DNA of 64,000 nt, taken from positions 124,001 through 188,000 of the forward strand of contig NZ_JAPQNT010000006.1 of the NCBI RefSeq assembly GCF_028867965.1, written 5' to 3'. This document shows, piece by piece, positions 1 to 64,000 of the stretch. The DNA is from Flavobacterium sp. SUN046 (GTDB lineage: Bacteria > Bacteroidota > Bacteroidia > Flavobacteriales > Flavobacteriaceae). A model generated the notes under the pieces. That model was not told the origin of the DNA. It saw only the letters and a list, made by a program, of their open reading frames with translations, and ran no database searches. The number at the start of each line of letters is the position of its first letter. Within the stretch, counting starts at the first letter, position 1. The position numbers were made by a program, and so were the translations under genes.

Positions 1-707
1 TTAAGTCTGATTTCCCTATCAAAAAAACTAGTGTAGCCGAAATTTATGCTCCAAGCCCAATTGGCGGTAAACAAATTGCCATTCTTCCAACCAAAGATGG
101 CGCAGATGCAGTTGATGGCGACGAATTAATTTCATCAAGTAAATTAGGTTTAACAGATGAATTAGCTAAACAAATAGAACCATTAAAAGATAAAATTACA
201 AAATTGTTAGACAATGCTAACGTAATGTTAGAAAATATAAATCAAGTTTTGGATGCTAAATCTAAAGAAAATTTAAAAAGCAGTTTGGCTAACTTAAATG
301 AAACTTTAGCACAATTTAAAACCGCTTCAACACAAGTAAATACTATGTTGGCAGAAAATAAGTCTAAAATTAGTGGCACAATGAGTAATGTTGAAAAAGC
401 TTCAGCTAATTTTTCTAAAGTTTCCGATTCTTTGGCTAAAGCAAATATTGGTCAAACCGTTAAAAACCTTGAAAAAACATTATCCAATGTTGATAAAATG
501 ATGGGCGATATGCAAGCTGGAAAAGGAACAATGGGTAAATTAATGAAAGACGATGTGTTGTACACAAATTTTAATAAAACCTCTAAAGAATTAGAATTGT
601 TGTTGCAAGATTTGAGATTAAACCCAACGCGTTATGTAAATGTTTCGCTTTTCGGAAAGAAAAACAAACCTTACACAGCGCCAGTTAACGATACAATTAA
701 GAAGTAA
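1..707 (+). CDS. MCE/MlaD family lipid-transport protein, 5'-truncated
   Basis: The reading frame is open from the first bases of the window, so the true start lies upstream and about 235 C-terminal residues are seen. The first visible residues (VAEIYAPSPIGGKQIAI) look like the end of an MCE/MlaD domain, which binds phospholipid between inner and outer membrane. A long polar helical region follows, with repeated Lys/Asn/Leu heptads that predict coiled coil, as in the extended tails of MCE proteins. MlaD homologues are anchored in the inner membrane and work with an ABC permease and ATPase, which would lie upstream if the family arrangement holds. The next gene follows after 12 bp. The TTG at 204 is internal and not a credible start. 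Confidence 0.8.
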   Translation, partial: KSDFPIKKTSVAEIYAPSPIGGKQIAILPTKDGADAVDGDELISSSKLGLTDELAKQIEPLKDKITKLLDNANVMLENINQVLDAKSKENLKSSLANLNETLAQFKTASTQVNTMLAENKSKISGTMSNVEKASANFSKVSDSLAKANIGQTVKNLEKTLSNVDKMMGDMQAGKGTMGKLMKDDVLYTNFNKTSKELELLLQDLRLNPTRYVNVSLFGKKNKPYTAPVNDTIKK

Positions 708-719
708 AATTAAATTTAT

Positions 720-2048
720 ATGAATTTTTTAGATAATATTTTCTTTGCCATTCTATTACTTATTGGTTTTGGATATTTTACTATAAATGTAAAAAAACTT
801 ATCCGAAATATTAATTTAGGAAAAGAGGTAAACCGTAAAGATAATTCATCTGCTCGTTGGAAAAACATGGCTATGATTGCTCTTGGTCAATCTAAAATGG
901 TGAAACGTCCAATTGCAGGAGTACTCCATATTATTGTGTATGTTGGATTTGTAATAATAAATATTGAGTTGTTAGAAATCATCATCGACGGACTTTTTGG
1001 TACTCATCGAGTTTTCGCTTTTATGGGAAGTTTGTACAGCTTTTTAATTGGTTCTTTCGAAATATTAGCATTTTTAGTTTTAGTAGCCGTTGTAGTTTTT
1101 TGGACAAGAAGAAATATTGTAAAATTAAATCGTTTTGCAAATCCAGATTTAAAAGGCGCACCTAAAAAAGATGCCAATTACATCATTTATTTTGAAATTG
1201 TTCTAATGACGCTTTTCTTGTTGATGAATGCTTCAGATTTTTGGTTGCAACAAGCTGGAGTTTCACATTATATTCAAGCTGGAGCATTTCCGGTAAGTCA
1301 TTTTATTTCTCCAATTTTTAACGGAATGTCCGAAACTTCAGTAATGATGTTAGAACGTTCATTTTGGTGGTTGCACATTATCGGAATTTTAACATTCTTA
1401 AATTATTTATATTATTCTAAGCATTTGCATATTTTGTTGGCTTTTCCAAATACCTATTATGCCGATTTGAATCCGAAAGGTCAATTTGATAATTTAGAAA
1501 GTGTTACAAAAGAAGTAAAATTAATGATGGATCCAAATGCTGATCCATTTGCAGCACAACCAGTTGATGAAAATACTGTTCCAGGTAAGTTTGGTGCAAG
1601 TGATGTTCAAGATTTGAATTGGGTTCAACTGCTAAATGCTTATACTTGTACTGAATGCGGACGCTGCACTTCGGTATGTCCAGCAAATGAAACAGGAAAA
1701 AAACTTTCACCACGAAAAATCATGATGGCAACACGCGATAGATTGGAAGAAGTTGGTAGAAATATTGATAAAAATAAAGGCGTTTTTATTCCCGATAATG
1801 TTTCGTTACTTAATGATTATATAACTACAGAAGAGCTGTGGGCGTGCACATCATGTAACGCTTGTGTTGAAGAATGTCCTGTAAATATTAGTCCGTTATC
1901 AATTATTATGGACATGCGTCGTTATCTTGTTATGGAACAAGGTGCTGCGCCACAATCGATAAATGCTATGATGACCAATATTGAAAATAATGGCGCGCCA
2001 TGGCAATACAATCAAATGGACAGGTTGAATTGGAAAGATGAAAATTAA
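720..2048 (+). CDS. Membrane-anchored 4Fe-4S dicluster (Fe-S)-binding protein, HdrC/GlpC-like
   Basis: A 442-residue protein with about five hydrophobic segments in its first 240 residues and a cytoplasmic C-terminal ferredoxin-like domain. Two classic 4Fe-4S motifs are visible: CTECGRCTSVCP near residue 310 and CTSCNACVEECP near residue 376. This combination resembles the membrane subunit (HdrC/NarI-type) of heterodisulfide-reductase-like or GlpC-like complexes that move electrons between the quinone pool and a soluble partner. The likely partner is the CCG-domain protein two genes downstream at 2650. His residues in the membrane segments (for example in LHII and SHYIQ) could ligate haem, but I cannot show this. 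The electron donor is not identifiable from the window. Confidence 0.85.
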   Translation: MNFLDNIFFAILLLIGFGYFTINVKKLIRNINLGKEVNRKDNSSARWKNMAMIALGQSKMVKRPIAGVLHIIVYVGFVIINIELLEIIIDGLFGTHRVFAFMGSLYSFLIGSFEILAFLVLVAVVVFWTRRNIVKLNRFANPDLKGAPKKDANYIIYFEIVLMTLFLLMNASDFWLQQAGVSHYIQAGAFPVSHFISPIFNGMSETSVMMLERSFWWLHIIGILTFLNYLYYSKHLHILLAFPNTYYADLNPKGQFDNLESVTKEVKLMMDPNADPFAAQPVDENTVPGKFGASDVQDLNWVQLLNAYTCTECGRCTSVCPANETGKKLSPRKIMMATRDRLEEVGRNIDKNKGVFIPDNVSLLNDYITTEELWACTSCNACVEECPVNISPLSIIMDMRRYLVMEQGAAPQSINAMMTNIENNGAPWQYNQMDRLNWKDEN

Positions 2049-2128
2049 CTAAAAATAAATGATACTTTTCCATGTTGTGAGGATTGGAAATTTGTCTTAA
2101 TGAATGTGAAATAATAAAAATTAAAAAA

Positions 2129-2575
2129 ATGAAAGCGGAAGACATTGACAAAACCTTACAAGCAGTTACTGAAAACGGACAACAATTAAGTCCAATTTTA
2201 CCAGAAGGTGTTAAAAACTATTTAATTGATATTGACGGAACTATCTGTGATGATATTCCAAATGAAGAACCAGAAAGAATGTTAACTGCAGAAGTTTATC
2301 CAGATGCTTTAGTAACATTAAATAAATGGTATGATGAAGGACACATTATTTTCTTTTTTACTTCTCGAACAGAAGCACATAGAGAATATACCGAACGTTG
2401 GTTGAAACAACATGGTTTTAAATACCACGGAATGGTAATGGGAAAACCTCGCGGTGGAAACTACCATTGGATTGATAATCACTTGGTAAAAGCTACTCGT
2501 TATAGAGGAAAATTTACCGATTTAATTGAAAAAGAGGTAACCATCGAGGTTTTTGACGATGGTCAACATGAGTAA
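2129..2575 (+). CDS. HAD-like phosphatase family protein
   Basis: A 148-residue protein counted from the ATG at 2129. An upstream TTG-type extension is in frame, but it spans low-complexity intergenic sequence and I reject it. HAD motif I appears as DIDGTICDD, motif II as FTSRT, and a late acidic site in WIDNH, so this is a small haloacid-dehalogenase-fold hydrolase with little or no cap domain. Homologues in Flavobacteria are often labelled phosphoheptose isomerase or LNS2-like; the motifs support a phosphatase fold rather than an isomerase. It lies between the two Fe-S protein genes, with 80 and 74 bp gaps, so it is probably co-transcribed, but no functional link is obvious. Substrate unknown. 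Confidence 0.75.
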   Translation: MKAEDIDKTLQAVTENGQQLSPILPEGVKNYLIDIDGTICDDIPNEEPERMLTAEVYPDALVTLNKWYDEGHIIFFFTSRTEAHREYTERWLKQHGFKYHGMVMGKPRGGNYHWIDNHLVKATRYRGKFTDLIEKEVTIEVFDDGQHE

Positions 2576-2649
2576 TATTAAATGTATGATTTTAGATATT
2601 AGCTATTCAATAATATCAAATATGTAAAATTTAAAATCTAGAATTAAAA

Positions 2650-3441
2650 ATGTCAGAAGTATTGAACGTGCCAACAATGGCAGAAATGTTAGCTCAAGGC
2701 AAACAACCCGAAGTATTATTTTGGGTAGGTTGCGCAGGAAGTTTCGACGACAGAGCAAAAAGAATTACCAAAGCATTTGTGCGCATATTAAATCGTGCTA
2801 ATGTAGAATTTGCTGTTCTTGGCACCGAAGAAAGTTGTACTGGTGATCCTGCTAAACGTGCTGGAAACGAATTTTTGTTTCAAATGCAAGCAATGATGAA
2901 CATTGAAGTATTGAATGCTTATGAGGCTAAGAAAATCGTTACTGCTTGTCCGCATTGTTTTAATACCCTAAAAAATGAATACCCTGAATTGGGCGGAAAA
3001 TATGAAGTAATTCATCATACCGAATTTTTAAAATCTCTTTTAGATTCAGGTCGTTTAACTATTGAAGGCGGACAATTTAAAGGAAAACGAATTACTTTTC
3101 ATGATCCATGTTATTTAGGTCGCGCCAATAATGTGTATGAAGCTCCACGAGATTTAATTCAAAAATTAGATGCCGAACTTGTTGAGATGAAACGTTCTAA
3201 AGCTAACGGATTGTGTTGCGGTGCTGGCGGCGCTCAAATGTTTAAAGATGCTGAAAAAGGAAATAAAGAAATCAATATTGAAAGAACAGAAGATGCTCTT
3301 GAAACCAAACCTGATATTATTGCCGCTGGATGTCCATTTTGTAATACAATGATGACCGACGGAGTTAAAAACAAGGAGAAAGAAGCCGATATAAAAGTAT
3401 TGGACATTGCAGAATTAATAGCTAACGCACAAGACCTATAA
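2650..3441 (+). CDS. CCG-domain (Fe-S)-binding protein, HdrB/LldE-like
   Basis: A 263-residue soluble protein with two cysteine-rich CCG modules: CAGS...CTGDPAKR and ACPHCFN in the first half, then HDPCYLGR, LCCGAGGAQMF and GCPFCNTMM in the second. CCG modules bind [4Fe-4S] or non-cubane clusters in HdrB, GlpC, LldE and succinate:quinone reductase SdhE. Because the ferredoxin-like module is on the separate membrane protein at 720, the two probably form one split HdrBC-like complex at the inner membrane. The next gene begins 1 bp after its stop codon, indicating translational coupling. Function in electron transfer is well supported; the physiological redox couple is not known. Confidence 0.87.
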   Translation: MSEVLNVPTMAEMLAQGKQPEVLFWVGCAGSFDDRAKRITKAFVRILNRANVEFAVLGTEESCTGDPAKRAGNEFLFQMQAMMNIEVLNAYEAKKIVTACPHCFNTLKNEYPELGGKYEVIHHTEFLKSLLDSGRLTIEGGQFKGKRITFHDPCYLGRANNVYEAPRDLIQKLDAELVEMKRSKANGLCCGAGGAQMFKDAEKGNKEINIERTEDALETKPDIIAAGCPFCNTMMTDGVKNKEKEADIKVLDIAELIANAQDL

Positions 3442-3442
3442 A

Positions 3443-4054
3443 ATGAAGAAAAATACATTTACATTTTTATTATTACTAGCTTGCATTTCGGCAAACAGTC
3501 AAGAGTTGTTAGAAAAAATCACCAAAGAGGTTTGTAGCTGCGTTGATTCTAAAAAAGATAAATCTGGTGAATTGTCACCAGATAATTTAAAAACACAATT
3601 AGGTTTGTGCATTTTGACAAGTTATACAGCCAATGAAAAACAGATTAAATCTAAATATGGAGATATCTTAAACGATGAAAAGGCAATGGATAAATTTGGA
3701 GGTGATATTGGCGTTAAAATGGTAACTGTTTGCCCAGAAACCATAATGGCGATAGCTGGTGCAGCCGGTGATGAGAAAGATGAAGTTGCTGTTGAAGAGG
3801 AAAAACTTACCGTTGAAGGAAAAATTTCTGAAATTAAAAACGATCAATTTACTTCAATTATTGTAAAAGACAAAAATTCAAGAGTATATACTTTTTTTGT
3901 TTTAGATTATTTTGAAACAGCAAGTTTGATAACAGGAAATGAGATAAAAAAAGACGATAATGTTCTAATTTATTATTCAGATATTGAACTATATGACAAT
4001 AAAACAAAAGAATTTCGTTTTTTTAAAGTCATCTCAGGAATAGAAAAAAAATAA
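3443..4054 (+). CDS. Secreted protein of unknown function
   Basis: A 203-residue protein with an N-terminal signal peptide (MKKNTFTFLLLLACISANSQ) predicted to be cleaved near residue 19, so it is periplasmic or surface located. The mature region has conserved-looking cysteines (EVCSCVD, LGLCIL, TVCPE) and an acidic linker (DEKDEVAVEEE). It ends in a beta-rich segment reminiscent of a small OB or beta-barrel domain (VEGKISEIKND...IIVKDKNSRVYTF). I do not recognise the family. It is tightly packed between the CCG protein (1 bp) and the next gene (2 bp), so it belongs to the same transcription unit. Confidence 0.7.
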   Translation: MKKNTFTFLLLLACISANSQELLEKITKEVCSCVDSKKDKSGELSPDNLKTQLGLCILTSYTANEKQIKSKYGDILNDEKAMDKFGGDIGVKMVTVCPETIMAIAGAAGDEKDEVAVEEEKLTVEGKISEIKNDQFTSIIVKDKNSRVYTFFVLDYFETASLITGNEIKKDDNVLIYYSDIELYDNKTKEFRFFKVISGIEKK

Positions 4055-4056
4055 TT

Positions 4057-4539
4057 ATGCTAATACCTTTTGAAGAGCTACCAGAAAACTCCAGGATTTG
4101 GATATATCAATCAAGCAGAAAATTTTCTGATGAAGAAATTGCAACAATAGAGAACGATTTAATCGAATTTTTAACTAATTGGAGTGCGCACGGCACTTCA
4201 TTACAATCTTCTTTTATTATAAAGTATAATCGATTTATAATTATTGCAGTAAATCAAGAATTTCAAGTTGCAACAGGTTGTTCTATAGATGCATCAGTTG
4301 TTTTTATTCAAAATTTAGAACAAAAATATGATGTTGATTTATTAGATAAAATGAATGTAGCTTTCAAGCAAGGCGAATTTATTACGTACAAAACACTTTT
4401 AGAATTTAAAAAATTAGCCAAAGATAAATCAGTATCAGAAAATACTATTGTATTCAATAATCTAGTTAATACAATTGAAGAATGGAACGAAAATTGGGAA
4501 GTTCCAGCAAACGAAAGTTGGCATAGTCGTTTCTTTTAA
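4057..4539 (+). CDS. Conserved 160-aa protein, often mislabelled ABC transporter ATPase
   Basis: A 160-residue cytoplasmic protein without signal peptide or membrane segments. Close homologues in Flavobacteria commonly carry the name ABC transporter ATPase. I see no Walker A (GxxxxGKT), no LSGGQ signature and no Walker B, so that name is not supported. Visible features are an aromatic, Cys-containing core (QVATGCSIDASVVFI) and a C-terminal WNENWEVPANESWHSRFF tail that looks conserved. The gene follows the secreted protein after 2 bp and precedes the GH3 fusion after 15 bp. Function unknown. Confidence 0.72.
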   Translation: MLIPFEELPENSRIWIYQSSRKFSDEEIATIENDLIEFLTNWSAHGTSLQSSFIIKYNRFIIIAVNQEFQVATGCSIDASVVFIQNLEQKYDVDLLDKMNVAFKQGEFITYKTLLEFKKLAKDKSVSENTIVFNNLVNTIEEWNENWEVPANESWHSRFF

Positions 4540-4554
4540 TCGAATAATTTATTC

Positions 4555-7554
4555 ATGAAGAAATTAATTAAAATTACAGTATTGCTGTTAGTTTTGGTTT
4601 TTGTAACCAATTGTGGCTCTACAAAACCCAAAACCACTGTTGGAAAAATTCTAAAGCCTGAAATTAATATAGAAGAAGAAGCTTATGTACCAGTTTTAAA
4701 ATCGAAGCGCAAAAACTTTTTCAAAGAAACCATCGCCGAAAATAAATGGGTTGACAGCATTTATACTCAAATGTCCTTTGAAGATAAAATAGGACAACTA
4801 TTTATGGTTGCCGCTTATTCTAATAAAGATACAGTACATTTTAATTCAATTGATAAGTTAATAAAAGAGAATAAAATTGGTGGCTTAATTTTCTTTCAAG
4901 GCGGACCAGTACGTCAATCTATTTTAACTAATCGTTTTCAAGCAAAATCTAAAATTCCTTTATTTATTGGTATTGATGCCGAATGGGGTTTGAGTATGCG
5001 ATTGGACTCAACTTATAAATATCCATGGAATACAACTCTTGGCGCTATTAGAGATTTAAAACTGATAGAAAAAGTTGGAGAAAATATGGCCCAAGAAACA
5101 AAACGTATTGGTGCTCAATTTAATTTTGTTCCTGTTTTAGACATTAATACCAATCCTAAAAATCCTATTATTGGACACCGTTCGTTTGGTGAAGATAAAT
5201 TGAATGTTACTGAACATGCTATTGCTTTAATGCAAGGTGTTCAAAGTCAAGGTGTTTTTTGCACAGGAAAACATTTTCCCGGTCACGGCGATACAGCTTT
5301 AGATTCACATTATGCTTTGCCAGTTGTAAATTTTTCTGTTGATAGATTAGAGAAAGTAGAACTTTATCCTTACAAAAGAATGTTTGATGAAGGCTTAGTT
5401 TCAGTAATGGTGGCGCATCTTAATGTGCCAAGTTTAGAACCACGAGAAAATTATCCAACGTCAGTTTCATATAATGTTGTAACTAATTTACTTCAAGATG
5501 AATTAGGATTCGACGGATTAATTTTTACAGATGCTTTAAATATGAAAGCTGCGAGTAAATTCATGAAACCCGGTGACATTGATTTAGAAGCTTTTTTAGC
5601 TGGAAACGATATTTTGCTTTTTCCAGAAAATGTACCTTTGGCCTATCAAAAAATATCCGAGGCGTATACTAATGGCTTAATTACCGATGATAGAATTGCT
5701 AAATCTGTCAAGAAAATATTGCATTACAAATTCAAAGCTGGATTAAATCAGTACAAACCTGTTGATACTAAAAATATGAGTTCTGATTTGAATGCGACTT
5801 TCAAAGATGCCTTACAATATCAATTGTATGAAAATGCAATTACAGTTTTAAAAAATAAAAATAATATTCTGCCAATCAAAGATTTATCTCAAAAGATAGC
5901 GTACGTAAAATTGGGTGATGATGTTAATTCATCATTTGTTTCAACTTTAAAAAAATATACCGAAGTAACTGAAGTTTCTGATGTAAATATAGATTCTTTA
6001 AAAGTTAAATTGAAAAATTTTGATATTGTAATTGTTGGTTTTCACAAATCGGATAGAGCTTGGAAAAAACATGATTTTACCGAAACTGAATTGACTTTAT
6101 TACAAGAAATTGCTAAAAACAATACAGTAATTTTAGATGCTTTTACAAAACCATATTCATTATCTCCAATAGTTGATTTTAACGATATTGAAGGTGTAGT
6201 AATGTCGTATCAAAATAGCGATATTGCACAAGAAGTTTCAGCAGAATTGCTATTTGGTGCAATCGAATCTAAAGGTAAATTACCAGTTTCTATTAATGAG
6301 GAATTTAAAGATGGTTTCGGATTGACTACCAAAAAAATAAATCGATTGGGTTTTACAGCACCTGAAAATGTTGGAATGAGTCCAAAAGTATTATCCAAAA
6401 TTGATGTTTTAGCAAAAAAAGCCATTGACGGAAAAATGACTCCAGGAATTCAAGTTCTTGTTGCTAGAAAAGGAAAAGTAATTTTTCAAAAATCATACGG
6501 ATTCCATACTTATGATACCACTGTAAAAGTTCAAAATTCAGATATTTATGATGTGGCTTCGGTTACTAAAATGGTTTCAACGCTTCCAAATGTTATGCAA
6601 TTGTATGATAAAGGAAAAGTAACTTTAGATACTAAATTAGGCGCAATGTTGCCAATTTTTAATGGAACTAACAAGCAAGATATTCCGTTTAAAGATTTAC
6701 TTTCTCATTATGCACAACTTCAAGCTTGGATTCCGTTTTACAAATCAACTTTGGATGCTCAAAAATGTCCGCTAGAAAAATACTATAGTTTGACAATGAA
6801 AACTGGATTTACCAATCAAGTTTCAGAAAATTTATACATTCGAAATGACTATCAAGACAGCATAATGAAGCAAATTGCTGACAGTAAATTACTAGATAAA
6901 AAAGAATATAAATACAGTGATTTTACTTTTATAATTCTGAAAGATTACCTAGAAAAAGCTACCGGAAAAACAATTGATCAATTGAGTACTGAGAATTTTT
7001 ATAAATCGCTTGGTATGAATAATACAATGTACAATCCGTTACGAAAATTTGATTCAAGTGTAATTCCACCAACAGAAAATGACACCTATTTTAGACACAC
7101 TTTGGTTCAAGGTTATGTTCACGATATGACAGCGGCAATGCAAGGCGGAGTTGCTGGTCATGCAGGAATTTTTTCTAATTCGATGGATATTGCTAAGATG
7201 ATGCAAATGTATCTTCAAAAGGGTAATTATGGTGCAATTCAATATTTTTCGCCTACCACTTTCGACACATTTAATACCTGTTATTTTTGTGCAGAAGGCA
7301 ATAGACGCGGATTAGGATTTGACAAACCACAATTAGGAAAAGAAGGTCCAACTTGCGGTTGTGTTTCAATGTCAAGTTTTGGTCACACTGGATTTACAGG
7401 AACAATAGCTTGGGCTGATCCTGAGACTGAAATTGTATATATTTTCTTATCCAATAGAACTTTTCCAGATTCAAATGCTGCCAATACACTTTCTAAGGAA
7501 AACATACGTGAAGATATTCAAAAAGTAATTCAGGATGCTATTTTAGATAAATAG
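4555..7554 (+). CDS. Lipoprotein fusion: GH3 beta-N-acetylglucosaminidase plus beta-lactamase-fold serine hydrolase
   Basis: A 999-residue protein. The N-terminus ends in a lipobox (VTNCGS), so it is a lipoprotein. Residues about 65-400 are a glycoside hydrolase family 3 domain with the NagZ-type motif KHFPGHGDTALDSH near 239 (Asp/His catalytic dyad) and FTDALNMKA near 323 (nucleophile Asp). A GH3 C-terminal domain follows. Residues about 620-990 form a class C beta-lactamase/PBP4-like domain with SVTK (Ser669-x-x-Lys672), YSD near 787 and HTGF near 944. Family knowledge implies hydrolysis of GlcNAc from peptidoglycan fragments, with a peptidase or esterase activity on the same polypeptide. 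The fusion is recurrent in Bacteroidetes. A role in muropeptide turnover is an inference. Confidence 0.88.
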   Translation: MKKLIKITVLLLVLVFVTNCGSTKPKTTVGKILKPEINIEEEAYVPVLKSKRKNFFKETIAENKWVDSIYTQMSFEDKIGQLFMVAAYSNKDTVHFNSIDKLIKENKIGGLIFFQGGPVRQSILTNRFQAKSKIPLFIGIDAEWGLSMRLDSTYKYPWNTTLGAIRDLKLIEKVGENMAQETKRIGAQFNFVPVLDINTNPKNPIIGHRSFGEDKLNVTEHAIALMQGVQSQGVFCTGKHFPGHGDTALDSHYALPVVNFSVDRLEKVELYPYKRMFDEGLVSVMVAHLNVPSLEPRENYPTSVSYNVVTNLLQDELGFDGLIFTDALNMKAASKFMKPGDIDLEAFLAGNDILLFPENVPLAYQKISEAYTNGLITDDRIAKSVKKILHYKFKAGLNQYKPVDTKNMSSDLNATFKDALQYQLYENAITVLKNKNNILPIKDLSQKIAYVKLGDDVNSSFVSTLKKYTEVTEVSDVNIDSLKVKLKNFDIVIVGFHKSDRAWKKHDFTETELTLLQEIAKNNTVILDAFTKPYSLSPIVDFNDIEGVVMSYQNSDIAQEVSAELLFGAIESKGKLPVSINEEFKDGFGLTTKKINRLGFTAPENVGMSPKVLSKIDVLAKKAIDGKMTPGIQVLVARKGKVIFQKSYGFHTYDTTVKVQNSDIYDVASVTKMVSTLPNVMQLYDKGKVTLDTKLGAMLPIFNGTNKQDIPFKDLLSHYAQLQAWIPFYKSTLDAQKCPLEKYYSLTMKTGFTNQVSENLYIRNDYQDSIMKQIADSKLLDKKEYKYSDFTFIILKDYLEKATGKTIDQLSTENFYKSLGMNNTMYNPLRKFDSSVIPPTENDTYFRHTLVQGYVHDMTAAMQGGVAGHAGIFSNSMDIAKMMQMYLQKGNYGAIQYFSPTTFDTFNTCYFCAEGNRRGLGFDKPQLGKEGPTCGCVSMSSFGHTGFTGTIAWADPETEIVYIFLSNRTFPDSNAANTLSKENIREDIQKVIQDAILDK

Positions 7555-7570
7555 TTTAAAAAACAACAAG

Positions 7571-7578
7571 TATTTTTG
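7571..7578 (+). promoter_or_regulatory. Bacteroidetes -7 element (TAttTTTG) upstream of bshA
   Basis: TATTTTTG matches the Bacteroidetes -7 consensus TAnnTTTG and lies 27 bp before the bshA ATG, between genes. No clear -33 TTG is seen at the usual spacing. Confidence 0.5.
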
Positions 7579-7605
7579 CTAACTTCGTAATCCTAAAAAA
7601 ACGCA

Positions 7606-8739
7606 ATGAAAATAGCAATAGTATGTTATCCAACTTTTGGTGGAAGTGGAGTAGTAGCAACCGAATTGGGACTAGAATTAGCCCATCGCGGACACGAAAT
7701 TCACTTTATAACTTACAGACAACCAGTTAGATTAGCACTTTTAAATTCTAATGTGCATTACCACGAAGTTAATGTGCCCGAATATCCATTATTTCATTAT
7801 CAACCTTATGAATTAGCACTTTCGAGCAAGCTAGTTGATATGGTTAAACTTTATAATATTGAATTATTGCACGTTCATTACGCCATTCCACATGCTTATG
7901 CTGGTTACATGGCGAAGCAAATGTTGAAAGATGAAGGTATAATTATTCCGATGGTTACAACATTGCACGGAACCGATATTACATTAGTTGGCAATCATCC
8001 TAATTATAAAACCGCAGTAAGTTTTAGTATCAATAAATCAGATATTGTGACTTCGGTATCTCAAAGTTTAAAGGACGATACCTACAAATCATTCAATATT
8101 AAGAAAGACATTCATGTAATTCCGAATTTCATAGAATTGAATAAACAACGAAACGAATCGTTAATTTCTTGTCAACGCTCGGTTATGGCAAACAAAGATG
8201 AAAGAATAATTACACACATTAGTAATTTTAGAAAAGTAAAACGTATTCCAGATATTATTAAAATTTTCTTCAAAATTCAACAAGCTATTCCAGCTAAACT
8301 TATGATGGTTGGTGATGGTCCAGAAAAGGTTAAAGCCGAACAATTGTGTCAAGAGTTAGGAATTTTAGATAAAGTTATTTTCTTCGGAAATAGTAATGAA
8401 ATTGATAGTATTCTTTCGTATTCTGATTTGTTTTTATTGCCATCTGAAACCGAAAGTTTCGGACTTGCAGCGCTTGAAGCCATGGCTTGGAGTGTTCCTG
8501 TAATTTCAAGTAATTCTGGCGGATTACCCGAAGTAAATTTTGACGGAATTTCTGGATATTTAAGTGATGTTGGTAATATTGAAGAAATGTCAGCCAATGC
8601 AATTAAAATACTAAGCAATATTGATACATTAAATACGTTTAAAGAAAATGCATTATCAGTTGCAAAACAATTTGATATAAAAAACATTTTACCTTTATAT
8701 GAATCGCTTTATGAAAAAGCTATATACCAAACTACATGA
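7606..8739 (+). CDS. bshA: N-acetyl-alpha-D-glucosaminyl L-malate synthase BshA
   Basis: A 377-residue GT4 glycosyltransferase (GT-B fold). The N-terminal YPTFGGSGVVATELG segment and the following HRGHEIHFITYRQPVRL are highly characteristic of BshA, and the C-terminal nucleotide-sugar site appears as PSETESFGLAALEAMA. BshA joins UDP-GlcNAc to L-malate as the first step of bacillithiol, the low-molecular-weight thiol used by Firmicutes and many Bacteroidetes. bshB and bshC are not in this window. The gene has its own -7 element and its last 4 bp overlap the PrcB-like gene, so the two are translationally coupled. Confidence 0.92.
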   Translation: MKIAIVCYPTFGGSGVVATELGLELAHRGHEIHFITYRQPVRLALLNSNVHYHEVNVPEYPLFHYQPYELALSSKLVDMVKLYNIELLHVHYAIPHAYAGYMAKQMLKDEGIIIPMVTTLHGTDITLVGNHPNYKTAVSFSINKSDIVTSVSQSLKDDTYKSFNIKKDIHVIPNFIELNKQRNESLISCQRSVMANKDERIITHISNFRKVKRIPDIIKIFFKIQQAIPAKLMMVGDGPEKVKAEQLCQELGILDKVIFFGNSNEIDSILSYSDLFLLPSETESFGLAALEAMAWSVPVISSNSGGLPEVNFDGISGYLSDVGNIEEMSANAIKILSNIDTLNTFKENALSVAKQFDIKNILPLYESLYEKAIYQTT

Positions 8740-9161
8740 AAAAAATAATAGTAGTATTTTTTGTTGCATTTTTATCTTTTTCTTGTACTTCTTACAAGCA
8801 ACCTATGATTTCTCAACCATTATATGATGTACTTTTTGGTAGTGATTTTGGTGGTGCATCATTTCAATTTTACGAAATTGTAACTGAAGATAAAGAATTC
8901 AATATTTTACTAACAGATGATATGATTAAACCTTATGTTAAAAAAACTGATATTGAAACCTGCAATTTTATTTTAATAAATATGGGCGAAAAACCAACTG
9001 CTGGTTATTCTATAAATGTAAAAAGCGTTAAAGAATTACCTGATAAAATAGTTGTAACATTAAAAGAAATTGCACCTAAAGGAAATTATGCAGCGGCAGT
9101 AGTTACTAAACCATGTTATGTTATTAGAATAAAATCTAAAAAACCAATTGAAATAATATAA
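8736..9161 (+). CDS. PrcB-domain lipoprotein
   Basis: A 141-residue lipoprotein: signal sequence MKKIIVVFFVAFLSFSC with the lipobox Cys at residue 17. The C-terminal half (FILINMGEKPTAGYSI, then a basic beta-rich segment ending PCYVIRI) resembles the PrcB C-terminal domain named from the Treponema dentilisin protease complex, a domain thought to assist complex assembly or bind partners. No protease lies nearby. The start overlaps the bshA stop (ATGA) and the gene ends at a strong hairpin, so it closes a bshA-led transcript. Any tie to bacillithiol is only positional. Confidence 0.75.
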   Translation: MKKIIVVFFVAFLSFSCTSYKQPMISQPLYDVLFGSDFGGASFQFYEIVTEDKEFNILLTDDMIKPYVKKTDIETCNFILINMGEKPTAGYSINVKSVKELPDKIVVTLKEIAPKGNYAAAVVTKPCYVIRIKSKKPIEII

Positions 9162-9193
9162 AAAAAAATCCCGACTGAATCGGGATTTTTTTT
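9161..9193. terminator. Bidirectional intrinsic terminator
   Basis: A perfect 14-bp inverted repeat (arms 9161-9174 and 9180-9193, loop CTGAA) with ATCCCGA/TCGGGAT at its core and A/T runs on both sides. It lies between the converging PrcB and barrel-protein genes and can serve both. Confidence 0.9.
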
Positions 9194-9195
9194 GT

Positions 9196-9699
9196 TTAGA
9201 ATCTGTATCTTATTCCAAGAGCTAAATCTGGAGCAAAATTATCTGATCTATATTTGTCAGAATTAAAATAAAGTTCGGGTCTAATATCTAATGATAGTTG
9301 AATTGGTGCTTCTTTAAAGTTGTATTCAATTCCTAAATCTCCTGCAACAAAAAGAAATACGCCATTATCTTTATATTGATTTCCGTTGGCTTTGTAATCA
9401 TAACTCCAACTTCCTAAACCTCCACCAAGTCCTGCGTACCAATTGAATCCTCCGTCAATATTCCATACCCATTGGTAAATACCTGCTAACTTTAAGGCAT
9501 CTACTTCATTACTGTTTCTAAAGCCTAAATCTAATTCTAAACGATTGTTTTTAGACAAACCTCTTTGGTAAGAAATTTCTCCACCAAATCCGTCATTGTC
9601 ACCTAAGCGTAAACCTAACGCATTTTTAGAGATGTCTTGAGCTTGTGCGCTAAATGCTAATCCGATTAGCAAGAAAGCAGAAAGAATTACTTTTTTCAT
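9196..9699 (-). CDS. Outer-membrane beta-barrel protein
   Basis: A 167-residue protein with a Sec signal peptide (MKKVILSAFLLIGLAFSAQAQ, cleavage after AQA). The mature part has alternating hydrophobic/polar strands rich in Gly, Tyr and Trp and ends in a terminal aromatic residue (LALGIRYRF), the typical C-terminal signature for BAM-dependent insertion. This suits a small 8-stranded OmpX/OmpW-like barrel. No ligand-binding feature is evident. It is monocistronic, between a bidirectional terminator and its own -7 element at 9726-9733. Confidence 0.85.
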   Translation of the reverse strand: MKKVILSAFLLIGLAFSAQAQDISKNALGLRLGDNDGFGGEISYQRGLSKNNRLELDLGFRNSNEVDALKLAGIYQWVWNIDGGFNWYAGLGGGLGSWSYDYKANGNQYKDNGVFLFVAGDLGIEYNFKEAPIQLSLDIRPELYFNSDKYRSDNFAPDLALGIRYRF

Positions 9700-9725
9700 A
9701 AATTAATTTTGTTTTAATGATTAAG

Positions 9726-9733
9726 CAAATTTA
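9726..9733 (-). promoter_or_regulatory. -7 element for the 9699 barrel gene
   Basis: On the minus strand the bases read TAAATTTG, matching TAnnTTTG, 26 bp before the ATG. No -33 TTG is found at standard spacing. Confidence 0.45.
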
Positions 9734-9813
9734 CACTATCAACTCAACCGCTTTGTTACACAATTAATTTAAAAAATTCTATTATTATTAGATTACAAAT
9801 AATAGGTTGAAAA

Positions 9814-10611
9814 CTAGTTAATATGATATACTGCTAAAAATTCTTCTTGAGTTTGTGTGCCAGAAGAAGGAATTGGTAATGTTACACCAGGAATTGAATT
9901 CAACTGATAATTAATAAGTGTATTAGCATAAACCATTCCGATATTCTTGCTGTAATATTGTGTAGATGTTACCACATCTTGAGGATTCATTATAGTAATA
10001 GGTACAGTAATTCCTGAAATTGTTTGTGTAGTTGTAATTTTTAAGTTTAGTATAACTTTGGTTTTTTTAACATCGGTATAAGTAGTTCCATCTGATAAAA
10101 AAGTTGCTAAACTTCCGTCGGCAACTGTTTTTAAAGTGTAATCAATCGTTAAAGGATAGCCTGAAACCGTTTGATTTAAGGTTCCAGATGTAGTACTTAG
10201 AACATCATTGGTAGTTGCATTTTCTTTAAAAAATATAAAGTCGGTTAATGCTAATTCTATTGGAGCCGAAAGACCAAAATTTACAGTAAAATTACCGGTC
10301 ATTTGCAATTTGCTAGCATCTATTTTAACACCATTATTTCTCAAAGTAGTAGAAAAGAAACCAGTAGGAGTTGCAAGCGTTTTCATTTTCTTGTAGGTTA
10401 CAGCGTTAATTATGGTATCATTAGAAATATATAATGAATCTCTATTTATAGTTCCGGCATTATCAACATTATAAACCCAATAATTTCCATTTGTTAATGG
10501 TAAAAAGGTTGTTGCAGGAGAATTATCTACACCAGAATCATCACTACTGCTTGAACAAGAGTTCAATAAAATTAAAGCAAACAATGATGTTAAGAGAAAT
10601 TTAGTTTTCAT
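9814..10611 (-). CDS. Lipoprotein of unknown function
   Basis: A 265-residue protein with signal sequence and lipobox (ILLNSCSSSSDD, Cys at about 19). The Ser/Asp-rich stretch right after the Cys resembles the lipoprotein export signal that sends Bacteroidetes lipoproteins to the cell surface. The mature part is beta-rich, Thr-rich and low in Cys, with a GNYWVYNVD motif near the start that recurs in uncharacterised Bacteroidetes lipoproteins. It is transcribed alone; about 110 bp separate it from the barrel gene downstream and from aroC upstream. No enzymatic motif seen. Confidence 0.8.
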   Translation of the reverse strand: MKTKFLLTSLFALILLNSCSSSSDDSGVDNSPATTFLPLTNGNYWVYNVDNAGTINRDSLYISNDTIINAVTYKKMKTLATPTGFFSTTLRNNGVKIDASKLQMTGNFTVNFGLSAPIELALTDFIFFKENATTNDVLSTTSGTLNQTVSGYPLTIDYTLKTVADGSLATFLSDGTTYTDVKKTKVILNLKITTTQTISGITVPITIMNPQDVVTSTQYYSKNIGMVYANTLINYQLNSIPGVTLPIPSSGTQTQEEFLAVYHIN

Positions 10612-10701
10612 ATTTTTTTATATTAGTTTGAGCGCTAATGTAATAAAACTTTTTTGTTTAAAAAAAAACTAAGTTAATAATATCCATTTGTATTAAAACC
10701 T

Positions 10702-10709
10702 TATTTTTG
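10702..10709 (+). promoter_or_regulatory. -7 element for aroC
   Basis: TATTTTTG matches TAnnTTTG, 16 bp before the aroC ATG. This implies a short leader. No well-spaced -33 TTG. Confidence 0.45.
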
Positions 10710-10725
10710 TTGAAAACAATATAAA

Positions 10726-11790
10726 ATGGCAGGAAATAGTTACGGAACTCTTTTTAGAATTACAACTTTTGGAGAATCTCATGGCGACGCTTTAGGCGGA
10801 ATTATAGATGGTTGTCCGGCTGGAATTGAAATTGATTTTGAAGCCATTCAAAATGAAATGCAACGACGAAAACCAGGTCAATCTTCAATTGTTACACAAA
10901 GAAAAGAGGAAGATGAAGTACAGTTTTTATCCGGATTATTTGAAGGAAAAACAACTGGAACTCCTATTGGATTCGTGATTCCGAATACCAACCAAAAATC
11001 GGATGATTATTCCCATATTAAAGATACTTATAGACCGAGTCATGCCGATTACGTATACGAGCAAAAATATGGTATTCGAGATTATCGTGGTGGCGGAAGA
11101 AGTTCTGCAAGAGAAACGGCAAGTAGAGTAGTAGCTGGAGCAATTGCAAAACAAGTAATAAGTGGTATTAAAATCAATGCTTTTGTTTCATCTGTTGGAA
11201 CTATTTTTATTGATAAACCATACCAAGATTTAGATTTTTCATTAACAGAAACCAATGCTGTTCGTTGTCCGGATTTAGCTTCGGCAGAAAAAATGGAAAA
11301 TTATATAAAAGAAATAAAAAAACAAGGCGATACAATTGGAGGCACAATTACTTGTGTTATTCAAAATGTACCAATTGGTTTAGGCGAACCAGTTTTTGAT
11401 AAACTGCATGCTGAACTAGGTAAAGCAATGTTATCAATAAATGCTGTTAAAGGATTTGAATTTGGTAGCGGATTTTGTGGCGCCATGATGAAAGGCAGTG
11501 AGCATAATGATTTGTACAATCCAGACGGAACAACAAAATCGAATCTTTCTGGCGGAATTCAAGGCGGAATTTCTAACGGTATGGATATTTATTTTAGAGT
11601 AGCATTCAAACCGGTTGCTACTTTGATTCAAAAACAAGAAGTTTTAACCAACCAAAATACAATAATTGAACAACAAGGTAAAGGACGCCACGACCCATGT
11701 GTTGTGCCAAGAGCTGTGCCAATTGTTGAGGCTATGGCAGCACTAGTTTTGGCTGATTTTTTAATTATTAATAAAACCTACAAACAATAA
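10726..11790 (+). CDS. aroC: Chorismate synthase AroC
   Basis: A 354-residue protein of normal family length. Signatures visible: [19 protein letters not shown] at the N-terminus, [19 protein letters not shown], and [18 protein letters not shown], which binds FMN and EPSP. The C-terminal [18 protein letters not shown] block is also present. It converts 5-enolpyruvylshikimate-3-phosphate to chorismate, the last shared step of aromatic amino-acid synthesis, using reduced FMN. No other aro genes are nearby. Its stop codon overlaps the next start by one base (TAATG), so the transporter downstream is translationally coupled. Confidence 0.97.
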
Positions 11791-13367
11791 TGAGTACTCA
11801 AGAACCAACAAAAAAATCTAATTTAACCCGAAATATTTTTATTGCATTAGTACTCGGAATTGCAATTGGTTTTGCAATAAATAAATTTTATGTTTCTAAT
11901 GAAAATAAAAAAATTGATTTTTATACAAAAAACGTTGAACAATACAATTCGCAATTAAAAACTTATTTGCCAGATACTAGTTCAGTAGTTTATAAAAATT
12001 CGGTAAAGTCAATAGAACGATTTGAAAATGATAAAAAACAAATTTTATCGACAGTAGGTTCTAACAAAAATGATTTTCAAAATCAATACAAATTAATAGC
12101 AAAAATTGAAGATACTATTTCAAAGCTAGAGGTTTTGAAAATGAAACCAGCTAAAGATACTTTGAATGCAGAGTATAGCAATATTAAAGATGTTAAAAAA
12201 TTTTCTGAAACCAAACTTACAGAACTAACCTCTGACCGAGATAAAAAATTACAATGGTTTGCAATTATTGCTGATATTTTTTTGAGATTGATTAAAATGA
12301 TTGTTGCTCCTTTAGTATTTACTACGCTAGTTGTAGGAATAGCTAAATTGGGTGATATAAAAACAGTTGGTCGAATTGGTGGAAAAACCATGTTGTGGTT
12401 TGTATCAGCTTCATTGGTTAGTTTAATGTTAGGAATGCTTTTAGTAAACCTTTTCAAACCCGGTGAATCAATGCATTTGGCATTGCCATTAGACAATCAA
12501 GCCACTGGAATTGATAAAGCGGCACTTTCGATTAAAGATTTTGTTACTCATGTTTTTCCAAAAAGTTTTATCGAATCAATGGCAAATAATGAAATTTTAC
12601 AAATAGTAATCTTTTCAATATTTTTCGGAATTTCAGCAGCCGCTCTAGGTAAAAAGAGTGAAAAAATAATTAAAGCTTTAGATGATATTTCACATATTAT
12701 TTTAAAATTAACTGGATTTATTATGAATTTTGCTCCTTATGCCGTTTTTGGAGCAATGGTTGTTGTTATTGGCAAACAAGGAATCGGAATATTGACAACC
12801 TATGCAATTTTTATTTCAGAATTTTATTTTGGGTTGTTATTATTATGGTGTGTATTAATTTTAGCTGGATCGGTATTTTTAAAGAAACGAATTTTTGAAT
12901 TGTTCAAAAAAATAAAAGATCCAATTTTATTAGCCTTTAGCACGAGTAGTTCAGAAGCTGCTTTTCCTAAAACTATGCTCGAATTAGAACGATTTGGTTG
13001 CAGCAATAAGATCACAAGTTTTGTTTTACCTTTAGGATATTCGTTTAATTTAGATGGAAGTATGATGTACATGACTTTTGCTTCTATTTTTATTGCACAA
13101 TCGTATGGAATTAATTTAACTATTGAAACACAAATTTCAATGTTATTAGTTTTAATGCTTACTAGCAAAGGAATTGCTGGAGTTCCAAGAGCGTCATTAG
13201 TTGTAATTGCTGGAACATTAGCAAGTTTTAAAATCCCAGAAGTTGGAATTGCATTATTATTAGGAATAGATCCAATTTTAGATATGGGTCGAAGCGCAAC
13301 CAATGTTGTAGGTAATAGTATTGCTACTGCGGTTGTTAGTAAACTTGAGAGAGAATTAACTAATTAA
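11790..13367 (+). CDS. Dicarboxylate/amino acid:cation symporter (DAACS/SLC1 family) with enlarged N-terminal loop
   Basis: A 525-residue secondary transporter of the GltP/DctA family. Core signatures: the serine-rich hairpin STSSSEAAFPKT, the TM7 motif FNLDGSMMYMTF (NMDGT variant), the second hairpin KGIAGVPRASLVV and the TM8 substrate-binding stretch DMGRSATNVVGNS. TM1 is at about residues 13-31. About 110 charged, Lys/Asp-rich and probably helical residues are inserted before the next membrane segment (LQWFAIIADIFLRLIKMI, about 152), whereas most family members have a short loop there. Substrate is probably an acidic amino acid or C4-dicarboxylate, driven by Na+ or H+. Coupled to aroC by a 1-base overlap. 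Confidence 0.9.
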   Translation: MSTQEPTKKSNLTRNIFIALVLGIAIGFAINKFYVSNENKKIDFYTKNVEQYNSQLKTYLPDTSSVVYKNSVKSIERFENDKKQILSTVGSNKNDFQNQYKLIAKIEDTISKLEVLKMKPAKDTLNAEYSNIKDVKKFSETKLTELTSDRDKKLQWFAIIADIFLRLIKMIVAPLVFTTLVVGIAKLGDIKTVGRIGGKTMLWFVSASLVSLMLGMLLVNLFKPGESMHLALPLDNQATGIDKAALSIKDFVTHVFPKSFIESMANNEILQIVIFSIFFGISAAALGKKSEKIIKALDDISHIILKLTGFIMNFAPYAVFGAMVVVIGKQGIGILTTYAIFISEFYFGLLLLWCVLILAGSVFLKKRIFELFKKIKDPILLAFSTSSSEAAFPKTMLELERFGCSNKITSFVLPLGYSFNLDGSMMYMTFASIFIAQSYGINLTIETQISMLLVLMLTSKGIAGVPRASLVVIAGTLASFKIPEVGIALLLGIDPILDMGRSATNVVGNSIATAVVSKLERELTN

Positions 13368-13398
13368 TTGTACAAAATCAAAAGAACGTTAAAAAAAA

Positions 13399-13428
13399 TT
13401 GATTATTTAAAAATATTATATAAATTTG
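13399..13428 (+). promoter_or_regulatory. Complete Bacteroidetes-type promoter for the T9SS cargo gene
   Basis: TTG (13399-13401), a 19-bp spacer, then TAAATTTG (13421-13428). Both boxes and the spacing fit the primary sigma factor consensus of Bacteroidetes; the ATG follows 24 bp later. Confidence 0.65.
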
Positions 13429-13452
13429 GTGATTAATTAAAAAAACTAATAC

Positions 13453-15138
13453 ATGAAAAAAACTACTTTATTTTTAATGTTTTCATTGTTGGCATTATGC
13501 TCAAGTGTAAACGCACAAACTGATTATTATACAGCCCTAGCTGGAAATAATAGTACGTCACAAAATGGTCGTGCTCCTCAAGGATTTGACAAATATAATA
13601 GAAGTCACTGGTTGATTTCTGCTGCTGATTTAGCCGCTGCAGGATATGTTAATGGTGATATTATTAGTTCAATTGGATTTAATTATGTTGCTGATGCAAC
13701 CGGTGCCTTTCAAGATGTTCCAACAACAGGTTCATTTAAGGTTTATTTACAGAATACTGCAGATGTAACTAATACCAAAAGTGCAACTTGGGCTACTGCT
13801 ATTACAGGAATGACTCTTGCAAGTAATGATAACATCACTATTCCTGCAAGTGTAGGCACGGTAGATTTTACTTTCGCTAATGGTACAGCATTTACTTATA
13901 CTGGAGGTGCGTTGTATATTGCTACAGATTATCAAAATCCTACTGGTACAACAGCTGGAGTTCCAAATACTGCATTATGTTCAAATACTTTAACGGGTGG
14001 TCTAAAAGGAGCGCGAAGCTCAACTGCTATTCCAACAGCTTTGACAACATCAAATTTCAGACCTGAGACTAGATTGGGTAAATCTGTTGCTTGTGCAAGA
14101 CCTTTAAACGTTGCAGTTCCAACTTTTACTCTAAACTCAGCTGATATTACTTTCAACACTGGTGTAGCTAACTCGGCTAACCTACAGTATGGTGCGTATG
14201 ATTTTAATCCTGCAACTGCCGGAACTTATGTAAATGGTGTAACATCTCCATATACTTTGGGTGGTTTACAACCAAGTTCTGCATATGAAGTTTACGCTAA
14301 GAGTGATTGTGGTGCTTTTTTAGGTACTAGTGCAAATACAGTTCCAGTTTCATTCCATACTATATATCAACCTGCTAATCCAAATTACAATACTAGTTTT
14401 GAAATTGACAACTTACCAAATATTGGTTGGTTAGGAGATGACGAACCTAATGGAACTGATTGGTTTGTTGTTTATGGTGGTACAGGTAGTGCACTTGTTC
14501 AAAATGGATTGTATTCTGCTGTTTCATTATCAAGTTCAACTGCTGTTGCTTCTGGAATTATGTATTCAAGAGGAGTAAATTTACAAGGAGGAAATCCAGT
14601 AACAGTTACTTTTTTTGCAAGTAATTATACCGCTGCTGGGGCAACAAATACTGCAACTTTTGATGTAAAAGCAGGAAATAGTCAAACTTTGGCTGCGCAA
14701 ACTATTGCAGTTGGAAACGGTACAGCTACTACATCTGCATTCGCTTCTAAAACATACACGTTCACTCCTCCAACTGATGGTGTTTATTATATTAGTTTAA
14801 CTAACACTTCTCCAGTTAATGGTGTAGCAAATTCGACTCATGGATTAATTGTTGATAACTTCACAGTTTCTCAAACATTAGCTACTAATCAAGTTTTAGA
14901 ATCAAAATTTTCTACTTATCCAAATCCAGCTAGAAACGTTATAAATGTTGCTAACTCAACTGATGCAACAATTTCTGTAATAGAAATGACTGATTTGAAT
15001 GGAAGAATTGTTAAATCGGTAAAATTCTCTGATGTTGCTGAAGCACAAGTTTCTGTTTCAGATTTAGCACAAGGTGTTTACATGATGAAAATAGTTTCTA
15101 ACAAAGGAATTGCAACTAAAAAAATTATCAAAGAATAA
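13453..15138 (+). CDS. Type IX secretion cargo protein with Por C-terminal sorting domain
   Basis: A 561-residue secreted protein. A Sec signal peptide ends near SSVNAQ. The mature region contains a beta-rich domain and a fibronectin type III-like stretch (about 215-300). A jelly-roll/choice-of-anchor J-like domain follows (about 310-470; FEIDNLPNIGW and later DNFTVSQ). The last 80 residues form a type A T9SS C-terminal domain (YPNPARNVINV, MTDLNGRIV, LAQGVYMMKI, KKIIKE), which directs export through the outer membrane and surface attachment. No catalytic motif is seen, so an adhesive or surface role is likely. It has its own promoter and terminator and is therefore monocistronic. Confidence 0.9.
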   Translation: MKKTTLFLMFSLLALCSSVNAQTDYYTALAGNNSTSQNGRAPQGFDKYNRSHWLISAADLAAAGYVNGDIISSIGFNYVADATGAFQDVPTTGSFKVYLQNTADVTNTKSATWATAITGMTLASNDNITIPASVGTVDFTFANGTAFTYTGGALYIATDYQNPTGTTAGVPNTALCSNTLTGGLKGARSSTAIPTALTTSNFRPETRLGKSVACARPLNVAVPTFTLNSADITFNTGVANSANLQYGAYDFNPATAGTYVNGVTSPYTLGGLQPSSAYEVYAKSDCGAFLGTSANTVPVSFHTIYQPANPNYNTSFEIDNLPNIGWLGDDEPNGTDWFVVYGGTGSALVQNGLYSAVSLSSSTAVASGIMYSRGVNLQGGNPVTVTFFASNYTAAGATNTATFDVKAGNSQTLAAQTIAVGNGTATTSAFASKTYTFTPPTDGVYYISLTNTSPVNGVANSTHGLIVDNFTVSQTLATNQVLESKFSTYPNPARNVINVANSTDATISVIEMTDLNGRIVKSVKFSDVAEAQVSVSDLAQGVYMMKIVSNKGIATKKIIKE

Positions 15139-15156
15139 TTCTTTTTTAAGTAATAT

Positions 15157-15192
15157 AAAAAAGACTAAGCTTTTTAAAGTTTAGTCTTTTTT
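15157..15192. terminator. Bidirectional intrinsic terminator
   Basis: Inverted repeat with arms around AAGACTAAGCTTT and AAAGTTTAGTCTT (one G-U pair), flanked by A and T runs. It lies between the T9SS cargo gene and the converging DCC/mutS2 operon. Confidence 0.85.
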
Positions 15193-15252
15193 TTTTATAA
15201 GTCAAATACTCTAATGGAAACAAAGAATAATGTAATGATCAAGTTAATACAA

Positions 15253-15666
15253 TTACAAAAATTTTGAAGATAATTCTACCGAAGGCAACATACAAGATTC
15301 TTTTTCACCAAACCATTTATAACGATTTTTAGCAACCCAATCATAAATATAATTTTTGATAGAATTTGGTAAGAAATTAAAAAAACTTATGAAAGAAATA
15401 AATCCGCCAAGCTCTTTTGCAATATTTAAAACTGCATTAGCTTTAATATAATAAGCTTTGGAAGGAATATACAAGATAATACTATCCACTTTTGATAGAT
15501 CAATTGCTAAATAATTTATTATTTCTTTTCCAATCTCCGATTGAATTGAAACGTAACGAAAGATGTCTTTTTTATCATGCTTGATAATAAACTGGACCGA
15601 ATTTTCACAGAGATTACAAACTCCATCAAATAAAATTATCTTTTTATCTAGTGGTAATTCTTTCAT
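15253..15666 (-). CDS. DCC family thiol-disulfide oxidoreductase-like protein (DUF393)
   Basis: A 137-residue protein with the DCC signature LFDGVCNLCENSVQFI, where Cys17-x-x-Cys20 forms a thioredoxin-like redox pair. Family length (120-140 aa) matches. DCC proteins are predicted thiol oxidoreductases; few have been studied. The start overlaps the mutS2 stop codon by 4 bases (ATGA), so it is the second gene of a mutS2 operon. No signal peptide is visible, so it is expected in the cytoplasm. Confidence 0.86.
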   Translation of the reverse strand: MKELPLDKKIILFDGVCNLCENSVQFIIKHDKKDIFRYVSIQSEIGKEIINYLAIDLSKVDSIILYIPSKAYYIKANAVLNIAKELGGFISFISFFNFLPNSIKNYIYDWVAKNRYKWFGEKESCMLPSVELSSKFL

Positions 15667-17837
15667 TTTTTTGATTTTTCTACAAATTCTAACGCATCTA
15701 AACTTACTTTAGATGTAAACACACCATAATTCACAGTAGCTTTATTTTTTTCAATAACATCTATTGTTCCAACTGCTTTACCATCAATCATTCGAACTCT
15801 ATCACCAACTGTTAAAACAATTTTGGGTTTATTTTCTTCTGCTTTTTTGATATTAAGTTTCTTTTCTTTTTTCTCAACCCGAATCTCTTCAACTTTTACA
15901 TTAACTTCTTCAGCAACTTGTTTTTTAATTACTTCAATACTCTTTTTTTCTTTAACTGATAATTTTCTTCTTTTGGAATTTTCAATCTCAATTATTTTAA
16001 GAAATTCTCCTATTAATACTTTTTTATCTTTATTATTAAAATAAGTTTCAGATATATCATCAATTTTTTGCCCAATATATATTAAACGCTGGTTAGCATC
16101 ATACAATTCCTGATAACGTTCCAACTTATCTTTAATTTTAGCATTAATAGTTTCCATTTTTTTGCCTTCTTCGCGAGCTTTTATTTCTTCTTCTTTTAAA
16201 TTTAATGAAGTTTTCTCCATTTTAGAACGCTCTTTTTGAAGTGTCGCAATGGTTTTATCAAAACGTACTTTTCCTCCTTCAATCTTCTTTTTAGCCCGAT
16301 TAATTAATCCGTACGGAATGCCATTTTTTTGAGCTACTTCAAATGTGAAAGAACTACCAGCTTGACCTAAAATCAATTTGTACATTGGTTCTAATGATTT
16401 TTCATCAAATAACATGTTAGCATTTGAAGCAAAAGGTAATTCATTGGCCAATATTTTTAAATTAGAATAATGAGTTGTAATAATTCCGAATGCTTCTCTA
16501 TGATAAAATTCTTCTAAAAATATTTCAGCCAGTGCACCACCAAGTTCAGGATCTGAACCTGTACCAAATTCATCAATTAAAAATAATGTTTTGGCATTAC
16601 ATTTCTTCAGAAAATAATTCATGTTTTTCAATCGATAACTATACGTACTTAAATGATTTTCAATAGATTGATTATCGCCAATATCGGTCAAAATTCTGTC
16701 AAATAAAAAGGTTTCGCTTCGTTCATGAACCGGAATAAGTAATCCGCTTTGCAACATCAATTGAAGTAATCCAACCGTTTTAAGAGATATTGTTTTTCCA
16801 CCGGCATTTGGTCCTGAAATTACTATAATTCTACTATCACTTTTTAATTCAATAGTTTGTGGATAGGTAATTTCGTTTTTTGCAATATTGTTTAAATACA
16901 AAATAGGATGGAAGGCATCTCTAAAAAACAAACGTTTTTCGTCATTTATATTGGGTAATATTCCGTTAATTTTATTAGCATATTTTGCTTTTGCAGCTAT
17001 TACATCAATATCACTAAGAAACTCTTGATAACTCTTTAATAATTCCAAAAAAGGTCTGATATCGTAAGTTAATTTTTTTAGAATTCGATTAATTTCCTCT
17101 TTTTCCTCATATTCAAGGTTACTCAATTCTCTTGAATATTGTAAGGTCGCTTCGGGCTCAATGTAAGCTAAACTTCCTGTTTTAGAGCTGCCTAAAATTG
17201 AACCTTTTACTTTTCGTCGATACATTGCTAAAACGGCTAAAACCCTTCTGTTTTCTACAATTGTCTCTTTAATATCATCTAAATATCCTAACGAATTGTA
17301 GTGACTTAAAGCTGTACCAAAACTTTGATTGACTTTACCTCGAACTACGTTCATATCTCTTCGAGTATTTAATAAATCAGGTGAAGCATTGTCTTTTACT
17401 TCTCCATATTTATCTACTACTTCGTCAATTTTTTGAATAATATATTTTGTAACTTCTATCGAAGCACTTTTTTCATTCAATTTGGGATAGTAATCCTGAA
17501 ACTTTTTTAGAAATAAAATTAATGTATTTGTAGTTTCAGATAATGTTGCAATTTTTCTAAAACTTCCAACTTCTAAAAAGCTATCTTCAATTGCTAAAAA
17601 TTTTAATTCATTTGTAATTGCATCAAAACCGTGATTAGGAATTGCATTGTTATTTGAAAAAGAGGAAACATACTCTGATGTTTGCAAAAGTGCATCCATC
17701 AGAGTGTTCTTATCTTTAAACGGAACTATTTCTAGTGCTTTTTGCTTACCCATTTCGGTATTGCAACGCTCGGAAATTGTTTGCAAAATGGTATTAAATT
17801 CTAAATCTTGAAGTGTTTTATCGGTAATTGAAATCAT
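15663..17837 (-). CDS. mutS2: MutS2 family ATPase lacking the C-terminal Smr nuclease domain
   Basis: A 724-residue MutS2-type protein: clamp/lever helices, ATPase with Walker A GPNAGGKT near 341-348, Walker B LFLIDEFGTGSDP near 415, and the MutS2-specific coiled coil (about 500-640). The C-terminus holds a KOW-like segment (TVGDRVRMIDGKAVGTIDV) and stops at EFVEKSKK. Bacillus-type MutS2 is about 785 aa and ends in an Smr endonuclease domain, which is absent here. MutS2 of Firmicutes acts in recombination suppression and in rescue of collided ribosomes. Loss of Smr would leave an ATP-driven clamp without its own nuclease. Start ATG at 17837 is well placed. Confidence 0.88.
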   Translation of the reverse strand: MISITDKTLQDLEFNTILQTISERCNTEMGKQKALEIVPFKDKNTLMDALLQTSEYVSSFSNNNAIPNHGFDAITNELKFLAIEDSFLEVGSFRKIATLSETTNTLILFLKKFQDYYPKLNEKSASIEVTKYIIQKIDEVVDKYGEVKDNASPDLLNTRRDMNVVRGKVNQSFGTALSHYNSLGYLDDIKETIVENRRVLAVLAMYRRKVKGSILGSSKTGSLAYIEPEATLQYSRELSNLEYEEKEEINRILKKLTYDIRPFLELLKSYQEFLSDIDVIAAKAKYANKINGILPNINDEKRLFFRDAFHPILYLNNIAKNEITYPQTIELKSDSRIIVISGPNAGGKTISLKTVGLLQLMLQSGLLIPVHERSETFLFDRILTDIGDNQSIENHLSTYSYRLKNMNYFLKKCNAKTLFLIDEFGTGSDPELGGALAEIFLEEFYHREAFGIITTHYSNLKILANELPFASNANMLFDEKSLEPMYKLILGQAGSSFTFEVAQKNGIPYGLINRAKKKIEGGKVRFDKTIATLQKERSKMEKTSLNLKEEEIKAREEGKKMETINAKIKDKLERYQELYDANQRLIYIGQKIDDISETYFNNKDKKVLIGEFLKIIEIENSKRRKLSVKEKKSIEVIKKQVAEEVNVKVEEIRVEKKEKKLNIKKAEENKPKIVLTVGDRVRMIDGKAVGTIDVIEKNKATVNYGVFTSKVSLDALEFVEKSKK

Positions 17838-17898
17838 TGGTTTATTTTCTGAATTCCAAAGTTACAAAGGTTGTAAGGCATATTGCAATAGATTTTTA

Positions 17899-17906
17899 TA
17901 TTTTTG
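17899..17906 (+). promoter_or_regulatory. -7 element for ung
   Basis: TATTTTTG matches TAnnTTTG and sits 15 bp before the ung ATG chosen here. The proximity supports starting at 17922 rather than the upstream TTG, which lies inside this box. Confidence 0.5.
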
Positions 17907-17921
17907 TTAAAAATTTATGAT

Positions 17922-18587
17922 ATGTTTGAGCAAATTCACTCGTCTTGGCAAAATGTTTTAGTATCTGAATTTGATAAACCTTATTTTCAAGAATTGAATT
18001 CATTTGTTGACAAAGAATATGCAACTGCTACATGTCATCCAAATTACAATTTAATATTTTCGGCATTTGATTATTGTAAATTTGATGATTTAAAAGTGGT
18101 TATCATCGGACAAGATCCGTATCATGGATTAAATCAAGCTAATGGATTGTGCTTTTCTGTAAATGATGAAATTTCTTTTCCGCCATCATTACAAAATATT
18201 TTTAAAGAAATTCAATACGATTTGAACATACCAATTCCAAAATCAGGTAATTTAATTCGATGGGCTAATCAAGGAATTTTATTACTCAATGCAACATTAA
18301 CCGTTAGAAATGGAGTAGCTGGAAGCCACCAAAAGAAAGGTTGGGAAACTTTTACAGATGAAGTAATTAAAATAATATCTGATAAAAAAGAAAATGTAGT
18401 TTTTTTACTTTGGGGCGGATTTGCAAAAAAGAAAGGTTTAAAAATAGACAGAAAAAAACATTATGTTTTAGAAACGGGACATCCTTCGCCATTGAGCGCA
18501 AATCGTGGCTTGTGGTTTGGTAACAATCATTTTAGTAAAACAAATACCTATTTAAAAAGCATCGACAAAAAGGAAATTGCTTGGTGA
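17922..18587 (+). CDS. ung: Uracil-DNA glycosylase (family 1)
   Basis: A 221-residue protein from the ATG at 17922; the TTG at 17904 would extend into the promoter. The water-activating motif GQDPYHG places Asp at residue 65 and the DNA-intercalating motif GHPSPLS places His at 187, nearly the same numbering as E. coli Ung (Asp64, His187). It removes uracil from DNA to begin base-excision repair. It stands alone, divergent from the mutS2-DCC operon. Confidence 0.96.
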   Translation: MFEQIHSSWQNVLVSEFDKPYFQELNSFVDKEYATATCHPNYNLIFSAFDYCKFDDLKVVIIGQDPYHGLNQANGLCFSVNDEISFPPSLQNIFKEIQYDLNIPIPKSGNLIRWANQGILLLNATLTVRNGVAGSHQKKGWETFTDEVIKIISDKKENVVFLLWGGFAKKKGLKIDRKKHYVLETGHPSPLSANRGLWFGNNHFSKTNTYLKSIDKKEIAW

Positions 18588-18618
18588 AAAAATATTTTTG
18601 AATAATTATTTTTATTGA

Positions 18619-19209
18619 TTAGTTTACAGTGAAATTGTAAAAACCTTCAGAATCTAAACCATTTATTTTAGAAATAATTGTTAAAAAAATGTCTCCATTT
18701 TTACTATCTGATTGTAATTCAACTTTATCGGTCTCCGAACTGTTGTATCCAAAACTCAATCGGTATTGACCTGCAGAAGGAAGTTTTATACCACATAAAA
18801 ATTCATATCGATCACTTGCTGTATTAAATTCGGCTGTAGCATTATAGAAACTACCAGTAACAAATTTTCCTAAATTCAAATCAATATTTGGAAAACTAGC
18901 ATCAACCAATTCCCAATCTGTAGCATTTATTTTTCGCTCTAATAAATAGCTAAAAGTAAAAGATGGTGCATTATTGGTGGTTTTACGAATGTCTAATAAA
19001 CTTGCTTGATTTGGTTCAGCCAAAAGTCGATTTACATAAGATTCGATATAAATATAATCGCCAGTATTGTAAGTTGATTGTGTTTGAATAGCAACTAAAT
19101 TTGGTACAGAAATATATTCGGTATTATAAAAATCATCGTCGTTAGTATCACATGAAGTAAATGCAAATACAAATAAAAGTAAAACTGTTATTGTTTTTAA
19201 TGTTTTCAT
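18619..19209 (-). CDS. Lipoprotein of unknown function
   Basis: A 196-residue protein with signal sequence and lipobox (FAFTSCDTNDDD). The acidic NDDD after the Cys suggests export to the outer membrane or surface. The remainder is beta-rich (FTFSYLLERK, GQYRLSFGYNSS), compatible with an immunoglobulin-like fold, and I do not recognise it further. It starts 10 bp downstream of the barrel gene at 19220, so the two are one operon and may form a barrel-lipoprotein pair at the outer membrane. Confidence 0.78.
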   Translation of the reverse strand: MKTLKTITVLLLFVFAFTSCDTNDDDFYNTEYISVPNLVAIQTQSTYNTGDYIYIESYVNRLLAEPNQASLLDIRKTTNNAPSFTFSYLLERKINATDWELVDASFPNIDLNLGKFVTGSFYNATAEFNTASDRYEFLCGIKLPSAGQYRLSFGYNSSETDKVELQSDSKNGDIFLTIISKINGLDSEGFYNFTVN

Positions 19210-19219
19210 ATTGTTTTAT

Positions 19220-19786
19220 TTAAAATCTATAACCTAAATTAACACCAACTCTTGAAATCACATCGGGACTTTTAGCACGATTTGTCATATTTGAACCGAA
19301 TCCAACTATAAACTCTAAAGCCCAAGATTTTTGAAAATACATTTTATATCCCAAACTTCCACCAAGACCAATATCTGAATATTTACTATTCTCAATAGTG
19401 TAATATCCATTTCCATTAGAATCATTTGTTCGAATTATTTCTTTAAAATCACCACCATTTGCAGAGGCAAAAATTTCAGCAAAATAATATCTAGATTTAC
19501 TTTTAGACAAGGCATATCGCACAAAAGGATTGATTTCATATTTTGGCAAATTATTTCTAAAACCATCATTAAATTCGTCCTGAATTTTAGAACTATTAGA
19601 AAAATTCGCATTTACTCCAACCGAGAAATCATGAGCTAAAAAACGTTCGTAACTCAATCCTATTTTACCAAAAGCAATAGCCGATAGCACATCGACTCTA
19701 AATTCATTTTTCTTTTCAATAGGTTTACTTTCTTGCGCATTTACACAGAAACTTGTAAGTAAAAATAAAAGAATTATTTTCTTCAT
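19220..19786 (-). CDS. Outer-membrane beta-barrel protein
   Basis: A 188-residue protein: signal peptide MKKIILLFLLTSFCVNAQ, then amphipathic strands with repeated aromatic girdle residues, ending in VGVNLGYRF (C-terminal Phe, BAM signal). The size suggests an 8-stranded porin-like barrel. It is followed 10 bp later by a lipoprotein gene and lies 52 bp downstream of the transglutaminase gene, so it may belong to a longer minus-strand transcript. Confidence 0.82.
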   Translation of the reverse strand: MKKIILLFLLTSFCVNAQESKPIEKKNEFRVDVLSAIAFGKIGLSYERFLAHDFSVGVNANFSNSSKIQDEFNDGFRNNLPKYEINPFVRYALSKSKSRYYFAEIFASANGGDFKEIIRTNDSNGNGYYTIENSKYSDIGLGGSLGYKMYFQKSWALEFIVGFGSNMTNRAKSPDVISRVGVNLGYRF

Positions 19787-19838
19787 AAAATGGAATTTTT
19801 AGATAGCTAAGATAGTATTTTATTTAATTCAAATACTA

Positions 19839-20771
19839 TTAATTGAAAGTCAAAGCACTTAATATTTCTTCTTTCATAAATGGTCCGCCAGGATATTTGG
19901 CCGTATAATCTAGGTTTAACCAAATATTTCCTCTTTCATCAATATGATAATGTATTGGTTTGCCTTTACTTTCGGCTGGAAAAAGTACTTTTTTTATTAA
20001 ATAATTTATTGTTTCTAAATCAGATTTATTTCCAATTAAAATCTCGGGATAAATATGACCATCGGTATGAATCAACCTTGGAGTTCCACCAATTGATCGG
20101 ATACAAGCAGCCATTAAAATAGAATGATCATCACAATCACCAGACAGATATTGAACTGATTCACTTGCAGTTGCAATATATTCTTGACCTTTAGGATCAC
20201 TAACATAGTTCCAATTGTGATTTATTTCTTTAAAAACTGCAAAACATTGAATTATTGTGAAGTAATCATTGTAGCCTTTAACGTCTTTAAAATATTTGTT
20301 AACCGACATTATAGCAAAATTTCGAACCTTAGGATTTTCAAAATCTATGGCATTGATAATCTTGGTTTTATTAGGAAATGGCAATAATTTATCAACAATA
20401 ATATCTTGCGGATATGGATTTTCAGCCATTGTGTACAGCATTGATTGGTAATCTTGTATAACCGATTGAAATCCGTAACCTCCAAAAAGTGTCCCAATAA
20501 ATAATGCTATCAAATATAAAAACAAACTTATTAAAGTAATTCTTCGCATAATTTGAAGAATTAGCTGAATAATAATTAAAATAAGTATAAAAATTAAAAT
20601 TCTATCAATATTAAAATACCAATTAAGCTCAACTAAATTATGGTGAACTATAATAAATACTGGAATTGCAATTAAAACATTTAAAACAAAAATAATTATT
20701 ATATCCCACGGTTTTTTTACCGTGAGTTTGTTTTTTAAATACAAATAATAAAATTTTGTTTTCTCTATCAT
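19839..20771 (-). CDS. Membrane-anchored transglutaminase-like protein
   Basis: A 310-residue protein. Residues about 20-110 contain three hydrophobic segments. The C-terminal half is a transglutaminase/cysteine-protease-fold domain with SGDCDDHS (catalytic Cys213), a His in THDGHIYPEI-like context (TDGHIYPEI) and an Asp in NLDYTAKYPGG. This is the Cys-His-Asp triad of bacterial transglutaminase-like proteins, many of which are peptidases. Topology suggests the catalytic domain faces the cytoplasm or periplasm; I cannot decide. It starts 17 bp after the substrate-binding-like gene. A small intragenic hairpin (20707-20724) lies near its 5' end. Confidence 0.8.
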   Translation of the reverse strand: MIEKTKFYYLYLKNKLTVKKPWDIIIIFVLNVLIAIPVFIIVHHNLVELNWYFNIDRILIFILILIIIQLILQIMRRITLISLFLYLIALFIGTLFGGYGFQSVIQDYQSMLYTMAENPYPQDIIVDKLLPFPNKTKIINAIDFENPKVRNFAIMSVNKYFKDVKGYNDYFTIIQCFAVFKEINHNWNYVSDPKGQEYIATASESVQYLSGDCDDHSILMAACIRSIGGTPRLIHTDGHIYPEILIGNKSDLETINYLIKKVLFPAESKGKPIHYHIDERGNIWLNLDYTAKYPGGPFMKEEILSALTFN

Positions 20772-20788
20772 TATTGAAAAGTGTAAAG

Positions 20789-21640
20789 CTAAACGGCTTT
20801 TACAATTTCAGCAAAAGTACCTTTTTTCTCAATAATTTTAAGGTTAAATAGTTGATTTTGAATTTTGTTTAACATTTCTTTAGTCAAAGGTTTATTCGAC
20901 CACTCGGTTAACGACAACCATTCTTGAATATCTTCTGTTTTTTGATGGTAAGCTTCGGCTAAGATACTATCTATATTTTCAATTTCTTTAAAGTTTTGTG
21001 TTTTTATATTAATGATTTCAAGAATTTGAGCAATCGTATTTGGATGTTTTTTTAAAACTTCATCACGAACTGCAATTACAAAACAAGGCCAAGGAGTTGG
21101 ACAATCGCCAACACGACGAAAAATTCCTTTATCTACTAATGGTTTTGTCATGAAACGTTCCCACATGAAATAATCAGATTCGCCTTTGGTCAAACTTTCG
21201 ACTGCTCCATTAATGGTATTTACAATTTCAAATTTTAGATTTTCTGTATTCCAACCTTGATTGTTCGCATTTACATACGCCATCAATTGTGAGCCAGAAC
21301 CATAACGTGAAATTGCAACTTTAGTATTTTGTAAATCAGAAATCGAATTGTAATTAGATTTAGCATCTACATGAATTCCCCAAATTAACGGACTATCAAC
21401 ATAAACTTGAACAATTTTACTTGAATTTCCAGCATTGATGTCTTTTACAATTCCTTCGGTTAAAATTACGGCAATATCTGTGGTTGCGTCACGAAGCATT
21501 TGACACATTTTACCAGTTCCTTCGGGCACATTAGTCCATTGTAAATCAATTCCAACGTCTTTAAATTCATTATTTTCAATACTTAAATGCCACGGAAGAT
21601 TGAAATGTTCGGGAACTCCAGCTATTTTAATTGTTTTCAT
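20789..21640 (-). CDS. Periplasmic-binding-protein-fold protein without signal peptide (SsuA/THI5-like)
   Basis: A 283-residue protein with the type 2 periplasmic-binding fold seen in SsuA/TauA and THI5/NMT1-like proteins: IKIAGVPEHF at the start, the DIAVILTEG loop, and KVAISRYGSGSQL. It has no N-terminal signal sequence or lipobox, unlike a true ABC-transporter binding protein, and no permease or ATPase is near. It could be a cytoplasmic binding or biosynthetic protein (THI5-like enzymes are suicidal), but the THI5 active-site Cys/His signature is not evident. Upstream is a GNAT gene (46 bp); downstream is the transglutaminase (17 bp). Confidence 0.75.
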   Translation of the reverse strand: MKTIKIAGVPEHFNLPWHLSIENNEFKDVGIDLQWTNVPEGTGKMCQMLRDATTDIAVILTEGIVKDINAGNSSKIVQVYVDSPLIWGIHVDAKSNYNSISDLQNTKVAISRYGSGSQLMAYVNANNQGWNTENLKFEIVNTINGAVESLTKGESDYFMWERFMTKPLVDKGIFRRVGDCPTPWPCFVIAVRDEVLKKHPNTIAQILEIINIKTQNFKEIENIDSILAEAYHQKTEDIQEWLSLTEWSNKPLTKEMLNKIQNQLFNLKIIEKKGTFAEIVKAV

Positions 21641-21686
21641 ATAATTTAGAAGAGCTAATTAGTATTATTTAAGTTATAAAAATTAA

Positions 21687-22226
21687 TTACCTATTCGGAT
21701 TATTCATTAGCCACCACTTCCAAGTAATTCCGTCTTTATCGGGATAATCTTCAACAAAATTAAAACCTACTTTTTCTAAAACATGGTTAGATGCACCATT
21801 TTGAGAATGAGTAAATGCATTCATTTTTTCGATATTCATTTCATTAAAGCCATATTCTAACCATGCAATTGAAGCTTCGGTTGCGTAACCTTTGTTCCAA
21901 AAATTTTCGGCTAAACGGTAACCATAATCATAAAAATTAGTATTTCCGTTTTCTACATGATCGTTTACAAATTTAATTCCGGTCCAACCAATAAATTCGC
22001 CAGTTTCTTTTAAAATTGTAGCAAATCGACCAATATTGTTTTCTTCATATTGCCTTTGAACATATTCAATAACTTTAATGCTTTCTTCAATTTTTATTTC
22101 TGGAGTTTGCCACAAATACTTATGAACAGCTGGATTTTTATTTAATTCAAATAAATCTTGGGCATCAGTTAATACTAATGGACGAAAAAGTAGACGATTG
22201 GTTTCAAGATTTAAATTCATTTTCAC
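21687..22226 (-). CDS. GNAT family N-acetyltransferase (RimJ/RimL type)
   Basis: A 179-residue acetyltransferase. The N-terminal LETNRLLFRPLVLTDAQDLFEL is typical of RimJ/RimL-like GNATs, and the acetyl-CoA-binding segment is seen as YRLAENFWNKGYATEAS (motif A, replacing Q/RxxGxG/A). The C-terminal SNHVLEKVGFNFVED completes the fold. Probable acetylation of an alpha-amino group of a protein or small amine; the substrate cannot be read from sequence. Start at ATG 22226 (MKMNLNLETN) or two codons later. Confidence 0.85.
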   Translation of the reverse strand: MKMNLNLETNRLLFRPLVLTDAQDLFELNKNPAVHKYLWQTPEIKIEESIKVIEYVQRQYEENNIGRFATILKETGEFIGWTGIKFVNDHVENGNTNFYDYGYRLAENFWNKGYATEASIAWLEYGFNEMNIEKMNAFTHSQNGASNHVLEKVGFNFVEDYPDKDGITWKWWLMNNPNR

Positions 22227-22292
22227 TTTTTAAAATAAATAAGAAAAATATAAAATATTATTTGATTTTTTTATGATTTTAGTATTTTATTC

Positions 22293-22523
22293 TTACTCAT
22301 AATATTGAATTAAAAATAAAATCAAAATGAAAATGAAAATCCCAATTATAAAGTTTTTTTTATTTGAATCCATTCCTGTATTATCAACTTTTTCATTTTC
22401 AAACATATAATATCCTATATTTTTTTCAAAATTTTTACTAAACATCATATTTAAAAGCATATAATACAACCAACGTGTAAATCCTCGTAATGCAAAAAAC
22501 AGTTTTTGTATTAAATGTCCCAT
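22293..22523 (-). CDS. Small membrane protein of unknown function
   Basis: A 76-residue protein if begun at the ATG at 22523, which is 7 bp after the nucleoside phosphorylase stop. A longer in-frame start at 22562 would overlap that gene and is less likely. It has an aromatic amphipathic N-terminal segment (FFALRGFTRWLYYMLLNMMF) and one clear C-terminal transmembrane helix (FIIGIFIFILILFLIQYY). No family recognised. The tight spacing suggests co-expression with the phosphorylase. Confidence 0.55.
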   Translation of the reverse strand: MGHLIQKLFFALRGFTRWLYYMLLNMMFSKNFEKNIGYYMFENEKVDNTGMDSNKKNFIIGIFIFILILFLIQYYE

Positions 22524-22530
22524 AATCTGC

Positions 22531-23397
22531 TTACTTAGACAATTTATCCAATGTATAAGCAATCAATTCATCAACAGCTTTATACGGATCAGCACTAAAA
22601 GTTCCAGTGGCACGATTTGCAATAATCGCATTTAACGATAAACATTCGTGACCAAGCAATTTTCCAAGTCCGTAAATAGCGGCGGTTTCCATTTCAAGAT
22701 TAGTAATTCTATGTTCGTTAAATTCAAAATTATCCATTTTAGAATTCAAATCTTCATCTTGAATGTTCAAACGCAAAACGCGACCTTGCGGACCATAAAA
22801 TCCTCCAGCTGTAGCTGTAATTCCTTTATGCATTTGATTACTTTCTATTATTTTTTCAAGTTTTTCGCTGCATGCAATTGCATACGGACGACCTTTTTTG
22901 ACATCCCAATTGGTGTGTTTTATAAAGGCATCTTCTATTTCAGTTTCTGAAACTTCGTCAATCAAATAGGAGCGAAGCATGTTGTCAAGTCCTAATCCGA
23001 AGGTATTCATAACAAAACTATCGCACGGAATATCAGCTTGTAATGAACCAGACGTTCCAATTCTTATAATATTTAACGAAGTTAGTGTTTCTTTTGGTTG
23101 ACGTGTTTCTAAATCGATATTTACCACAGCATCTAATTCATTCATCACAATATCAATATTGTCTGGACCAATTCCAGTTGACAAAACTGTAATTCGTTTG
23201 CCTTTAAAAATACCTGTTTGAGTTTTAAATTCACGTTTTTGCTGTGAAAACTCAATCGAATCAAAGCTTTTTGTTATCTTTTCAACACGATTTTGATCGC
23301 CAACAAATATAATGTCGTTAGCAATATGTTCAGGTTTCAGATTTAAGTGGTAAACACTTCCGTCTGGGTTTAATATTAATTCTGATGATTTAATCAT
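22531..23397 (-). CDS. Nucleoside phosphorylase (uridine phosphorylase-like)
   Basis: A 288-residue member of the PNP/UDP family. Motifs: FVGDQNRVEKI (phosphate-binding loop region, normally GDP/R), VLSTGIGPDNIDIV, IRIGTSGSLQ and the nucleoside site LEMETAAIYGL with the conserved Glu-Met-Glu. It cleaves nucleosides with phosphate to free base and pentose-1-phosphate. The DELDAVVNID segment and overall length match the Bacteroidetes uridine-phosphorylase-like group more than PNP. A small membrane protein follows after 7 bp. Confidence 0.87.
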   Translation of the reverse strand: MIKSSELILNPDGSVYHLNLKPEHIANDIIFVGDQNRVEKITKSFDSIEFSQQKREFKTQTGIFKGKRITVLSTGIGPDNIDIVMNELDAVVNIDLETRQPKETLTSLNIIRIGTSGSLQADIPCDSFVMNTFGLGLDNMLRSYLIDEVSETEIEDAFIKHTNWDVKKGRPYAIACSEKLEKIIESNQMHKGITATAGGFYGPQGRVLRLNIQDEDLNSKMDNFEFNEHRITNLEMETAAIYGLGKLLGHECLSLNAIIANRATGTFSADPYKAVDELIAYTLDKLSK

Positions 23398-23474
23398 AGT
23401 TTTTTTGTTTATTAGTATGTGATTTTATGGGTTTAAAAGTTTAGTTATACTAATCATTAAATACTAACCTCTTT

Positions 23475-23804
23475 TTATCCACCAACTCTTTTGGTTTTAA
23501 ATCCTTTTTCTTGTAGTAATTTCATAATTCTATCGCGATAATCACCTTGAATAATGATTTCACCATCTTTGAAAGTTCCACCAACAGCTAATTTATTTTT
23601 TAATTCTTTAGCTAATAGTTTAAAGTCTTCATCTTCTCCTTCATAACCTGAAATTATGGTTGTTGGTTTACCTTTTCGTTTTTCAAATTTACAAATCATT
23701 GGTTCTTTTTGAACGTATAATTCGTGTTGAATGGCTTCTTCTTTTTCAGGTTCAGACTGAATATGATCTGGAAATAAGTTTTTTAGTTGGTCTTGTAAAT
23801 CCAT
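23475..23804 (-). CDS. SUI1/eIF1-family translation factor (YciH-like)
   Basis: A 109-residue protein. The C-terminal 70 residues form the eIF1/SUI1 fold, with KRKGKPTTIISGYEG, LAKELKNKLAVGGTFKDGEI and IQGDYRDRIMKLLQEKGF. The VGGTFKDG loop is the hallmark of bacterial YciH homologues, proposed to influence initiation fidelity at the 30S subunit. The N-terminal 35 residues are acidic and probably disordered. Monocistronic, with 77-bp gaps on both sides. Confidence 0.9.
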   Translation of the reverse strand: MDLQDQLKNLFPDHIQSEPEKEEAIQHELYVQKEPMICKFEKRKGKPTTIISGYEGEDEDFKLLAKELKNKLAVGGTFKDGEIIIQGDYRDRIMKLLQEKGFKTKRVGG

Positions 23805-23881
23805 TTTATTTGAAATTAAAAATTGAGAATTAAAAATTAATTAAAATTTTCAACCCTCAATTTCTTAATTATTAATTTTAA

Positions 23882-24832
23882 TTATTTTTTTATCAACCCC
23901 AAATCAACCAATCGTTCATATAAGAATTCACCAGCCGAAATATCTTCATATTTCTTAGGATTATCAGCATCAATACAATTTTCTAGAACATCTAGTCGCA
24001 TGTCACTTACAGGATGCATAAAAAACGGAATAGAATAACGTGAAGTTCCCCAAAGTTCTCTTGGCGGATTAACCACTTGGTGAATAGTTGATTTTAGCTT
24101 GTTGTTAGTATGTCTTGATAACATATCGCCAACATTTATAACCAATTCATCTGGTTCAGCCATTGCGTCAATCCATTGTCCATCGTGATTTTGAACTTGT
24201 AAACCTTTGCCTTGTGCGCCCATTAAAAGCGTAATCAAATTGATATCGCCATGAGCAGCAGCACGTATTGCATTTTCAGGTTCAGAAGTAATTGGCGGAT
24301 AATGAATTGGTCTCAAAATAGAGTTTCCTTCTTTACCATAATTATCAAAATAAAACTCATCTAAGCCTAAGTGTAATGCTAAAGCGCGTAAAACATAAAT
24401 ACCTGTTTTTTCAAGCATTTGATAGGCTTCTTTACCAACTTCATTGAATCTTGGTAATTCTTTAACTTCAACATTATCAGGATATTCTGAAGCATATTTT
24501 GAATCTTTGTCAACATATTGACCAAAGTGCCAAAACTCTTTCAAATCGCCTTCTTTTTTGCCTTTGGCATGTTCTTTACCAAACGAAACATAACCACGTT
24601 GACCACCAATTCCTGGAATCTCGTAACTATATTTTGTTTCTAATGGCAAAGCGAAGAAATTCCTAATTTCTCCATACAATTCACCAACCAATTTGTCATC
24701 CAAAAAATGACCTTTTAGTGCTACGAAGCCAATATCTTCGAAAGCTTTTCCGATTTCATTTACAAATTTTTGTTTACGTGTCGGGTCATCCGACAGGAAA
24801 TCACGCAAGTCAACACTAGGAATGTTTTGCAT
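23882..24832 (-). CDS. Isopenicillin N synthase-family 2-oxoglutarate/Fe(II) dioxygenase
   Basis: A 316-residue protein from the ATG at 24832 (MQNIPSVDLRDFL). An in-frame ATG 28 codons upstream exists, but its extension is basic and falls across an inverted repeat, so I reject it. The N-terminal DIOX_N region (VDLRDFLSDD, FVALKGHFLDD) and the catalytic double-stranded beta helix are present. HxD appears in AAAHGDINLI, the distal His in TIHQVVNP, and RxS in RYSIPFF binds 2-oxoglutarate. Members hydroxylate or oxidise diverse small molecules; the bacterial substrate of this group is unknown. Confidence 0.85.
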   Translation of the reverse strand: MQNIPSVDLRDFLSDDPTRKQKFVNEIGKAFEDIGFVALKGHFLDDKLVGELYGEIRNFFALPLETKYSYEIPGIGGQRGYVSFGKEHAKGKKEGDLKEFWHFGQYVDKDSKYASEYPDNVEVKELPRFNEVGKEAYQMLEKTGIYVLRALALHLGLDEFYFDNYGKEGNSILRPIHYPPITSEPENAIRAAAHGDINLITLLMGAQGKGLQVQNHDGQWIDAMAEPDELVINVGDMLSRHTNNKLKSTIHQVVNPPRELWGTSRYSIPFFMHPVSDMRLDVLENCIDADNPKKYEDISAGEFLYERLVDLGLIKK

Positions 24833-24844
24833 TTTACTAAAACT

Positions 24845-24934
24845 TTTTGTTAATAACTTTGACTGAAAAAATTTCAATCGTAGCAACAAATGTAAGAATT
24901 TTTTATTTTCCGACAATCAAAGTTATTAACAAAA
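24845..24934. repeat. Perfect 18-bp inverted repeat in a divergent promoter region
   Basis: Arms TTTTGTTAATAACTTTGA (24845-24862) and its exact complement (24917-24934), 54 bp apart, between the divergently transcribed dioxygenase and acs genes. Each arm contains TTATTAACA, which fits the relaxed DnaA-box form TTATNNACA. Possible roles are a regulator operator for one of the flanking genes, or DnaA binding. No oriC-associated gene is present. Confidence 0.6.
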
Positions 24935-25056
24935 GAAATTTGAAAATTAATAGCCTTTGAGACTTATAAAAATTTATAAAAAATCTAAATAAATTTAAAG
25001 TTTCTAATCTGATTTAATTTTGAACATTTAGTATTACTTTTTTAAATTTTATATAC

Positions 25057-25064
25057 TAATTTTG
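25057..25064 (+). promoter_or_regulatory. -7 element for acs
   Basis: TAATTTTG matches TAnnTTTG, 28 bp upstream of the acs ATG. A standard -33 TTG is absent at the expected distance, so transcription may need an activator. Confidence 0.5.
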
Positions 25065-25092
25065 TTAAAATCAATTTTTAAGAAATAGTTAA

Positions 25093-27000
<1,908 letters not shown>

Positions 27001-27020
27001 TTTTGAATTTATTAAAGTTT

Positions 27021-27062
27021 TAAACAAATAATTGCTTTAAAAATGAAGCAGTTATTTGTTTA
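27021..27062. terminator. Bidirectional terminator between acs and the fructokinase gene
   Basis: A 17-bp inverted repeat (arms 27021-27037 and 27046-27062) with one T-G wobble and an 8-nt loop. It is A/T rich with TTGCTT/AAGCA at the tip and T tracts at the base. The right arm includes the stop codon of the kinase gene. Confidence 0.7.
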
Positions 27063-27953
27063 AGAAACTTTACTTTTTAAAAATAAATTAATCGCATCAG
27101 CGCTAATTTCAGGATTAGCTCCTTTATGTGAAGCAACTAAAGCGCCAACGATACATCCAAATTCTACAGCATAAGAATAATCATTCGTATATAAAACTTT
27201 AGATAAAAGTGCTGCCAAAAAGCTATCTCCAGCTCCAATAGTATCCGCTACTTTTACTTCAATTCCGTTATTGCTATAAAATTGATTGTTACTATATAAG
27301 ACCGCTCCATCTTTACCTTTAGTTACACAAATTGTTTTAGTATTTGTAAGTTCAGAAAGGAATAAAATATTGTCATGAATACTATCTGTTTTTGAACCTA
27401 AAGCTTGTGTTATTTCTAGTAATTCTTCATCGTTTAATTTTACAAAATCAGCTAAATCCATCATTTCTTTTAAGAATGAAATCGAGTAAAATGGAGGCCG
27501 CAAATTGACATCGAAAATTTTATACTTAGCCAACTTTAAAAGAGATAAAAGTGTAGATCTAGAAACTTCATCACGGCAAGCTAGCGAGCCGTAAACTAAA
27601 GCATCTGCTTCTTGAACTGCTTTTTTATTTTCATCATTTAGCTCAATTTTATCCCAAGCTGATGGATACACAATATCATAAGTAGCGCTTCCGTTTTCAT
27701 TCAAATGAACCAAAACTTCTCCGGTAGAAAGCTTTTCATCAATTTGAATTAAAGACGTAGCAACATTTTTATTTTTAATAATTTCTAAAAGAGCATTACC
27801 CAAAGAATCTTTTCCAATTTTAGAAATCATTTTGGTTTCAATTCCCAAAGATTGCAAACGAATAGAAACGTTCATTGGTGCGCCACCAGCAATTTTTTCA
27901 GTCGGTAAAACATCCCATAACACTTCGCCAAAACAAACTATTTTTTTATTCAT
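27060..27953 (-). CDS. PfkB-family fructokinase
   Basis: A 297-residue ribokinase-fold sugar kinase. It opens with KKIVCFGEVLWDVLPTEKIAGGAPMNVS, the fructokinase-type N-terminus with the GG substrate-binding pair, and carries the PfkB signature DTIGAGDSFLAAL with the catalytic Asp. It lies last in an operon after the GH32 enzyme and MFS importer (6 bp after the latter). The most likely substrate is therefore fructose released from fructan or sucrose, phosphorylated to fructose-6-phosphate in the cytoplasm. Confidence 0.9.
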   Translation of the reverse strand: MNKKIVCFGEVLWDVLPTEKIAGGAPMNVSIRLQSLGIETKMISKIGKDSLGNALLEIIKNKNVATSLIQIDEKLSTGEVLVHLNENGSATYDIVYPSAWDKIELNDENKKAVQEADALVYGSLACRDEVSRSTLLSLLKLAKYKIFDVNLRPPFYSISFLKEMMDLADFVKLNDEELLEITQALGSKTDSIHDNILFLSELTNTKTICVTKGKDGAVLYSNNQFYSNNGIEVKVADTIGAGDSFLAALLSKVLYTNDYSYAVEFGCIVGALVASHKGANPEISADAINLFLKSKVS

Positions 27954-27959
27954 ATTACT

Positions 27960-29282
27960 TTAATTAGATAAGCTTTCAGATAATTCTTCTAACGTTTGAC
28001 CTTTAGTCTCGGGCATTTTAAAGAATACCCAAAGCAACTGAAAAACCATCATAACACAAAAAATTATAAAAACGGTTGCAGTTCCAATTTCTTTAAACAA
28101 AAACGGAATAAATGATGGAATTAATGCAGCCAAAACCCAATGGACGGAACAGCCAAAAGCTTGTCCAGCAGCACGAAGTTTATTTGGGAAAATTTCAGAA
28201 ATAAATACCCAAATCACCGCACCTTGACCAATAGCATGTGAAGCTATAAAAAGGAAGAAAAATAGTGGCACAAACATTCCTTTCCATTCTAATACAAAAG
28301 CTGTCGATACCAACCCAAGCGATATAATGTAGCCAACTGAACCAATATACATCAAGGTTTTTCTACCGTATTTATCAATCAAACTAATTCCGATAATTGT
28401 AAATAAAAGATTGATAATTCCAATTCCGATGCTACTTAAGAACGATGCTGATTTTTCTAATCCAGCCAATTCAAATATTCGTGGTGCATAATACAAAAAT
28501 GCATTTATACCCGATAATTGATTGAATAATGCTATGAAAAAAGCCAATAATAATGGTTTTCGATATTTTTTCATAAAGATATTTTCTCCCGATACTTCTT
28601 TTGATTTTTCACTTTCAATAGCTTCAAGTTCAGCTTCAACATTAGTATTTGGATTAATTTGTTTTAAAATTGCTAACGCTTTTTCTTTATTCTTTTGATA
28701 TTCTAAAACCCATCGTGGACTTTCAGGAACGCCAAGAACTAATATTGTGTAAATCAATGCAGGAAATGCTTGAATTCCTAACATCCAACGCCATGAATTT
28801 GCACCAATATCTTGTAGAAAAAAGTTAGATGTAAATGCTATTAAAATACCAAAAACTATATTAAATTGATATAATGCGACCAATTTTCCGCGATCTTTAG
28901 CAGGAGCGATTTCAGAGACATAAGTTGGAGCAGCAATAGTTGAAGCGCCAATTCCGAGTCCGCCAATAAATCTAAATAAAGCAAAAAATAAAGAATCATT
29001 TGCAAAAGCAGTTCCAATTGCTGAGATGAAAAATAAAATTCCAATAATAATTAAAGTCTTTTTTCGTCCTAAAACATTAGTTGGATAAGCTCCAAAAATT
29101 GCTCCAATTACGGTTCCCCAAAGTGCCGACGACATTACCACCAAACCATGATATAAGTCGGAAGTATGCCATAAAGTTTGTAATTGTTTGTCTGCACCAG
29201 AAATCACTACCGTATCAAATCCGAATAAAAATCCAGCCAAAGCAACTACTAAAGACCAGTAAATTAATTTTTTGTTGTTCAT
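27960..29282 (-). CDS. MFS sugar porter, probably for fructose
   Basis: A 440-residue major facilitator protein from the ATG at 29282; a TTG nine codons upstream is rejected because it would overlap the GH32 gene. Twelve transmembrane helices are predicted. Sugar-porter signatures: RFIGGLGIGASTIAAPTYVSEIAP (partly), VPESPRWVLEYQKN, QLSGINAFLYYAP and PETKGQTLEE. It is 17 bp after the GH32 stop and 6 bp before the fructokinase start, so it probably imports fructose or sucrose by proton symport across the inner membrane. Confidence 0.9.
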   Translation of the reverse strand: MNNKKLIYWSLVVALAGFLFGFDTVVISGADKQLQTLWHTSDLYHGLVVMSSALWGTVIGAIFGAYPTNVLGRKKTLIIIGILFFISAIGTAFANDSLFFALFRFIGGLGIGASTIAAPTYVSEIAPAKDRGKLVALYQFNIVFGILIAFTSNFFLQDIGANSWRWMLGIQAFPALIYTILVLGVPESPRWVLEYQKNKEKALAILKQINPNTNVEAELEAIESEKSKEVSGENIFMKKYRKPLLLAFFIALFNQLSGINAFLYYAPRIFELAGLEKSASFLSSIGIGIINLLFTIIGISLIDKYGRKTLMYIGSVGYIISLGLVSTAFVLEWKGMFVPLFFFLFIASHAIGQGAVIWVFISEIFPNKLRAAGQAFGCSVHWVLAALIPSFIPFLFKEIGTATVFIIFCVMMVFQLLWVFFKMPETKGQTLEELSESLSN

Positions 29283-29299
29283 GTTTGCTGTTTTTTTAA

Positions 29300-30787
29300 T
29301 TATTTCCAAACTCTGGAAATTGAATTGATTTTAAGGTTGGTAATTGGTGAATTATCTTTGGAAACAATATTTAAAATAGAAAAATCTTTTGTAGGGAAAA
29401 ACAAATTTGTCATGGAATATTTTCCATCATTCAATAAAATTTCAGCAGATGATTTATCTAAAACCAATTTAAATGACGAAATTTTATCATTCAAATTCAT
29501 CACCTGAGAATTGGGTGCAAATGTTTCACTAAAATTAATATTACCTGAATTTCTTCTGTCGGTAATTAACTTATTTTCAGATAACGTAATGGTATAAACT
29601 TCACCTTTAGAATTAGATAATGAAAGAATAAAATTAGTAGTTTTATCAAGGTCGAAAGTTACTTCTGTTTGAGATAAATCAAGATTTACTTTTTCAAATG
29701 GCGTAACAACATTAGCTTGTTCAAAAACTGGCTTTATTAATGTTGAAAATTGCGAAACCAGTTTTTGATTGAGATAATAACCCTTTTTATCTTTGGCTAA
29801 ACTCAATTCTCTTGGCATGGTCATTGCGCTTCGCCAAACTTCAGTTGGAACTTTGGTTGCATACTGCCAATTGCTCATCCAACCCAATAAAATCCTTTTA
29901 TTATCAGGAACATTTGAAAAAGTTACGGCTGCATAAAAATCGGTTCCGTTATCCATCCAAATTGATTTCTGACTTTCTTTGAATGTTTTTCCGTCAAAAT
30001 CACCTACAAAATATCTAGTTCCCGAACCACCATTTGGAGCTTTATCACCATGATTTACAATCATAATCCATTTAGTTTCACCTGAATTAGTTTTCATTGA
30101 AAATAGATCTGGACATTCCCAAACTCCTAATTCTAAATCGTTTGTAGGTTTAAAATCACTCTCAAATTGCCATTGTTTTAAATTAGTAGACGACCAAATT
30201 TTGCTTTTATCACCAACAGCCAATACCATATTCCATTTATTAATTGCTGCATTCCAAAACACTTTTGGATCACGAAAATCTTGTTCACCTGAATTATTCA
30301 AAACTGGATTTTCTTTATATTTTGTCCAGGTTAATCCTTCATCCAAACTGTATGCAATACCTTGACTTTCACAATTCTTTTTTCCAGATTTTACAATTTC
30401 ATCATTGTGATATGTGAAAATTGCAATCATAGCATTTTTTCCAAATCCTGCAGAATTTGTAGTGTCAATTACTGCGCTTCCAGAGAAAATCCATCCTAAT
30501 TTATCAGGATATAAAGCTATTGGTAGTTGTTTCCATTGCAACAAATCAGTACTTACTGCGTGACCCCAATGCATTGGACCCCAAATAATTCCATCAGGAA
30601 AATATTGATAAAACAAATGATACTTTCCATTGAAATAAATCAATCCATTAGGATCATTCATCCACTTAGATTCAGGTGTAAAATGAAATTGCGGTCGGTA
30701 AGGCTCATTATAATTTGTGGTAGAATTATTTTGAGCAAAACTTGTATTAAATAGTAGAATTAGTAAAAAAAGTGCTGTGATTTTCAT
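29300..30787 (-). CDS. Secreted GH32 beta-fructosidase (levanase/inulinase/invertase)
   Basis: A 495-residue glycoside hydrolase family 32 enzyme with a signal peptide (cleavage near TSFAQN, no lipobox), so it is periplasmic or extracellular. The five-bladed propeller carries the three acidic signatures WMNDPNG (nucleophile Asp45), FRDPKVF (transition-state Asp) and ECPDLF (acid/base Glu near 223). A C-terminal beta-sandwich follows. It releases fructose from sucrose, levan or inulin. It heads the operon with the MFS porter and fructokinase. There is no SusC/SusD pair, which Bacteroidetes usually use for polysaccharides, so short substrates are favoured. Confidence 0.92.
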   Translation of the reverse strand: MKITALFLLILLFNTSFAQNNSTTNYNEPYRPQFHFTPESKWMNDPNGLIYFNGKYHLFYQYFPDGIIWGPMHWGHAVSTDLLQWKQLPIALYPDKLGWIFSGSAVIDTTNSAGFGKNAMIAIFTYHNDEIVKSGKKNCESQGIAYSLDEGLTWTKYKENPVLNNSGEQDFRDPKVFWNAAINKWNMVLAVGDKSKIWSSTNLKQWQFESDFKPTNDLELGVWECPDLFSMKTNSGETKWIMIVNHGDKAPNGGSGTRYFVGDFDGKTFKESQKSIWMDNGTDFYAAVTFSNVPDNKRILLGWMSNWQYATKVPTEVWRSAMTMPRELSLAKDKKGYYLNQKLVSQFSTLIKPVFEQANVVTPFEKVNLDLSQTEVTFDLDKTTNFILSLSNSKGEVYTITLSENKLITDRRNSGNINFSETFAPNSQVMNLNDKISSFKLVLDKSSAEILLNDGKYSMTNLFFPTKDFSILNIVSKDNSPITNLKINSISRVWK

Positions 30788-30878
30788 TGTTTCTTAATAA
30801 ATGAGATAAATTAATATCAGATATTAAAAATATAAAAAAAATAATAGTTCAATTAAAATTACAAAAAAAATCTACTCA

Positions 30879-30894
30879 TAACGTAACGATAACG
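30879..30894. promoter_or_regulatory. Three TAACG repeats upstream of the fructan operon
   Basis: TAACG occurs three times (30879, 30884, 30890), the last separated by one extra A, 92-107 bp upstream of the GH32 start and past the SGNH gene stop. Clustered direct repeats here suit a transcription-factor site, but no regulator gene is adjacent. Confidence 0.35.
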
Positions 30895-30904
30895 TTTTAG
30901 AAAA

Positions 30905-31579
30905 TTAAAATAATACTTTTAAAATCAATTTTTCCATCAATTTATAACCTTCCAAATTTGGATGAACTCCATCCTCACCATACTTTTTATCTAAACCTTT
31001 ATTTTGGTCAACAAGTGCCGAATAATAATCTACAAAAGTTATTTTATTTTTATCCGCATACAATTTAATCAACTTATTCAAGGCAATTACTTTGTCAGCA
31101 GGTTCTATTTTTGGACTCCAATTAAAATGATTTGCAGGCAAAACGGAACATAAAACGACTTTAATTTTATTACTTTTTGCTAATTCACACATAGAAACAA
31201 TATTTCCGAAAATAGCATCAATAGTAATTGGACCTGTATTTTCAGCAATATCATTTATTCCAGCCAAAATAACTACGGTAGAAGGATTTAACTCAATTAC
31301 ATCTTGACGAAATCGCAACAACATTTGCGGAGTAGTTTGACCACTAATTCCTCTATTAACAAAATTGTTGGATGCAAAAAAATTAGTATTATTTACTTTC
31401 CAAAATTCGGTTATTGAATCGCCCATGAAAACAACGCTTTTAGATGCAATAGGAGCAGTTTTTAAAATTTCATTTTCTGTAGCGTATTTATTTAGATTGG
31501 CCCAATCTTTTTTCATGTTTTCTTGGCTATAAATGGTAAATGGTAGTATTAAAAATAGAATTAGAATGTAATTTTTCAT
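30905..31579 (-). CDS. Secreted SGNH/GDSL hydrolase
   Basis: A 224-residue protein with signal peptide MKNYILILFLILPFTIYSQ. The four SGNH blocks are visible: FMGDSITEFW (nucleophile Ser), GISGQTT (Gly), AGINDIAEN (Asn) and DGVHPNLEGY (Asp and His). Such enzymes are esterases, acetyl esterases or lipases. Its position upstream of the GH32 operon hints at carbohydrate deacetylation, but a 117-bp gap with a repeat cluster separates them, so it need not be co-transcribed. It diverges from the type III PKS cluster. Confidence 0.88.
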   Translation of the reverse strand: MKNYILILFLILPFTIYSQENMKKDWANLNKYATENEILKTAPIASKSVVFMGDSITEFWKVNNTNFFASNNFVNRGISGQTTPQMLLRFRQDVIELNPSTVVILAGINDIAENTGPITIDAIFGNIVSMCELAKSNKIKVVLCSVLPANHFNWSPKIEPADKVIALNKLIKLYADKNKITFVDYYSALVDQNKGLDKKYGEDGVHPNLEGYKLMEKLILKVLF

Positions 31580-31598
31580 CAGAATTAATTTTCAAGTC

Positions 31599-31606
31599 AA
31601 ATTTAG
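31599..31606 (-). promoter_or_regulatory. -7 element for the SGNH hydrolase gene
   Basis: The minus strand reads TAAATTTG, 19 bp before the ATG, matching TAnnTTTG. No -33 TTG at normal spacing. Confidence 0.45.
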
Positions 31607-31631
31607 TATATTTTTTTTATTTTATAATTTT

Positions 31632-31651
31632 TAACAAATGTTATGTAACAT
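31632..31651. promoter_or_regulatory. Alternating TAACA/TGTTA half-sites before the PKS cluster
   Basis: TAACA (31632), TGTTA (31639) and TAACA (31646) lie at a regular 7-bp pitch in alternating orientation; the second and third form the palindrome ATGTTA-TG-TAACAT. The site is 33-52 bp upstream of the first gene of the type III PKS operon, where a promoter would be, and that stretch lacks a TAnnTTTG box. It is a candidate operator. Confidence 0.4.
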
Positions 31652-31683
31652 AGTATCAAATCAAATAATTAATTTTACTCAAT

Positions 31684-32796
31684 ATGATAGAAAATGATAT
31701 TATAATTATCGGTGGTGGTTTGGCTGGATTAATAGCAGGAATTCATCTAGCTAAAAGTGGTTTTTCTATCCTAATCATTGAAAAAAATGAATTCCCTAAA
31801 CACAAAGTTTGTGGAGAATATATTTCTAATGAAGTTTTGAATTATCTCAAATCATTAAATTTAGATATTGAATCACTTAAACCTACACACATTGACAAAT
31901 TGTCATTTTCATTAGTTTCAGGAAAAACAATTGAAACCATTTTACCATTAGGCGGATTTGGCGTAAGTCGCTATGAATTAGATTTTTATTTGTACAAAGA
32001 AGCACTAAAATTAGGTTGTAAAATCATTCAAGAAACTGTTGAGAATATAACTTTTTTGAATGATGCATTTACTGTTGTATCAAATGAATCCAGTTATAAA
32101 TCTAAAGTGGCTGTCGGCGCATTTGGAAAACGTTCCAATCTAGATACTAAATTTAAACGTACATTTATACAGAAAACCTCCAACTGGTTAGGAGTAAAGG
32201 CGCATTACAATTGTGATTTTCCAGATGATTTAGTTGGTTTGCATCATTTTAAAGGCGGCTATTGTGGTATTTCTAAAGTTGAAAATAATCTAGTAAATAT
32301 CTGTTATTTATCTAATTATGAAACATTTAAAAAATATAAAAATATTGATGAGTACCAACACAAAGTAGTTTGTGAAAATCCAAATTTGAAAAAAATATTT
32401 GAAAAAGCGACTTTAAAATTTGAAAAACCACTCACAATTAGTCAGATATCATTTGATAAAAAGGAATGTGTAGAAAATCATATTCTAATGATTGGCGATA
32501 CTGCTGGATTAATTCATCCATTATGCGGAAACGGAATGGCAATGGCGATTCACAGTGCAAAATTGGCTTCAGAAACTATAATTGATTATTTGAAAAACAT
32601 AATTTCGAGAGAAAAAATGGAATCTAATTACACTGAAAAATGGAAGTGTAATTTTAAAAACAGATTAAAAACAGGACGATTATTAGGTAAATTGTTGCAA
32701 AAAGAAAATTTAGCTCAATTAGTGATGAAAATACTAATTATATTTCCATCGTTATTATCTGTAATCATAAAAAAAACTCATGGAAAACCAATATAA
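31684..32796 (+). CDS. FAD-dependent oxidoreductase of the type III PKS cluster
   Basis: A 370-residue flavoprotein of the geranylgeranyl-reductase/aromatic-hydroxylase (PHBH) superfamily. It opens with the Rossmann dinucleotide motif IIIIGGGLAGLIAGI, has the ribose-binding Glu at the end of strand 2 (IIEKN), a KHKVCGEYIS motif typical of geranylgeranyl-reductase-like enzymes, and the second FAD motif MIGDTAGLIHPLCGNGMAMA. By analogy with SrsC in Streptomyces phenolic-lipid synthesis it could hydroxylate or oxidise the polyketide ring, but reduction of an acyl chain is equally possible. It ends exactly where the methyltransferase begins (0 bp). Confidence 0.85.
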   Translation: MIENDIIIIGGGLAGLIAGIHLAKSGFSILIIEKNEFPKHKVCGEYISNEVLNYLKSLNLDIESLKPTHIDKLSFSLVSGKTIETILPLGGFGVSRYELDFYLYKEALKLGCKIIQETVENITFLNDAFTVVSNESSYKSKVAVGAFGKRSNLDTKFKRTFIQKTSNWLGVKAHYNCDFPDDLVGLHHFKGGYCGISKVENNLVNICYLSNYETFKKYKNIDEYQHKVVCENPNLKKIFEKATLKFEKPLTISQISFDKKECVENHILMIGDTAGLIHPLCGNGMAMAIHSAKLASETIIDYLKNIISREKMESNYTEKWKCNFKNRLKTGRLLGKLLQKENLAQLVMKILIIFPSLLSVIIKKTHGKPI

Positions 32797-33510
32797 ATGT
32801 CAATAAATACAAAATATCGAACCGATGAACCCGAAATAATGGATGACTTTCAGCTTGAAGGTGAAATTTTGCAAGATGCATTAGATAAAATTGCGAAAAT
32901 CAACCAACTTTTGGGCGGAAACCAATTAACTTTACAAGGTGTAAAAACACTTTTGAAAAATAAAGATAAAGATTCAGAAATTACAATTGTTGATATTGGT
33001 TGCGGAAATGGCGATATGTTGCGTTACATAGCCGAATTTGGCGACGCAAATGGTTATAATTTTAAATTAATTGGAATTGATGCCAATGCTTTTACCATAA
33101 ATCATGCAACTAATTTATCCAATCATTATCCTAATATTTCTTACAAAGTCATAGATATTTTTGAAGAACCATTTGATGAAGTAAAATACGATATAGTATT
33201 GTGCACGTTAACATTACATCATTTTAAAAATGAAGAAATTATAAAATTAATAGCACAATTTTATGAAAATTCAACAATCGGAATCGTAATTAATGATTTA
33301 CATAGAAGTAAAATTGCTTATCGCTTATTTCAAGCCGTGTGTTTTGTTTTTAATTTGAATAAAATGTCGAAAGATGATGGTTTAGTTTCAATTTTACGCG
33401 GATTCAAAAAAGAAGAATTAGTTGCTTTTTCAAATGAATTAGGATTAAAAAAATACACTCTAAACTGGAAATGGGCATTTCGTTACCAATGGATAATTTT
33501 TAAAGATTGA
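32797..33510 (+). CDS. SAM-dependent methyltransferase of the type III PKS cluster
   Basis: A 237-residue class I methyltransferase. SAM-binding motif I is IVDIGCGNGDMLRYI, motif II acidic loop LIGIDANAF, and a post-motif LCTLTLHHF. There is no membrane segment, unlike the ICMT-type methyltransferase SrsB in Streptomyces. Directly fused in reading order to the flavoprotein (no gap) and 70 bp before the PKS. Likely O- or C-methylation of the polyketide product; the acceptor position is not predictable. Confidence 0.85.
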   Translation: MSINTKYRTDEPEIMDDFQLEGEILQDALDKIAKINQLLGGNQLTLQGVKTLLKNKDKDSEITIVDIGCGNGDMLRYIAEFGDANGYNFKLIGIDANAFTINHATNLSNHYPNISYKVIDIFEEPFDEVKYDIVLCTLTLHHFKNEEIIKLIAQFYENSTIGIVINDLHRSKIAYRLFQAVCFVFNLNKMSKDDGLVSILRGFKKEELVAFSNELGLKKYTLNWKWAFRYQWIIFKD

Positions 33511-33580
33511 AATAACAGTTTAAAATTAAAATTTAAACATAATTAAATAAATGAGATTGCTTTGTGTCTCGCAATACCAA

Positions 33581-34633
33581 ATGAGTGTAAAAATAATAAC
33601 AGTAGCTAAACAACTTCCTGAATTTTCAAGAGAAACTGCTCAAATAATGCCTTTTCTTGATGCTTGGTTAACAGGTCAAGACGAGCGTTTTATTAAAAAA
33701 GTGAAAAAGATTTTTGAAGGTGCCAATGTAGATAAACGCTACTCAATAATGGATCCAATTGAAGTTTTTACCAAAACATCATTTGAAGAAAGAAACCAGA
33801 TTTACGTTAGAGAAGTTATAAAATTAGGCGAAAAAGTACTTACAAAAGCATTAGAAAAAGCCAATTGGAAGCCAACCGATTTAGATTACATAATCACCGT
33901 AAGTTGCACCGGAATTATGATTCCGTCGCTAGATGCTTATTTGATAAACAAATTGGGTTTACGTCAAGACATCATTCGATTACCAGTTACCGAAATGGGC
34001 TGTGTTGCTGGAATTTCAGGAATGATTTATGCTAAGAATTTCCTTCAAGCCAATCCAAATAAAAAAGCAGCGGTTATAGCTGTTGAAAGTCCGACAGCAA
34101 CTTTTCAATTGGATGATTTTTCAATGGCAAATATTGTCAGTTCTGCTATATTTGGCGATGGTTCAGCATGTGTTTTACTTTCGTCTTATGAAGAAGATAA
34201 AGGACCAAAAATTTTAGATGAATCGATGTATCATTTTTATGATAACGAACACATGATGGGTTTTGAAATGACCAATTCGGGATTAAAAATGGTTTTAGAC
34301 ATTGAAGTTCCGGAAACAATTGCATCCCATTTTCCGTTATTTATTCATCCTTTTTTAGAAAAAAATGGATTAACCATTAACGATATCAATCATTTAATAT
34401 TTCATCCTGGTGGCAAAAAAATTGTGCAAACGGTTGAAGAGTTATTCGCTGAATCGGGAAAAAATATTGATGATACTAAAGAAGTTTTACGTTTGTACGG
34501 AAACATGTCAAGCGCAACCGTACTCTACGTTTTAGAACGTTTTATGGATAAAAAACCTAAAGCTGGAGAAATAGGTTTGCTGTTGAGTTTTGGACCAGGT
34601 TTTACCGCACAACGGATTTTAATAGAATTTTAA
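33581..34633 (+). CDS. Type III polyketide synthase (chalcone/stilbene synthase fold)
   Basis: A 350-residue enzyme with the complete Cys-His-Asn triad: Cys141 in TEMGCVAGISG, His275 in IFHPGGKKI and Asn308 in YGNMSSATVLYVL. The C-terminal SFGPGFTAQRI is the family GFGPG loop. I chose the ATG at 33581 (MSVKIITVAKQLP), where similarity to the family begins; the ATG at 33551 adds ten unlikely residues. Type III PKSs extend an acyl starter with malonyl-CoA and cyclise it to resorcinols or pyrones. With its own ACP and ketosynthase nearby, the starter is probably an acyl-ACP or acyl-CoA. Confidence 0.93.
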   Translation: MSVKIITVAKQLPEFSRETAQIMPFLDAWLTGQDERFIKKVKKIFEGANVDKRYSIMDPIEVFTKTSFEERNQIYVREVIKLGEKVLTKALEKANWKPTDLDYIITVSCTGIMIPSLDAYLINKLGLRQDIIRLPVTEMGCVAGISGMIYAKNFLQANPNKKAAVIAVESPTATFQLDDFSMANIVSSAIFGDGSACVLLSSYEEDKGPKILDESMYHFYDNEHMMGFEMTNSGLKMVLDIEVPETIASHFPLFIHPFLEKNGLTINDINHLIFHPGGKKIVQTVEELFAESGKNIDDTKEVLRLYGNMSSATVLYVLERFMDKKPKAGEIGLLLSFGPGFTAQRILIEF

Positions 34634-34639
34634 AAATAT

Positions 34640-34692
34640 AACCGCAGATTCGCAGATTAAAATTTTTAAAAAAAATCTGCGAATCTGCGGTT
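34640..34692. repeat. Perfect 19-bp inverted repeat (palindromic element) within the PKS cluster
   Basis: Arms 34640-34658 (AACCGCAGATTCGCAGATT) and 34674-34692 are exact reverse complements around a 15-bp A/T loop. Each arm contains CGCAGATT twice in tandem. It lies in the 67-bp gap between the type III PKS and the dehydratase genes, so the transcript would carry a very stable hairpin. The tandem-plus-inverted layout matches dispersed palindromes known from Flavobacteria and may also attenuate transcription. Confidence 0.8.
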
Positions 34693-34700
34693 AAAAGAAT

Positions 34701-35129
34701 ATGAAAAAAAAAGAACTAATTTCAAATTTACCCTATTCAAAACCATTTTTATTTGTAGATGAGATTCTTCAAATAAATGAAAATGGAGTAGAAGGTACGT
34801 TTACATTTGATTCAAGTTTAAATTTTTACAAAGGTCATTTTAAAGACAATCCAATTACACCAGGTGTTATTCTTATTGAAACTATGGCACAGATTGGAGT
34901 TGTATGTTTAGGGATTTTTCTATTGGGAAATAATTTTAATGCAAATACCAAAATTGCATTAACATCGTCGGAAGTTGAATTTTTAAAACCAGTTTTTCCA
35001 TCAGAAAAAGTAATTGTAATTTCGGAAAAAGTATATTTTAGATTCGGAAAATTAAAATGCAAAGTCAGAATGATAAATGATAAAGGAATTGATGTATGTC
35101 GTGGAACTATTTCAGGAATGATTGTTTGA
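34701..35129 (+). CDS. FabZ-like 3-hydroxyacyl-ACP dehydratase
   Basis: A 142-residue hotdog-fold protein with the FabZ/FabA signature YKGHFKDNPITPGVILIE (catalytic His46, Pro and Glu downstream in IETMAQIG). FabZ dehydrates 3-hydroxyacyl-ACP. A second, housekeeping FabZ is fused to LpxC at 61854, so this copy is probably dedicated to the acyl chain of the PKS cluster. It follows a stable hairpin and precedes the ketosynthase by 37 bp. Confidence 0.88.
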   Translation: MKKKELISNLPYSKPFLFVDEILQINENGVEGTFTFDSSLNFYKGHFKDNPITPGVILIETMAQIGVVCLGIFLLGNNFNANTKIALTSSEVEFLKPVFPSEKVIVISEKVYFRFGKLKCKVRMINDKGIDVCRGTISGMIV

Positions 35130-35166
35130 AAATCTTAATGAAACTTAATTTCTTAATGGTTTAAAA

Positions 35167-36441
35167 ATGTTAAAAAGAGTAGTCATAACAGGTTTAGGAG
35201 TTGTTGCACCAAATGGAGTAGGACTTGACTCGTTTACAAATGCCATAAAAAACGGAATATCGGGAATAAAACATGATGCCGAATTAGAACGTTTACAATT
35301 TTCATGTCAAATATCAGGAACACCAAAAATATCAGAAGAACTAAAACGTAATTATTTTACCGAATTAGAACTTCGTAATTTCAATTCTACTGGAATATTA
35401 TACGGAGTAATTGCTGGACTTGACGCTTGGAAAGACGCAGGATTAACAATTGAAAATAATGAAAATCCAGATTGGGATTCTGGAACAATTTTTGGAACTG
35501 GAACTTCTGGAATAGAAAAATTTAGAGAAAGTATCTACAAAATTGATGCTTTTGAAACCAGAAAACTCGGAAGCACAGCCGTTGCACAAACTATGAACAG
35601 TGGCGTAAGTGCTTATCTTGGTGGGAAATTAGGCTTAGGAAATTGCGTCACCACCAACTCATCGGCTTGTACAACTGGAACCGAAAGTATTTTGATGGCG
35701 TTCGACCGAATTCAATCTGGTAAAGCCAAACGAATTCTTGCAGGTAGCACAAGTGATTCTGGACCCTATATTTGGGGTGGATTTGATGCTATGAAAGTTT
35801 GCACGTATAAACATAATGATGCACCAGAAAAAGGTTCTAGACCAATGAGTGCAACTGCTTCAGGATTTGTTCCAGGAAGCGGAAGTGGTGCATTTGTATT
35901 AGAAGACTTGGAAACAGCTTTGGCAAGAAATGCAAAAATTTACTGTGAAGTTCTTGGCGGAAATGTGAATTCTGGCGGACAACGTGGTTTGGGAACAATG
36001 ACGGCACCAAATCCAGTAGCTGTTCAAAAATGTATTGTTGATGCTATTACAAATGCAGGAATTCAACCTAATGAAATTGATACCATCAACGGACATTTAA
36101 CAGCAACTTCTAAAGACAGTTTGGAAATTCAGAATTGGAGTGAAGCTTTGAATTTGAAAGGAGTTGATTTTCCAGAAATAAATTCGCTAAAATCAATGAT
36201 TGGTCACTGTTTATCGGCTTCTGGAAGTATTGAAAGTGTTGCTGCAATTTTGCAATTATATCATAATTTCATCTTTCCAAATATCAATTGTGATGATTTG
36301 ATTCCAGAAATTACCGCTATTATTGATGAAAGTAAAATTCCACAAAAACTAATTGAACGTGAAATAAATATTGTAGCTAAAGCTAGTTTTGGTTTTGGAG
36401 ATGTGAATGGATGTGTTATCTTTAAAAAATATAAATCATAA
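35167..36441 (+). CDS. Beta-ketoacyl-ACP synthase (KAS II/FabF-like) of the PKS cluster
   Basis: A 424-residue thiolase-fold condensing enzyme. The active Cys168 lies in TTNSSACTTGTESI, the two His in INGHLTATSKDS (His310) and IGHCLSASGS (His347), and the C-terminal GFGDVNGC is present. The first His motif differs from the usual AHGT(S/G)T of FabF, so this belongs to a divergent KAS branch. It probably elongates an acyl chain on the neighbouring ACP before hand-over to the type III PKS. 110 bp separate it from the ACP gene, including a repeat fragment. Confidence 0.9.
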   Translation: MLKRVVITGLGVVAPNGVGLDSFTNAIKNGISGIKHDAELERLQFSCQISGTPKISEELKRNYFTELELRNFNSTGILYGVIAGLDAWKDAGLTIENNENPDWDSGTIFGTGTSGIEKFRESIYKIDAFETRKLGSTAVAQTMNSGVSAYLGGKLGLGNCVTTNSSACTTGTESILMAFDRIQSGKAKRILAGSTSDSGPYIWGGFDAMKVCTYKHNDAPEKGSRPMSATASGFVPGSGSGAFVLEDLETALARNAKIYCEVLGGNVNSGGQRGLGTMTAPNPVAVQKCIVDAITNAGIQPNEIDTINGHLTATSKDSLEIQNWSEALNLKGVDFPEINSLKSMIGHCLSASGSIESVAAILQLYHNFIFPNINCDDLIPEITAIIDESKIPQKLIEREINIVAKASFGFGDVNGCVIFKKYKS

Positions 36442-36445
36442 AAAG

Positions 36446-36469
36446 GTCTTCGACAGGCTCAGACTGACA
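36446..36469. repeat. Fragment of a dispersed repeat (CTTCGACAGGCTCAGACTGACA type)
   Basis: The sequence just after the ketosynthase stop closely matches the widespread element core TTCGACAAGCTCAG..TGACA, seen as dispersed palindromes in many Bacteroidetes genomes. Only one arm is present here, so it looks like a remnant. Confidence 0.45.
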
Positions 36470-36551
36470 ATTGCAGATTAAATTATTTGAATAAAACGAG
36501 AAATAAATTATTTCAAATCAAAAAATATTAATTAAAGTTTAAAAATAAATT

Positions 36552-36806
36552 ATGAATAAAAAAGAAGTAATTGAACAATTAAAAACAATTGTAAAACCTT
36601 ACATAAATAATCAAGAAGCATTTGAAAATCTATCAGAATCAACTGATTTTATTAAAGATTTACAAATAAATTCAGCTAATTTAGTTGATGTAATTTTAGA
36701 TATTGAAGATCATTATAAAATTGAAATCGATACCGTTTCTATGGAGCGAATGGTTGATGTAAAATCGGCATTGGATATTATCGAAACCAAATTATCACAA
36801 AAATGA
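36552..36806 (+). CDS. Acyl carrier protein with atypical NSA phosphopantetheine site
   Basis: An 84-residue acidic four-helix ACP. The canonical DSL at the prosthetic-group site is replaced by Asn40-Ser41-Ala42 (LQINSANLVDVILDIE), keeping the serine that takes 4'-phosphopantetheine. Length and helix pattern match the family. The last four bases overlap the phosphopantetheinyl transferase start (ATGA), strongly suggesting the two act together. Dedicated carrier for the PKS cluster rather than general AcpP. Confidence 0.88.
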   Translation: MNKKEVIEQLKTIVKPYINNQEAFENLSESTDFIKDLQINSANLVDVILDIEDHYKIEIDTVSMERMVDVKSALDIIETKLSQK

Positions 36807-37288
36807 TTGGAAATGATGTTGTAGATTTAGCTTTAGCAACTACTCAAAGTAACTGGAAACGAAAAGGTTATCTTGATAAAATCTTTACAAATTTAGAACA
36901 AGAATTTATTTTAAAAAGTTCTAATCCAAATGAAATGGTTTGGAGTTTGTGGAGTAGGAAAGAAGCTGTTTATAAGATTATTATCCAAAAAGGTGGAATA
37001 CGAGGCTATTATCCAAAAAAAATTGAATGTATGAATTCCGATTTTGAAAATGGATTGGTAGCATTTGAAAATCAATTGTTTTATACAATAACTATAATTT
37101 TAAATGATTTAATTCATTCGTTAGCAGTCGAAAACAATGAAGATTTTGATAAAATTTCAGGTAAAATCACTATTGAAAATCTAAAAAAAATAAATGAAAT
37201 TCCTTTTTATGAATTGGATTCTAAATTATATGCTGCTTCCAAAAGTCATCATGGTAAATTTGAAAAGAGTGTTTATTTACAATCCTAA
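36803..37288 (+). CDS. 4'-phosphopantetheinyl transferase superfamily protein
   Basis: A 161-residue single-domain (Sfp-half/AcpS-like) PPTase. Motifs: IGNDVVDL at residues 2-9 (Mg2+ Asp) and WSLWSRKEAVYKIIIQKG (WxxKEA block). Expected to transfer phosphopantetheine from CoA to Ser41 of the upstream ACP, with which it overlaps by four bases. The 3' end overlaps the converging exonuclease gene by 12 bp, so the operon ends without a spacer. Confidence 0.88.
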   Translation: MIGNDVVDLALATTQSNWKRKGYLDKIFTNLEQEFILKSSNPNEMVWSLWSRKEAVYKIIIQKGGIRGYYPKKIECMNSDFENGLVAFENQLFYTITIILNDLIHSLAVENNEDFDKISGKITIENLKKINEIPFYELDSKLYAASKSHHGKFEKSVYLQS

Positions 37289-37870
37289 CCTAGATTTTAG
37301 TTTCAAAAATAATAGTGCTATAGTGTAAGCATCGTCTGTGGTCGAAATTCTTTCGGTTTTTGAAATTTTAAAAATATGACTTAATTCATCTAAAGAAAAG
37401 TTTTTGTCATTAATGTCATGCAGTTTTTTATACATAACTTCTATATCTAAAGCTTCATTTTTCAATCTTCCGCAAGCTAATTTTTCTAGAGCTTCGTTAA
37501 TCATTTCTACATCAAAATTGATTCTGTGTCCGACTAATGTTGAATTTCCGATAAATTCAATTAGTTTTTCTATAGCTTGAACTTCCGATAATTTTGGTTG
37601 TTCCGATTCTAAAAGAAAATCATTAGACAAACCATTATCATGCAGGAATTTATATTGCGGAATAGTTACTTCAAAAACATCTCCAATTAGAATATTATTA
37701 TTGACAACACCAATAGCACCAAATGAAAGAATGACATCTTTTTTAGGATTTAAACCAGTAGTTTCAACAGATAAAGCAATATATCTAGACGGTTTTTTAT
37801 CAAATTTAGATAAATACGTTTTCCAGAATTCAGGATGTTCTTTGTTAATATTTTTTAACCAATCGAGCAT
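37277..37870 (-). CDS. DnaQ-like exonuclease-fold protein with degenerate active site
   Basis: A 197-residue protein with the DEDDh exonuclease fold. ExoI appears as ALSVETTGLNP, in which the first metal-binding Asp is Ser34 and only Glu36 remains. ExoII (GHRINFDVEMIN) keeps its Asp. ExoIII (ISTTDDAYT) keeps Asp but shows Ile where the catalytic His normally sits. Two of five key residues are therefore missing, so activity is doubtful. It starts 3 bp after the DUF294/CBS gene. In Vibrio, Pseudomonas and others a DnaQ-like gene pairs with a DUF294 gene next to acs/actP, which suggests a regulatory role in acetate metabolism. Confidence 0.8.
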   Translation of the reverse strand: MLDWLKNINKEHPEFWKTYLSKFDKKPSRYIALSVETTGLNPKKDVILSFGAIGVVNNNILIGDVFEVTIPQYKFLHDNGLSNDFLLESEQPKLSEVQAIEKLIEFIGNSTLVGHRINFDVEMINEALEKLACGRLKNEALDIEVMYKKLHDINDKNFSLDELSHIFKISKTERISTTDDAYTIALLFLKLKSRLGL

Positions 37871-37873
37871 ATC

Positions 37874-39787
37874 TTATGAAAATTGTGTCAGTTGAAATTT
37901 ATCTTTTATCAATTCTTCAAGGTCGCGCATAGGAGCAAGAGCATTTTTTAATTTTTCTTTGTCCACTTTATTTAACTCTTCCATATTGATGTATTGCCCA
38001 GAACTATCGTTTTTTAAACCTTCAAGAACTCTAAATTTTGACAATATTAGAAAAGCCTCAGCACAATTCAAATAAATTTCTGAAAATTTAGGATCAACCA
38101 TAGCTAATTGTTTGTATCTTAAATAAGTACTATTAATTCCACGAATATTATTACTCATTACAAGCAATCTTGCTGCATCAATTAATGGCATTAAAGCTCT
38201 TGTTTTTATATCAAATTTGCCTTTGTGTTCACCTTCTTCTTCAAGATTAAATTTCTTAAAAAAGTTCAACGGAGCAGGTTTCTTTAAAGCATCGTTTCCT
38301 AAAAAGTCATAAAATAACACTTTATTTTTAGCATCTTTAAAAATAACATCAGTGATGGCATCTTCAATTTTTTGTTCTCCAAAAGCAATTTCATAATCAA
38401 AGAAAACACTACTTATTTCATTTGAGTTTTCACCTGGAGTATTCATCCAACTACTGTATTGTTTGTTCCAGTCAGTCAATGATTTACACCATAACATATT
38501 ACTCGCCATGTGACCTTGCGGACAAGCTGTAAAACCAACTTTTTCTAATGTTGTGGTAGTTTTTTTAGCTAATTTTAAAAAGTAATCTTTAACATCACGG
38601 TATTTTTCAGCAGAAACATCTTCAAAAACCAAAATACTATCTTGATCAGTTAATAAAAGTTGTTCTTTACGACCTTGACTTCCAATACTTAACCATGCAA
38701 ATCGGGCAGGTGGTGAGCCTAAATCTAAAATTGCTTGTTCTACAGCGCGTTTGATTATTGCAAGTGTAATTTCACCAGCAATACTATTAATATGTGTAAG
38801 CGGAATGTTTTTGTTTAGAGATGATTGAATAATGTCTGCCAATTTATCTCTGACCAACTTAAGTTCTTTAGCGCCTTGTGAACGCTTGATTTCTTTGAGT
38901 AAAACACCAGGATTATTTGCTTGAGCAACGACTAAATCGTGTTCAGAAATAATTCCTTTTATATCTGATTTATCAGTTCCGTCGTGAGTTACGCACAAAT
39001 GGGTTACACCGTGTTTTAACATAACTAACTGCGCTTCAGCAACCGAAATATTCTCAGTAACGGTAATTACTGGCGATGCCATTATTTTATCAATAGAATT
39101 AGAAAATGCAACACGACCTGTGGCAACTTTGGAACGGAAATCTTTATCGGTAACAATACCAACAGGATAGCTGTCTTCAGTAATCAAAACGCTATCTAAC
39201 ATATTATCGGTAACCAATTGAGCAGCATCTTTAATCATGGTGCCTGAACTAATTTTCAATGGCGTTTTATTGTATGATAATGATTGAAAATACAACATAT
39301 CTGATTGATTATCAGTATATCCAACATTATCTGAAATCAAACCATGATTCTGACTTTCTAAATTTCCTTTGGTATTTGCTGCAAAGCTTTCTAATAAAAA
39401 GTCTAAAACATTTGAATTTTGAGCCACAAATGGTTTAAATGTCGCAATTGGAATAGCATAAACAACACTTTCTTCACGAGCTTTGGCCGTCATTTGATAA
39501 TTATTTTTAGCAAAAAATGGGCGTAAACCAAATATATCGCCAGCATAACATTTGTTCAAAAGCGTTTCCTCTGCATCTGAAATAACCGTTAAATGAATCA
39601 CGCCAGAAGCTACAACATAAAATGAATCATGTAAAATATCATTTATTTGAAATAAAGATTTGTGTTTTTCAAGATTTATAACACGAATTGTATTGGCAAT
39701 CTTAATTAAATCATCAAATGATAAATGATTAAAAGGTTCGTATTCTTTTAAAAAATCAGCTACTCGCTGTGAAATTGCATTGCTCAT
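37874..39787 (-). CDS. cNMP-binding/CBS/DUF294 nucleotidyltransferase signalling protein
   Basis: A 637-residue multidomain protein: a cyclic-nucleotide-binding-like domain (about 10-125), two CBS domains (about 170-290) and a DUF294 nucleotidyltransferase domain with IGSQGRKEQLLLTDQDS (GS...R.E....D.D metal site, near 370-390). A helical substrate-binding domain follows (about 480-637). It resembles GlnD/ANT-type transferases fused to sensors, so it may modify a partner in response to nucleotides. It is transcribed with the degenerate exonuclease. Its target is unknown. Confidence 0.88.
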   Translation of the reverse strand: MSNAISQRVADFLKEYEPFNHLSFDDLIKIANTIRVINLEKHKSLFQINDILHDSFYVVASGVIHLTVISDAEETLLNKCYAGDIFGLRPFFAKNNYQMTAKAREESVVYAIPIATFKPFVAQNSNVLDFLLESFAANTKGNLESQNHGLISDNVGYTDNQSDMLYFQSLSYNKTPLKISSGTMIKDAAQLVTDNMLDSVLITEDSYPVGIVTDKDFRSKVATGRVAFSNSIDKIMASPVITVTENISVAEAQLVMLKHGVTHLCVTHDGTDKSDIKGIISEHDLVVAQANNPGVLLKEIKRSQGAKELKLVRDKLADIIQSSLNKNIPLTHINSIAGEITLAIIKRAVEQAILDLGSPPARFAWLSIGSQGRKEQLLLTDQDSILVFEDVSAEKYRDVKDYFLKLAKKTTTTLEKVGFTACPQGHMASNMLWCKSLTDWNKQYSSWMNTPGENSNEISSVFFDYEIAFGEQKIEDAITDVIFKDAKNKVLFYDFLGNDALKKPAPLNFFKKFNLEEEGEHKGKFDIKTRALMPLIDAARLLVMSNNIRGINSTYLRYKQLAMVDPKFSEIYLNCAEAFLILSKFRVLEGLKNDSSGQYINMEELNKVDKEKLKNALAPMRDLEELIKDKFQLTQFS

Positions 39788-39831
39788 AATGAAAGTTAAT
39801 TTTATAAAAATATAAAAAATACGTTAGATTA

Positions 39832-39839
39832 CAAAAGTA
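39832..39839 (-). promoter_or_regulatory. -7 element for the DUF294/CBS operon
   Basis: The minus strand reads TACTTTTG, matching TAnnTTTG, 44 bp upstream of the start. No canonical -33 at normal spacing. Confidence 0.4.
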
Positions 39840-39924
39840 ATAAAGATAAAGATTTACAGAGAAGATTTTTGTGACGATTTATTACTACAAATAATAAGAA
39901 TACATATAAATAGGTTGGCTTTGA

Positions 39925-39956
<32 letters not shown>

Positions 39957-39997
39957 TGCAAATATATAAATATGGAATTTAATCCAAATATCAGTAT

Positions 39998-41533
39998 TTA
40001 CAACTCATTCATGATTTTTATACGGTAAATTCTACCAATTGCTATGGTAAGTTTTAAAGTATAATCTTCAATTAGCCAGCTTCTGTAGTTTTTAGTAACG
40101 TTTCCTAAACAAATGCAATATTGACGAATTCGGTATTCAATATCGTCGTTTAATTCTTTAGATAATTTTCGAGCATCAATCAATTCTTCAGTATTTTCAA
40201 CACACATTGTGGCGTGTTGTTCTAAAGATTTTTCGATTATAGTTTTTGCTTTCAGATTGTTTTTGACTGTAAATTTGAATTCCTCCTGAATATCCATAGA
40301 AATATCAACCGATTTTGAAAACTTTTTACGCAATTCATCAGGCATAACATATTTAAAATTACTTTCAATATCAGCATCGTCACGAAGACTTTCAAGATAA
40401 TATTCGGGTGATTTAAAAATATGCTGCCAATCAACCGGATTATTCCATAAACCAAATCGTAACGCGTTGTTTCCTAAATCGATAACGTTAAATTCATCTT
40501 TGTGTGGCAGTCGTCTTGAACCACGCCCAATCATTTGAAAATAAAGCGTTAATGACTTGGTGGCTCGATTCAAAATTATGGTTTCAACTGTTGGTTCATC
40601 AAATCCGGTGGTTAAAATTCCAACTGATGTTAAAATTGCATCTGGAGTTTTCTTAAACCAATGTAAAATATCTTTTCTATCTTCTGCGGAAGTTGTATTA
40701 TCTAAATGTCGAATATTGTATCCGGCATGCATAAAACTCTCATAAACATGCAAAGAAGTATTGATTCCGTTATTAAAAATTAAGGTCTTTTTACCAAGAG
40801 ATTTTTCTGAATAAGCATGCAATAATTTTTCTTGCATGACCATATTACTGTACAAATCATCAGATGATTTTACTGTATAATCGCCATTAATTCCGACTTT
40901 TAAGGACGTTAAACCAACATCATAACTATAAGTAGTTGCTTTAGCTAAAAATCCTTTATCTATAAGGTTTTGAATGGTATCACCAACAATTAATTCGCTA
41001 TAATTTTCATACATTGGTAATTTAATATTCGAACTCAATGGCGTTGCAGTAACTCCGAGAATAAAAGCATTTTCAAAAGCACTAAATAATTTCCTAAACG
41101 AATTGAAGTGAGCTTCGTCAATTATCACTAAACCAACATCTTGTATTTCTAATTTATCATCATTAAGACGGTTTTTTAATGTCTCAATCATAGCAACAAA
41201 ACATGAATATTCTTCTTGATCTGGAAGCTCTTTTATTGCACTATTAATAATTTTATTTTTTACATCAAACGCTTTAAGCATTTTAGAAGTTTGCTTACAA
41301 AGCTCAATTCGATGCGTTAGAACCACTACTTTTTTATTATGTTGTTCTAAATATCTTCTTGTTATTTCAGAAAAAATTACTGTTTTTCCGCCGCCAGTTG
41401 GCAATTGATATAACAAATGATAATTGTGTGGACCATTATCTAATCGTTCAAAAATCTTGTCGATATCTCCTTTTTGGTAACTGTAAAGTTCCTTTTTATC
41501 TTCAATTTCGGCAAGTAGTTCTTTTTTTGACAT
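39998..41533 (-). CDS. DEAD/DEAH-box superfamily 2 helicase
   Basis: A 511-residue SF2 helicase of the UvrB/RecQ-like group. Motif I is LPTGGGKTV, motif II IIDEAHF (DEAH), motif III VTATPL, and motif VI QMIGRGSRR. There is no nuclease or SAM-binding domain. The C-terminal about 110 residues are charged and helical. This type often accompanies restriction or repair systems, but none is seen nearby. It has its own -7 element and is followed by a 210-bp gap. Confidence 0.85.
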   Translation of the reverse strand: MSKKELLAEIEDKKELYSYQKGDIDKIFERLDNGPHNYHLLYQLPTGGGKTVIFSEITRRYLEQHNKKVVVLTHRIELCKQTSKMLKAFDVKNKIINSAIKELPDQEEYSCFVAMIETLKNRLNDDKLEIQDVGLVIIDEAHFNSFRKLFSAFENAFILGVTATPLSSNIKLPMYENYSELIVGDTIQNLIDKGFLAKATTYSYDVGLTSLKVGINGDYTVKSSDDLYSNMVMQEKLLHAYSEKSLGKKTLIFNNGINTSLHVYESFMHAGYNIRHLDNTTSAEDRKDILHWFKKTPDAILTSVGILTTGFDEPTVETIILNRATKSLTLYFQMIGRGSRRLPHKDEFNVIDLGNNALRFGLWNNPVDWQHIFKSPEYYLESLRDDADIESNFKYVMPDELRKKFSKSVDISMDIQEEFKFTVKNNLKAKTIIEKSLEQHATMCVENTEELIDARKLSKELNDDIEYRIRQYCICLGNVTKNYRSWLIEDYTLKLTIAIGRIYRIKIMNEL

Positions 41534-41552
41534 ATTGATTTTTACAATTTTG

Positions 41553-41560
41553 CAAAAATA
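41553..41560 (-). promoter_or_regulatory. -7 element for the helicase gene
   Basis: The minus strand reads TATTTTTG 19 bp before the ATG. A short inverted repeat ACTCT/AGAGT (41560-41574) lies immediately upstream and could be an operator. Confidence 0.45.
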
Positions 41561-41608
41561 CTCTAAAAAAGAGTTCTACGACTATGTTTTTAAAACTTTT
41601 ACAAAAAA

Positions 41609-42124
41609 TTAATAATCAAATCTTTCTATAATGGAGTTGAACTCAAATTTATTTATCCAATTTTGAGCTACACTTTCTTCTTTGATTGCCACTACTCTAC
41701 TTTTGAAATCATCTAAAACACCTTTTTCAATCATAAAACTTATGGCTTGTTGAAATGAATTTAACATGCTTTTATAAAATGCTTCATTGTTAATTTGCTT
41801 TTCAGAAGATAATGTTTGCGCAATTTCAATAGTGTAAAGCATAACATCAACAATAATAAATGAATCAACGCCTAGTGAAATAAAGTGTTTGATATATTTT
41901 TGAGCAACAGATCGACGCATTTTGGGTTTCTTTCCACGAATTGGGAAATATTCATTAGAAATTTTGAGTTTTGCATCTTTGACTAAATTTCGTTCGTTTG
42001 GATTGAAAACAAAATCATAATAAACCTTTACGTCTTTAAATTTATCATACAATTCGACAAGTTGCTCTTCTAATTGCGGTTTAGAAAGTTCGTTCAAGTA
42101 TTTTTTTAAATCACGTTTGCTCAT
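41609..42124 (-). CDS. DUF6155 family protein
   Basis: A 171-residue cytoplasmic protein. The N-terminal segment with LEEQLVELYDKFKDVKVYYDF and VFNPNE is characteristic of DUF6155 proteins, common in Bacteroidetes and Firmicutes and without known function. Helical, charged and without Cys clusters. Transcribed divergently from the DUF3817 gene, with facing -7 elements in the 86-bp gap. Confidence 0.8.
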   Translation of the reverse strand: MSKRDLKKYLNELSKPQLEEQLVELYDKFKDVKVYYDFVFNPNERNLVKDAKLKISNEYFPIRGKKPKMRRSVAQKYIKHFISLGVDSFIIVDVMLYTIEIAQTLSSEKQINNEAFYKSMLNSFQQAISFMIEKGVLDDFKSRVVAIKEESVAQNWINKFEFNSIIERFDY

Positions 42125-42142
42125 ATAAATGCTAAATTATTA

Positions 42143-42150
42143 CAAAAGTA
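42143..42150 (-). promoter_or_regulatory. -7 element for the DUF6155 gene
   Basis: The minus strand reads TACTTTTG, 18 bp before the ATG, matching TAnnTTTG. Confidence 0.45.
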
Positions 42151-42185
42151 ATGCAGTTTCTAGGTAAATTTTTAATGATATTACT

Positions 42186-42193
42186 TAATTTTG
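42186..42193 (+). promoter_or_regulatory. -7 element for the DUF3817-MscS operon
   Basis: TAATTTTG matches TAnnTTTG and lies 17 bp before the ATG at 42211, supporting that start over the one at 42151. Confidence 0.5.
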
Positions 42194-42210
42194 CAATTCA
42201 AAATAAAACT

Positions 42211-42495
42211 ATGACAAAGATTTTCAAATATACTGCGTTGGCTGAAGGTTGTTCTTACTTGATTTTATTAGCCAATATGCTATTTATAAAGCCTAATAAT
42301 ATCGATTTATACAAAACATTATTATTTCCAATCGGAATGACACACGGAGTTTTATTTATTGCATATCTATATTTAGCCGTTATGATTAAAGGTACGCAAA
42401 ACTGGAGTTTGAAAGATTTATCGGTCATAATTTTAGGTTCGTTAATTCCTTTTGGTGCTTTTTATATCGAAAAAAAATACATAAAGAATGCATAA
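42211..42495 (+). CDS. DUF3817 small membrane protein
   Basis: A 94-residue membrane protein from the ATG at 42211, just after a -7 element. Three hydrophobic helices fit DUF3817 (YALAEG-like start KYTALAEGCSYLILL, a GMTHGVLFI motif in helix two, and a GSLIPFGAFYIEKK end). The family is widespread in bacteria and unassigned. Its end overlaps the MscS start by 8 bp, so both are probably one operon. Confidence 0.8.
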   Translation: MTKIFKYTALAEGCSYLILLANMLFIKPNNIDLYKTLLFPIGMTHGVLFIAYLYLAVMIKGTQNWSLKDLSVIILGSLIPFGAFYIEKKYIKNA

Positions 42496-43747
42496 TTTTC
42501 TTGAAAAATTATTTGGTTGGTTCTATCCGCTGTTGCGCAAAATTAGTTTTGGCGACACATTAGCATCTTACATAAGTTTGACTGTTAACATATTAATATT
42601 AGGAGTTTTTGCCTATTTTATTTATGTGATTTTCAGATTAATTTTAGTCACATTAATGGCTGTAATTGCTAAAAAAACCAAAACTAATTTTGATGATTTA
42701 CTCGTTTCTAATCAAACAGCTAAATATATTGCTCATTTAATTCCGTTTTTATTCATCTATAAGTCGGTTCCAGTAATTTTAGAAGATTATGTTTATTGGG
42801 AATCTATGTTTGGAAAATTAGTTGGGATTTACATCATATTACTTTCGCTTTGGATATTTAGAAGCGTTTTAAAAGCCATTCGAGATTACTTAAAAGAGCA
42901 ACCACGTTTTAGTGATAAACCAATTGATAGCTACATTCAAGTAATTATGATTGTGTTATGGATTTATGCTGTTGGTGTAATAATTTCTAAATTATTTGAA
43001 ATTGATAAAGGAACTTTATTAGGAGTTTTAGGAACAATTTCTGCAATTGTAATTTTGATTTTTAGAGATACCATTTTGGGATTTGTTGCTAGCGTTCAAG
43101 TTTCATTAAATGACATGGTTCGCATTGGAGATTGGATAACTTTTGATAAATATGGTGCCGATGGTGATGTAATTGAAATTAATTTAGCAACTGTAAAAGT
43201 TCGAAATTTTGACAATACAACTACCACAATTCCTACATATAGTTTGATTTCAGATTCGTTTAGAAATTGGCGCGGAATGTTGGATTCTGACGGAAGACGT
43301 ATCAAAAGACATATTTTAGTCAAAGCCAAAAGCATTCGATTTTTAACGGATGTTGAATTGCAAAAAATGAAGAAAATTCAGCTAGTTTCAGAGTATATCG
43401 ATATTCGACAATCGGAAATTGATAAGTATAACAAAACCTATAATGTAGATAAATCGCTATCTATAAATGGAAGAAACATGACCAATTTTGGGTTATTTAG
43501 AAAATACATCACACAATATCTTGAAAATTATCCGGGTTTAAATAAAGATATGATTTTGTTATGCCGTCAATTACAGCCAACGGCACACGGAATTCCGTTA
43601 GAAATTTACACATTTACTAAAGACCAACGATTTCAACAATATGAATATGTTATGGCAGATATTTTTGACCATATTATTGCTTCTATTGCTTATTTCGATT
43701 TAGAAATTTATGAAATGCCGACTGACAGAACTGATTTTACTGATTAA
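42488..43747 (+). CDS. MscS-family mechanosensitive channel
   Basis: A 419-residue protein with four or five N-terminal helices. The pore helix region is GTLLGVLGTISAIVILIFRDTILGFVASVQ, followed by the MscS beta domain (MVRIGDWITFDKYGADGDVIEINLATVKVRNFDNTTT in parts). A C-terminal alpha/beta vestibule ends near residue 400. Members release solutes on hypo-osmotic shock. The C-terminal 11 bp overlap the converging thioesterase gene. Confidence 0.88.
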   Translation: MHNFLEKLFGWFYPLLRKISFGDTLASYISLTVNILILGVFAYFIYVIFRLILVTLMAVIAKKTKTNFDDLLVSNQTAKYIAHLIPFLFIYKSVPVILEDYVYWESMFGKLVGIYIILLSLWIFRSVLKAIRDYLKEQPRFSDKPIDSYIQVIMIVLWIYAVGVIISKLFEIDKGTLLGVLGTISAIVILIFRDTILGFVASVQVSLNDMVRIGDWITFDKYGADGDVIEINLATVKVRNFDNTTTTIPTYSLISDSFRNWRGMLDSDGRRIKRHILVKAKSIRFLTDVELQKMKKIQLVSEYIDIRQSEIDKYNKTYNVDKSLSINGRNMTNFGLFRKYITQYLENYPGLNKDMILLCRQLQPTAHGIPLEIYTFTKDQRFQQYEYVMADIFDHIIASIAYFDLEIYEMPTDRTDFTD

Positions 43748-44147
43748 TATCCGATTTTATCTTATTAATTCTATCTTCTACATATTCAATTTTGGTTTTT
43801 CCATGCGGTTGTGGTTTACCATCTAATCCAACACTTACCATTGTGATTGCATCAATTGAAATTATGGTTTCTTTAGTCATCATGTTTCTAACTTCGCATA
43901 ATAATGTTAATGAAGTAGTTCCAAATTTTATAACATCAATTCCGATTTCTATAATATCACCTTGTCTTGCAGAGCTTTTAAAATTAATTTCCGACATGTG
44001 TTTGGTAACAATTCTAGGGCTTTCCAATTGAATAATTGCATAAAGTGCAATTTCTTCATCTATCCAAGCTAGCAATCGACCGCCAAATAAAGTACTATTG
44101 GGATTTAAGTCTTCGGGTTTAACCCATTTTCTGGTATGAAATCTCAT
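43737..44147 (-). CDS. Acyl-CoA thioesterase (hotdog fold)
   Basis: A 136-residue protein with the YciA/BACH-type hotdog: NPNSTLFGGRLLAWIDE (catalytic Asn/Asp region), KHMSEINFKSSARQGDIIEI and a final beta strand DAITMVSVGLDGKP. It hydrolyses acyl-CoA thioesters in the cytoplasm. Transcribed on the opposite strand to MscS with an 11-bp overlap of the 3' ends. Confidence 0.88.
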   Translation of the reverse strand: MRFHTRKWVKPEDLNPNSTLFGGRLLAWIDEEIALYAIIQLESPRIVTKHMSEINFKSSARQGDIIEIGIDVIKFGTTSLTLLCEVRNMMTKETIISIDAITMVSVGLDGKPQPHGKTKIEYVEDRINKIKSDINQ

Positions 44148-44379
44148 TTTGATTCAAGTTTTAATGCTGCAAATTTAATGTTTTAACAAGTATTGAATAC
44201 TATTTTAGCAATTCATTAACCTAAGAACACGATTAATTTTAGATACGTTATTTTATAAATTGTATTATTATTCTTTAAAAAAAGATAGAATTTTGTAGTG
44301 AATAATTGAGAAGTAGTTATTTTTTTAACAATAGAATCTCAATGAGTTGACAAATTTAGGGTATTTACCTTATAAAAAG

Positions 44380-44409
44380 TTGGTAATTTGTTGTAATCTA
44401 TTATATTTG
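44380..44409 (+). promoter_or_regulatory. Complete Bacteroidetes-type promoter for the OmpA gene
   Basis: TTG (44380-44382), a 19-bp spacer and TATATTTG (44402-44409). Both boxes match the consensus and the spacing is ideal; the ATG follows at 44447 after a 37-bp leader. This fits a highly expressed outer-membrane protein. Confidence 0.7.
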
Positions 44410-44446
44410 CAAATAATTAAGTAAATTGAACCTATTAAAACATAGT

Positions 44447-45763
44447 ATGAAAAAAATTACATTATTGTCATTATTGTTAGTTTCTGCTACAGCTGTTAAC
44501 GCTCAAGACAAAGTAGTGAAAAAAGATACTGCTTCTGCAGATTATAATAGATGGACAATCGAGGCTACTTTTGGTCAAGCAAAAGGTGTTAAACCCTATA
44601 CAGTTGGTTACTACTCAAGTGAGCCTGGAAAATTTTTAGGTAAACCACAGCTAAATAGTTTCAGTTTAGGTGCTAGATACATGATTAGTCCAAAATTTGG
44701 TTTCAAAGGTGCTTTGCAATACAATGATTTAAAAAATATAAAAGATAACGGTAGTATTCCTTTTGAAATGCAACAAATTGGACTTTCAGTAGAAGGTGTT
44801 GTTAATGCTAGTAGATTATTTGGTGCTGAAGATGCTTTTAAACGTTTTGGTCTTTTATTGCATGCTGGTATTAGAATCGACCAAATGAAGTCAAAAACTG
44901 CTAATGTTGTTGAACACGACCATAACTTTGGAGTTGTTGAATATAATGGTGGTATCGTTACTGGTATTTCACCTCAATATAGAATAGGAAATAAATTATC
45001 CGTTTTATTTGATATTTCTATTCAAAATAGTTACCGTCAACATTTTAATTGGGATGGTTCTTATTCTGATAAAACAAATAACTTAAATGGTCAATTAATT
45101 ACAACTTCATTAGGTCTTACATATTCTCTAGGTAAAAATGAAATTCATGGTGATTGGGCAACTATTAGAGATAAAAACTTAGATCAAATTGAAGCTCTTG
45201 AAAAAAGAGTTGGCGAAGTTGAGACTTTGATGAATGATACAGATAAAGATGGTGTGCCAGATTATTTAGATCAAGAAAACAATTCGGTTGCTGGTGTAGC
45301 TGTTGATACTAGAGGTAAAATGGTTGATTTAAACAGAAATGGAGTTCCAGACGAATTAGAGCGATATGTTGATAAATCTACTAAAGAAATTTCTGAAAAA
45401 TCGAATGTTGACATGATTAAGCGTTTAATTAACGAAGGTTATGTAACAACTTATTTTGATACTGGAAAAGCAAATCCAACAAATGTTTCAACAGAAGGAA
45501 TTGATTTTATAAGAACCTATTTGAAAAATTATCCTAATTCTAAAATAGATATTTATGGTCACGCTGACGAAATTGGAAGTACTGAGAAAAACAATGCATT
45601 ATCGCAAGGTCGCGCAGAAGCAGTAAAAGCTATATTAGTAAAAGCCGGAATTGATGCTTCAAGATTAAATGTTGTTCCAGCAGGCGAAGATACATCAGTT
45701 GAAAAAGATTCAGAAGGTGCTAGAAAATTAGTGAGAAGAGTAACTTTCAAAATAAAAGAATAA
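44447..45763 (+). CDS. OmpA-family outer-membrane protein
   Basis: A 438-residue protein from ATG 44447 (signal peptide MKKITLLSLLLVSATAVNAQ). Residues about 25-230 form an 8-stranded barrel. A short coiled segment leads to a thrombospondin-3-like calcium repeat (DTDKDGVPDYLDQ and DLNRNGVPDELE). The C-terminal OmpA domain (YFDTGKANPTN, IYGHADEIGSTEKNNALSQGRA) carries the Asp and Arg that bind diaminopimelate in peptidoglycan. It anchors the outer membrane to the cell wall. Preceded by a strong promoter and followed by a terminator: monocistronic and probably abundant. Confidence 0.93.
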   Translation: MKKITLLSLLLVSATAVNAQDKVVKKDTASADYNRWTIEATFGQAKGVKPYTVGYYSSEPGKFLGKPQLNSFSLGARYMISPKFGFKGALQYNDLKNIKDNGSIPFEMQQIGLSVEGVVNASRLFGAEDAFKRFGLLLHAGIRIDQMKSKTANVVEHDHNFGVVEYNGGIVTGISPQYRIGNKLSVLFDISIQNSYRQHFNWDGSYSDKTNNLNGQLITTSLGLTYSLGKNEIHGDWATIRDKNLDQIEALEKRVGEVETLMNDTDKDGVPDYLDQENNSVAGVAVDTRGKMVDLNRNGVPDELERYVDKSTKEISEKSNVDMIKRLINEGYVTTYFDTGKANPTNVSTEGIDFIRTYLKNYPNSKIDIYGHADEIGSTEKNNALSQGRAEAVKAILVKAGIDASRLNVVPAGEDTSVEKDSEGARKLVRRVTFKIKE

Positions 45764-45790
45764 TTAACAATTATTTCTTGATAACTATTA

Positions 45791-45819
45791 AATCCTCTGT
45801 TTCACACAGAGGATTTTTT
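45791..45819 (+). terminator. Intrinsic terminator of the OmpA gene
   Basis: 10-bp perfect stem AATCCTCTGT/ACAGAGGATT, loop TTCAC, then six T residues. Confidence 0.88.
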
Positions 45820-45839
45820 GTATAACTTTAATAAAAAAA

Positions 45840-46241
45840 ATGGAAACTAGAGATTTAATGGTATTGGAATTAAGAGGTGAAACAATAGGAATGATTTCTA
45901 ATCAATCATCACCCGAAGAATTATTTCAAAATAAAACATTACGCCCAATTTTAAAAGTCCAAAATGACTTGTTTATTGAAGTTTTTAGAAATTATGCCAT
46001 AAAGCAAAAAAATGTTTTTTTTACTTTAAATCCTGAAAAGAAAAATGCTTATATTGAAAACGTAATTCAACGTGACATTAAGTTTAGAAATTCACTAAAA
46101 GGAATTGTAATTGCATTATTTACATTTGAAGAATACAATGAATACATTAAAAACTCTTCTAATTTAAACAAGCGAATGATGAACATGCTTATCGAACGAT
46201 TGAAAAGTCAGTTGTTGTTGTTTGAAAATGTTGTTGCTTGA
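45840..46241 (+). CDS. Conserved 133-aa protein of unknown function
   Basis: A 133-residue cytoplasmic helical protein. Homologues in Flavobacteria are frequently labelled glyoxalase, but I see no metal-binding His/Glu motif or vicinal-oxygen-chelate repeat that would support it. Conserved-looking elements are FQNKTLRPILKVQNDLFIEV and NKRMMNMLIERLKSQ. Begins 20 bp after the OmpA terminator. Confidence 0.7.
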   Translation: METRDLMVLELRGETIGMISNQSSPEELFQNKTLRPILKVQNDLFIEVFRNYAIKQKNVFFTLNPEKKNAYIENVIQRDIKFRNSLKGIVIALFTFEEYNEYIKNSSNLNKRMMNMLIERLKSQLLLFENVVA

Positions 46242-46322
46242 TTATAAGAAGTTTGTATTTATATCGGAACTATCGTTTTACCTTATTTAATTTATAACCA
46301 ACCTACTCTATCAAAATTAAAA

Positions 46323-46805
46323 TCATTCTGCTTTATTAACTTTTTCAGGTAATGTAGCGCCAGTATTTTCTCTAATTTCAGTATGACGAATTTCTCCTCC
46401 AGAAGTGCCTGTTTGCATAGCTAATAATACAGCAACTAATGCAACTGTAGCTGCTATGTATGAAACTAAATTTGCTTTAGCCTTATTTTTTACATTGGTA
46501 TAGATTCCGAAAATTGAAATAATTCCTAATACGTAAAGCACAATTGCTAGTTTTTCGGCCATTTCTTCGTGCTCGTGTATAATTTTTCTGCCAATGTTAG
46601 GCATATCTTTAACCATATCTTCAGCTCCATCACCAGTTGCCATACTTGCAAAAGCAAATAAAGCGGCAACAATAAACAAGCTATAAGCAGTGTTTTTTAT
46701 CGTGTTATTTTTAAAAAACAATCCAAAAATAATTATCCCAAGTCCAAAAATGGTTCCTATAATTGGAAAGTGATTTACAATCATGTGTAAGTGTGCCTCA
46801 TTCAT
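46323..46805 (-). CDS. DUF2231-like integral membrane protein
   Basis: A 160-residue protein with four transmembrane helices. His residues cluster in the first (NEAHLHMIVNHFPIIG) and in a loop (HEHEEMAEKL), as in DUF2231 proteins suspected of binding haem or metal. The tail GGEIRHTEIREN is likely periplasmic. It starts 11 bp after the histidine kinase stop, completing a regulator-kinase-membrane protein operon, so it is a candidate target or sensor partner of that two-component system. Confidence 0.72.
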   Translation of the reverse strand: MNEAHLHMIVNHFPIIGTIFGLGIIIFGLFFKNNTIKNTAYSLFIVAALFAFASMATGDGAEDMVKDMPNIGRKIIHEHEEMAEKLAIVLYVLGIISIFGIYTNVKNKAKANLVSYIAATVALVAVLLAMQTGTSGGEIRHTEIRENTGATLPEKVNKAE

Positions 46806-46816
46806 AATCTAATTTT

Positions 46817-48208
46817 TTAAAATTTGTCTAATATACTCAATTTAAGAGTTGTTCCGTTATTTTGTTCGCTAAAAATCTCTATTTCAATCAACAAAATAGC
46901 ACACAATCGTTTAGCAATAGACAATCCTAAACCTGTTCCTTTTATTTCAGGATAATTGGTTGAGTTAGAAGTTCTATAAAATGAATTAAACACTTTGTCC
47001 AATTCATTTGGTGCAATTCCGATTCCGTTATCGACAACTTTTAAAATTGTGGTAGATTTTATTTTTTCTATAACTACTTCTACTCTACCATTATCTTTAG
47101 AATATTTCAATGCATTAGAAATTAAATTATTTAATATTATGGAGAAAAAATAAATATCTGTTTCAACAAAATAATCGTTAGAATAATTTTCAATAAGTGT
47201 AAGATTTCGTTTGTTTGCTTTATTTTCAAATCGTTTGATAGCATCTTTTATGCAATCATTCAAACATATTTTTTCAATATTCAGTGATTGCTTTTGGTTT
47301 TCAAATCGCGCTAACAGTAATAATTGATCAACCAAATTATTGATTCTATCAACTTCAGAAATACATAAATTTATTTTTTGTTGGTATTCTTCTGTATTTC
47401 TTGGCTTTCTAATTAGTACTTCCAATGTGCCTTTAATTACTGCTAACGGAGTTCTAAGTTCGTGAGAAGCGTCTGAAGTAAATTGTTTTTCTCTATCAAT
47501 TGTGGCTTCAATTCTATCTAACAAATTATTTATAGTTTGTGATAATATAAAAAGTTCATCTTTATTTTTGGGCAATTCAATTCTAGATTTTAAATTATCA
47601 TTAGTAATTGCGTTTGAAGTTGTAATTATAGAATTAATTGGCTTAATGCTTCTGCCAGCAATAAATTGAGCAACAAAAAACAACAATAAAAGCACAATTG
47701 GAAATAAAATAAACAGAATGTTTTTTAGATTATCAACAACATTAATAGCTTCTCCTAATGAAACAGCTACAATTAAATAGCCACTAATTTTATTTTTAAA
47801 AAATAACGGCACCTGAATTTGTCGAACATATTTTCCTGATAATTTAAAATTGGTTTCTTTATTTTTTAAAACTTTATAATTAAAAATTAAGGTGTGTTTT
47901 TTTAAATTTTCCGATTTTTCAATAATCGTTCCAACGGAATTAGTAAGTTGCAAAAAAATTGGATCTACCGAAACTTCATTGTGCTCGCCTTGCATCCAAT
48001 CATCTTTATCTGTAAGTTGAATAGCGTTTTCTGAAATTTTAATTCGTTCAATATTTTCTTTTATTTCCGAATTGATTTCGTTATTTACATTATTAAAAAC
48101 AGTTAAAGAAACAATAGTATAAATTGAAAAAAATACCACAAAAATCAACATCGCTGCCGAAATAATATAGTAAAATGCAATCCTGTTTTTTAAAGAAAAT
48201 TTATTCAT
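46817..48208 (-). CDS. Sensor histidine kinase (HAMP/HisKA/HATPase)
   Basis: A 463-residue kinase: TM1 at about 12-33, a periplasmic sensor of about 125 residues, TM2 near 160-180, HAMP, HisKA with the H-box FTSDASHELRTPLAVIKG (His near 249) and HATPase with N-box NNLISNALKYS and G-boxes DNGIGIAP and GTGLGLSI. The sensed signal is unknown. It lies 6 bp after its OmpR-type regulator. Confidence 0.95.
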   Translation of the reverse strand: MNKFSLKNRIAFYYIISAAMLIFVVFFSIYTIVSLTVFNNVNNEINSEIKENIERIKISENAIQLTDKDDWMQGEHNEVSVDPIFLQLTNSVGTIIEKSENLKKHTLIFNYKVLKNKETNFKLSGKYVRQIQVPLFFKNKISGYLIVAVSLGEAINVVDNLKNILFILFPIVLLLLFFVAQFIAGRSIKPINSIITTSNAITNDNLKSRIELPKNKDELFILSQTINNLLDRIEATIDREKQFTSDASHELRTPLAVIKGTLEVLIRKPRNTEEYQQKINLCISEVDRINNLVDQLLLLARFENQKQSLNIEKICLNDCIKDAIKRFENKANKRNLTLIENYSNDYFVETDIYFFSIILNNLISNALKYSKDNGRVEVVIEKIKSTTILKVVDNGIGIAPNELDKVFNSFYRTSNSTNYPEIKGTGLGLSIAKRLCAILLIEIEIFSEQNNGTTLKLSILDKF

Positions 48209-48214
48209 TTTATA

Positions 48215-48874
48215 TTAATCATTCGCAATATATCCAACACCGCGAATTGTTTTTACACAATCATTATCTTTATTAATAGTAAGTTTTTTTCTAATAGCAT
48301 TCATGAAAACATCAATTACACCAGTATCATATTCAAAATAAATGTTCCAAACATTTTCAATTATTTCGGTTCTTGAGCAAACTCGTCCTTTATTTTTTAT
48401 CAAATAACTTAGTAATTCAAATTCGCGCTGGGTTAATGAAATTTCCTTTTCATTGTTAAAAACTTGATGCTTAGAAAGATCTAATTTTATTGTTCCTAAT
48501 GTAAGTATGTCATTTTCACTATTTCTAAAATGAATTTTAACTCGCTCCAACAATTCTTCAAAACTGAAAGGTTTTTTTATATAATCGTTTGCTCCAGCTT
48601 TCAAACCTTCGATTGTTTCTTGAATAGTATCTTTAGCCGTTAAAAATAAGATCGGTGTATTTTTATCTTTTTCTCTTATTTTTTTACAAATTTCTAAACC
48701 CGAAATTTTTGGTAACATCCAATCTAATAAAATTAAATCAACTTGTTTTGTTGTGGCAAATTCCAACCCAATTAAACCATTATTTGCAACAATAACTTCA
48801 TATCCTTCTTCTTCTAATCCTTGGCTTAAAAAATTTGAAATTCCGATTTCGTCTTCAACAATTAATATTTTCAT
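48215..48874 (-). CDS. OmpR/PhoB-family response regulator
   Basis: A 219-residue regulator from ATG 48874 (MKILIVEDE); a TTG two codons upstream is not used. The receiver has Asp51 in LILLDWMLP, the acidic pocket Glu7-Asp8 and Lys in KKPFSFEEL. The C-terminal winged helix binds DNA (SLTQREFELLSYLIKNKG and TIRGVGYI). It is first in a three-gene operon with kinase and DUF2231-like protein, under a full promoter. Confidence 0.95.
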   Translation of the reverse strand: MKILIVEDEIGISNFLSQGLEEEGYEVIVANNGLIGLEFATTKQVDLILLDWMLPKISGLEICKKIREKDKNTPILFLTAKDTIQETIEGLKAGANDYIKKPFSFEELLERVKIHFRNSENDILTLGTIKLDLSKHQVFNNEKEISLTQREFELLSYLIKNKGRVCSRTEIIENVWNIYFEYDTGVIDVFMNAIRKKLTINKDNDCVKTIRGVGYIAND

Positions 48875-48919
48875 AAACAATTGATTTTATTTCAAATAGA
48901 ATTAGAAATTTATTAGTTC

Positions 48920-48950
48920 CAAATTTAGTTGAAATCATGTTACAATACAA
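48920..48950 (-). promoter_or_regulatory. Promoter of the two-component operon
   Basis: On the minus strand TTG (48950-48948), a 20-bp spacer and TAAATTTG (48927-48920), 45 bp upstream of the regulator start. Both boxes fit the Bacteroidetes consensus. Confidence 0.6.
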
Positions 48951-49044
48951 AATAACATATTTTCTTTTTCAGAAATTTAATCTGCCAACAAAGTTAAGTC
49001 AATCTTAATTTGAGATAAAAACCAAGTTTGAAATCAGTTTTTTA

Positions 49045-49052
49045 TACCTTTG
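49045..49052 (+). promoter_or_regulatory. -7 element for the LtaS-like gene
   Basis: TACCTTTG matches TAnnTTTG, 16 bp upstream of the ATG. The nearest -33 TTG is only 14 bp away, so the upstream box is weak. Confidence 0.4.
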
Positions 49053-49068
49053 TAAAAAATCACAATCA

Positions 49069-51162
49069 ATGCAATTATTCCAAAAGAAGTCGCCGTTTTA
49101 CAATCTTGCCTTTTTTTATATCCTAGTAAGTTTAATAACTCGGCTAGTTTTGCTCTTCCATCCTATTACGCAAACGAGTTTTACAATAATTGATAGCTTT
49201 AAAATATTTATTTTCGGATTCATTTCAGACTTATTTGTTTTTATAGTTGCAAGTGCTTTTTTGTGGTTGTATTTGCTGTTTTTATCCAACTCTAAATTTC
49301 ATAAACCTTGGGGTTATTTAATTTTCGGACTATTCGTTTGTTTATTATTATATCTTTTATCAGGAAAATCAATACTTCATGAATATGGTGGTTCGTTACC
49401 CGAAATCGGAATTGCATTTGTTTCCTTAAAAACAATATTATTCGGATTGCTCCTATTTTTACCAAAATACCGTAAACAAATACGATTCACATTATTTTCA
49501 ATTACAATTTTCATTTTTGTTTTGATCATTATTCAAAATGCAATTAGTGAATACTTCTTTTGGAATGAATTTGGCGTTCGTTACAATTTTATTGCTGTTG
49601 ATTATTTGGTATACACCAATACCGTTATCGGAAATATTATGGAATCTTATCCGGTAATTCCGTTATTTATTGGTGTCGGAATTTTATCATTAATTGCAAC
49701 ATTTATTGTTGTAAAAAAATCGAAAGCTTATTTAGACAATTTACCATCATTTGTTGACAAATTAAAAAATCTTGGCGTTTACATAGTCTTATTTATTATT
49801 TCATTAATTGCAATTCCAAATCTTGCTAAACTTCAAAATTCTAGTAATGTTTTTGCAAATGAGTTACAAGCCAACGGACTTTATAAATTCTATTTAGCGT
49901 TCATGAATAGTGAATTAGATTATGATAAATTTTATAAAACTTTGCCCGAAAAAGAAGCATTTGCATTATTACATGAACAAATACCCGGAATTAGTAATGA
50001 TTCTTCTTTACGAAAAATTCAAAGTGATGCTGCCGAAAATCATAAAAATGTAGTCTTAATTACAATCGAAAGTTACAGTGCCGATTTTATGAAAGCCTAC
50101 GGAAATGACCAAAATATTACTCCGTTTTTAGATTCATTGGCTAATAAAAGTTTGCTTTTTACCAATTTTTATGCTGTTGGAAATAGAACCGTTCGTGGTT
50201 TAGAATCGGTTACACTTTGTTTGCCTCCAACTGCTGGTGAAAGTGTTGTTAAACGTGTTGACAATAAAAATAAATTTTCAACTGGAAGTATTTTTAAACA
50301 AAAAGGTTACAGCGTAAAATTTCTTTATGGTGGCGATGCCTATTTTGATAATATGGGCGATTTCTTTGGCGGAAATGGCTACGATATTGTAGATAAGAAA
50401 ACTTTCAAACCCGAAGAAATCACGTTTTCAAACGTTTGGGGCGTTTGTGATGAAGACATGGCAAACAAAGCCATCAAGGTCATGAATGAAGAAGCCAAAA
50501 CTGGAAAACCATTTTTCAATCATTGGATGACTGTTAGTAATCACAGACCGTTTACATATCCTGATGGCAAAATTGATATCGATGCTCATGCCAAATCTCG
50601 TGAAGGTGGCGTAAAATATACCGATTATTCATTGCGTAAATTCTTTGCTATGGCTGAAAAACAAACTTGGTTTAAGAATACAGTTTTTGTAATTCTAGCC
50701 GATCATTGTGCGTCAAGTTCTGGAAAAACTGAACTTCCTGCTGACAAATATAGAATTCCTGCAATGATTTATTCGCCTGGATTCATTGAGCCAAAACAGT
50801 ACACTAATTTGATGTCGCAAATAGATATTATGCCAACTTTATTCGGATTATTGAATTTCAATTATCAAAGTAAATTTTATGGTCAAGATGTATTAAAACC
50901 TGATTACAAACCACGAGCATTAATTGCAACTTATCAAGACTTAGGTTTAATTAAAGACAATATTTTAACTATAATTTCACCAGTTAGAAAAGCAAAACAA
51001 TTTCAATTGACACTGCAACCAAAAGAAGGATTGCAACCTAATTTTCAATTGTATTATGAGCAAAAACCATTAGAAAAAGAACGAACTGATTTAATTAATC
51101 AAACCATTTCTTATTATCAAACGGCTTCGTATATGTTGAAAAAGAAAAAGTATCAAAAATAG
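49069..51162 (+). CDS. LtaS-like sulfatase-fold membrane enzyme
   Basis: A 697-residue protein with about five N-terminal transmembrane helices and an exported sulfatase/alkaline-phosphatase-fold domain. Metal and nucleophile motifs are TIESYSADFM (Glu) and NRTVRGLE (Thr374, aligned with the LtaS nucleophile). Others are NHWMTVSNHRPFTYP (His) and LADHCASSS (Asp-His). Gram-negative Bacteroidetes have no lipoteichoic acid, so the real reaction is probably phosphoglycerol or phosphoethanolamine transfer to an envelope glycan or lipid. Monocistronic with promoter and terminator. Confidence 0.86.
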   Translation: MQLFQKKSPFYNLAFFYILVSLITRLVLLFHPITQTSFTIIDSFKIFIFGFISDLFVFIVASAFLWLYLLFLSNSKFHKPWGYLIFGLFVCLLLYLLSGKSILHEYGGSLPEIGIAFVSLKTILFGLLLFLPKYRKQIRFTLFSITIFIFVLIIIQNAISEYFFWNEFGVRYNFIAVDYLVYTNTVIGNIMESYPVIPLFIGVGILSLIATFIVVKKSKAYLDNLPSFVDKLKNLGVYIVLFIISLIAIPNLAKLQNSSNVFANELQANGLYKFYLAFMNSELDYDKFYKTLPEKEAFALLHEQIPGISNDSSLRKIQSDAAENHKNVVLITIESYSADFMKAYGNDQNITPFLDSLANKSLLFTNFYAVGNRTVRGLESVTLCLPPTAGESVVKRVDNKNKFSTGSIFKQKGYSVKFLYGGDAYFDNMGDFFGGNGYDIVDKKTFKPEEITFSNVWGVCDEDMANKAIKVMNEEAKTGKPFFNHWMTVSNHRPFTYPDGKIDIDAHAKSREGGVKYTDYSLRKFFAMAEKQTWFKNTVFVILADHCASSSGKTELPADKYRIPAMIYSPGFIEPKQYTNLMSQIDIMPTLFGLLNFNYQSKFYGQDVLKPDYKPRALIATYQDLGLIKDNILTIISPVRKAKQFQLTLQPKEGLQPNFQLYYEQKPLEKERTDLINQTISYYQTASYMLKKKKYQK

Positions 51163-51169
51163 TTGTTTC

Positions 51170-51208
51170 AAAAAAAATCCTGATTGAAGAACAATCAGGA
51201 TTTTTTTT
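51170..51208. terminator. Bidirectional terminator after the LtaS-like gene
   Basis: A 17-bp perfect stem (arms 51170-51186 and 51192-51208; core ATCCTGATTG) with loop AAGAA and A/T runs on both sides, between two converging genes. Confidence 0.92.
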
Positions 51209-51226
51209 AAACTATAAAGCAATCAA

Positions 51227-52645
51227 TTACAACTTAATGTCATTGTAGGTTACAAAAACCATTTTACCATCATCATATTTCTTTGCTAAAAGTAATTTGC
51301 TACTATCGGCATAATAATGGCATAATTGGTTGATGTAATTTCCGTATTTGAACTCGTTGTCTTCATATACAACGTTAATACTGGCTTTTTGTTCTCTCGT
51401 AAAATCAGGAACATTTAATTTGAAAAATCCAGAAGTGTTTCCTAAATTTAGGTAATAACTTCCTCTAAAATTTATCAATCCGAAAGAATTAAATATATCA
51501 GCAAGATTTCCTGTTTCATTCAAACCGACTTTAGTTTTGAATTTCCCATCCAATCCTAAAACAATCAAACTAGATTGTCCATAATAATAAACCGGAACTG
51601 TAAACGCAGAATTAGGAAAAGTTGGATCTGGTTTTGTTCCAGCTTTGTATTTTGGATCTACAAATAAATGAATTTCGTTATTTTGGATATTCACATTTCT
51701 AATAACTACATCTGCAATATCTTTGATAGAATTGAATCCGTCAATATCATTATTTTGAAGAATTTTACCCAATTGTAAATCATACAACATTAACGAACCA
51801 AAGTCACCACGACGAATTCCTTTAGCAGGATAATTAAACGCTACCAAATAATCTTGAGTTCCAATAGAAATTGCAGTTGGTTTTTGAAGTTTTAATGCAA
51901 CTCCAAAATCTTTATTCTCAATTCCGTTTGTATCAGCAATTGCTAAAACATTATTATAGCCAACTTCTTTAACCGTTCTAACAAAAACAAATTTTCCAGA
52001 ATTAGTTAAAACTCTTTCATTGGTATTGGATTCAATTGGAAATGAAATTGTTTTTTTCCAAACAACCTCCAAAGTTTTAGTATCTAGAACGAAACACTCA
52101 TTATCTTCTGGATCTTTTTTAGTATTGTATTTTTGATAAACTATACCAATATAATTTCCATTTTGAGATTGCATCGAATACATTGATCCCGATTTAGATA
52201 ACGAAAGAATATCATATTCGGCAATTGTAGTAGTTGTAAATGTTCCCGATTTTTTGTCAAAAACTATTTTATCAATTTGATTTTTCTTAGTTTTATTAGA
52301 ATATCCTTGTGTGAAAACTACAAATTTATCCTCGCCAGATTGATATCCTCCAAGGTAATTGTGTAACGTAAACATATCCGTTAGCGGAAACTTCTGAATA
52401 AAAGTATCAACCAATTGATTTTTTTGATCAAATTTTCTAATAATCACTTGATGACTCGCCATCATTCCGTCAACATTAATAACCGATGCTAAATAATAAT
52501 TGTAGTTATCATTCAAAACCAATTGAAGATCCATTTCTGATTTAAAATCTACATCAAATTTGGTTCCCCAAAGTTTGGTTTGAGCATTAGCCGAAATGGC
52601 TAAAAATAAAACTAAAAAAGCTTTAAAAAATGTTTTCATATTCAT
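51227..52645 (-). CDS. Secreted protein of unknown function, coupled to its upstream neighbour
   Basis: A 472-residue protein with signal peptide (MNMKTFFKAFLVLFLAISANAQ). The mature part is beta-rich with repeating blocks of hydrophobic strands and turns, consistent with a propeller-like fold (for example KFVVFTQGYSN, NYIGIVYQKYN, YLVAFNYPAKG). I cannot assign it further. Its start overlaps the stop of the upstream gene by one base (TAATG), so the two are made together. No lipobox or catalytic motif. Confidence 0.8.
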   Translation of the reverse strand: MNMKTFFKAFLVLFLAISANAQTKLWGTKFDVDFKSEMDLQLVLNDNYNYYLASVINVDGMMASHQVIIRKFDQKNQLVDTFIQKFPLTDMFTLHNYLGGYQSGEDKFVVFTQGYSNKTKKNQIDKIVFDKKSGTFTTTTIAEYDILSLSKSGSMYSMQSQNGNYIGIVYQKYNTKKDPEDNECFVLDTKTLEVVWKKTISFPIESNTNERVLTNSGKFVFVRTVKEVGYNNVLAIADTNGIENKDFGVALKLQKPTAISIGTQDYLVAFNYPAKGIRRGDFGSLMLYDLQLGKILQNNDIDGFNSIKDIADVVIRNVNIQNNEIHLFVDPKYKAGTKPDPTFPNSAFTVPVYYYGQSSLIVLGLDGKFKTKVGLNETGNLADIFNSFGLINFRGSYYLNLGNTSGFFKLNVPDFTREQKASINVVYEDNEFKYGNYINQLCHYYADSSKLLLAKKYDDGKMVFVTYNDIKL

Positions 52646-53835
52646 TAGTTTTTGTAAACTTCAGCTTCAATTCGTTTCAATTCATTCTCATCGTCGTAAG
52701 ACAATTTCATATAAATTTGATTTTCTTGAAATTCATTTAAGTATTTTTCAGCTTCTGTTTTATTTCCTAATGCTAAATTCAAACGAATTAAATTGAAATA
52801 CACAAATTCAGCAATTTTATTATTGAAATCTGCTTTTTTGTCTTTGTAGTCAATTTTTGTCAAAGTTTCTTTCCAAATATCAATACCTTTTTGCATGTTG
52901 GTCATTGCTGAGGCATTAATTTGTGGATTTTGTGGATTCATTTTTTTCAAATTTGTAGTAACATAAATATCTGCTTTTTCTAAATCGTCATATTTACCTT
53001 TGTTTTTTACACTTTGAATTTTAACAGAACCTCTCATATTTTGGTAACCAAAATTATCATTCAAAAACTGATTAACAGCTGCCATTACTTTAGACAAATG
53101 ATTTTTCTCTTCTAATGGTTTGTTGATGTTGTTACTTGGTGAAGACGAAATGAATGCAAAATCTTGAAAAAATGTTTTGTTAATTTTTTCTACACCACCA
53201 ACTTTTACAACTAATTTAGTTGGTTGATTTGCAAAAGTTTGACCTGCATTATCTTGAAATTTCAATTTTTGAACATCTAAACTAATATCAACATAAGCGC
53301 CATCACGAGTAAAACCGTCAATTTTTACTTGAGTTGCCAACACATTATTATCTACAATAATATAATCGTTTAAGTTTGGTTCTCTGTAAACTGGTGGTTG
53401 TGGTTTATAATAAACTGGTTTTGATGGTGTAACTAATTTTGGATTTTTACCTTGATCAGTCATAGACAATCGTTCGAACATAGAAAGCTTTTTAAATTCG
53501 GCTGATTCTAAAGCGAATTTTTCATTAGCCTTAGCTACTTCTACAGTGTAATCATTTTGTTTTACTTTAAAATCTGCTTCGCTATCGGCTACAGTTTTAT
53601 CATAATTTTTCAATTCATTTTGAAAATCAAGTTTCGATTGTGCAATTACATCTTCCGTTTTAAGGCTGTAAGGCGATGTTACGGTAACTTTAAATTGTCT
53701 TGAAGCTGCTTCAATAGGAGTTTTTGGTGCTTTTAAAACGGCAAAATCTACCATTTCTGCTGATACACTTTGAGACTGCACAGTAATTACTGTTGCTAAA
53801 AGTGTTAATGATACTAGTAATCTTCTAAAATTCAT
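52645..53835 (-). CDS. Secreted protein of unknown function, first of a coupled pair
   Basis: A 396-residue protein from ATG 53835 (signal peptide ending near TVQSQSVSA); an in-frame start nine codons upstream is not used. The central region contains a coiled, charged segment followed by a Pro-rich stretch (KPVYYKPQPPVYREP) and beta-rich sequence. The C-terminal about 80 residues look like a TPR-like helical pair (KADFNNKIAEFVYFNLIRL). No family recognised. Coupled by a one-base overlap to the next gene. Confidence 0.78.
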   Translation of the reverse strand: MNFRRLLVSLTLLATVITVQSQSVSAEMVDFAVLKAPKTPIEAASRQFKVTVTSPYSLKTEDVIAQSKLDFQNELKNYDKTVADSEADFKVKQNDYTVEVAKANEKFALESAEFKKLSMFERLSMTDQGKNPKLVTPSKPVYYKPQPPVYREPNLNDYIIVDNNVLATQVKIDGFTRDGAYVDISLDVQKLKFQDNAGQTFANQPTKLVVKVGGVEKINKTFFQDFAFISSSPSNNINKPLEEKNHLSKVMAAVNQFLNDNFGYQNMRGSVKIQSVKNKGKYDDLEKADIYVTTNLKKMNPQNPQINASAMTNMQKGIDIWKETLTKIDYKDKKADFNNKIAEFVYFNLIRLNLALGNKTEAEKYLNEFQENQIYMKLSYDDENELKRIEAEVYKN

Positions 53836-53923
53836 TGTTTTATAGTTTTTTAATTTTGTCAAAAATAGTTAAATTAATTTGAAATATAATCAACTAAAAA
53901 AAATGTTTAACTTATTAAAAATG

Positions 53924-53968
53924 AAAACTCCACGACATAATTCTAATTGAATTTATCATGGAGTTTTT
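53924..53968 (-). terminator. Probable terminator of the VWA-like gene
   Basis: Arms AAAACTCCA (53924-53932) and TGGAGTTTT (53959-53967) with a 26-nt loop. On the minus strand the stem is followed by TTTTCATTTTT, so it can end the upstream gene. Long loop, moderate support. Confidence 0.55.
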
Positions 53969-54054
53969 AAAGCTAAAGTCTAACTTAACTATGAAGCAAA
54001 CTTACAGCATATTTTAGAATTGGATATACGTAGTTTTACGTGTTTTTTTTAAAC

Positions 54055-56082
54055 TTACAACAATCCGTTATATTTTCTAATAAACCATTCTGCCGCAAGA
54101 GCAATAGCAATTAAAATCAGTAACCAATACCAATCAATTAAAGGAGTTTTCTTGACAATATCCTTTTGAATGGCTTTGTAATCTTGATTATTAAGTAGCG
54201 TTTTAATAAGTTCATCTACTTGATTTGGTACATAAACCGAAGCTTTCGTTTGAGTTGCTAATTGTTTCAATTTACTCATATCCGGATTCACGAATTGTTT
54301 TTCAATATCAAAATCCAATATTTCAAATGTACTAGAATAAGTAGCATTAGAATTCAATTCTTTTACAGTAAACGTATAATTTCCAGCACTCAATCCGTCA
54401 AGATTTACTTTGTAACTGTTGGTAGTTTTAAGTAAATCGTATTTTTTAACTTGTTTGGTTTTGGTATTTGTTACTGCAATTGTCAAACGAGCTTTATCAT
54501 CAAACTCATAATTTTTATTGAAATACTGCGCAGTAATTTCTATGGCATCACCCGAATTATAAAAACGTTCATGATTAACAATCAACGATTTTTTAGAATC
54601 ATTAGAAGCCAAAAACTGAATTGTTTTATCAATAAAAACATCAAATTGTTCGAATGATTTTTTATCAACATAACTTTGAGCGCGCCATTTCCAGATGTTT
54701 TCTCCAATTAAAAAAGCACTTCGTTTTCCTTGATTATCTCCGAAAGCTAATAAGGGTTGATTCGTTTCAACGTTGCGTATTCTTGAAGAAAGTAGTACCG
54801 AAATATTTTCATTCGGAGTAATACTTCCATAAGCATTTTCTAAAGGCGGAAAATTTTCAAAACCAATATTTTCGGCAGCAAAAAGGTTAAAATCAGAATT
54901 GAAACTAGCCAAATAATCTTCTTTTTGTGAAGACATTTTAAATTGTAATTGATTTTGTTGTTGGTTCAAAAATCCGAAATCGGTATCATTTCCTGTGATA
55001 ATCCAAGTATTAATTTTAAGGTTTTTATTAGCATCAAATACTTGTTTGAAAGTTCCATTAGGTTGATACAAAACCAAAACATTATAATTACCCAAAGAAG
55101 TAATTTGGTTTGGTTTAAGTATTGTCACTTTGCGTTGTGCATTCGTTTCAATACTTCGTTTTAAAGTTCCTAAATCGGGATGATTTATGGCAGAAATTAA
55201 AGCTATTTCTGTTTTTTGTTCAATAACTTCAACTGCAAATTTCTTGGAATTATTATACGTATTCTTTTCAGATTCAGATGAAGTAATTTTAGCATTGAAT
55301 ATCTGTAAACCTGATTTATCCGCTGGAAGCAAAACGTTTACAACAGCTGATTTTTTGGAAGGCGAAAAAGAAACACTTTGTTTATCCAAAACTGTATTTC
55401 CTTGAGAAATAGAAAAATTTGCCGTTACCGATTTAGTTCCTGCATATTGCAAGAATACTTCCACAGGAAATTTATTCTTGTGAAAAGCATATTTATTTAC
55501 GTTAATCTGATTGATTTTTAAATCTAAATAAGTAGTCGTATCGCCAACAACTAGTGGATAAACTTTATTATCAGCATCAAAACTAAAAACATAATCAGAA
55601 CCCGAAGTTTGATTTCCATCAGAAATTAAAACTGTTGGAAATTTCAAGTTTTTATTGATGCTTTTTAAATTCTGAGCAACTTTATCGATATTGGTTTGTT
55701 TTCCTTTAAAATCAAAAGTTTCTGCCGACTGAAATTCAGAATCAAACGAATACGATTGAATGTCAAATTTATTTTTTAAATCAGAATTGGAAGCTAATTT
55801 GTAATATACTTCTTTAGCAACCTCATTAGCTTTTAAATCTACAATCGAACTTGAATTATCGACTACAATTGGCAAAGGAGTTTTGATCGTTTCATAAGTA
55901 CTTCGACTAACAACAGGATTGATTAGCAAAAGTAAAATTCCGAAAACTGACAAAAAACGTAATACTGCCAAAAGTTTAGTTATTTTAGACTTACTCTTGG
56001 ATTTGAAAAAATATTGAAAATACGACAAACCACCAGCAAAAATTACTGAAAGCAATAAAAGAAATAAAGTTGATTTGGTCAT
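54055..56082 (-). CDS. VWA-like membrane protein (BatA-type architecture)
   Basis: A 675-residue protein. Two transmembrane helices at the N-terminus (about 3-20 and 38-58) and one at the C-terminus (about 650-665, WYWLLILIAIALAAEWFIRK). After the second helix, LPIVVDNSSSIVDLK resembles a von Willebrand A MIDAS (D-x-S-x-S), followed by PTVLISDGNQTSGSDYV. Architecture and motif match BatA/BatB-like and DUF4175-like proteins that sit in the inner membrane with a large periplasmic domain. Its partners (MoxR-type ATPase) are not nearby. Confidence 0.8.
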   Translation of the reverse strand: MTKSTLFLLLLSVIFAGGLSYFQYFFKSKSKSKITKLLAVLRFLSVFGILLLLINPVVSRSTYETIKTPLPIVVDNSSSIVDLKANEVAKEVYYKLASNSDLKNKFDIQSYSFDSEFQSAETFDFKGKQTNIDKVAQNLKSINKNLKFPTVLISDGNQTSGSDYVFSFDADNKVYPLVVGDTTTYLDLKINQINVNKYAFHKNKFPVEVFLQYAGTKSVTANFSISQGNTVLDKQSVSFSPSKKSAVVNVLLPADKSGLQIFNAKITSSESEKNTYNNSKKFAVEVIEQKTEIALISAINHPDLGTLKRSIETNAQRKVTILKPNQITSLGNYNVLVLYQPNGTFKQVFDANKNLKINTWIITGNDTDFGFLNQQQNQLQFKMSSQKEDYLASFNSDFNLFAAENIGFENFPPLENAYGSITPNENISVLLSSRIRNVETNQPLLAFGDNQGKRSAFLIGENIWKWRAQSYVDKKSFEQFDVFIDKTIQFLASNDSKKSLIVNHERFYNSGDAIEITAQYFNKNYEFDDKARLTIAVTNTKTKQVKKYDLLKTTNSYKVNLDGLSAGNYTFTVKELNSNATYSSTFEILDFDIEKQFVNPDMSKLKQLATQTKASVYVPNQVDELIKTLLNNQDYKAIQKDIVKKTPLIDWYWLLILIAIALAAEWFIRKYNGLL

Positions 56083-56104
56083 GTTTTAGGTTAAAAGTTT
56101 ATGC

Positions 56105-56577
56105 GTTTAAAAGTTTATAAGGTATTGTCGATTATTACAGTGTAAAACTATTTTATAGTTGAAACTTGAGATTTGTGTAAACCATCTATTAACATATTTA
56201 CTTCGGTAATTTTTTCTCTGATTTGGATGTATTGAATTTCTTGTAAATAATCAAAATCACGACTTAAAATGATTTGATTTAATAATTCTAAAGAAGAACT
56301 GTATGCGATTTCTGAAAATCTTGCCTTATCTTTCATAGAACTTCTTCCTGAACCTTCGGCTAAATTTGAAGCAATAGAAATAGAACAGCGTCTCATTTGA
56401 CTAGTTATTCCGAATATTTCGTCTTTAGGAAAATTTTTAGTTGTTTTATAAATCAAAATAGCAAGTTCTCTTCCTTTTTGCCAAGCAATCAACTTTTCAA
56501 AACTAAATATTCTCATTTTTAAAACTACTAATTATTCATCAAATCTTTTAAACTTATAAACCTATAAACTTTTAAAC
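56105..56577. repeat. Inverted repeats flanking the four-helix-bundle gene
   Basis: GTTTAAAAGTTTATAAGG (56105-56122) on the left is matched by the reverse complement CCTATAAACTTTTAAAC (56561-56577) on the right with a single-base deletion. Related partial copies (GTTAAAAGTTTAT at left and CTTTTAAACTTATAAACC at right) lie next to each. They bracket only the four-helix-bundle gene, as insertion-type flanks would. Confidence 0.6.
56148..56516 (-). CDS. Four-helix-bundle protein (23S rRNA intervening-sequence protein family)
   Basis: A 122-residue helical protein with the family hallmarks FEKLIAWQKGRELAI, DEIFGITSQMRRCSISIASNLAEGSGR and EIAYSSSLELLNQII. The family was found encoded inside 23S rRNA intervening sequences but also occurs at many stand-alone loci, and resembles the Avd accessory protein of diversity-generating retroelements. 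Here it is stand-alone and bracketed by near-perfect inverted repeats, suggesting it arrived as a small mobile cassette. No reverse transcriptase or rRNA is near. Confidence 0.88.
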   Translation of the reverse strand: MRIFSFEKLIAWQKGRELAILIYKTTKNFPKDEIFGITSQMRRCSISIASNLAEGSGRSSMKDKARFSEIAYSSSLELLNQIILSRDFDYLQEIQYIQIREKITEVNMLIDGLHKSQVSTIK

Positions 56578-56591
56578 TCTAAATAGAACTC

Positions 56592-57338
56592 TTATGTTAA
56601 CATTCCTCCGCAAACATTTAAAACTTGACCTGAAACATAAGCACTCATATCGGAAGCAAAAAACAAACAAGCATTTGCAACATCTTCTGGAGTTCCGCCA
56701 CGTTTCAACGGAATTGAATCTCTCCAACCTTGTACTACATCGTCATTTAATTTTGCGGTCATTTCGGTTTCGATAAATCCTGGTGCAATTGCGTTACAAC
56801 GAATATTTCTAGAACCCAATTCTAAAGCAACTGATTTAGTAAAACCAATCATTCCTGCTTTAGATGCAGCGTAATTAGCTTGTCCGGCGTTACCTTTCAC
56901 TCCTACTACACTACTCATATTCACAATTGAACCTTTACGGTTTTTCAACATAATTTTTTGAACTGCTTTAGTCATATTGAATACCGATTTCAAGTTGATT
57001 TCGATAACTTTATCAAAATCTTCCTCACTCATTCGCATCAATAAATTGTCTTTTGTAACTCCGGCATTATTGATTAAAATATCAACATTTCCGAAATCAG
57101 CCATAACATCATCGACTAATTTTTGAGCTTCATTAAAATCGGCAGCATTTGATTTATATCCTTTTGATTTTATTCCTAAAGCGTTCAATTCATTTTCTAA
57201 AGCCAATGCCGATTCGACAGATGAACTATATGTAAAAGCTACATTTGCACCGTGTTGAGCGAATACTTTAGCAATTCCGCTCCCAATTCCGCGGCTTGCA
57301 CCAGTAATAATAGCTACTCTTCCTTCAAGTAATTTCAT
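56592..57338 (-). CDS. fabG: 3-oxoacyl-ACP reductase FabG
   Basis: A 248-residue short-chain dehydrogenase. NADP(H)-binding GASRGIGSGIAKVFA near residue 13, ILINNAGVTKD, catalytic Ser in NMSSVVGVKGN and YxxxK as YAASK, and the family end SGQVLNVCGGM. It reduces 3-ketoacyl-ACP in fatty-acid synthesis. It has its own -7 element and is not clustered with other fab genes here. Confidence 0.95.
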   Translation of the reverse strand: MKLLEGRVAIITGASRGIGSGIAKVFAQHGANVAFTYSSSVESALALENELNALGIKSKGYKSNAADFNEAQKLVDDVMADFGNVDILINNAGVTKDNLLMRMSEEDFDKVIEINLKSVFNMTKAVQKIMLKNRKGSIVNMSSVVGVKGNAGQANYAASKAGMIGFTKSVALELGSRNIRCNAIAPGFIETEMTAKLNDDVVQGWRDSIPLKRGGTPEDVANACLFFASDMSAYVSGQVLNVCGGMLT

Positions 57339-57371
57339 GTATAATTAAATTTTAGTTTGTTTACTGTTGCG

Positions 57372-57379
57372 CAAATATA
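57372..57379 (-). promoter_or_regulatory. -7 element for fabG
   Basis: The minus strand reads TATATTTG, 33 bp upstream of the ATG. No standard -33 box. Confidence 0.45.
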
Positions 57380-57616
57380 ATAAATTCAAATTAAGAAAAT
57401 AAGCTAGTACAAAGGCATTAAAAAAAAGTTAACACAAATTGCACAAATTTTCACAAATTTTTAAAATCTCATAGTTTATTGCACGAATTGAATTTGTTTT
57501 GTTTATTCAAACATTTATTATTGAAGATGAGTTTCGTGCAAATTAGCATAAATTGGCCTAAAAAATGCACAAGATAATTTTAGTTAGTTTTGTTAATAAA
57601 CATTCTTAATTATTGC

Positions 57617-57624
57617 TATTTTTG
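57617..57624 (+). promoter_or_regulatory. -7 element for the 57645 gene
   Basis: TATTTTTG matches TAnnTTTG, 20 bp before the ATG. A TTG at 57590-57592 is 24 bp upstream, slightly longer than ideal. Confidence 0.45.
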
Positions 57625-57644
57625 TAAATCAACAACGATTTTAG

Positions 57645-58103
57645 ATGAAAGAATATTTTAAATACAATAAGGGTTTTGTGAATATAGATGATGAAAATTT
57701 ATATTTAACCAATTCTGGAAATTGGCAAGAGGCAAGAAATGTACAAGAAAAGTCATCCAAAACTATCAAAGCCAATAATTTTAGAAAAAATAAAATCAGT
57801 TTTTACTTTTATATTTTGTTGGGATTAGGAATTTTGGGAACTATTTATCAATTCTCTAAAGGAAATTCAGTGCGTTTACCACTTGTTTTTAGTGGATTAG
57901 GGTTTGCCGTTTATCGCTATTTGATTAGAGAAACTGGAAATCGGTATAAAATTCCGTTATCAAAAATAAAATTAGTTTCCAGAGAAAATGATTCTGTTAC
58001 AATTACTTTTTTAGACGAACAAGGATCAGAAACCACAGAAGTTATTTCGGGCGTTGATGAAAAAGGAATCAGATTATTAGAAGATAAATTTAAAATGAAT
58101 TAA
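57645..58103 (+). CDS. Small membrane-anchored PH-like protein
   Basis: A 152-residue protein with two hydrophobic helices (about 51-68 and 78-92) and a C-terminal beta-rich tail (KIPLSKIKLVSRENDSVTITFLDEQGSE). That layout resembles bacterial PH-domain (DUF304/YcxB-like) proteins. No catalytic residues. Monocistronic, ending at a bidirectional hairpin. Function unknown. Confidence 0.7.
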   Translation: MKEYFKYNKGFVNIDDENLYLTNSGNWQEARNVQEKSSKTIKANNFRKNKISFYFYILLGLGILGTIYQFSKGNSVRLPLVFSGLGFAVYRYLIRETGNRYKIPLSKIKLVSRENDSVTITFLDEQGSETTEVISGVDEKGIRLLEDKFKMN

Positions 58104-58107
58104 ATAA

Positions 58108-58136
58108 AAAAAGCTCTCGAAAATTGAGAGCTTTTT
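58108..58136. terminator. Bidirectional terminator before sucD
   Basis: 11-bp perfect stem AAAAAGCTCTC/GAGAGCTTTTT with a 7-nt loop, flanked by A/T runs, between the converging PH-like gene and sucD. Confidence 0.85.
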
Positions 58137-58160
58137 AAGTAATATTATATTTTAGGATAA

Positions 58161-59033
58161 TTATCCCATAACTTCTTTAACTTTTTTACCAATTTCAGCC
58201 GGAGAATCTACAACGTGAATTCCACATTCTCTCATGATGCGTTTTTTAGCTTCAGCAGTATCGTCAGAACCACCAACAATTGCACCTGCGTGACCCATTG
58301 TACGACCTTTTGGAGCAGTTTCACCTGCAATAAAACCTACAACTGGTTTACGGTTTCCGTCAGCTTTAATCCATTTAGCAGCATCCGCTTCTAATTGACC
58401 ACCGATTTCACCAATCATAACGATACATTCAGTTTCAGGATCATTCATTAATAATTCAACCGCTTCTTTAGTAGTAGTTCCTATAATTGGATCGCCACCA
58501 ATTCCGATTGCAGTTGTAATTCCTAATCCTTGTTTTACAACTTGATCAGCAGCTTCATAAGTTAATGTTCCTGATTTAGATACAATTCCAACTGTTCCTT
58601 TTTTGAAAACAAAACCTGGCATAATTCCAACTTTAGCTTCACCCGGAGTAATTACACCCGGACAGTTCGGACCAATTAACGTGGAATTTCTTTCTTTTAC
58701 ATATGAATACGCTTTAATCATATCAGCAACTGGAATTCCTTCAGTGATACAAATAATAACTTTAATACCAGCATCTGCGGCTTCCATAATTGCATCGGCT
58801 GCAAAAGCTGGCGGTACAAAAATAATAGTGGTATCTGCTCCAGCTTGATCTACAGCATCTTTAACCGTATTAAAAACTGGACGCTCTAAATGGCTTGAAC
58901 CACCTTTTCCTGGTGTTACACCACCAACAACGTTAGTTCCGTATTCTATCATTTGAGAAGCGTGAAAAGTTCCTTCACTTCCTGTAAATCCTTGAACAAT
59001 TATTTTTGAATCTTTATTAACTAAAACGCTCAT
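58161..59033 (-). CDS. sucD: Succinyl-CoA synthetase alpha subunit SucD
   Basis: A 290-residue protein of normal length: [13 protein letters not shown] for CoA binding, [29 protein letters not shown] and the phospho-His loop [13 protein letters not shown] (active His). It forms the TCA-cycle complex with SucC, making ATP or GTP. sucC is not in the window, so the two subunits are unlinked here. Upstream lie a -7 element and a heptad tandem repeat. Confidence 0.97.
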
Positions 59034-59070
59034 GTTATATTTTTTTATTTAGTTTTATTGTTTTGTGGTG

Positions 59071-59078
59071 CAAAAGTA
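59071..59078 (-). promoter_or_regulatory. -7 element for sucD
   Basis: The minus strand reads TACTTTTG, 37 bp upstream of the ATG. The normal -33 region falls inside the 59084-59114 tandem repeat, so no TTG is present. Confidence 0.45.
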
Positions 59079-59083
59079 TAAAA

Positions 59084-59114
59084 TAGTAATTAGTAATTAG
59101 TGATTAGTGATTAG
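59084..59114. repeat. Heptanucleotide tandem repeat (TAGTRAT)n upstream of sucD
   Basis: TAGTAAT occurs twice, then TAGTGAT twice, then TAG: 4.4 tandem copies of a 7-bp unit with a transition shared by the second pair. It sits 6-36 bp upstream of the sucD -7 element, where a -33 box should be. A change in copy number would change promoter spacing. Confidence 0.7.
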
Positions 59115-59154
59115 TTTTTTACAGATAATCATCACAAATTTTCTTGATTAAATT

Positions 59155-59517
59155 TTATGAAAATTGACTCATTTGATAACCTCGATATAATTTGTTGTCT
59201 TTTACTTCCCAAATCACGCAAAAATGTGCCAAAAGCATCTCTTCTCTAGGATTTTCAATTGTTTTAACAAAATGAGAATATCGTATAGAAATCATATTTC
59301 CTTCTTGAATGACATGCGTAATTCTCATTTTAGAACGAACATACGCTTTGCTTAATTCATCAGACAGGTTTAGTAAATCTTGTCTGTTCATTTGAACAAA
59401 ACCTTTACTACTATTCCACTCTATCATTAAATCTTCATGAAGGAATTCATTTACTTCCGATTTATTTAAAATTAAATCGTTTTTGTAAAAATCAAGTACT
59501 AATTCTTTTGGTGACAT
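59155..59517 (-). CDS. NTF2-like (SnoaL) superfamily protein
   Basis: A 120-residue protein with an NTF2-like cone fold: helical start (KELVLDFYKNDLILNKSEV), then strands DLMIEWNSSKGF, RITHVIQEGNMISIRYSHF and HFCVIWEVKDNKLYRGYQ. Many such proteins bind small molecules or act as ester or lyase enzymes; no catalytic Asp/His pair is obvious. Its start overlaps the second lpxD-like gene by one base, so it is the last gene of the lipid A operon. Confidence 0.8.
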   Translation of the reverse strand: MSPKELVLDFYKNDLILNKSEVNEFLHEDLMIEWNSSKGFVQMNRQDLLNLSDELSKAYVRSKMRITHVIQEGNMISIRYSHFVKTIENPREEMLLAHFCVIWEVKDNKLYRGYQMSQFS

Positions 59518-60446
59518 TATTTACTGTTTTTTAATAATTCTGGAATACGCTTTATGTTTGCTAATTGTTTTAGCTTTTCGCGTGATTCTTCTATTGGTGT
59601 TCCAAAATAAGATTTTCCGCCTTCAACCGATTTTGTTACGCCTGTTTGACCAAGAATAACTGCTTTTGTTCCAATTGTAATGCCACTTGTAGTTCCAACT
59701 TGTCCCCAAATGGTTACTTCATCTTCAATAATTACACAACCAGCAATTCCGGTTTGTGCAGCAATTAAACATTTTTTTCCGATGATAGTATCGTGACCAA
59801 CATGCACTTGATTATCGATTTTTGTTCCTTCACCAATTGTTGTGTCGCCTGTTACTCCTTTATCTATAGTACAAAGTGCACCTATTCCGACATTATTTTC
59901 TATAACAACTCTTCCGCCAGAAAGCAATTGATCATAACCTTCGGGACGTTTTTTGTAATAAAATGCATCAGCACCAAGAATTGTTCCGGCTTGAATTATA
60001 ACATTATCACCAATCACACAATTATCATAAATGGAAACATTAGAATGAATAATGCAATTTTTTCCGATTACAACATTATGTCCGATGAAGCAATTGGGTT
60101 GAATAAAAGTTTCTTCTCCAATAGTTGCCGATTGTGAAATTGAAACACCAGCCGAAGTAAACGGACGAAAATGATTGGTTAATTTATTAAAATCTCTAAA
60201 CGGATCATCTGAAATTAATAATGCTTTTCCGTCTGGACATTCAACTTCTTTGTTAATTAAAACAATTGTAGCCGCCGATTGCAAAGCTTTATCGTAATAT
60301 TTTGGATGATCTACAAAAACAATATCTCCAGAAGTTACTACATGAATTTCGTTCATGCCTTCAACTGGAAAATCATCGGCACCAACATAATTACAACCAA
60401 TTATTGCTGCGATATCTTTAAGTGAATGTATTTTTGGAAATTTCAT
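59517..60446 (-). CDS. Second LpxD-like UDP-3-O-acyl-glucosamine N-acyltransferase
   Basis: A 309-residue protein with an N-terminal LpxD uridine-binding domain (about 1-95) and a left-handed beta-helix of hexapeptide repeats (I/V-G-x-N/D pattern). The equivalent of the catalytic His lies in [11 protein letters not shown]. In Flavobacteria a second lpxD-like gene commonly follows efp, whereas E. coli has one. This copy probably adds a different acyl chain or acts on another UDP sugar. Five bp after the efp stop. Confidence 0.85.
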
Positions 60447-60451
60447 TAGAA

Positions 60452-61018
60452 TTATTCTTTCACACGTTCCATGTAAGACCCTGTAGCCGTATCGATTTTA
60501 ATTTTATCTCCTTCGTTGATGAATAAAGGTACGTTTACAGAAGCACCAGTTTCAACTTTTGCAGGTTTAGTAGCATTTGTAGCTGTATTTCCTTTAACAC
60601 CTGGCTCGGCGTAAGTAACTTCTAAAACTATTGATGATGGCATATCAACAGATAATGGCAAATCGGTTTCAGTGTTAACTTGAACCATTACCACTGTTCC
60701 TTCTTTCAATAAATCTGGTGAATCTAAAGTCTTTTTATCTAAAGTAATTTGCTCATACGATTCAACATTCATAAAATGAAATTGATCGCCTTCAGCATAT
60801 AAATATTGATAAGAATGCGTTTCAACACGAACTTCATCAATTTTGTGTCCAGCAGAAAAAGTATTATCTAAAACTTTTCCGTTAGTTAAACTTCTTAATT
60901 TTGTTCTTACAAAAGCTGGTCCTTTTCCTGGTTTAACGTGAAGAAATTCGATGATTTTATAAATATCGTGATTGAACTTAATACATAATCCGTTTCTAAT
61001 ATCTGATGTAGATGCCAT
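60452..61018 (-). CDS. efp: Elongation factor P
   Basis: A 188-residue protein: KOW-like N-domain with the modification loop [10 protein letters not shown] (Lys32), then two OB domains ([15 protein letters not shown], and the C-terminal [17 protein letters not shown]). EF-P relieves ribosome stalling at polyproline stretches. It sits inside the lipid A gene block, which is the usual flavobacterial arrangement, and does not itself act on lipid A. Confidence 0.97.
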
Positions 61019-61065
61019 TTTGGTTTTTTTAAATGTTTAAAATTGTTTTTTTTAAATTAGTTGAA

Positions 61066-61851
61066 CTAATATGCTCCTGAATATCCTTTCATAATTCCAC
61101 GAGAAGAGTTTCTGATAAAATCTAATATTTCGTCACGTTCTGGAGAAGCTGCCATTTCGGCTTCAATGATTCCAACTGCTTGCGAAGTATTGTAATTTTT
61201 TTGATATAAAATTCTGTAAATGTCTTGAATTTCTCTGATTTTTTCTGATGTAAATCCGCGTCTTCTTAATCCGACTGAATTGATTCCCACATACGAAAGT
61301 GGTTCTTTAGCCGCTTTAGTGTATGGTGGAACATCTTTACGAACCAACGAACCACCAGAAATCATTGCATGATCTCCGATATGAATGAACTGATGAATCG
61401 CTGCCAATCCGCCAATAATTGCAAAATTTCCAACAATTACGTGTCCTGCAAGCGCAACTCCGTTTACAATAATAGCATTATCGCCAATATGACAATCGTG
61501 AGCAATGTGTGCAGTTGCCATAATTAAACAGTTTTTTCCAATCTTGGTTTGACCAGACGCAACAGTTCCTCTGTTTATTGTAACACATTCTCTTACAGTG
61601 GTGTTATCACCAATTATTGCAAGTGAATCTTCACCTCCAAATTTTAAATCCTGTGGCACAGCAGAAATTACTGAACCTGGAAAAATATTGCAATTTTTAC
61701 CAATTCTAGCGCCTTCCATTATGGTTACGTTCGAGCCTATCCAAGTTCCTTCGCCAATTTCTACATTGTTGTGAATAGTTGTAAAAGGATCAATTACAAC
61801 ATTTCGAGCAATTTTTGCTCCAGGATGTACGTATGCAAGTGGTTGATTCAT
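61066..61851 (-). CDS. lpxA: UDP-N-acetylglucosamine acyltransferase LpxA
   Basis: A 261-residue hexapeptide-repeat acyltransferase. The catalytic His is in MATAHIAHDCHIGDN, and the family signature GGLAAIHQFIHIGDHAMISGG is intact. The C-terminal helical domain ends at SSRGIMKGY. It transfers a 3-hydroxyacyl chain from ACP to UDP-GlcNAc, the first step of lipid A synthesis. It starts 2 bp after the lpxC-fabZ stop. Confidence 0.96.
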   Translation of the reverse strand: MNQPLAYVHPGAKIARNVVIDPFTTIHNNVEIGEGTWIGSNVTIMEGARIGKNCNIFPGSVISAVPQDLKFGGEDSLAIIGDNTTVRECVTINRGTVASGQTKIGKNCLIMATAHIAHDCHIGDNAIIVNGVALAGHVIVGNFAIIGGLAAIHQFIHIGDHAMISGGSLVRKDVPPYTKAAKEPLSYVGINSVGLRRRGFTSEKIREIQDIYRILYQKNYNTSQAVGIIEAEMAASPERDEILDFIRNSSRGIMKGYSGAY

Positions 61852-61853
61852 AC

Positions 61854-63242
61854 TTATTGTTTTTTAGCTATTTGAGCCATTAATTCTGCTTCGGCAACTA
61901 ATTTTCCGTTAGCATAAGCATTGGCTTGCATGTGACAAATTCCTCTTCTTATTGGTGTAATTAACTCACATTTGAATATTAAAGTATCTCCGGGAAGTAC
62001 TTTATGTTTGAACTTAACATTATCAATTTTCATAAAATAAGTCAAGTAATTTTCAGGATCTGGAACCGTGCTTAATACTAAAATTCCGCCTGATTGTGCC
62101 ATTGCTTCTACAATTAAAACTCCAGGCATAACTGGCGCATCAGGAAAATGCCCTACGAAGAAATTTTCATTCATGGTAACATTTTTCATACCAACGACAT
62201 GTTTATCGGACATTTCGATAATTCTATCAATCAATAAAAATGGTGGTCGATGCGGAAGAATACTCATAATTTTATGAATATCCATTAATGGTGGCAAATT
62301 CAAATCGAAAACTGGAATTTGATTTTTTTGTTCGATTTTAATAATCTTAGCCATTTTCTTAGCAAACTGTGTGTTTACAAAATGACCTGGTTTATTGGCA
62401 ATAACTTTTCCTTTAATTCTTATTCCGATAAGTGCTAAATCACCAATTACATCAAGTAACTTGTGACGTGCAGCTTCATTTGGATAATGCAATGTTAGGT
62501 TGTCTAAAATTCCGTTCTCTTTAACCGAAATATGTTCTTTACCAAAAGCTTTCTTCAAATTCTCCATTGTTGCTGGAGATATTTCTTTATCTACATATAC
62601 AATTGCATTATTCAAATCGCCACCTTTGATTAAACCATTATCCAATAAAGTTTCTAGTTCATGTAAAAAACTGAAGGTTCTGGCATTAGCAATTTCAGTT
62701 TTAAAATCAGTTATATTTTTTAATGTCGCATTTTGCGTTCCAAGAACTTTAGTACCAAAATCAACCATTGCTGTCACTTGATAATCATCTGATGGCATGA
62801 CAATAATTTCGCTTCCTGTAGCTTCATCAGTAAATGAAATCACTTCTTTAACTACATAATATTTGCGTTCAGCATCTTGTTCTTCAACACCAACTTGTTC
62901 AATAGCTTCTACAAAAAACTTAGACGAACCATCCATAATTGGCGGTTCAGATTCGTTCAATTCAATGATAACGTTATCAACATCACAACCAACAAAAGCG
63001 GCTAAAACGTGCTCTGATGTTTGAATTTTAACACCTAATTTTTCTAAATTAGTTCCTCTTTGGGTATTTACTACATAATTTGCATCAGCTTCAATCATTG
63101 GACTTCCTTCAAGATCAACTCTTATAAAGGTAAAACCATTGTTAATTGGTGCTGGTTTAAAAGTCATTTTAACTTCTTTACCTGTGTGTAATCCTACTCC
63201 TGTAAGTGAAATTTCACTTTTGATGGTTTTTTGCTTAACCAT
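61854..63242 (-). CDS. lpxC: Bifunctional LpxC deacetylase / FabZ dehydratase fusion
   Basis: A 462-residue fusion. Residues 1-300 are LpxC, with GVGLHTGKEV, the Zn ligand in SEHVLAAF, ELNESEPPIMDGSS and the second metal site HKLLDVIGDLAL. Residues about 315-462 are FabZ, with ILPHRPPFLLIDRI and GHFPDAPVMPGVLIVEAM. Deacetylation commits UDP-sugar to lipid A; FabZ competes for the same 3-hydroxyacyl-ACP pool in fatty-acid synthesis. The fusion is typical of Bacteroidetes and may balance the two fluxes. Confidence 0.97.
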   Translation of the reverse strand: MVKQKTIKSEISLTGVGLHTGKEVKMTFKPAPINNGFTFIRVDLEGSPMIEADANYVVNTQRGTNLEKLGVKIQTSEHVLAAFVGCDVDNVIIELNESEPPIMDGSSKFFVEAIEQVGVEEQDAERKYYVVKEVISFTDEATGSEIIVMPSDDYQVTAMVDFGTKVLGTQNATLKNITDFKTEIANARTFSFLHELETLLDNGLIKGGDLNNAIVYVDKEISPATMENLKKAFGKEHISVKENGILDNLTLHYPNEAARHKLLDVIGDLALIGIRIKGKVIANKPGHFVNTQFAKKMAKIIKIEQKNQIPVFDLNLPPLMDIHKIMSILPHRPPFLLIDRIIEMSDKHVVGMKNVTMNENFFVGHFPDAPVMPGVLIVEAMAQSGGILVLSTVPDPENYLTYFMKIDNVKFKHKVLPGDTLIFKCELITPIRRGICHMQANAYANGKLVAEAELMAQIAKKQ

Positions 63243-63268
63243 AATATAATTCTAATTTTGTTTGTTTT

Positions 63269-64000
63269 CTATTCTGTTTTCTTCTTCAAATTATCTAAAT
63301 CGGAAACTATTTTCGGTAAATTTCTAAAGTGCACATACGATTTAGAAAAATCTCCATAATTAAATGCTGGTGTGCCTTGAATCACTTCGCCATCGGCAAT
63401 GCTTTTTCCGACTCCAGATTGCGCTTGAATTCTGACTCCGTTTCCTATTGTTATGTGTCCAACTATTCCAACTTGTCCGCCAATCATGCAGTTTTTTCCT
63501 ATTTTGGTTGAACCTGCGATACCGGTTTGTGATGCAATAACTGTATTTTCTCCAATTTCAACATTATGAGCAATCTGAATTTGATTGTCCAACTTCACTC
63601 CTTTTCGAATAATAGTTGAACCCATTGTTGCACGGTCAATTGTGGTACACGAACCAACTTCAACATCATCTTCGAGAATTACGTTACCTATTTGTGGAAT
63701 TTTACTGTAAGTTCCATCTTCTTGTGGTGCAAATCCGAAACCATCTGAACCAATAATGGTACCCGAATGAATAACACAATTATTACCAATTTCACTTTCA
63801 GAATAAATTCTTACTCCAGCAAACAAGATACAATTATCGCCAATTGTAACATTATCACCTATAAAAGTATTTGGATAAATTTTGACGTTATTTCCGATTT
63901 TCACATTCGACCCTACGTAGCAAAAACTTCCTAAATATAAATCGGTTCCATAAGTTACATTTTCAGAAATAACAGAAGGTTGTTCAATTCCCGATTTCAT
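63269..64000 (-). CDS. lpxD: UDP-3-O-(3-hydroxymyristoyl)glucosamine N-acyltransferase LpxD, 5'-truncated
   Basis: 243 residues are visible up to the window edge. The ATG at 64000 is in frame but the product lacks the about 100-residue uridine-binding N-terminal domain of LpxD, so the true start is beyond the window. The left-handed beta-helix and catalytic His ([17 protein letters not shown]) are intact, and the C-terminal helix ([19 protein letters not shown]) closes the trimer. It adds the N-linked 3-hydroxyacyl chain in lipid A synthesis and heads the lpxC-lpxA-efp run, 26 bp upstream. Confidence 0.95.

Follow-up and report, generated by a model that had tools for sequence, protein, structure and literature searches.

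A type III polyketide synthase cluster of Flavobacterium with its own acyl-chain genes, and the phenolic lipid it is predicted to make

The question raised by this locus is where the acyl chain used by a type III polyketide synthase (T3PKS) comes from when the enzyme is encoded beside a ketosynthase (KAS), a dehydratase (DH), an acyl carrier protein (ACP) and a phosphopantetheinyl transferase (PPTase), and what product results. The answer favored here, with a probability of about 60%, is that the cluster makes a methylated, hydroxylated phenolic lipid, for which its own KAS, DH, ACP and PPTase would supply acyl-ACP to the T3PKS. T3PKS clusters of Flavobacteriaceae are already known from antiSMASH surveys: their share of the predicted biosynthetic clusters is put at 9% by a study that covered 66 bacteria (PMC7440613) and at 10.74% by a survey covering 2,680 genomes (PMC10734526), and the available excerpts of both name no product. 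The present analysis gives this widespread form of cluster a concrete, testable pathway and a defined gene membership.

Gene content and conservation of the cluster

The window is the whole stretch of DNA analyzed, 64 kb of Flavobacterium sp. SUN046; its list of open reading frames (ORFs) holds seven co-linear ORFs, all on the + strand, at 31684-37288. The first two encode a flavoprotein with the FAD-dependent monooxygenase fold (FMO, 31684-32796; Pfam FAD_binding_3 above its gathering score), predicted to be a ring hydroxylase, and a class I SAM methyltransferase (MT, 32797-33510; Methyltransf_25 above cut-off), with a junction of 0 bp. The T3PKS follows (33581-34633; Chal_sti_synt_N and _C), then the FabZ-like 3-hydroxyacyl-ACP dehydratase (34701-35129; Pfam FabA above cut-off), the FabF/FabB-like KAS (35167-36441; ketoacyl-synt N and C), the ACP (36552-36806) and the PPTase (36803-37288; Pfam ACPS above cut-off), the last two overlapping by 4 bp. 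Pfam gathering scores are reached by six of the seven proteins; the 84-aa ACP matches no Pfam model, and the NCBIfam ACP models match it, all below their cut-offs. The top curated model for the KAS is NCBIfam fabF, at 266.8 bits, below its cut-off of 493.75.

As for the start of the T3PKS, the 360-aa ORF opens at 33551, and the ATG at 33581, giving a protein of 350 aa, is most likely the true start, because many of its relatives among the 120 matches listed are 350 aa long and because in most of the 80 named loci the alignment begins at residue 10-11 of the ORF. Numbered from this ATG, the catalytic residues are Cys141, His275 and Asn308; with this triad and the chalcone-synthase fold, the protein belongs to the type III PKS superfamily.

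Catalytic residues were tabulated for the window and 96 loci (80 named, 16 from divergent genomes), with row totals that vary by gene. The T3PKS triad is intact in 97 of 97 rows, like G68, G70 and G72 of the MT, while His46 and Glu60 of the DH are intact in 96 of 96. In the KAS, Cys168 is intact in all 96 rows, and His310, Lys342 and His347 in 95, the remaining row being gapped. Ser41, the attachment residue of the ACP, is kept in 95 of 95 rows, always preceded by Asn; the window motif is I-N-S-A, unlike D-S-L. Finally, D5, K53, E54 and K58 of the PPTase are kept in 87 of 87 rows. What the sequence-only reading had picked out in this one stretch, namely the same-strand run with its 0 and 4 bp junctions, the T3PKS triad, KAS Cys168-His310-His347, DH His46 and ACP Ser41, was recovered in full, and these KAS, DH and ACP residues are conserved across the aligned loci.

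Regarding the FMO, the comparison was based on the DG motif of flavoproteins and its Asp. This Asp is absent: the window has Phe147, and the 97 rows of the table have Phe (68), Tyr (27), His (1) or a gap (1). Because the Asp is replaced, hydroxylation of the ring by this protein is not certain. Its best NCBIfam subfamily is geranylgeranyl reductase, with a score of 109 that is below the cut-off of 158.8; that assignment was rejected on account of this score and of the fold comparison, which puts halogenases and hydroxylases first among the structures it lists.

The complete seven-gene order is found in 75 of the 80 named loci; the other five are three Kaistella loci that have no PPTase and two loci that run into contig ends. 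The full set of seven is also present in a strain of the laboratory species Flavobacterium johnsoniae (L048). All 16 divergent genomes have the first six genes in order, and the PPTase is missing from five of them. In addition, the T3PKS and KAS orthologues occur in the identical 33 of 395 Bacteroidota genomes. Conserved order and co-occurrence rule out a chance neighborhood, and the cluster is common to many Flavobacterium relatives; a gene order unique to this strain, which the sequence-only reading had named as an argument against a dedicated pathway, was not borne out by this check.

The keto step and a reductase of the relatives

No ketoreductase was found in any cluster examined, the window included, in agreement with the earlier remark that the set has no obvious one. 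The FabG suggested as its substitute, near 56592, corresponds to a sequence match at 56604-57314 (- strand), a housekeeping FabG-like reductase outside the cluster and the predicted supplier of ketoreduction. In the relatives a further gene may lie between the T3PKS and DH genes, as in 12 of the 16 divergent genomes and four of the 80 named loci, and it is absent from the window; judged by its sequence, it is an enoyl-reductase-like SDR. Its best NCBIfam model is FabL, at 135.8-147.1 bits for the three SDRs scored, below the cut-off of 328. A Tyr-x6-Lys pair is present in all 16 SDRs sited between T3PKS and DH; a 17th match (L079) was excluded because the gap there is too small for any gene, and when all 17 rows are tabulated, a single Val stands at the Tyr position. 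The gene was also considered as a ketoreductase hidden in the cluster, and this was dismissed on its FabL-like character and on its Y-x6-K pair, against the Y-x3-K of FabG.

The SDR sits in deep branches of the cluster's tree, which favors a chain that was originally saturated, and its natural presence, as in Kaistella, or absence, as in Flavobacterium, offers a ready-made comparison. Relocation of the SDR within the SUN046 genome was rejected, as the best matches are just 30% identical and all four resemble ordinary SDRs. In the window, the T3PKS-DH gap, where relatives have the SDR gene, is occupied by a perfect 20-bp inverted repeat (34639-34693, unstranded; z -9.7); it is a dispersed repeat, its 17-base core having 13 matches genome-wide with at most one mismatch and none for the reversed control.

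The acyl-chain genes within and beyond the cluster

The same genome holds FabF, AcpP and LpxC-FabZ elsewhere, and the KAS, DH and ACP of the cluster are additional to these. The presence of flexirubin genes elsewhere in the genome was set aside on a search with the KAS as query: the sole further match adjoins biotin-synthesis-like genes.

A related SDR-DH-KAS-ACP-PPTase block exists without this T3PKS. Among 298 genomes of two other families, 13 of the 33 that bear the KAS have the block divergently beside the dialkylresorcinol genes DarB, DarG and DarH. In C. pinensis, darB and darA are Cpin_6850 and Cpin_6851 (excerpt of PMC3992019), and the Azoarcus dar locus is also described with a ketosynthase and an ACP (excerpt of PMC3949708). 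The ring-forming enzyme of the Dar loci, DarB, is KAS III-like and uses fatty-acid intermediates, whereas that of the window is a T3PKS, which scores 20.8 bits on the DarB/StlD model, below its cut-off of 550. The block also occurs with no aromatic synthase nearby, at L151-L153 (with glycosyltransferase and GNAT-like neighbors), L176, L180 and L189; therefore, adjacency to the T3PKS is by itself no proof that a chain is handed over. The earlier proposal of a special acyl chain, made by KAS, DH and ACP for the T3PKS, is thus partly supported: dedication gains from the additional gene set, from its joint inheritance with the T3PKS (together in 33 of 33 genomes) and from the related block beside DarB, while the hand-over does not follow from gene position.

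From these occurrences we infer that SDR-DH-KAS-ACP-PPTase would be a portable acyl-ACP module, able to work with more than one kind of resorcinol-forming synthase; if so, transferring this small block from one ring-forming enzyme to the other would give a way to study the length and saturation of the chain. A wider idea, which we hold tentatively and at a little short of an even chance, is that Bacteroidota may plug a type II acyl-ACP factory into a T3PKS (Flavobacteriaceae) or into DarB (other families), as a plug-and-play route to resorcinolic lipids, with lineages whose enoyl reductase was lost, such as that of the window, giving an unsaturated, ring-conjugated chain. To our knowledge, this would be the first case of a T3PKS supplied by type II fatty-acid enzymes of its own. 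A literature search covering titles and abstract openings, with subscription papers mostly outside its scope, returned no description of the cluster or of the shared module.

Predicted pathway and its alternatives

In the proposed pathway, the PPTase would load the carrier protein, and the KAS would elongate the acyl-ACP, with keto reduction borrowed from FabG; enoyl reduction would fall to the SDR in the relatives and here to a housekeeping enzyme, or the double bond would stay. Cys141 of the T3PKS would then receive the acyl-ACP directly, and about three malonyl-CoA condensations followed by ring closure would give a 5-alkylresorcinol, with an alkylpyrone as second choice. Finally, the ring would be methylated by the MT and hydroxylated by the FMO, following the pattern of srs and hierridin biosynthesis. 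In Streptomyces griseus, SrsB and SrsC reportedly act as methyltransferase and flavoprotein hydroxylase alongside SrsA, and we know of no acyl module in srsABC. In the Azotobacter ars system, a type I FAS is said to hand its chain directly to the T3PKS, a precedent for direct transfer.

The srs genes, whose SrsA alkylresorcinols are oxidized to alkylquinones (excerpt of PMC10896814), were compared with the window by description. The cyanobacterial hierridin operon hidABC and the MT-oxidoreductase-T3PKS operon of planctomycetes, which give an alkylresorcinol backbone, share with the window the adjacent MT, oxidoreductase and T3PKS genes; as described in the excerpts of PMC8086630 and PMC10896814, their order is MT-oxidoreductase-PKS or PKS-MT-oxidoreductase, and they consist of three genes with no acyl-chain set, whereas the window and its orthologues have FMO-MT-PKS, followed in the window by the dedicated KAS, DH, ACP and PPTase. 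Azotobacter arsABCD resembles the window in encoding an acyl-chain maker next to the T3PKS (excerpt of PMC13291983); that maker consists of large PUFA-synthase-like type I enzymes, whereas the window has free-standing type II KAS, DH and ACP. In the cylindrocyclophane pathway, CylB-D-H-I pass a PKS-built chain, with a free ACP, to a resorcinol-making T3PKS (excerpt of PMC8086630), using type I PKS modules, halogenation and dimerization in place of the type II set. It should be noted that several observations count against the phenolic lipid: the similarity to the pyrone-making PKS11, DpgA as top model, the free-standing acyl block, the loci with no PPTase, the lost Asp of the FMO, the lack of a ketoreductase in the cluster, and the planctomycete case, in which adding the MT and the oxidoreductase led to methylation and to no alkylquinone (excerpt of PMC10896814).

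As for the ring, the alkylpyrone synthase PKS11 is the solved structure that comes closest to the T3PKS both in sequence and in fold, and CylI, a resorcinol enzyme, is second by fold. The top NCBIfam model is DpgA, a malonyl-primed enzyme, at 175.3 bits, below the cut-off of 425. In the PKS tree, the window clade is separate from 11 PKSs of PKS-MT-FMO trios of other Bacteroidota; only this separation was used, and reading the ring type from the tree was dropped because long branches meet.

The match to PKS11 would fit an alkyl-alpha-pyrone head group, with the MT methylating an oxygen of the pyrone and the flavoprotein acting on the pyrone or the chain. This is rather unlikely in view of the second rank of CylI, of the related acyl module in DarB loci, and of the MT and oxidoreductase neighbors, which accompany resorcinol pathways (excerpts of PMC10896814 and PMC8086630). 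More doubtful still is a product with two acyl inputs, in which the T3PKS ring would derive from housekeeping acyl-CoA or acyl-ACP or from a small starter, and the KAS/DH/ACP fatty acid would be joined later to the phenol, in a flexirubin-like manner. It draws on the DpgA match, on the module occurring without the T3PKS, and on flexirubin itself, whose polyene is built separately and ester-linked to a dialkylresorcinol (excerpt of PMC3992019); against it, the seven-gene run has no acyltransferase or ligase, an acetyl-CoA-synthetase-like gene (25093-27000) is set apart by other genes, and the module of the Dar loci adjoins DarB, whose product condenses from fatty-acid intermediates (excerpts of PMC3949708 and PMC3992019). 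Finally, an aryl-polyene-like system, in which KAS and DH would act after or instead of the T3PKS to build a polyene or enoyl pigment on the ACP, the T3PKS giving a small aromatic starter, is very improbable: the flexirubin polyene has been proposed to come from ketosynthase/reductase/dehydratase sets (excerpt of PMC3992019) and the window has no SDR, but the gene run has a single ketosynthase and no exporter, and the deep-branch SDR favors a chain that was originally saturated.

Upstream of the phenolic-lipid cluster, a search for TAnnTTTG promoters at 31000-31700 gave one match, at 31106, which lies within an opposite-strand gene and is uninformative. The acetyl-CoA-synthetase-like gene is kept upstream in 35 of the 80 named loci, with other genes intervening before the cluster.

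Gene organization and proposed pathway

Seven genes lie on the + strand within 31684-37288, as the sequence-only reading had claimed, and code for a flavoprotein (FMO), a methyltransferase (MT), a type III polyketide synthase (T3PKS), a FabZ-like dehydratase (DH), a ketosynthase (KAS), a carrier protein (ACP) and a phosphopantetheinyl transferase (PPTase); the junctions it gave, 0 bp and 4 bp, are correct, and the inner gaps measure 37-110 bp with a PKS start at 33581. This ATG is the likely start because many T3PKS relatives among the 120 matches listed are 350 aa long, and because alignments to the window ORF begin at residue 10-11 in most of the 80 named loci (defined below); numbered from it, the proposed catalytic residues C141, H275 and N308 are confirmed. 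Six of the seven proteins score above Pfam gathering cut-offs, the ACP has NCBIfam matches below cut-off only, and the catalytic residues of the cluster enzymes are retained over up to 97 alignment rows.

With a probability of about 60%, the cluster provides a dedicated acyl-ACP supply to a T3PKS that forms a resorcinol, with methylation and hydroxylation as later steps: acyl-ACP from the cluster set would be handed to the PKS, which would close the resorcinol ring, and MT and FMO would act after ring formation; the location of the product is likewise putative. Regarding precedents, some T3PKSs accept ACP-bound substrates, with a C14 acyl-ACP starter proposed for HidC and a PKS chain as the starter of CylI (PMC8086630). 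Planctomycete T3PKSs expressed in C. glutamicum yielded alkylresorcinols, and adding the G. maris MT and oxidoreductase gave a single methylation and no oxidation to alkylquinones, according to PMC10896814, which assigns alkylquinones to the SrsA and FtpA pathways. The cluster is a variant of known T3PKS phenolic-lipid pathways, not a new kind of system. Two of the strongest objections concern parts of the scheme: PKS11, the PKS with the closest solved structure, is a pyrone maker, which weighs against resorcinol formation, and the DG motif of the FMO is altered, which makes hydroxylation less certain.

As for the acyl genes, the same genome has a second FabF (35% identical) adjoining an AcpP with the D-S-L motif, and the window holds an LpxC-FabZ fusion (match 61980-62273), so the cluster KAS, DH and ACP are extra copies; a third KS adjoins biotin-type genes. 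Asn precedes the ACP serine in 95 of 95 rows, which might account for a private PPTase; eight loci have the cluster ACP and lack its PPTase, which is therefore not indispensable at the locus. The KAS-ACP gap contains CTTCGACAGGCTCAGACTGACA (36448-36469, one copy in the window), which we take to be a common intergenic repeat of Bacteroidetes.

Conservation and surroundings

A PKS search of genome contigs gave 241 relatives, the nearest named ones being Flavobacterium, and the gene content of the best 80 (the named loci) was defined by local tblastn with all seven proteins. In 75 of them all seven genes occur in the same order and strand, so that an order unique to this strain is ruled out; PPTase is missing from three Kaistella loci (L037, L042, L073), and L026 and L074 run out at contig ends. 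The contig of L026, with a PKS ~80% identical, is filed as Candidatus Nitrotoga, probably a MAG binning error.

Among 395 Bacteroidota genomes, 108 had a PKS match at 1e-40, with a clear gap between two groups: identity was 66-100% in 33 of them and did not exceed 37% in the other 75; KAS orthologues (60-100%) occurred in exactly the same 33, and five extra genomes had KAS relatives at 49-56%. Wide flanks were fetched for the 16 divergent genomes of the 33: all had FMO-MT-PKS-DH-KAS-ACP in order, and 11 had PPTase in addition. At the cut-offs used, PKS, KAS and FMO were all absent from 7 of 24 congeneric genomes (with the window's own among the 24) and from 4 of 17 others of the family, therefore the set is gained or lost as a unit. 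Distances of six cluster genes correlated with r of 0.70-0.86 (39 of the 97 rows), part of which would be expected from common descent alone.

Upstream, an acetyl-CoA-synthetase-like gene (25093-27000) recurs in 35 of the best 80 loci besides the window, and downstream an exonuclease-like and CBS-domain-like pair (37277-39787) recurs in 36 and 35, respectively; on these presumed identities, the cluster may have inserted into a locus for acetate use. The kinase-like, sugar-transporter-like and GH32-like ORFs at 27060-30787 (- strand) are presumably a fructan/sucrose use locus. YceI-family genes lie directly upstream of FMO in L118, L121, L123 and L125, with a second copy just before the first in L123 and L125.

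The reductase between PKS and DH

The window lacks a short-chain reductase (SDR) gene that other loci carry between PKS and DH: an SDR of ~263 aa is found in 12 of the 16 divergent loci, and an SDR occupies this place in 4 of the best 80 (three Kaistella and F. cyanobacteriorum). The best NCBIfam model of the three SDRs tested was FabL enoyl-ACP reductase, at 136-147 bits vs a cut-off of 328; the best PDB match of one was 3oic, an NADPH enoyl-ACP reductase, and Y-x6-K is present in 16 of 16. In a tree of five concatenated proteins, built from 39 rows by a quick method and rooted at the midpoint, the distribution of the SDR requires five changes, and the deep branches are occupied by loci that carry it. 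The most economical interpretation is that the SDR was present early and was lost several times. None of the clusters examined showed a ketoreductase, in agreement with the absence noted earlier, and FabG at 56604-57314 would be the obvious lender of ketoreduction. At the place of the relatives' SDR gene, the PKS-DH gap of the window contains a perfect inverted repeat of 20 bp (34639-34693). Copies of its core are scattered over the genome (13 matches at ≤1 mismatch, reversed control 0), and the repeat could be a scar or form a hairpin in the mRNA.

Other settings of the acyl module

Twenty further regions were hand-chosen around PKS, KAS or FMO relatives. PKS, MT and FMO lay close together without acyl genes in 11 (L148, L154-L157, L159-L164; PKS 27-31% and FMO 38-46% identical), and acyl genes occurred in five (L149-L153); L158 and L165 had FMO without PKS, L166 had PKS without MT and FMO, and L167 had no labelled gene.

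In genomes G391 and G099, SDR-DH-KAS (44-56% identical) and PPTase are divergent and adjoin the dialkylresorcinol gene DarB, whose model scored 614.7 and 634.8 bits (cut-off 550); G391 also has DarG and DarH above their cut-offs and an ACP, and no ACP ORF was called in G099. The KAS proteins of G391 and G099 were searched against two families and matched in 15 genomes out of 147 and in 18 out of 151; no genome had two matches at 1e-120. All 33 loci were inspected, L116 and L119 included: 13 adjoin Dar genes, 14 lie in the T3PKS cluster, 3 are cut by contig ends and 3 (L176, L180, L189) have neither nearby. The 13 Dar loci carry ORFs labelled SDR (13), KAS (13), DH (12), ACP (11) and PPTase (12); the gene that we take to be DarA is named from its position, and no model matched it. 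The ORF that comes first on the Dar side in all 13 divergent loci (L149-L150, L168-L171, L173-L174, L182-L186) has 153-174 aa, and the one tested (L149:9751-10251) had no NCBIfam match at 1e-10.

The Azoarcus dar cluster described in PMC3949708 likewise includes a KS and an ACP gene, so that an acyl supply next to Dar genes is in itself no novelty; a description of a related acyl block common to Dar loci and T3PKS was not found in the literature searched. The finding of the sequence-only reading was sound, and its scope is somewhat larger than stated: the acyl module recurs, and the cluster is one of its several uses rather than a strain curiosity. That the module also exists without an aromatic synthase is a third strong objection, directed at the proposed acyl supply to the PKS. 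DH-KAS-ACP adjoins glycosyltransferase-2 and GNAT-like genes in three more genomes (L151-L153, SDR in L151 only), a third setting that possibly leads to an acylated glycolipid. Finally, L189 has DH-KAS-ACP-PPTase, 39-71% identical to the window, in a 17-kb region without FMO, MT and PKS; it may be the remnant of a full cluster, or the module may serve a different purpose there.
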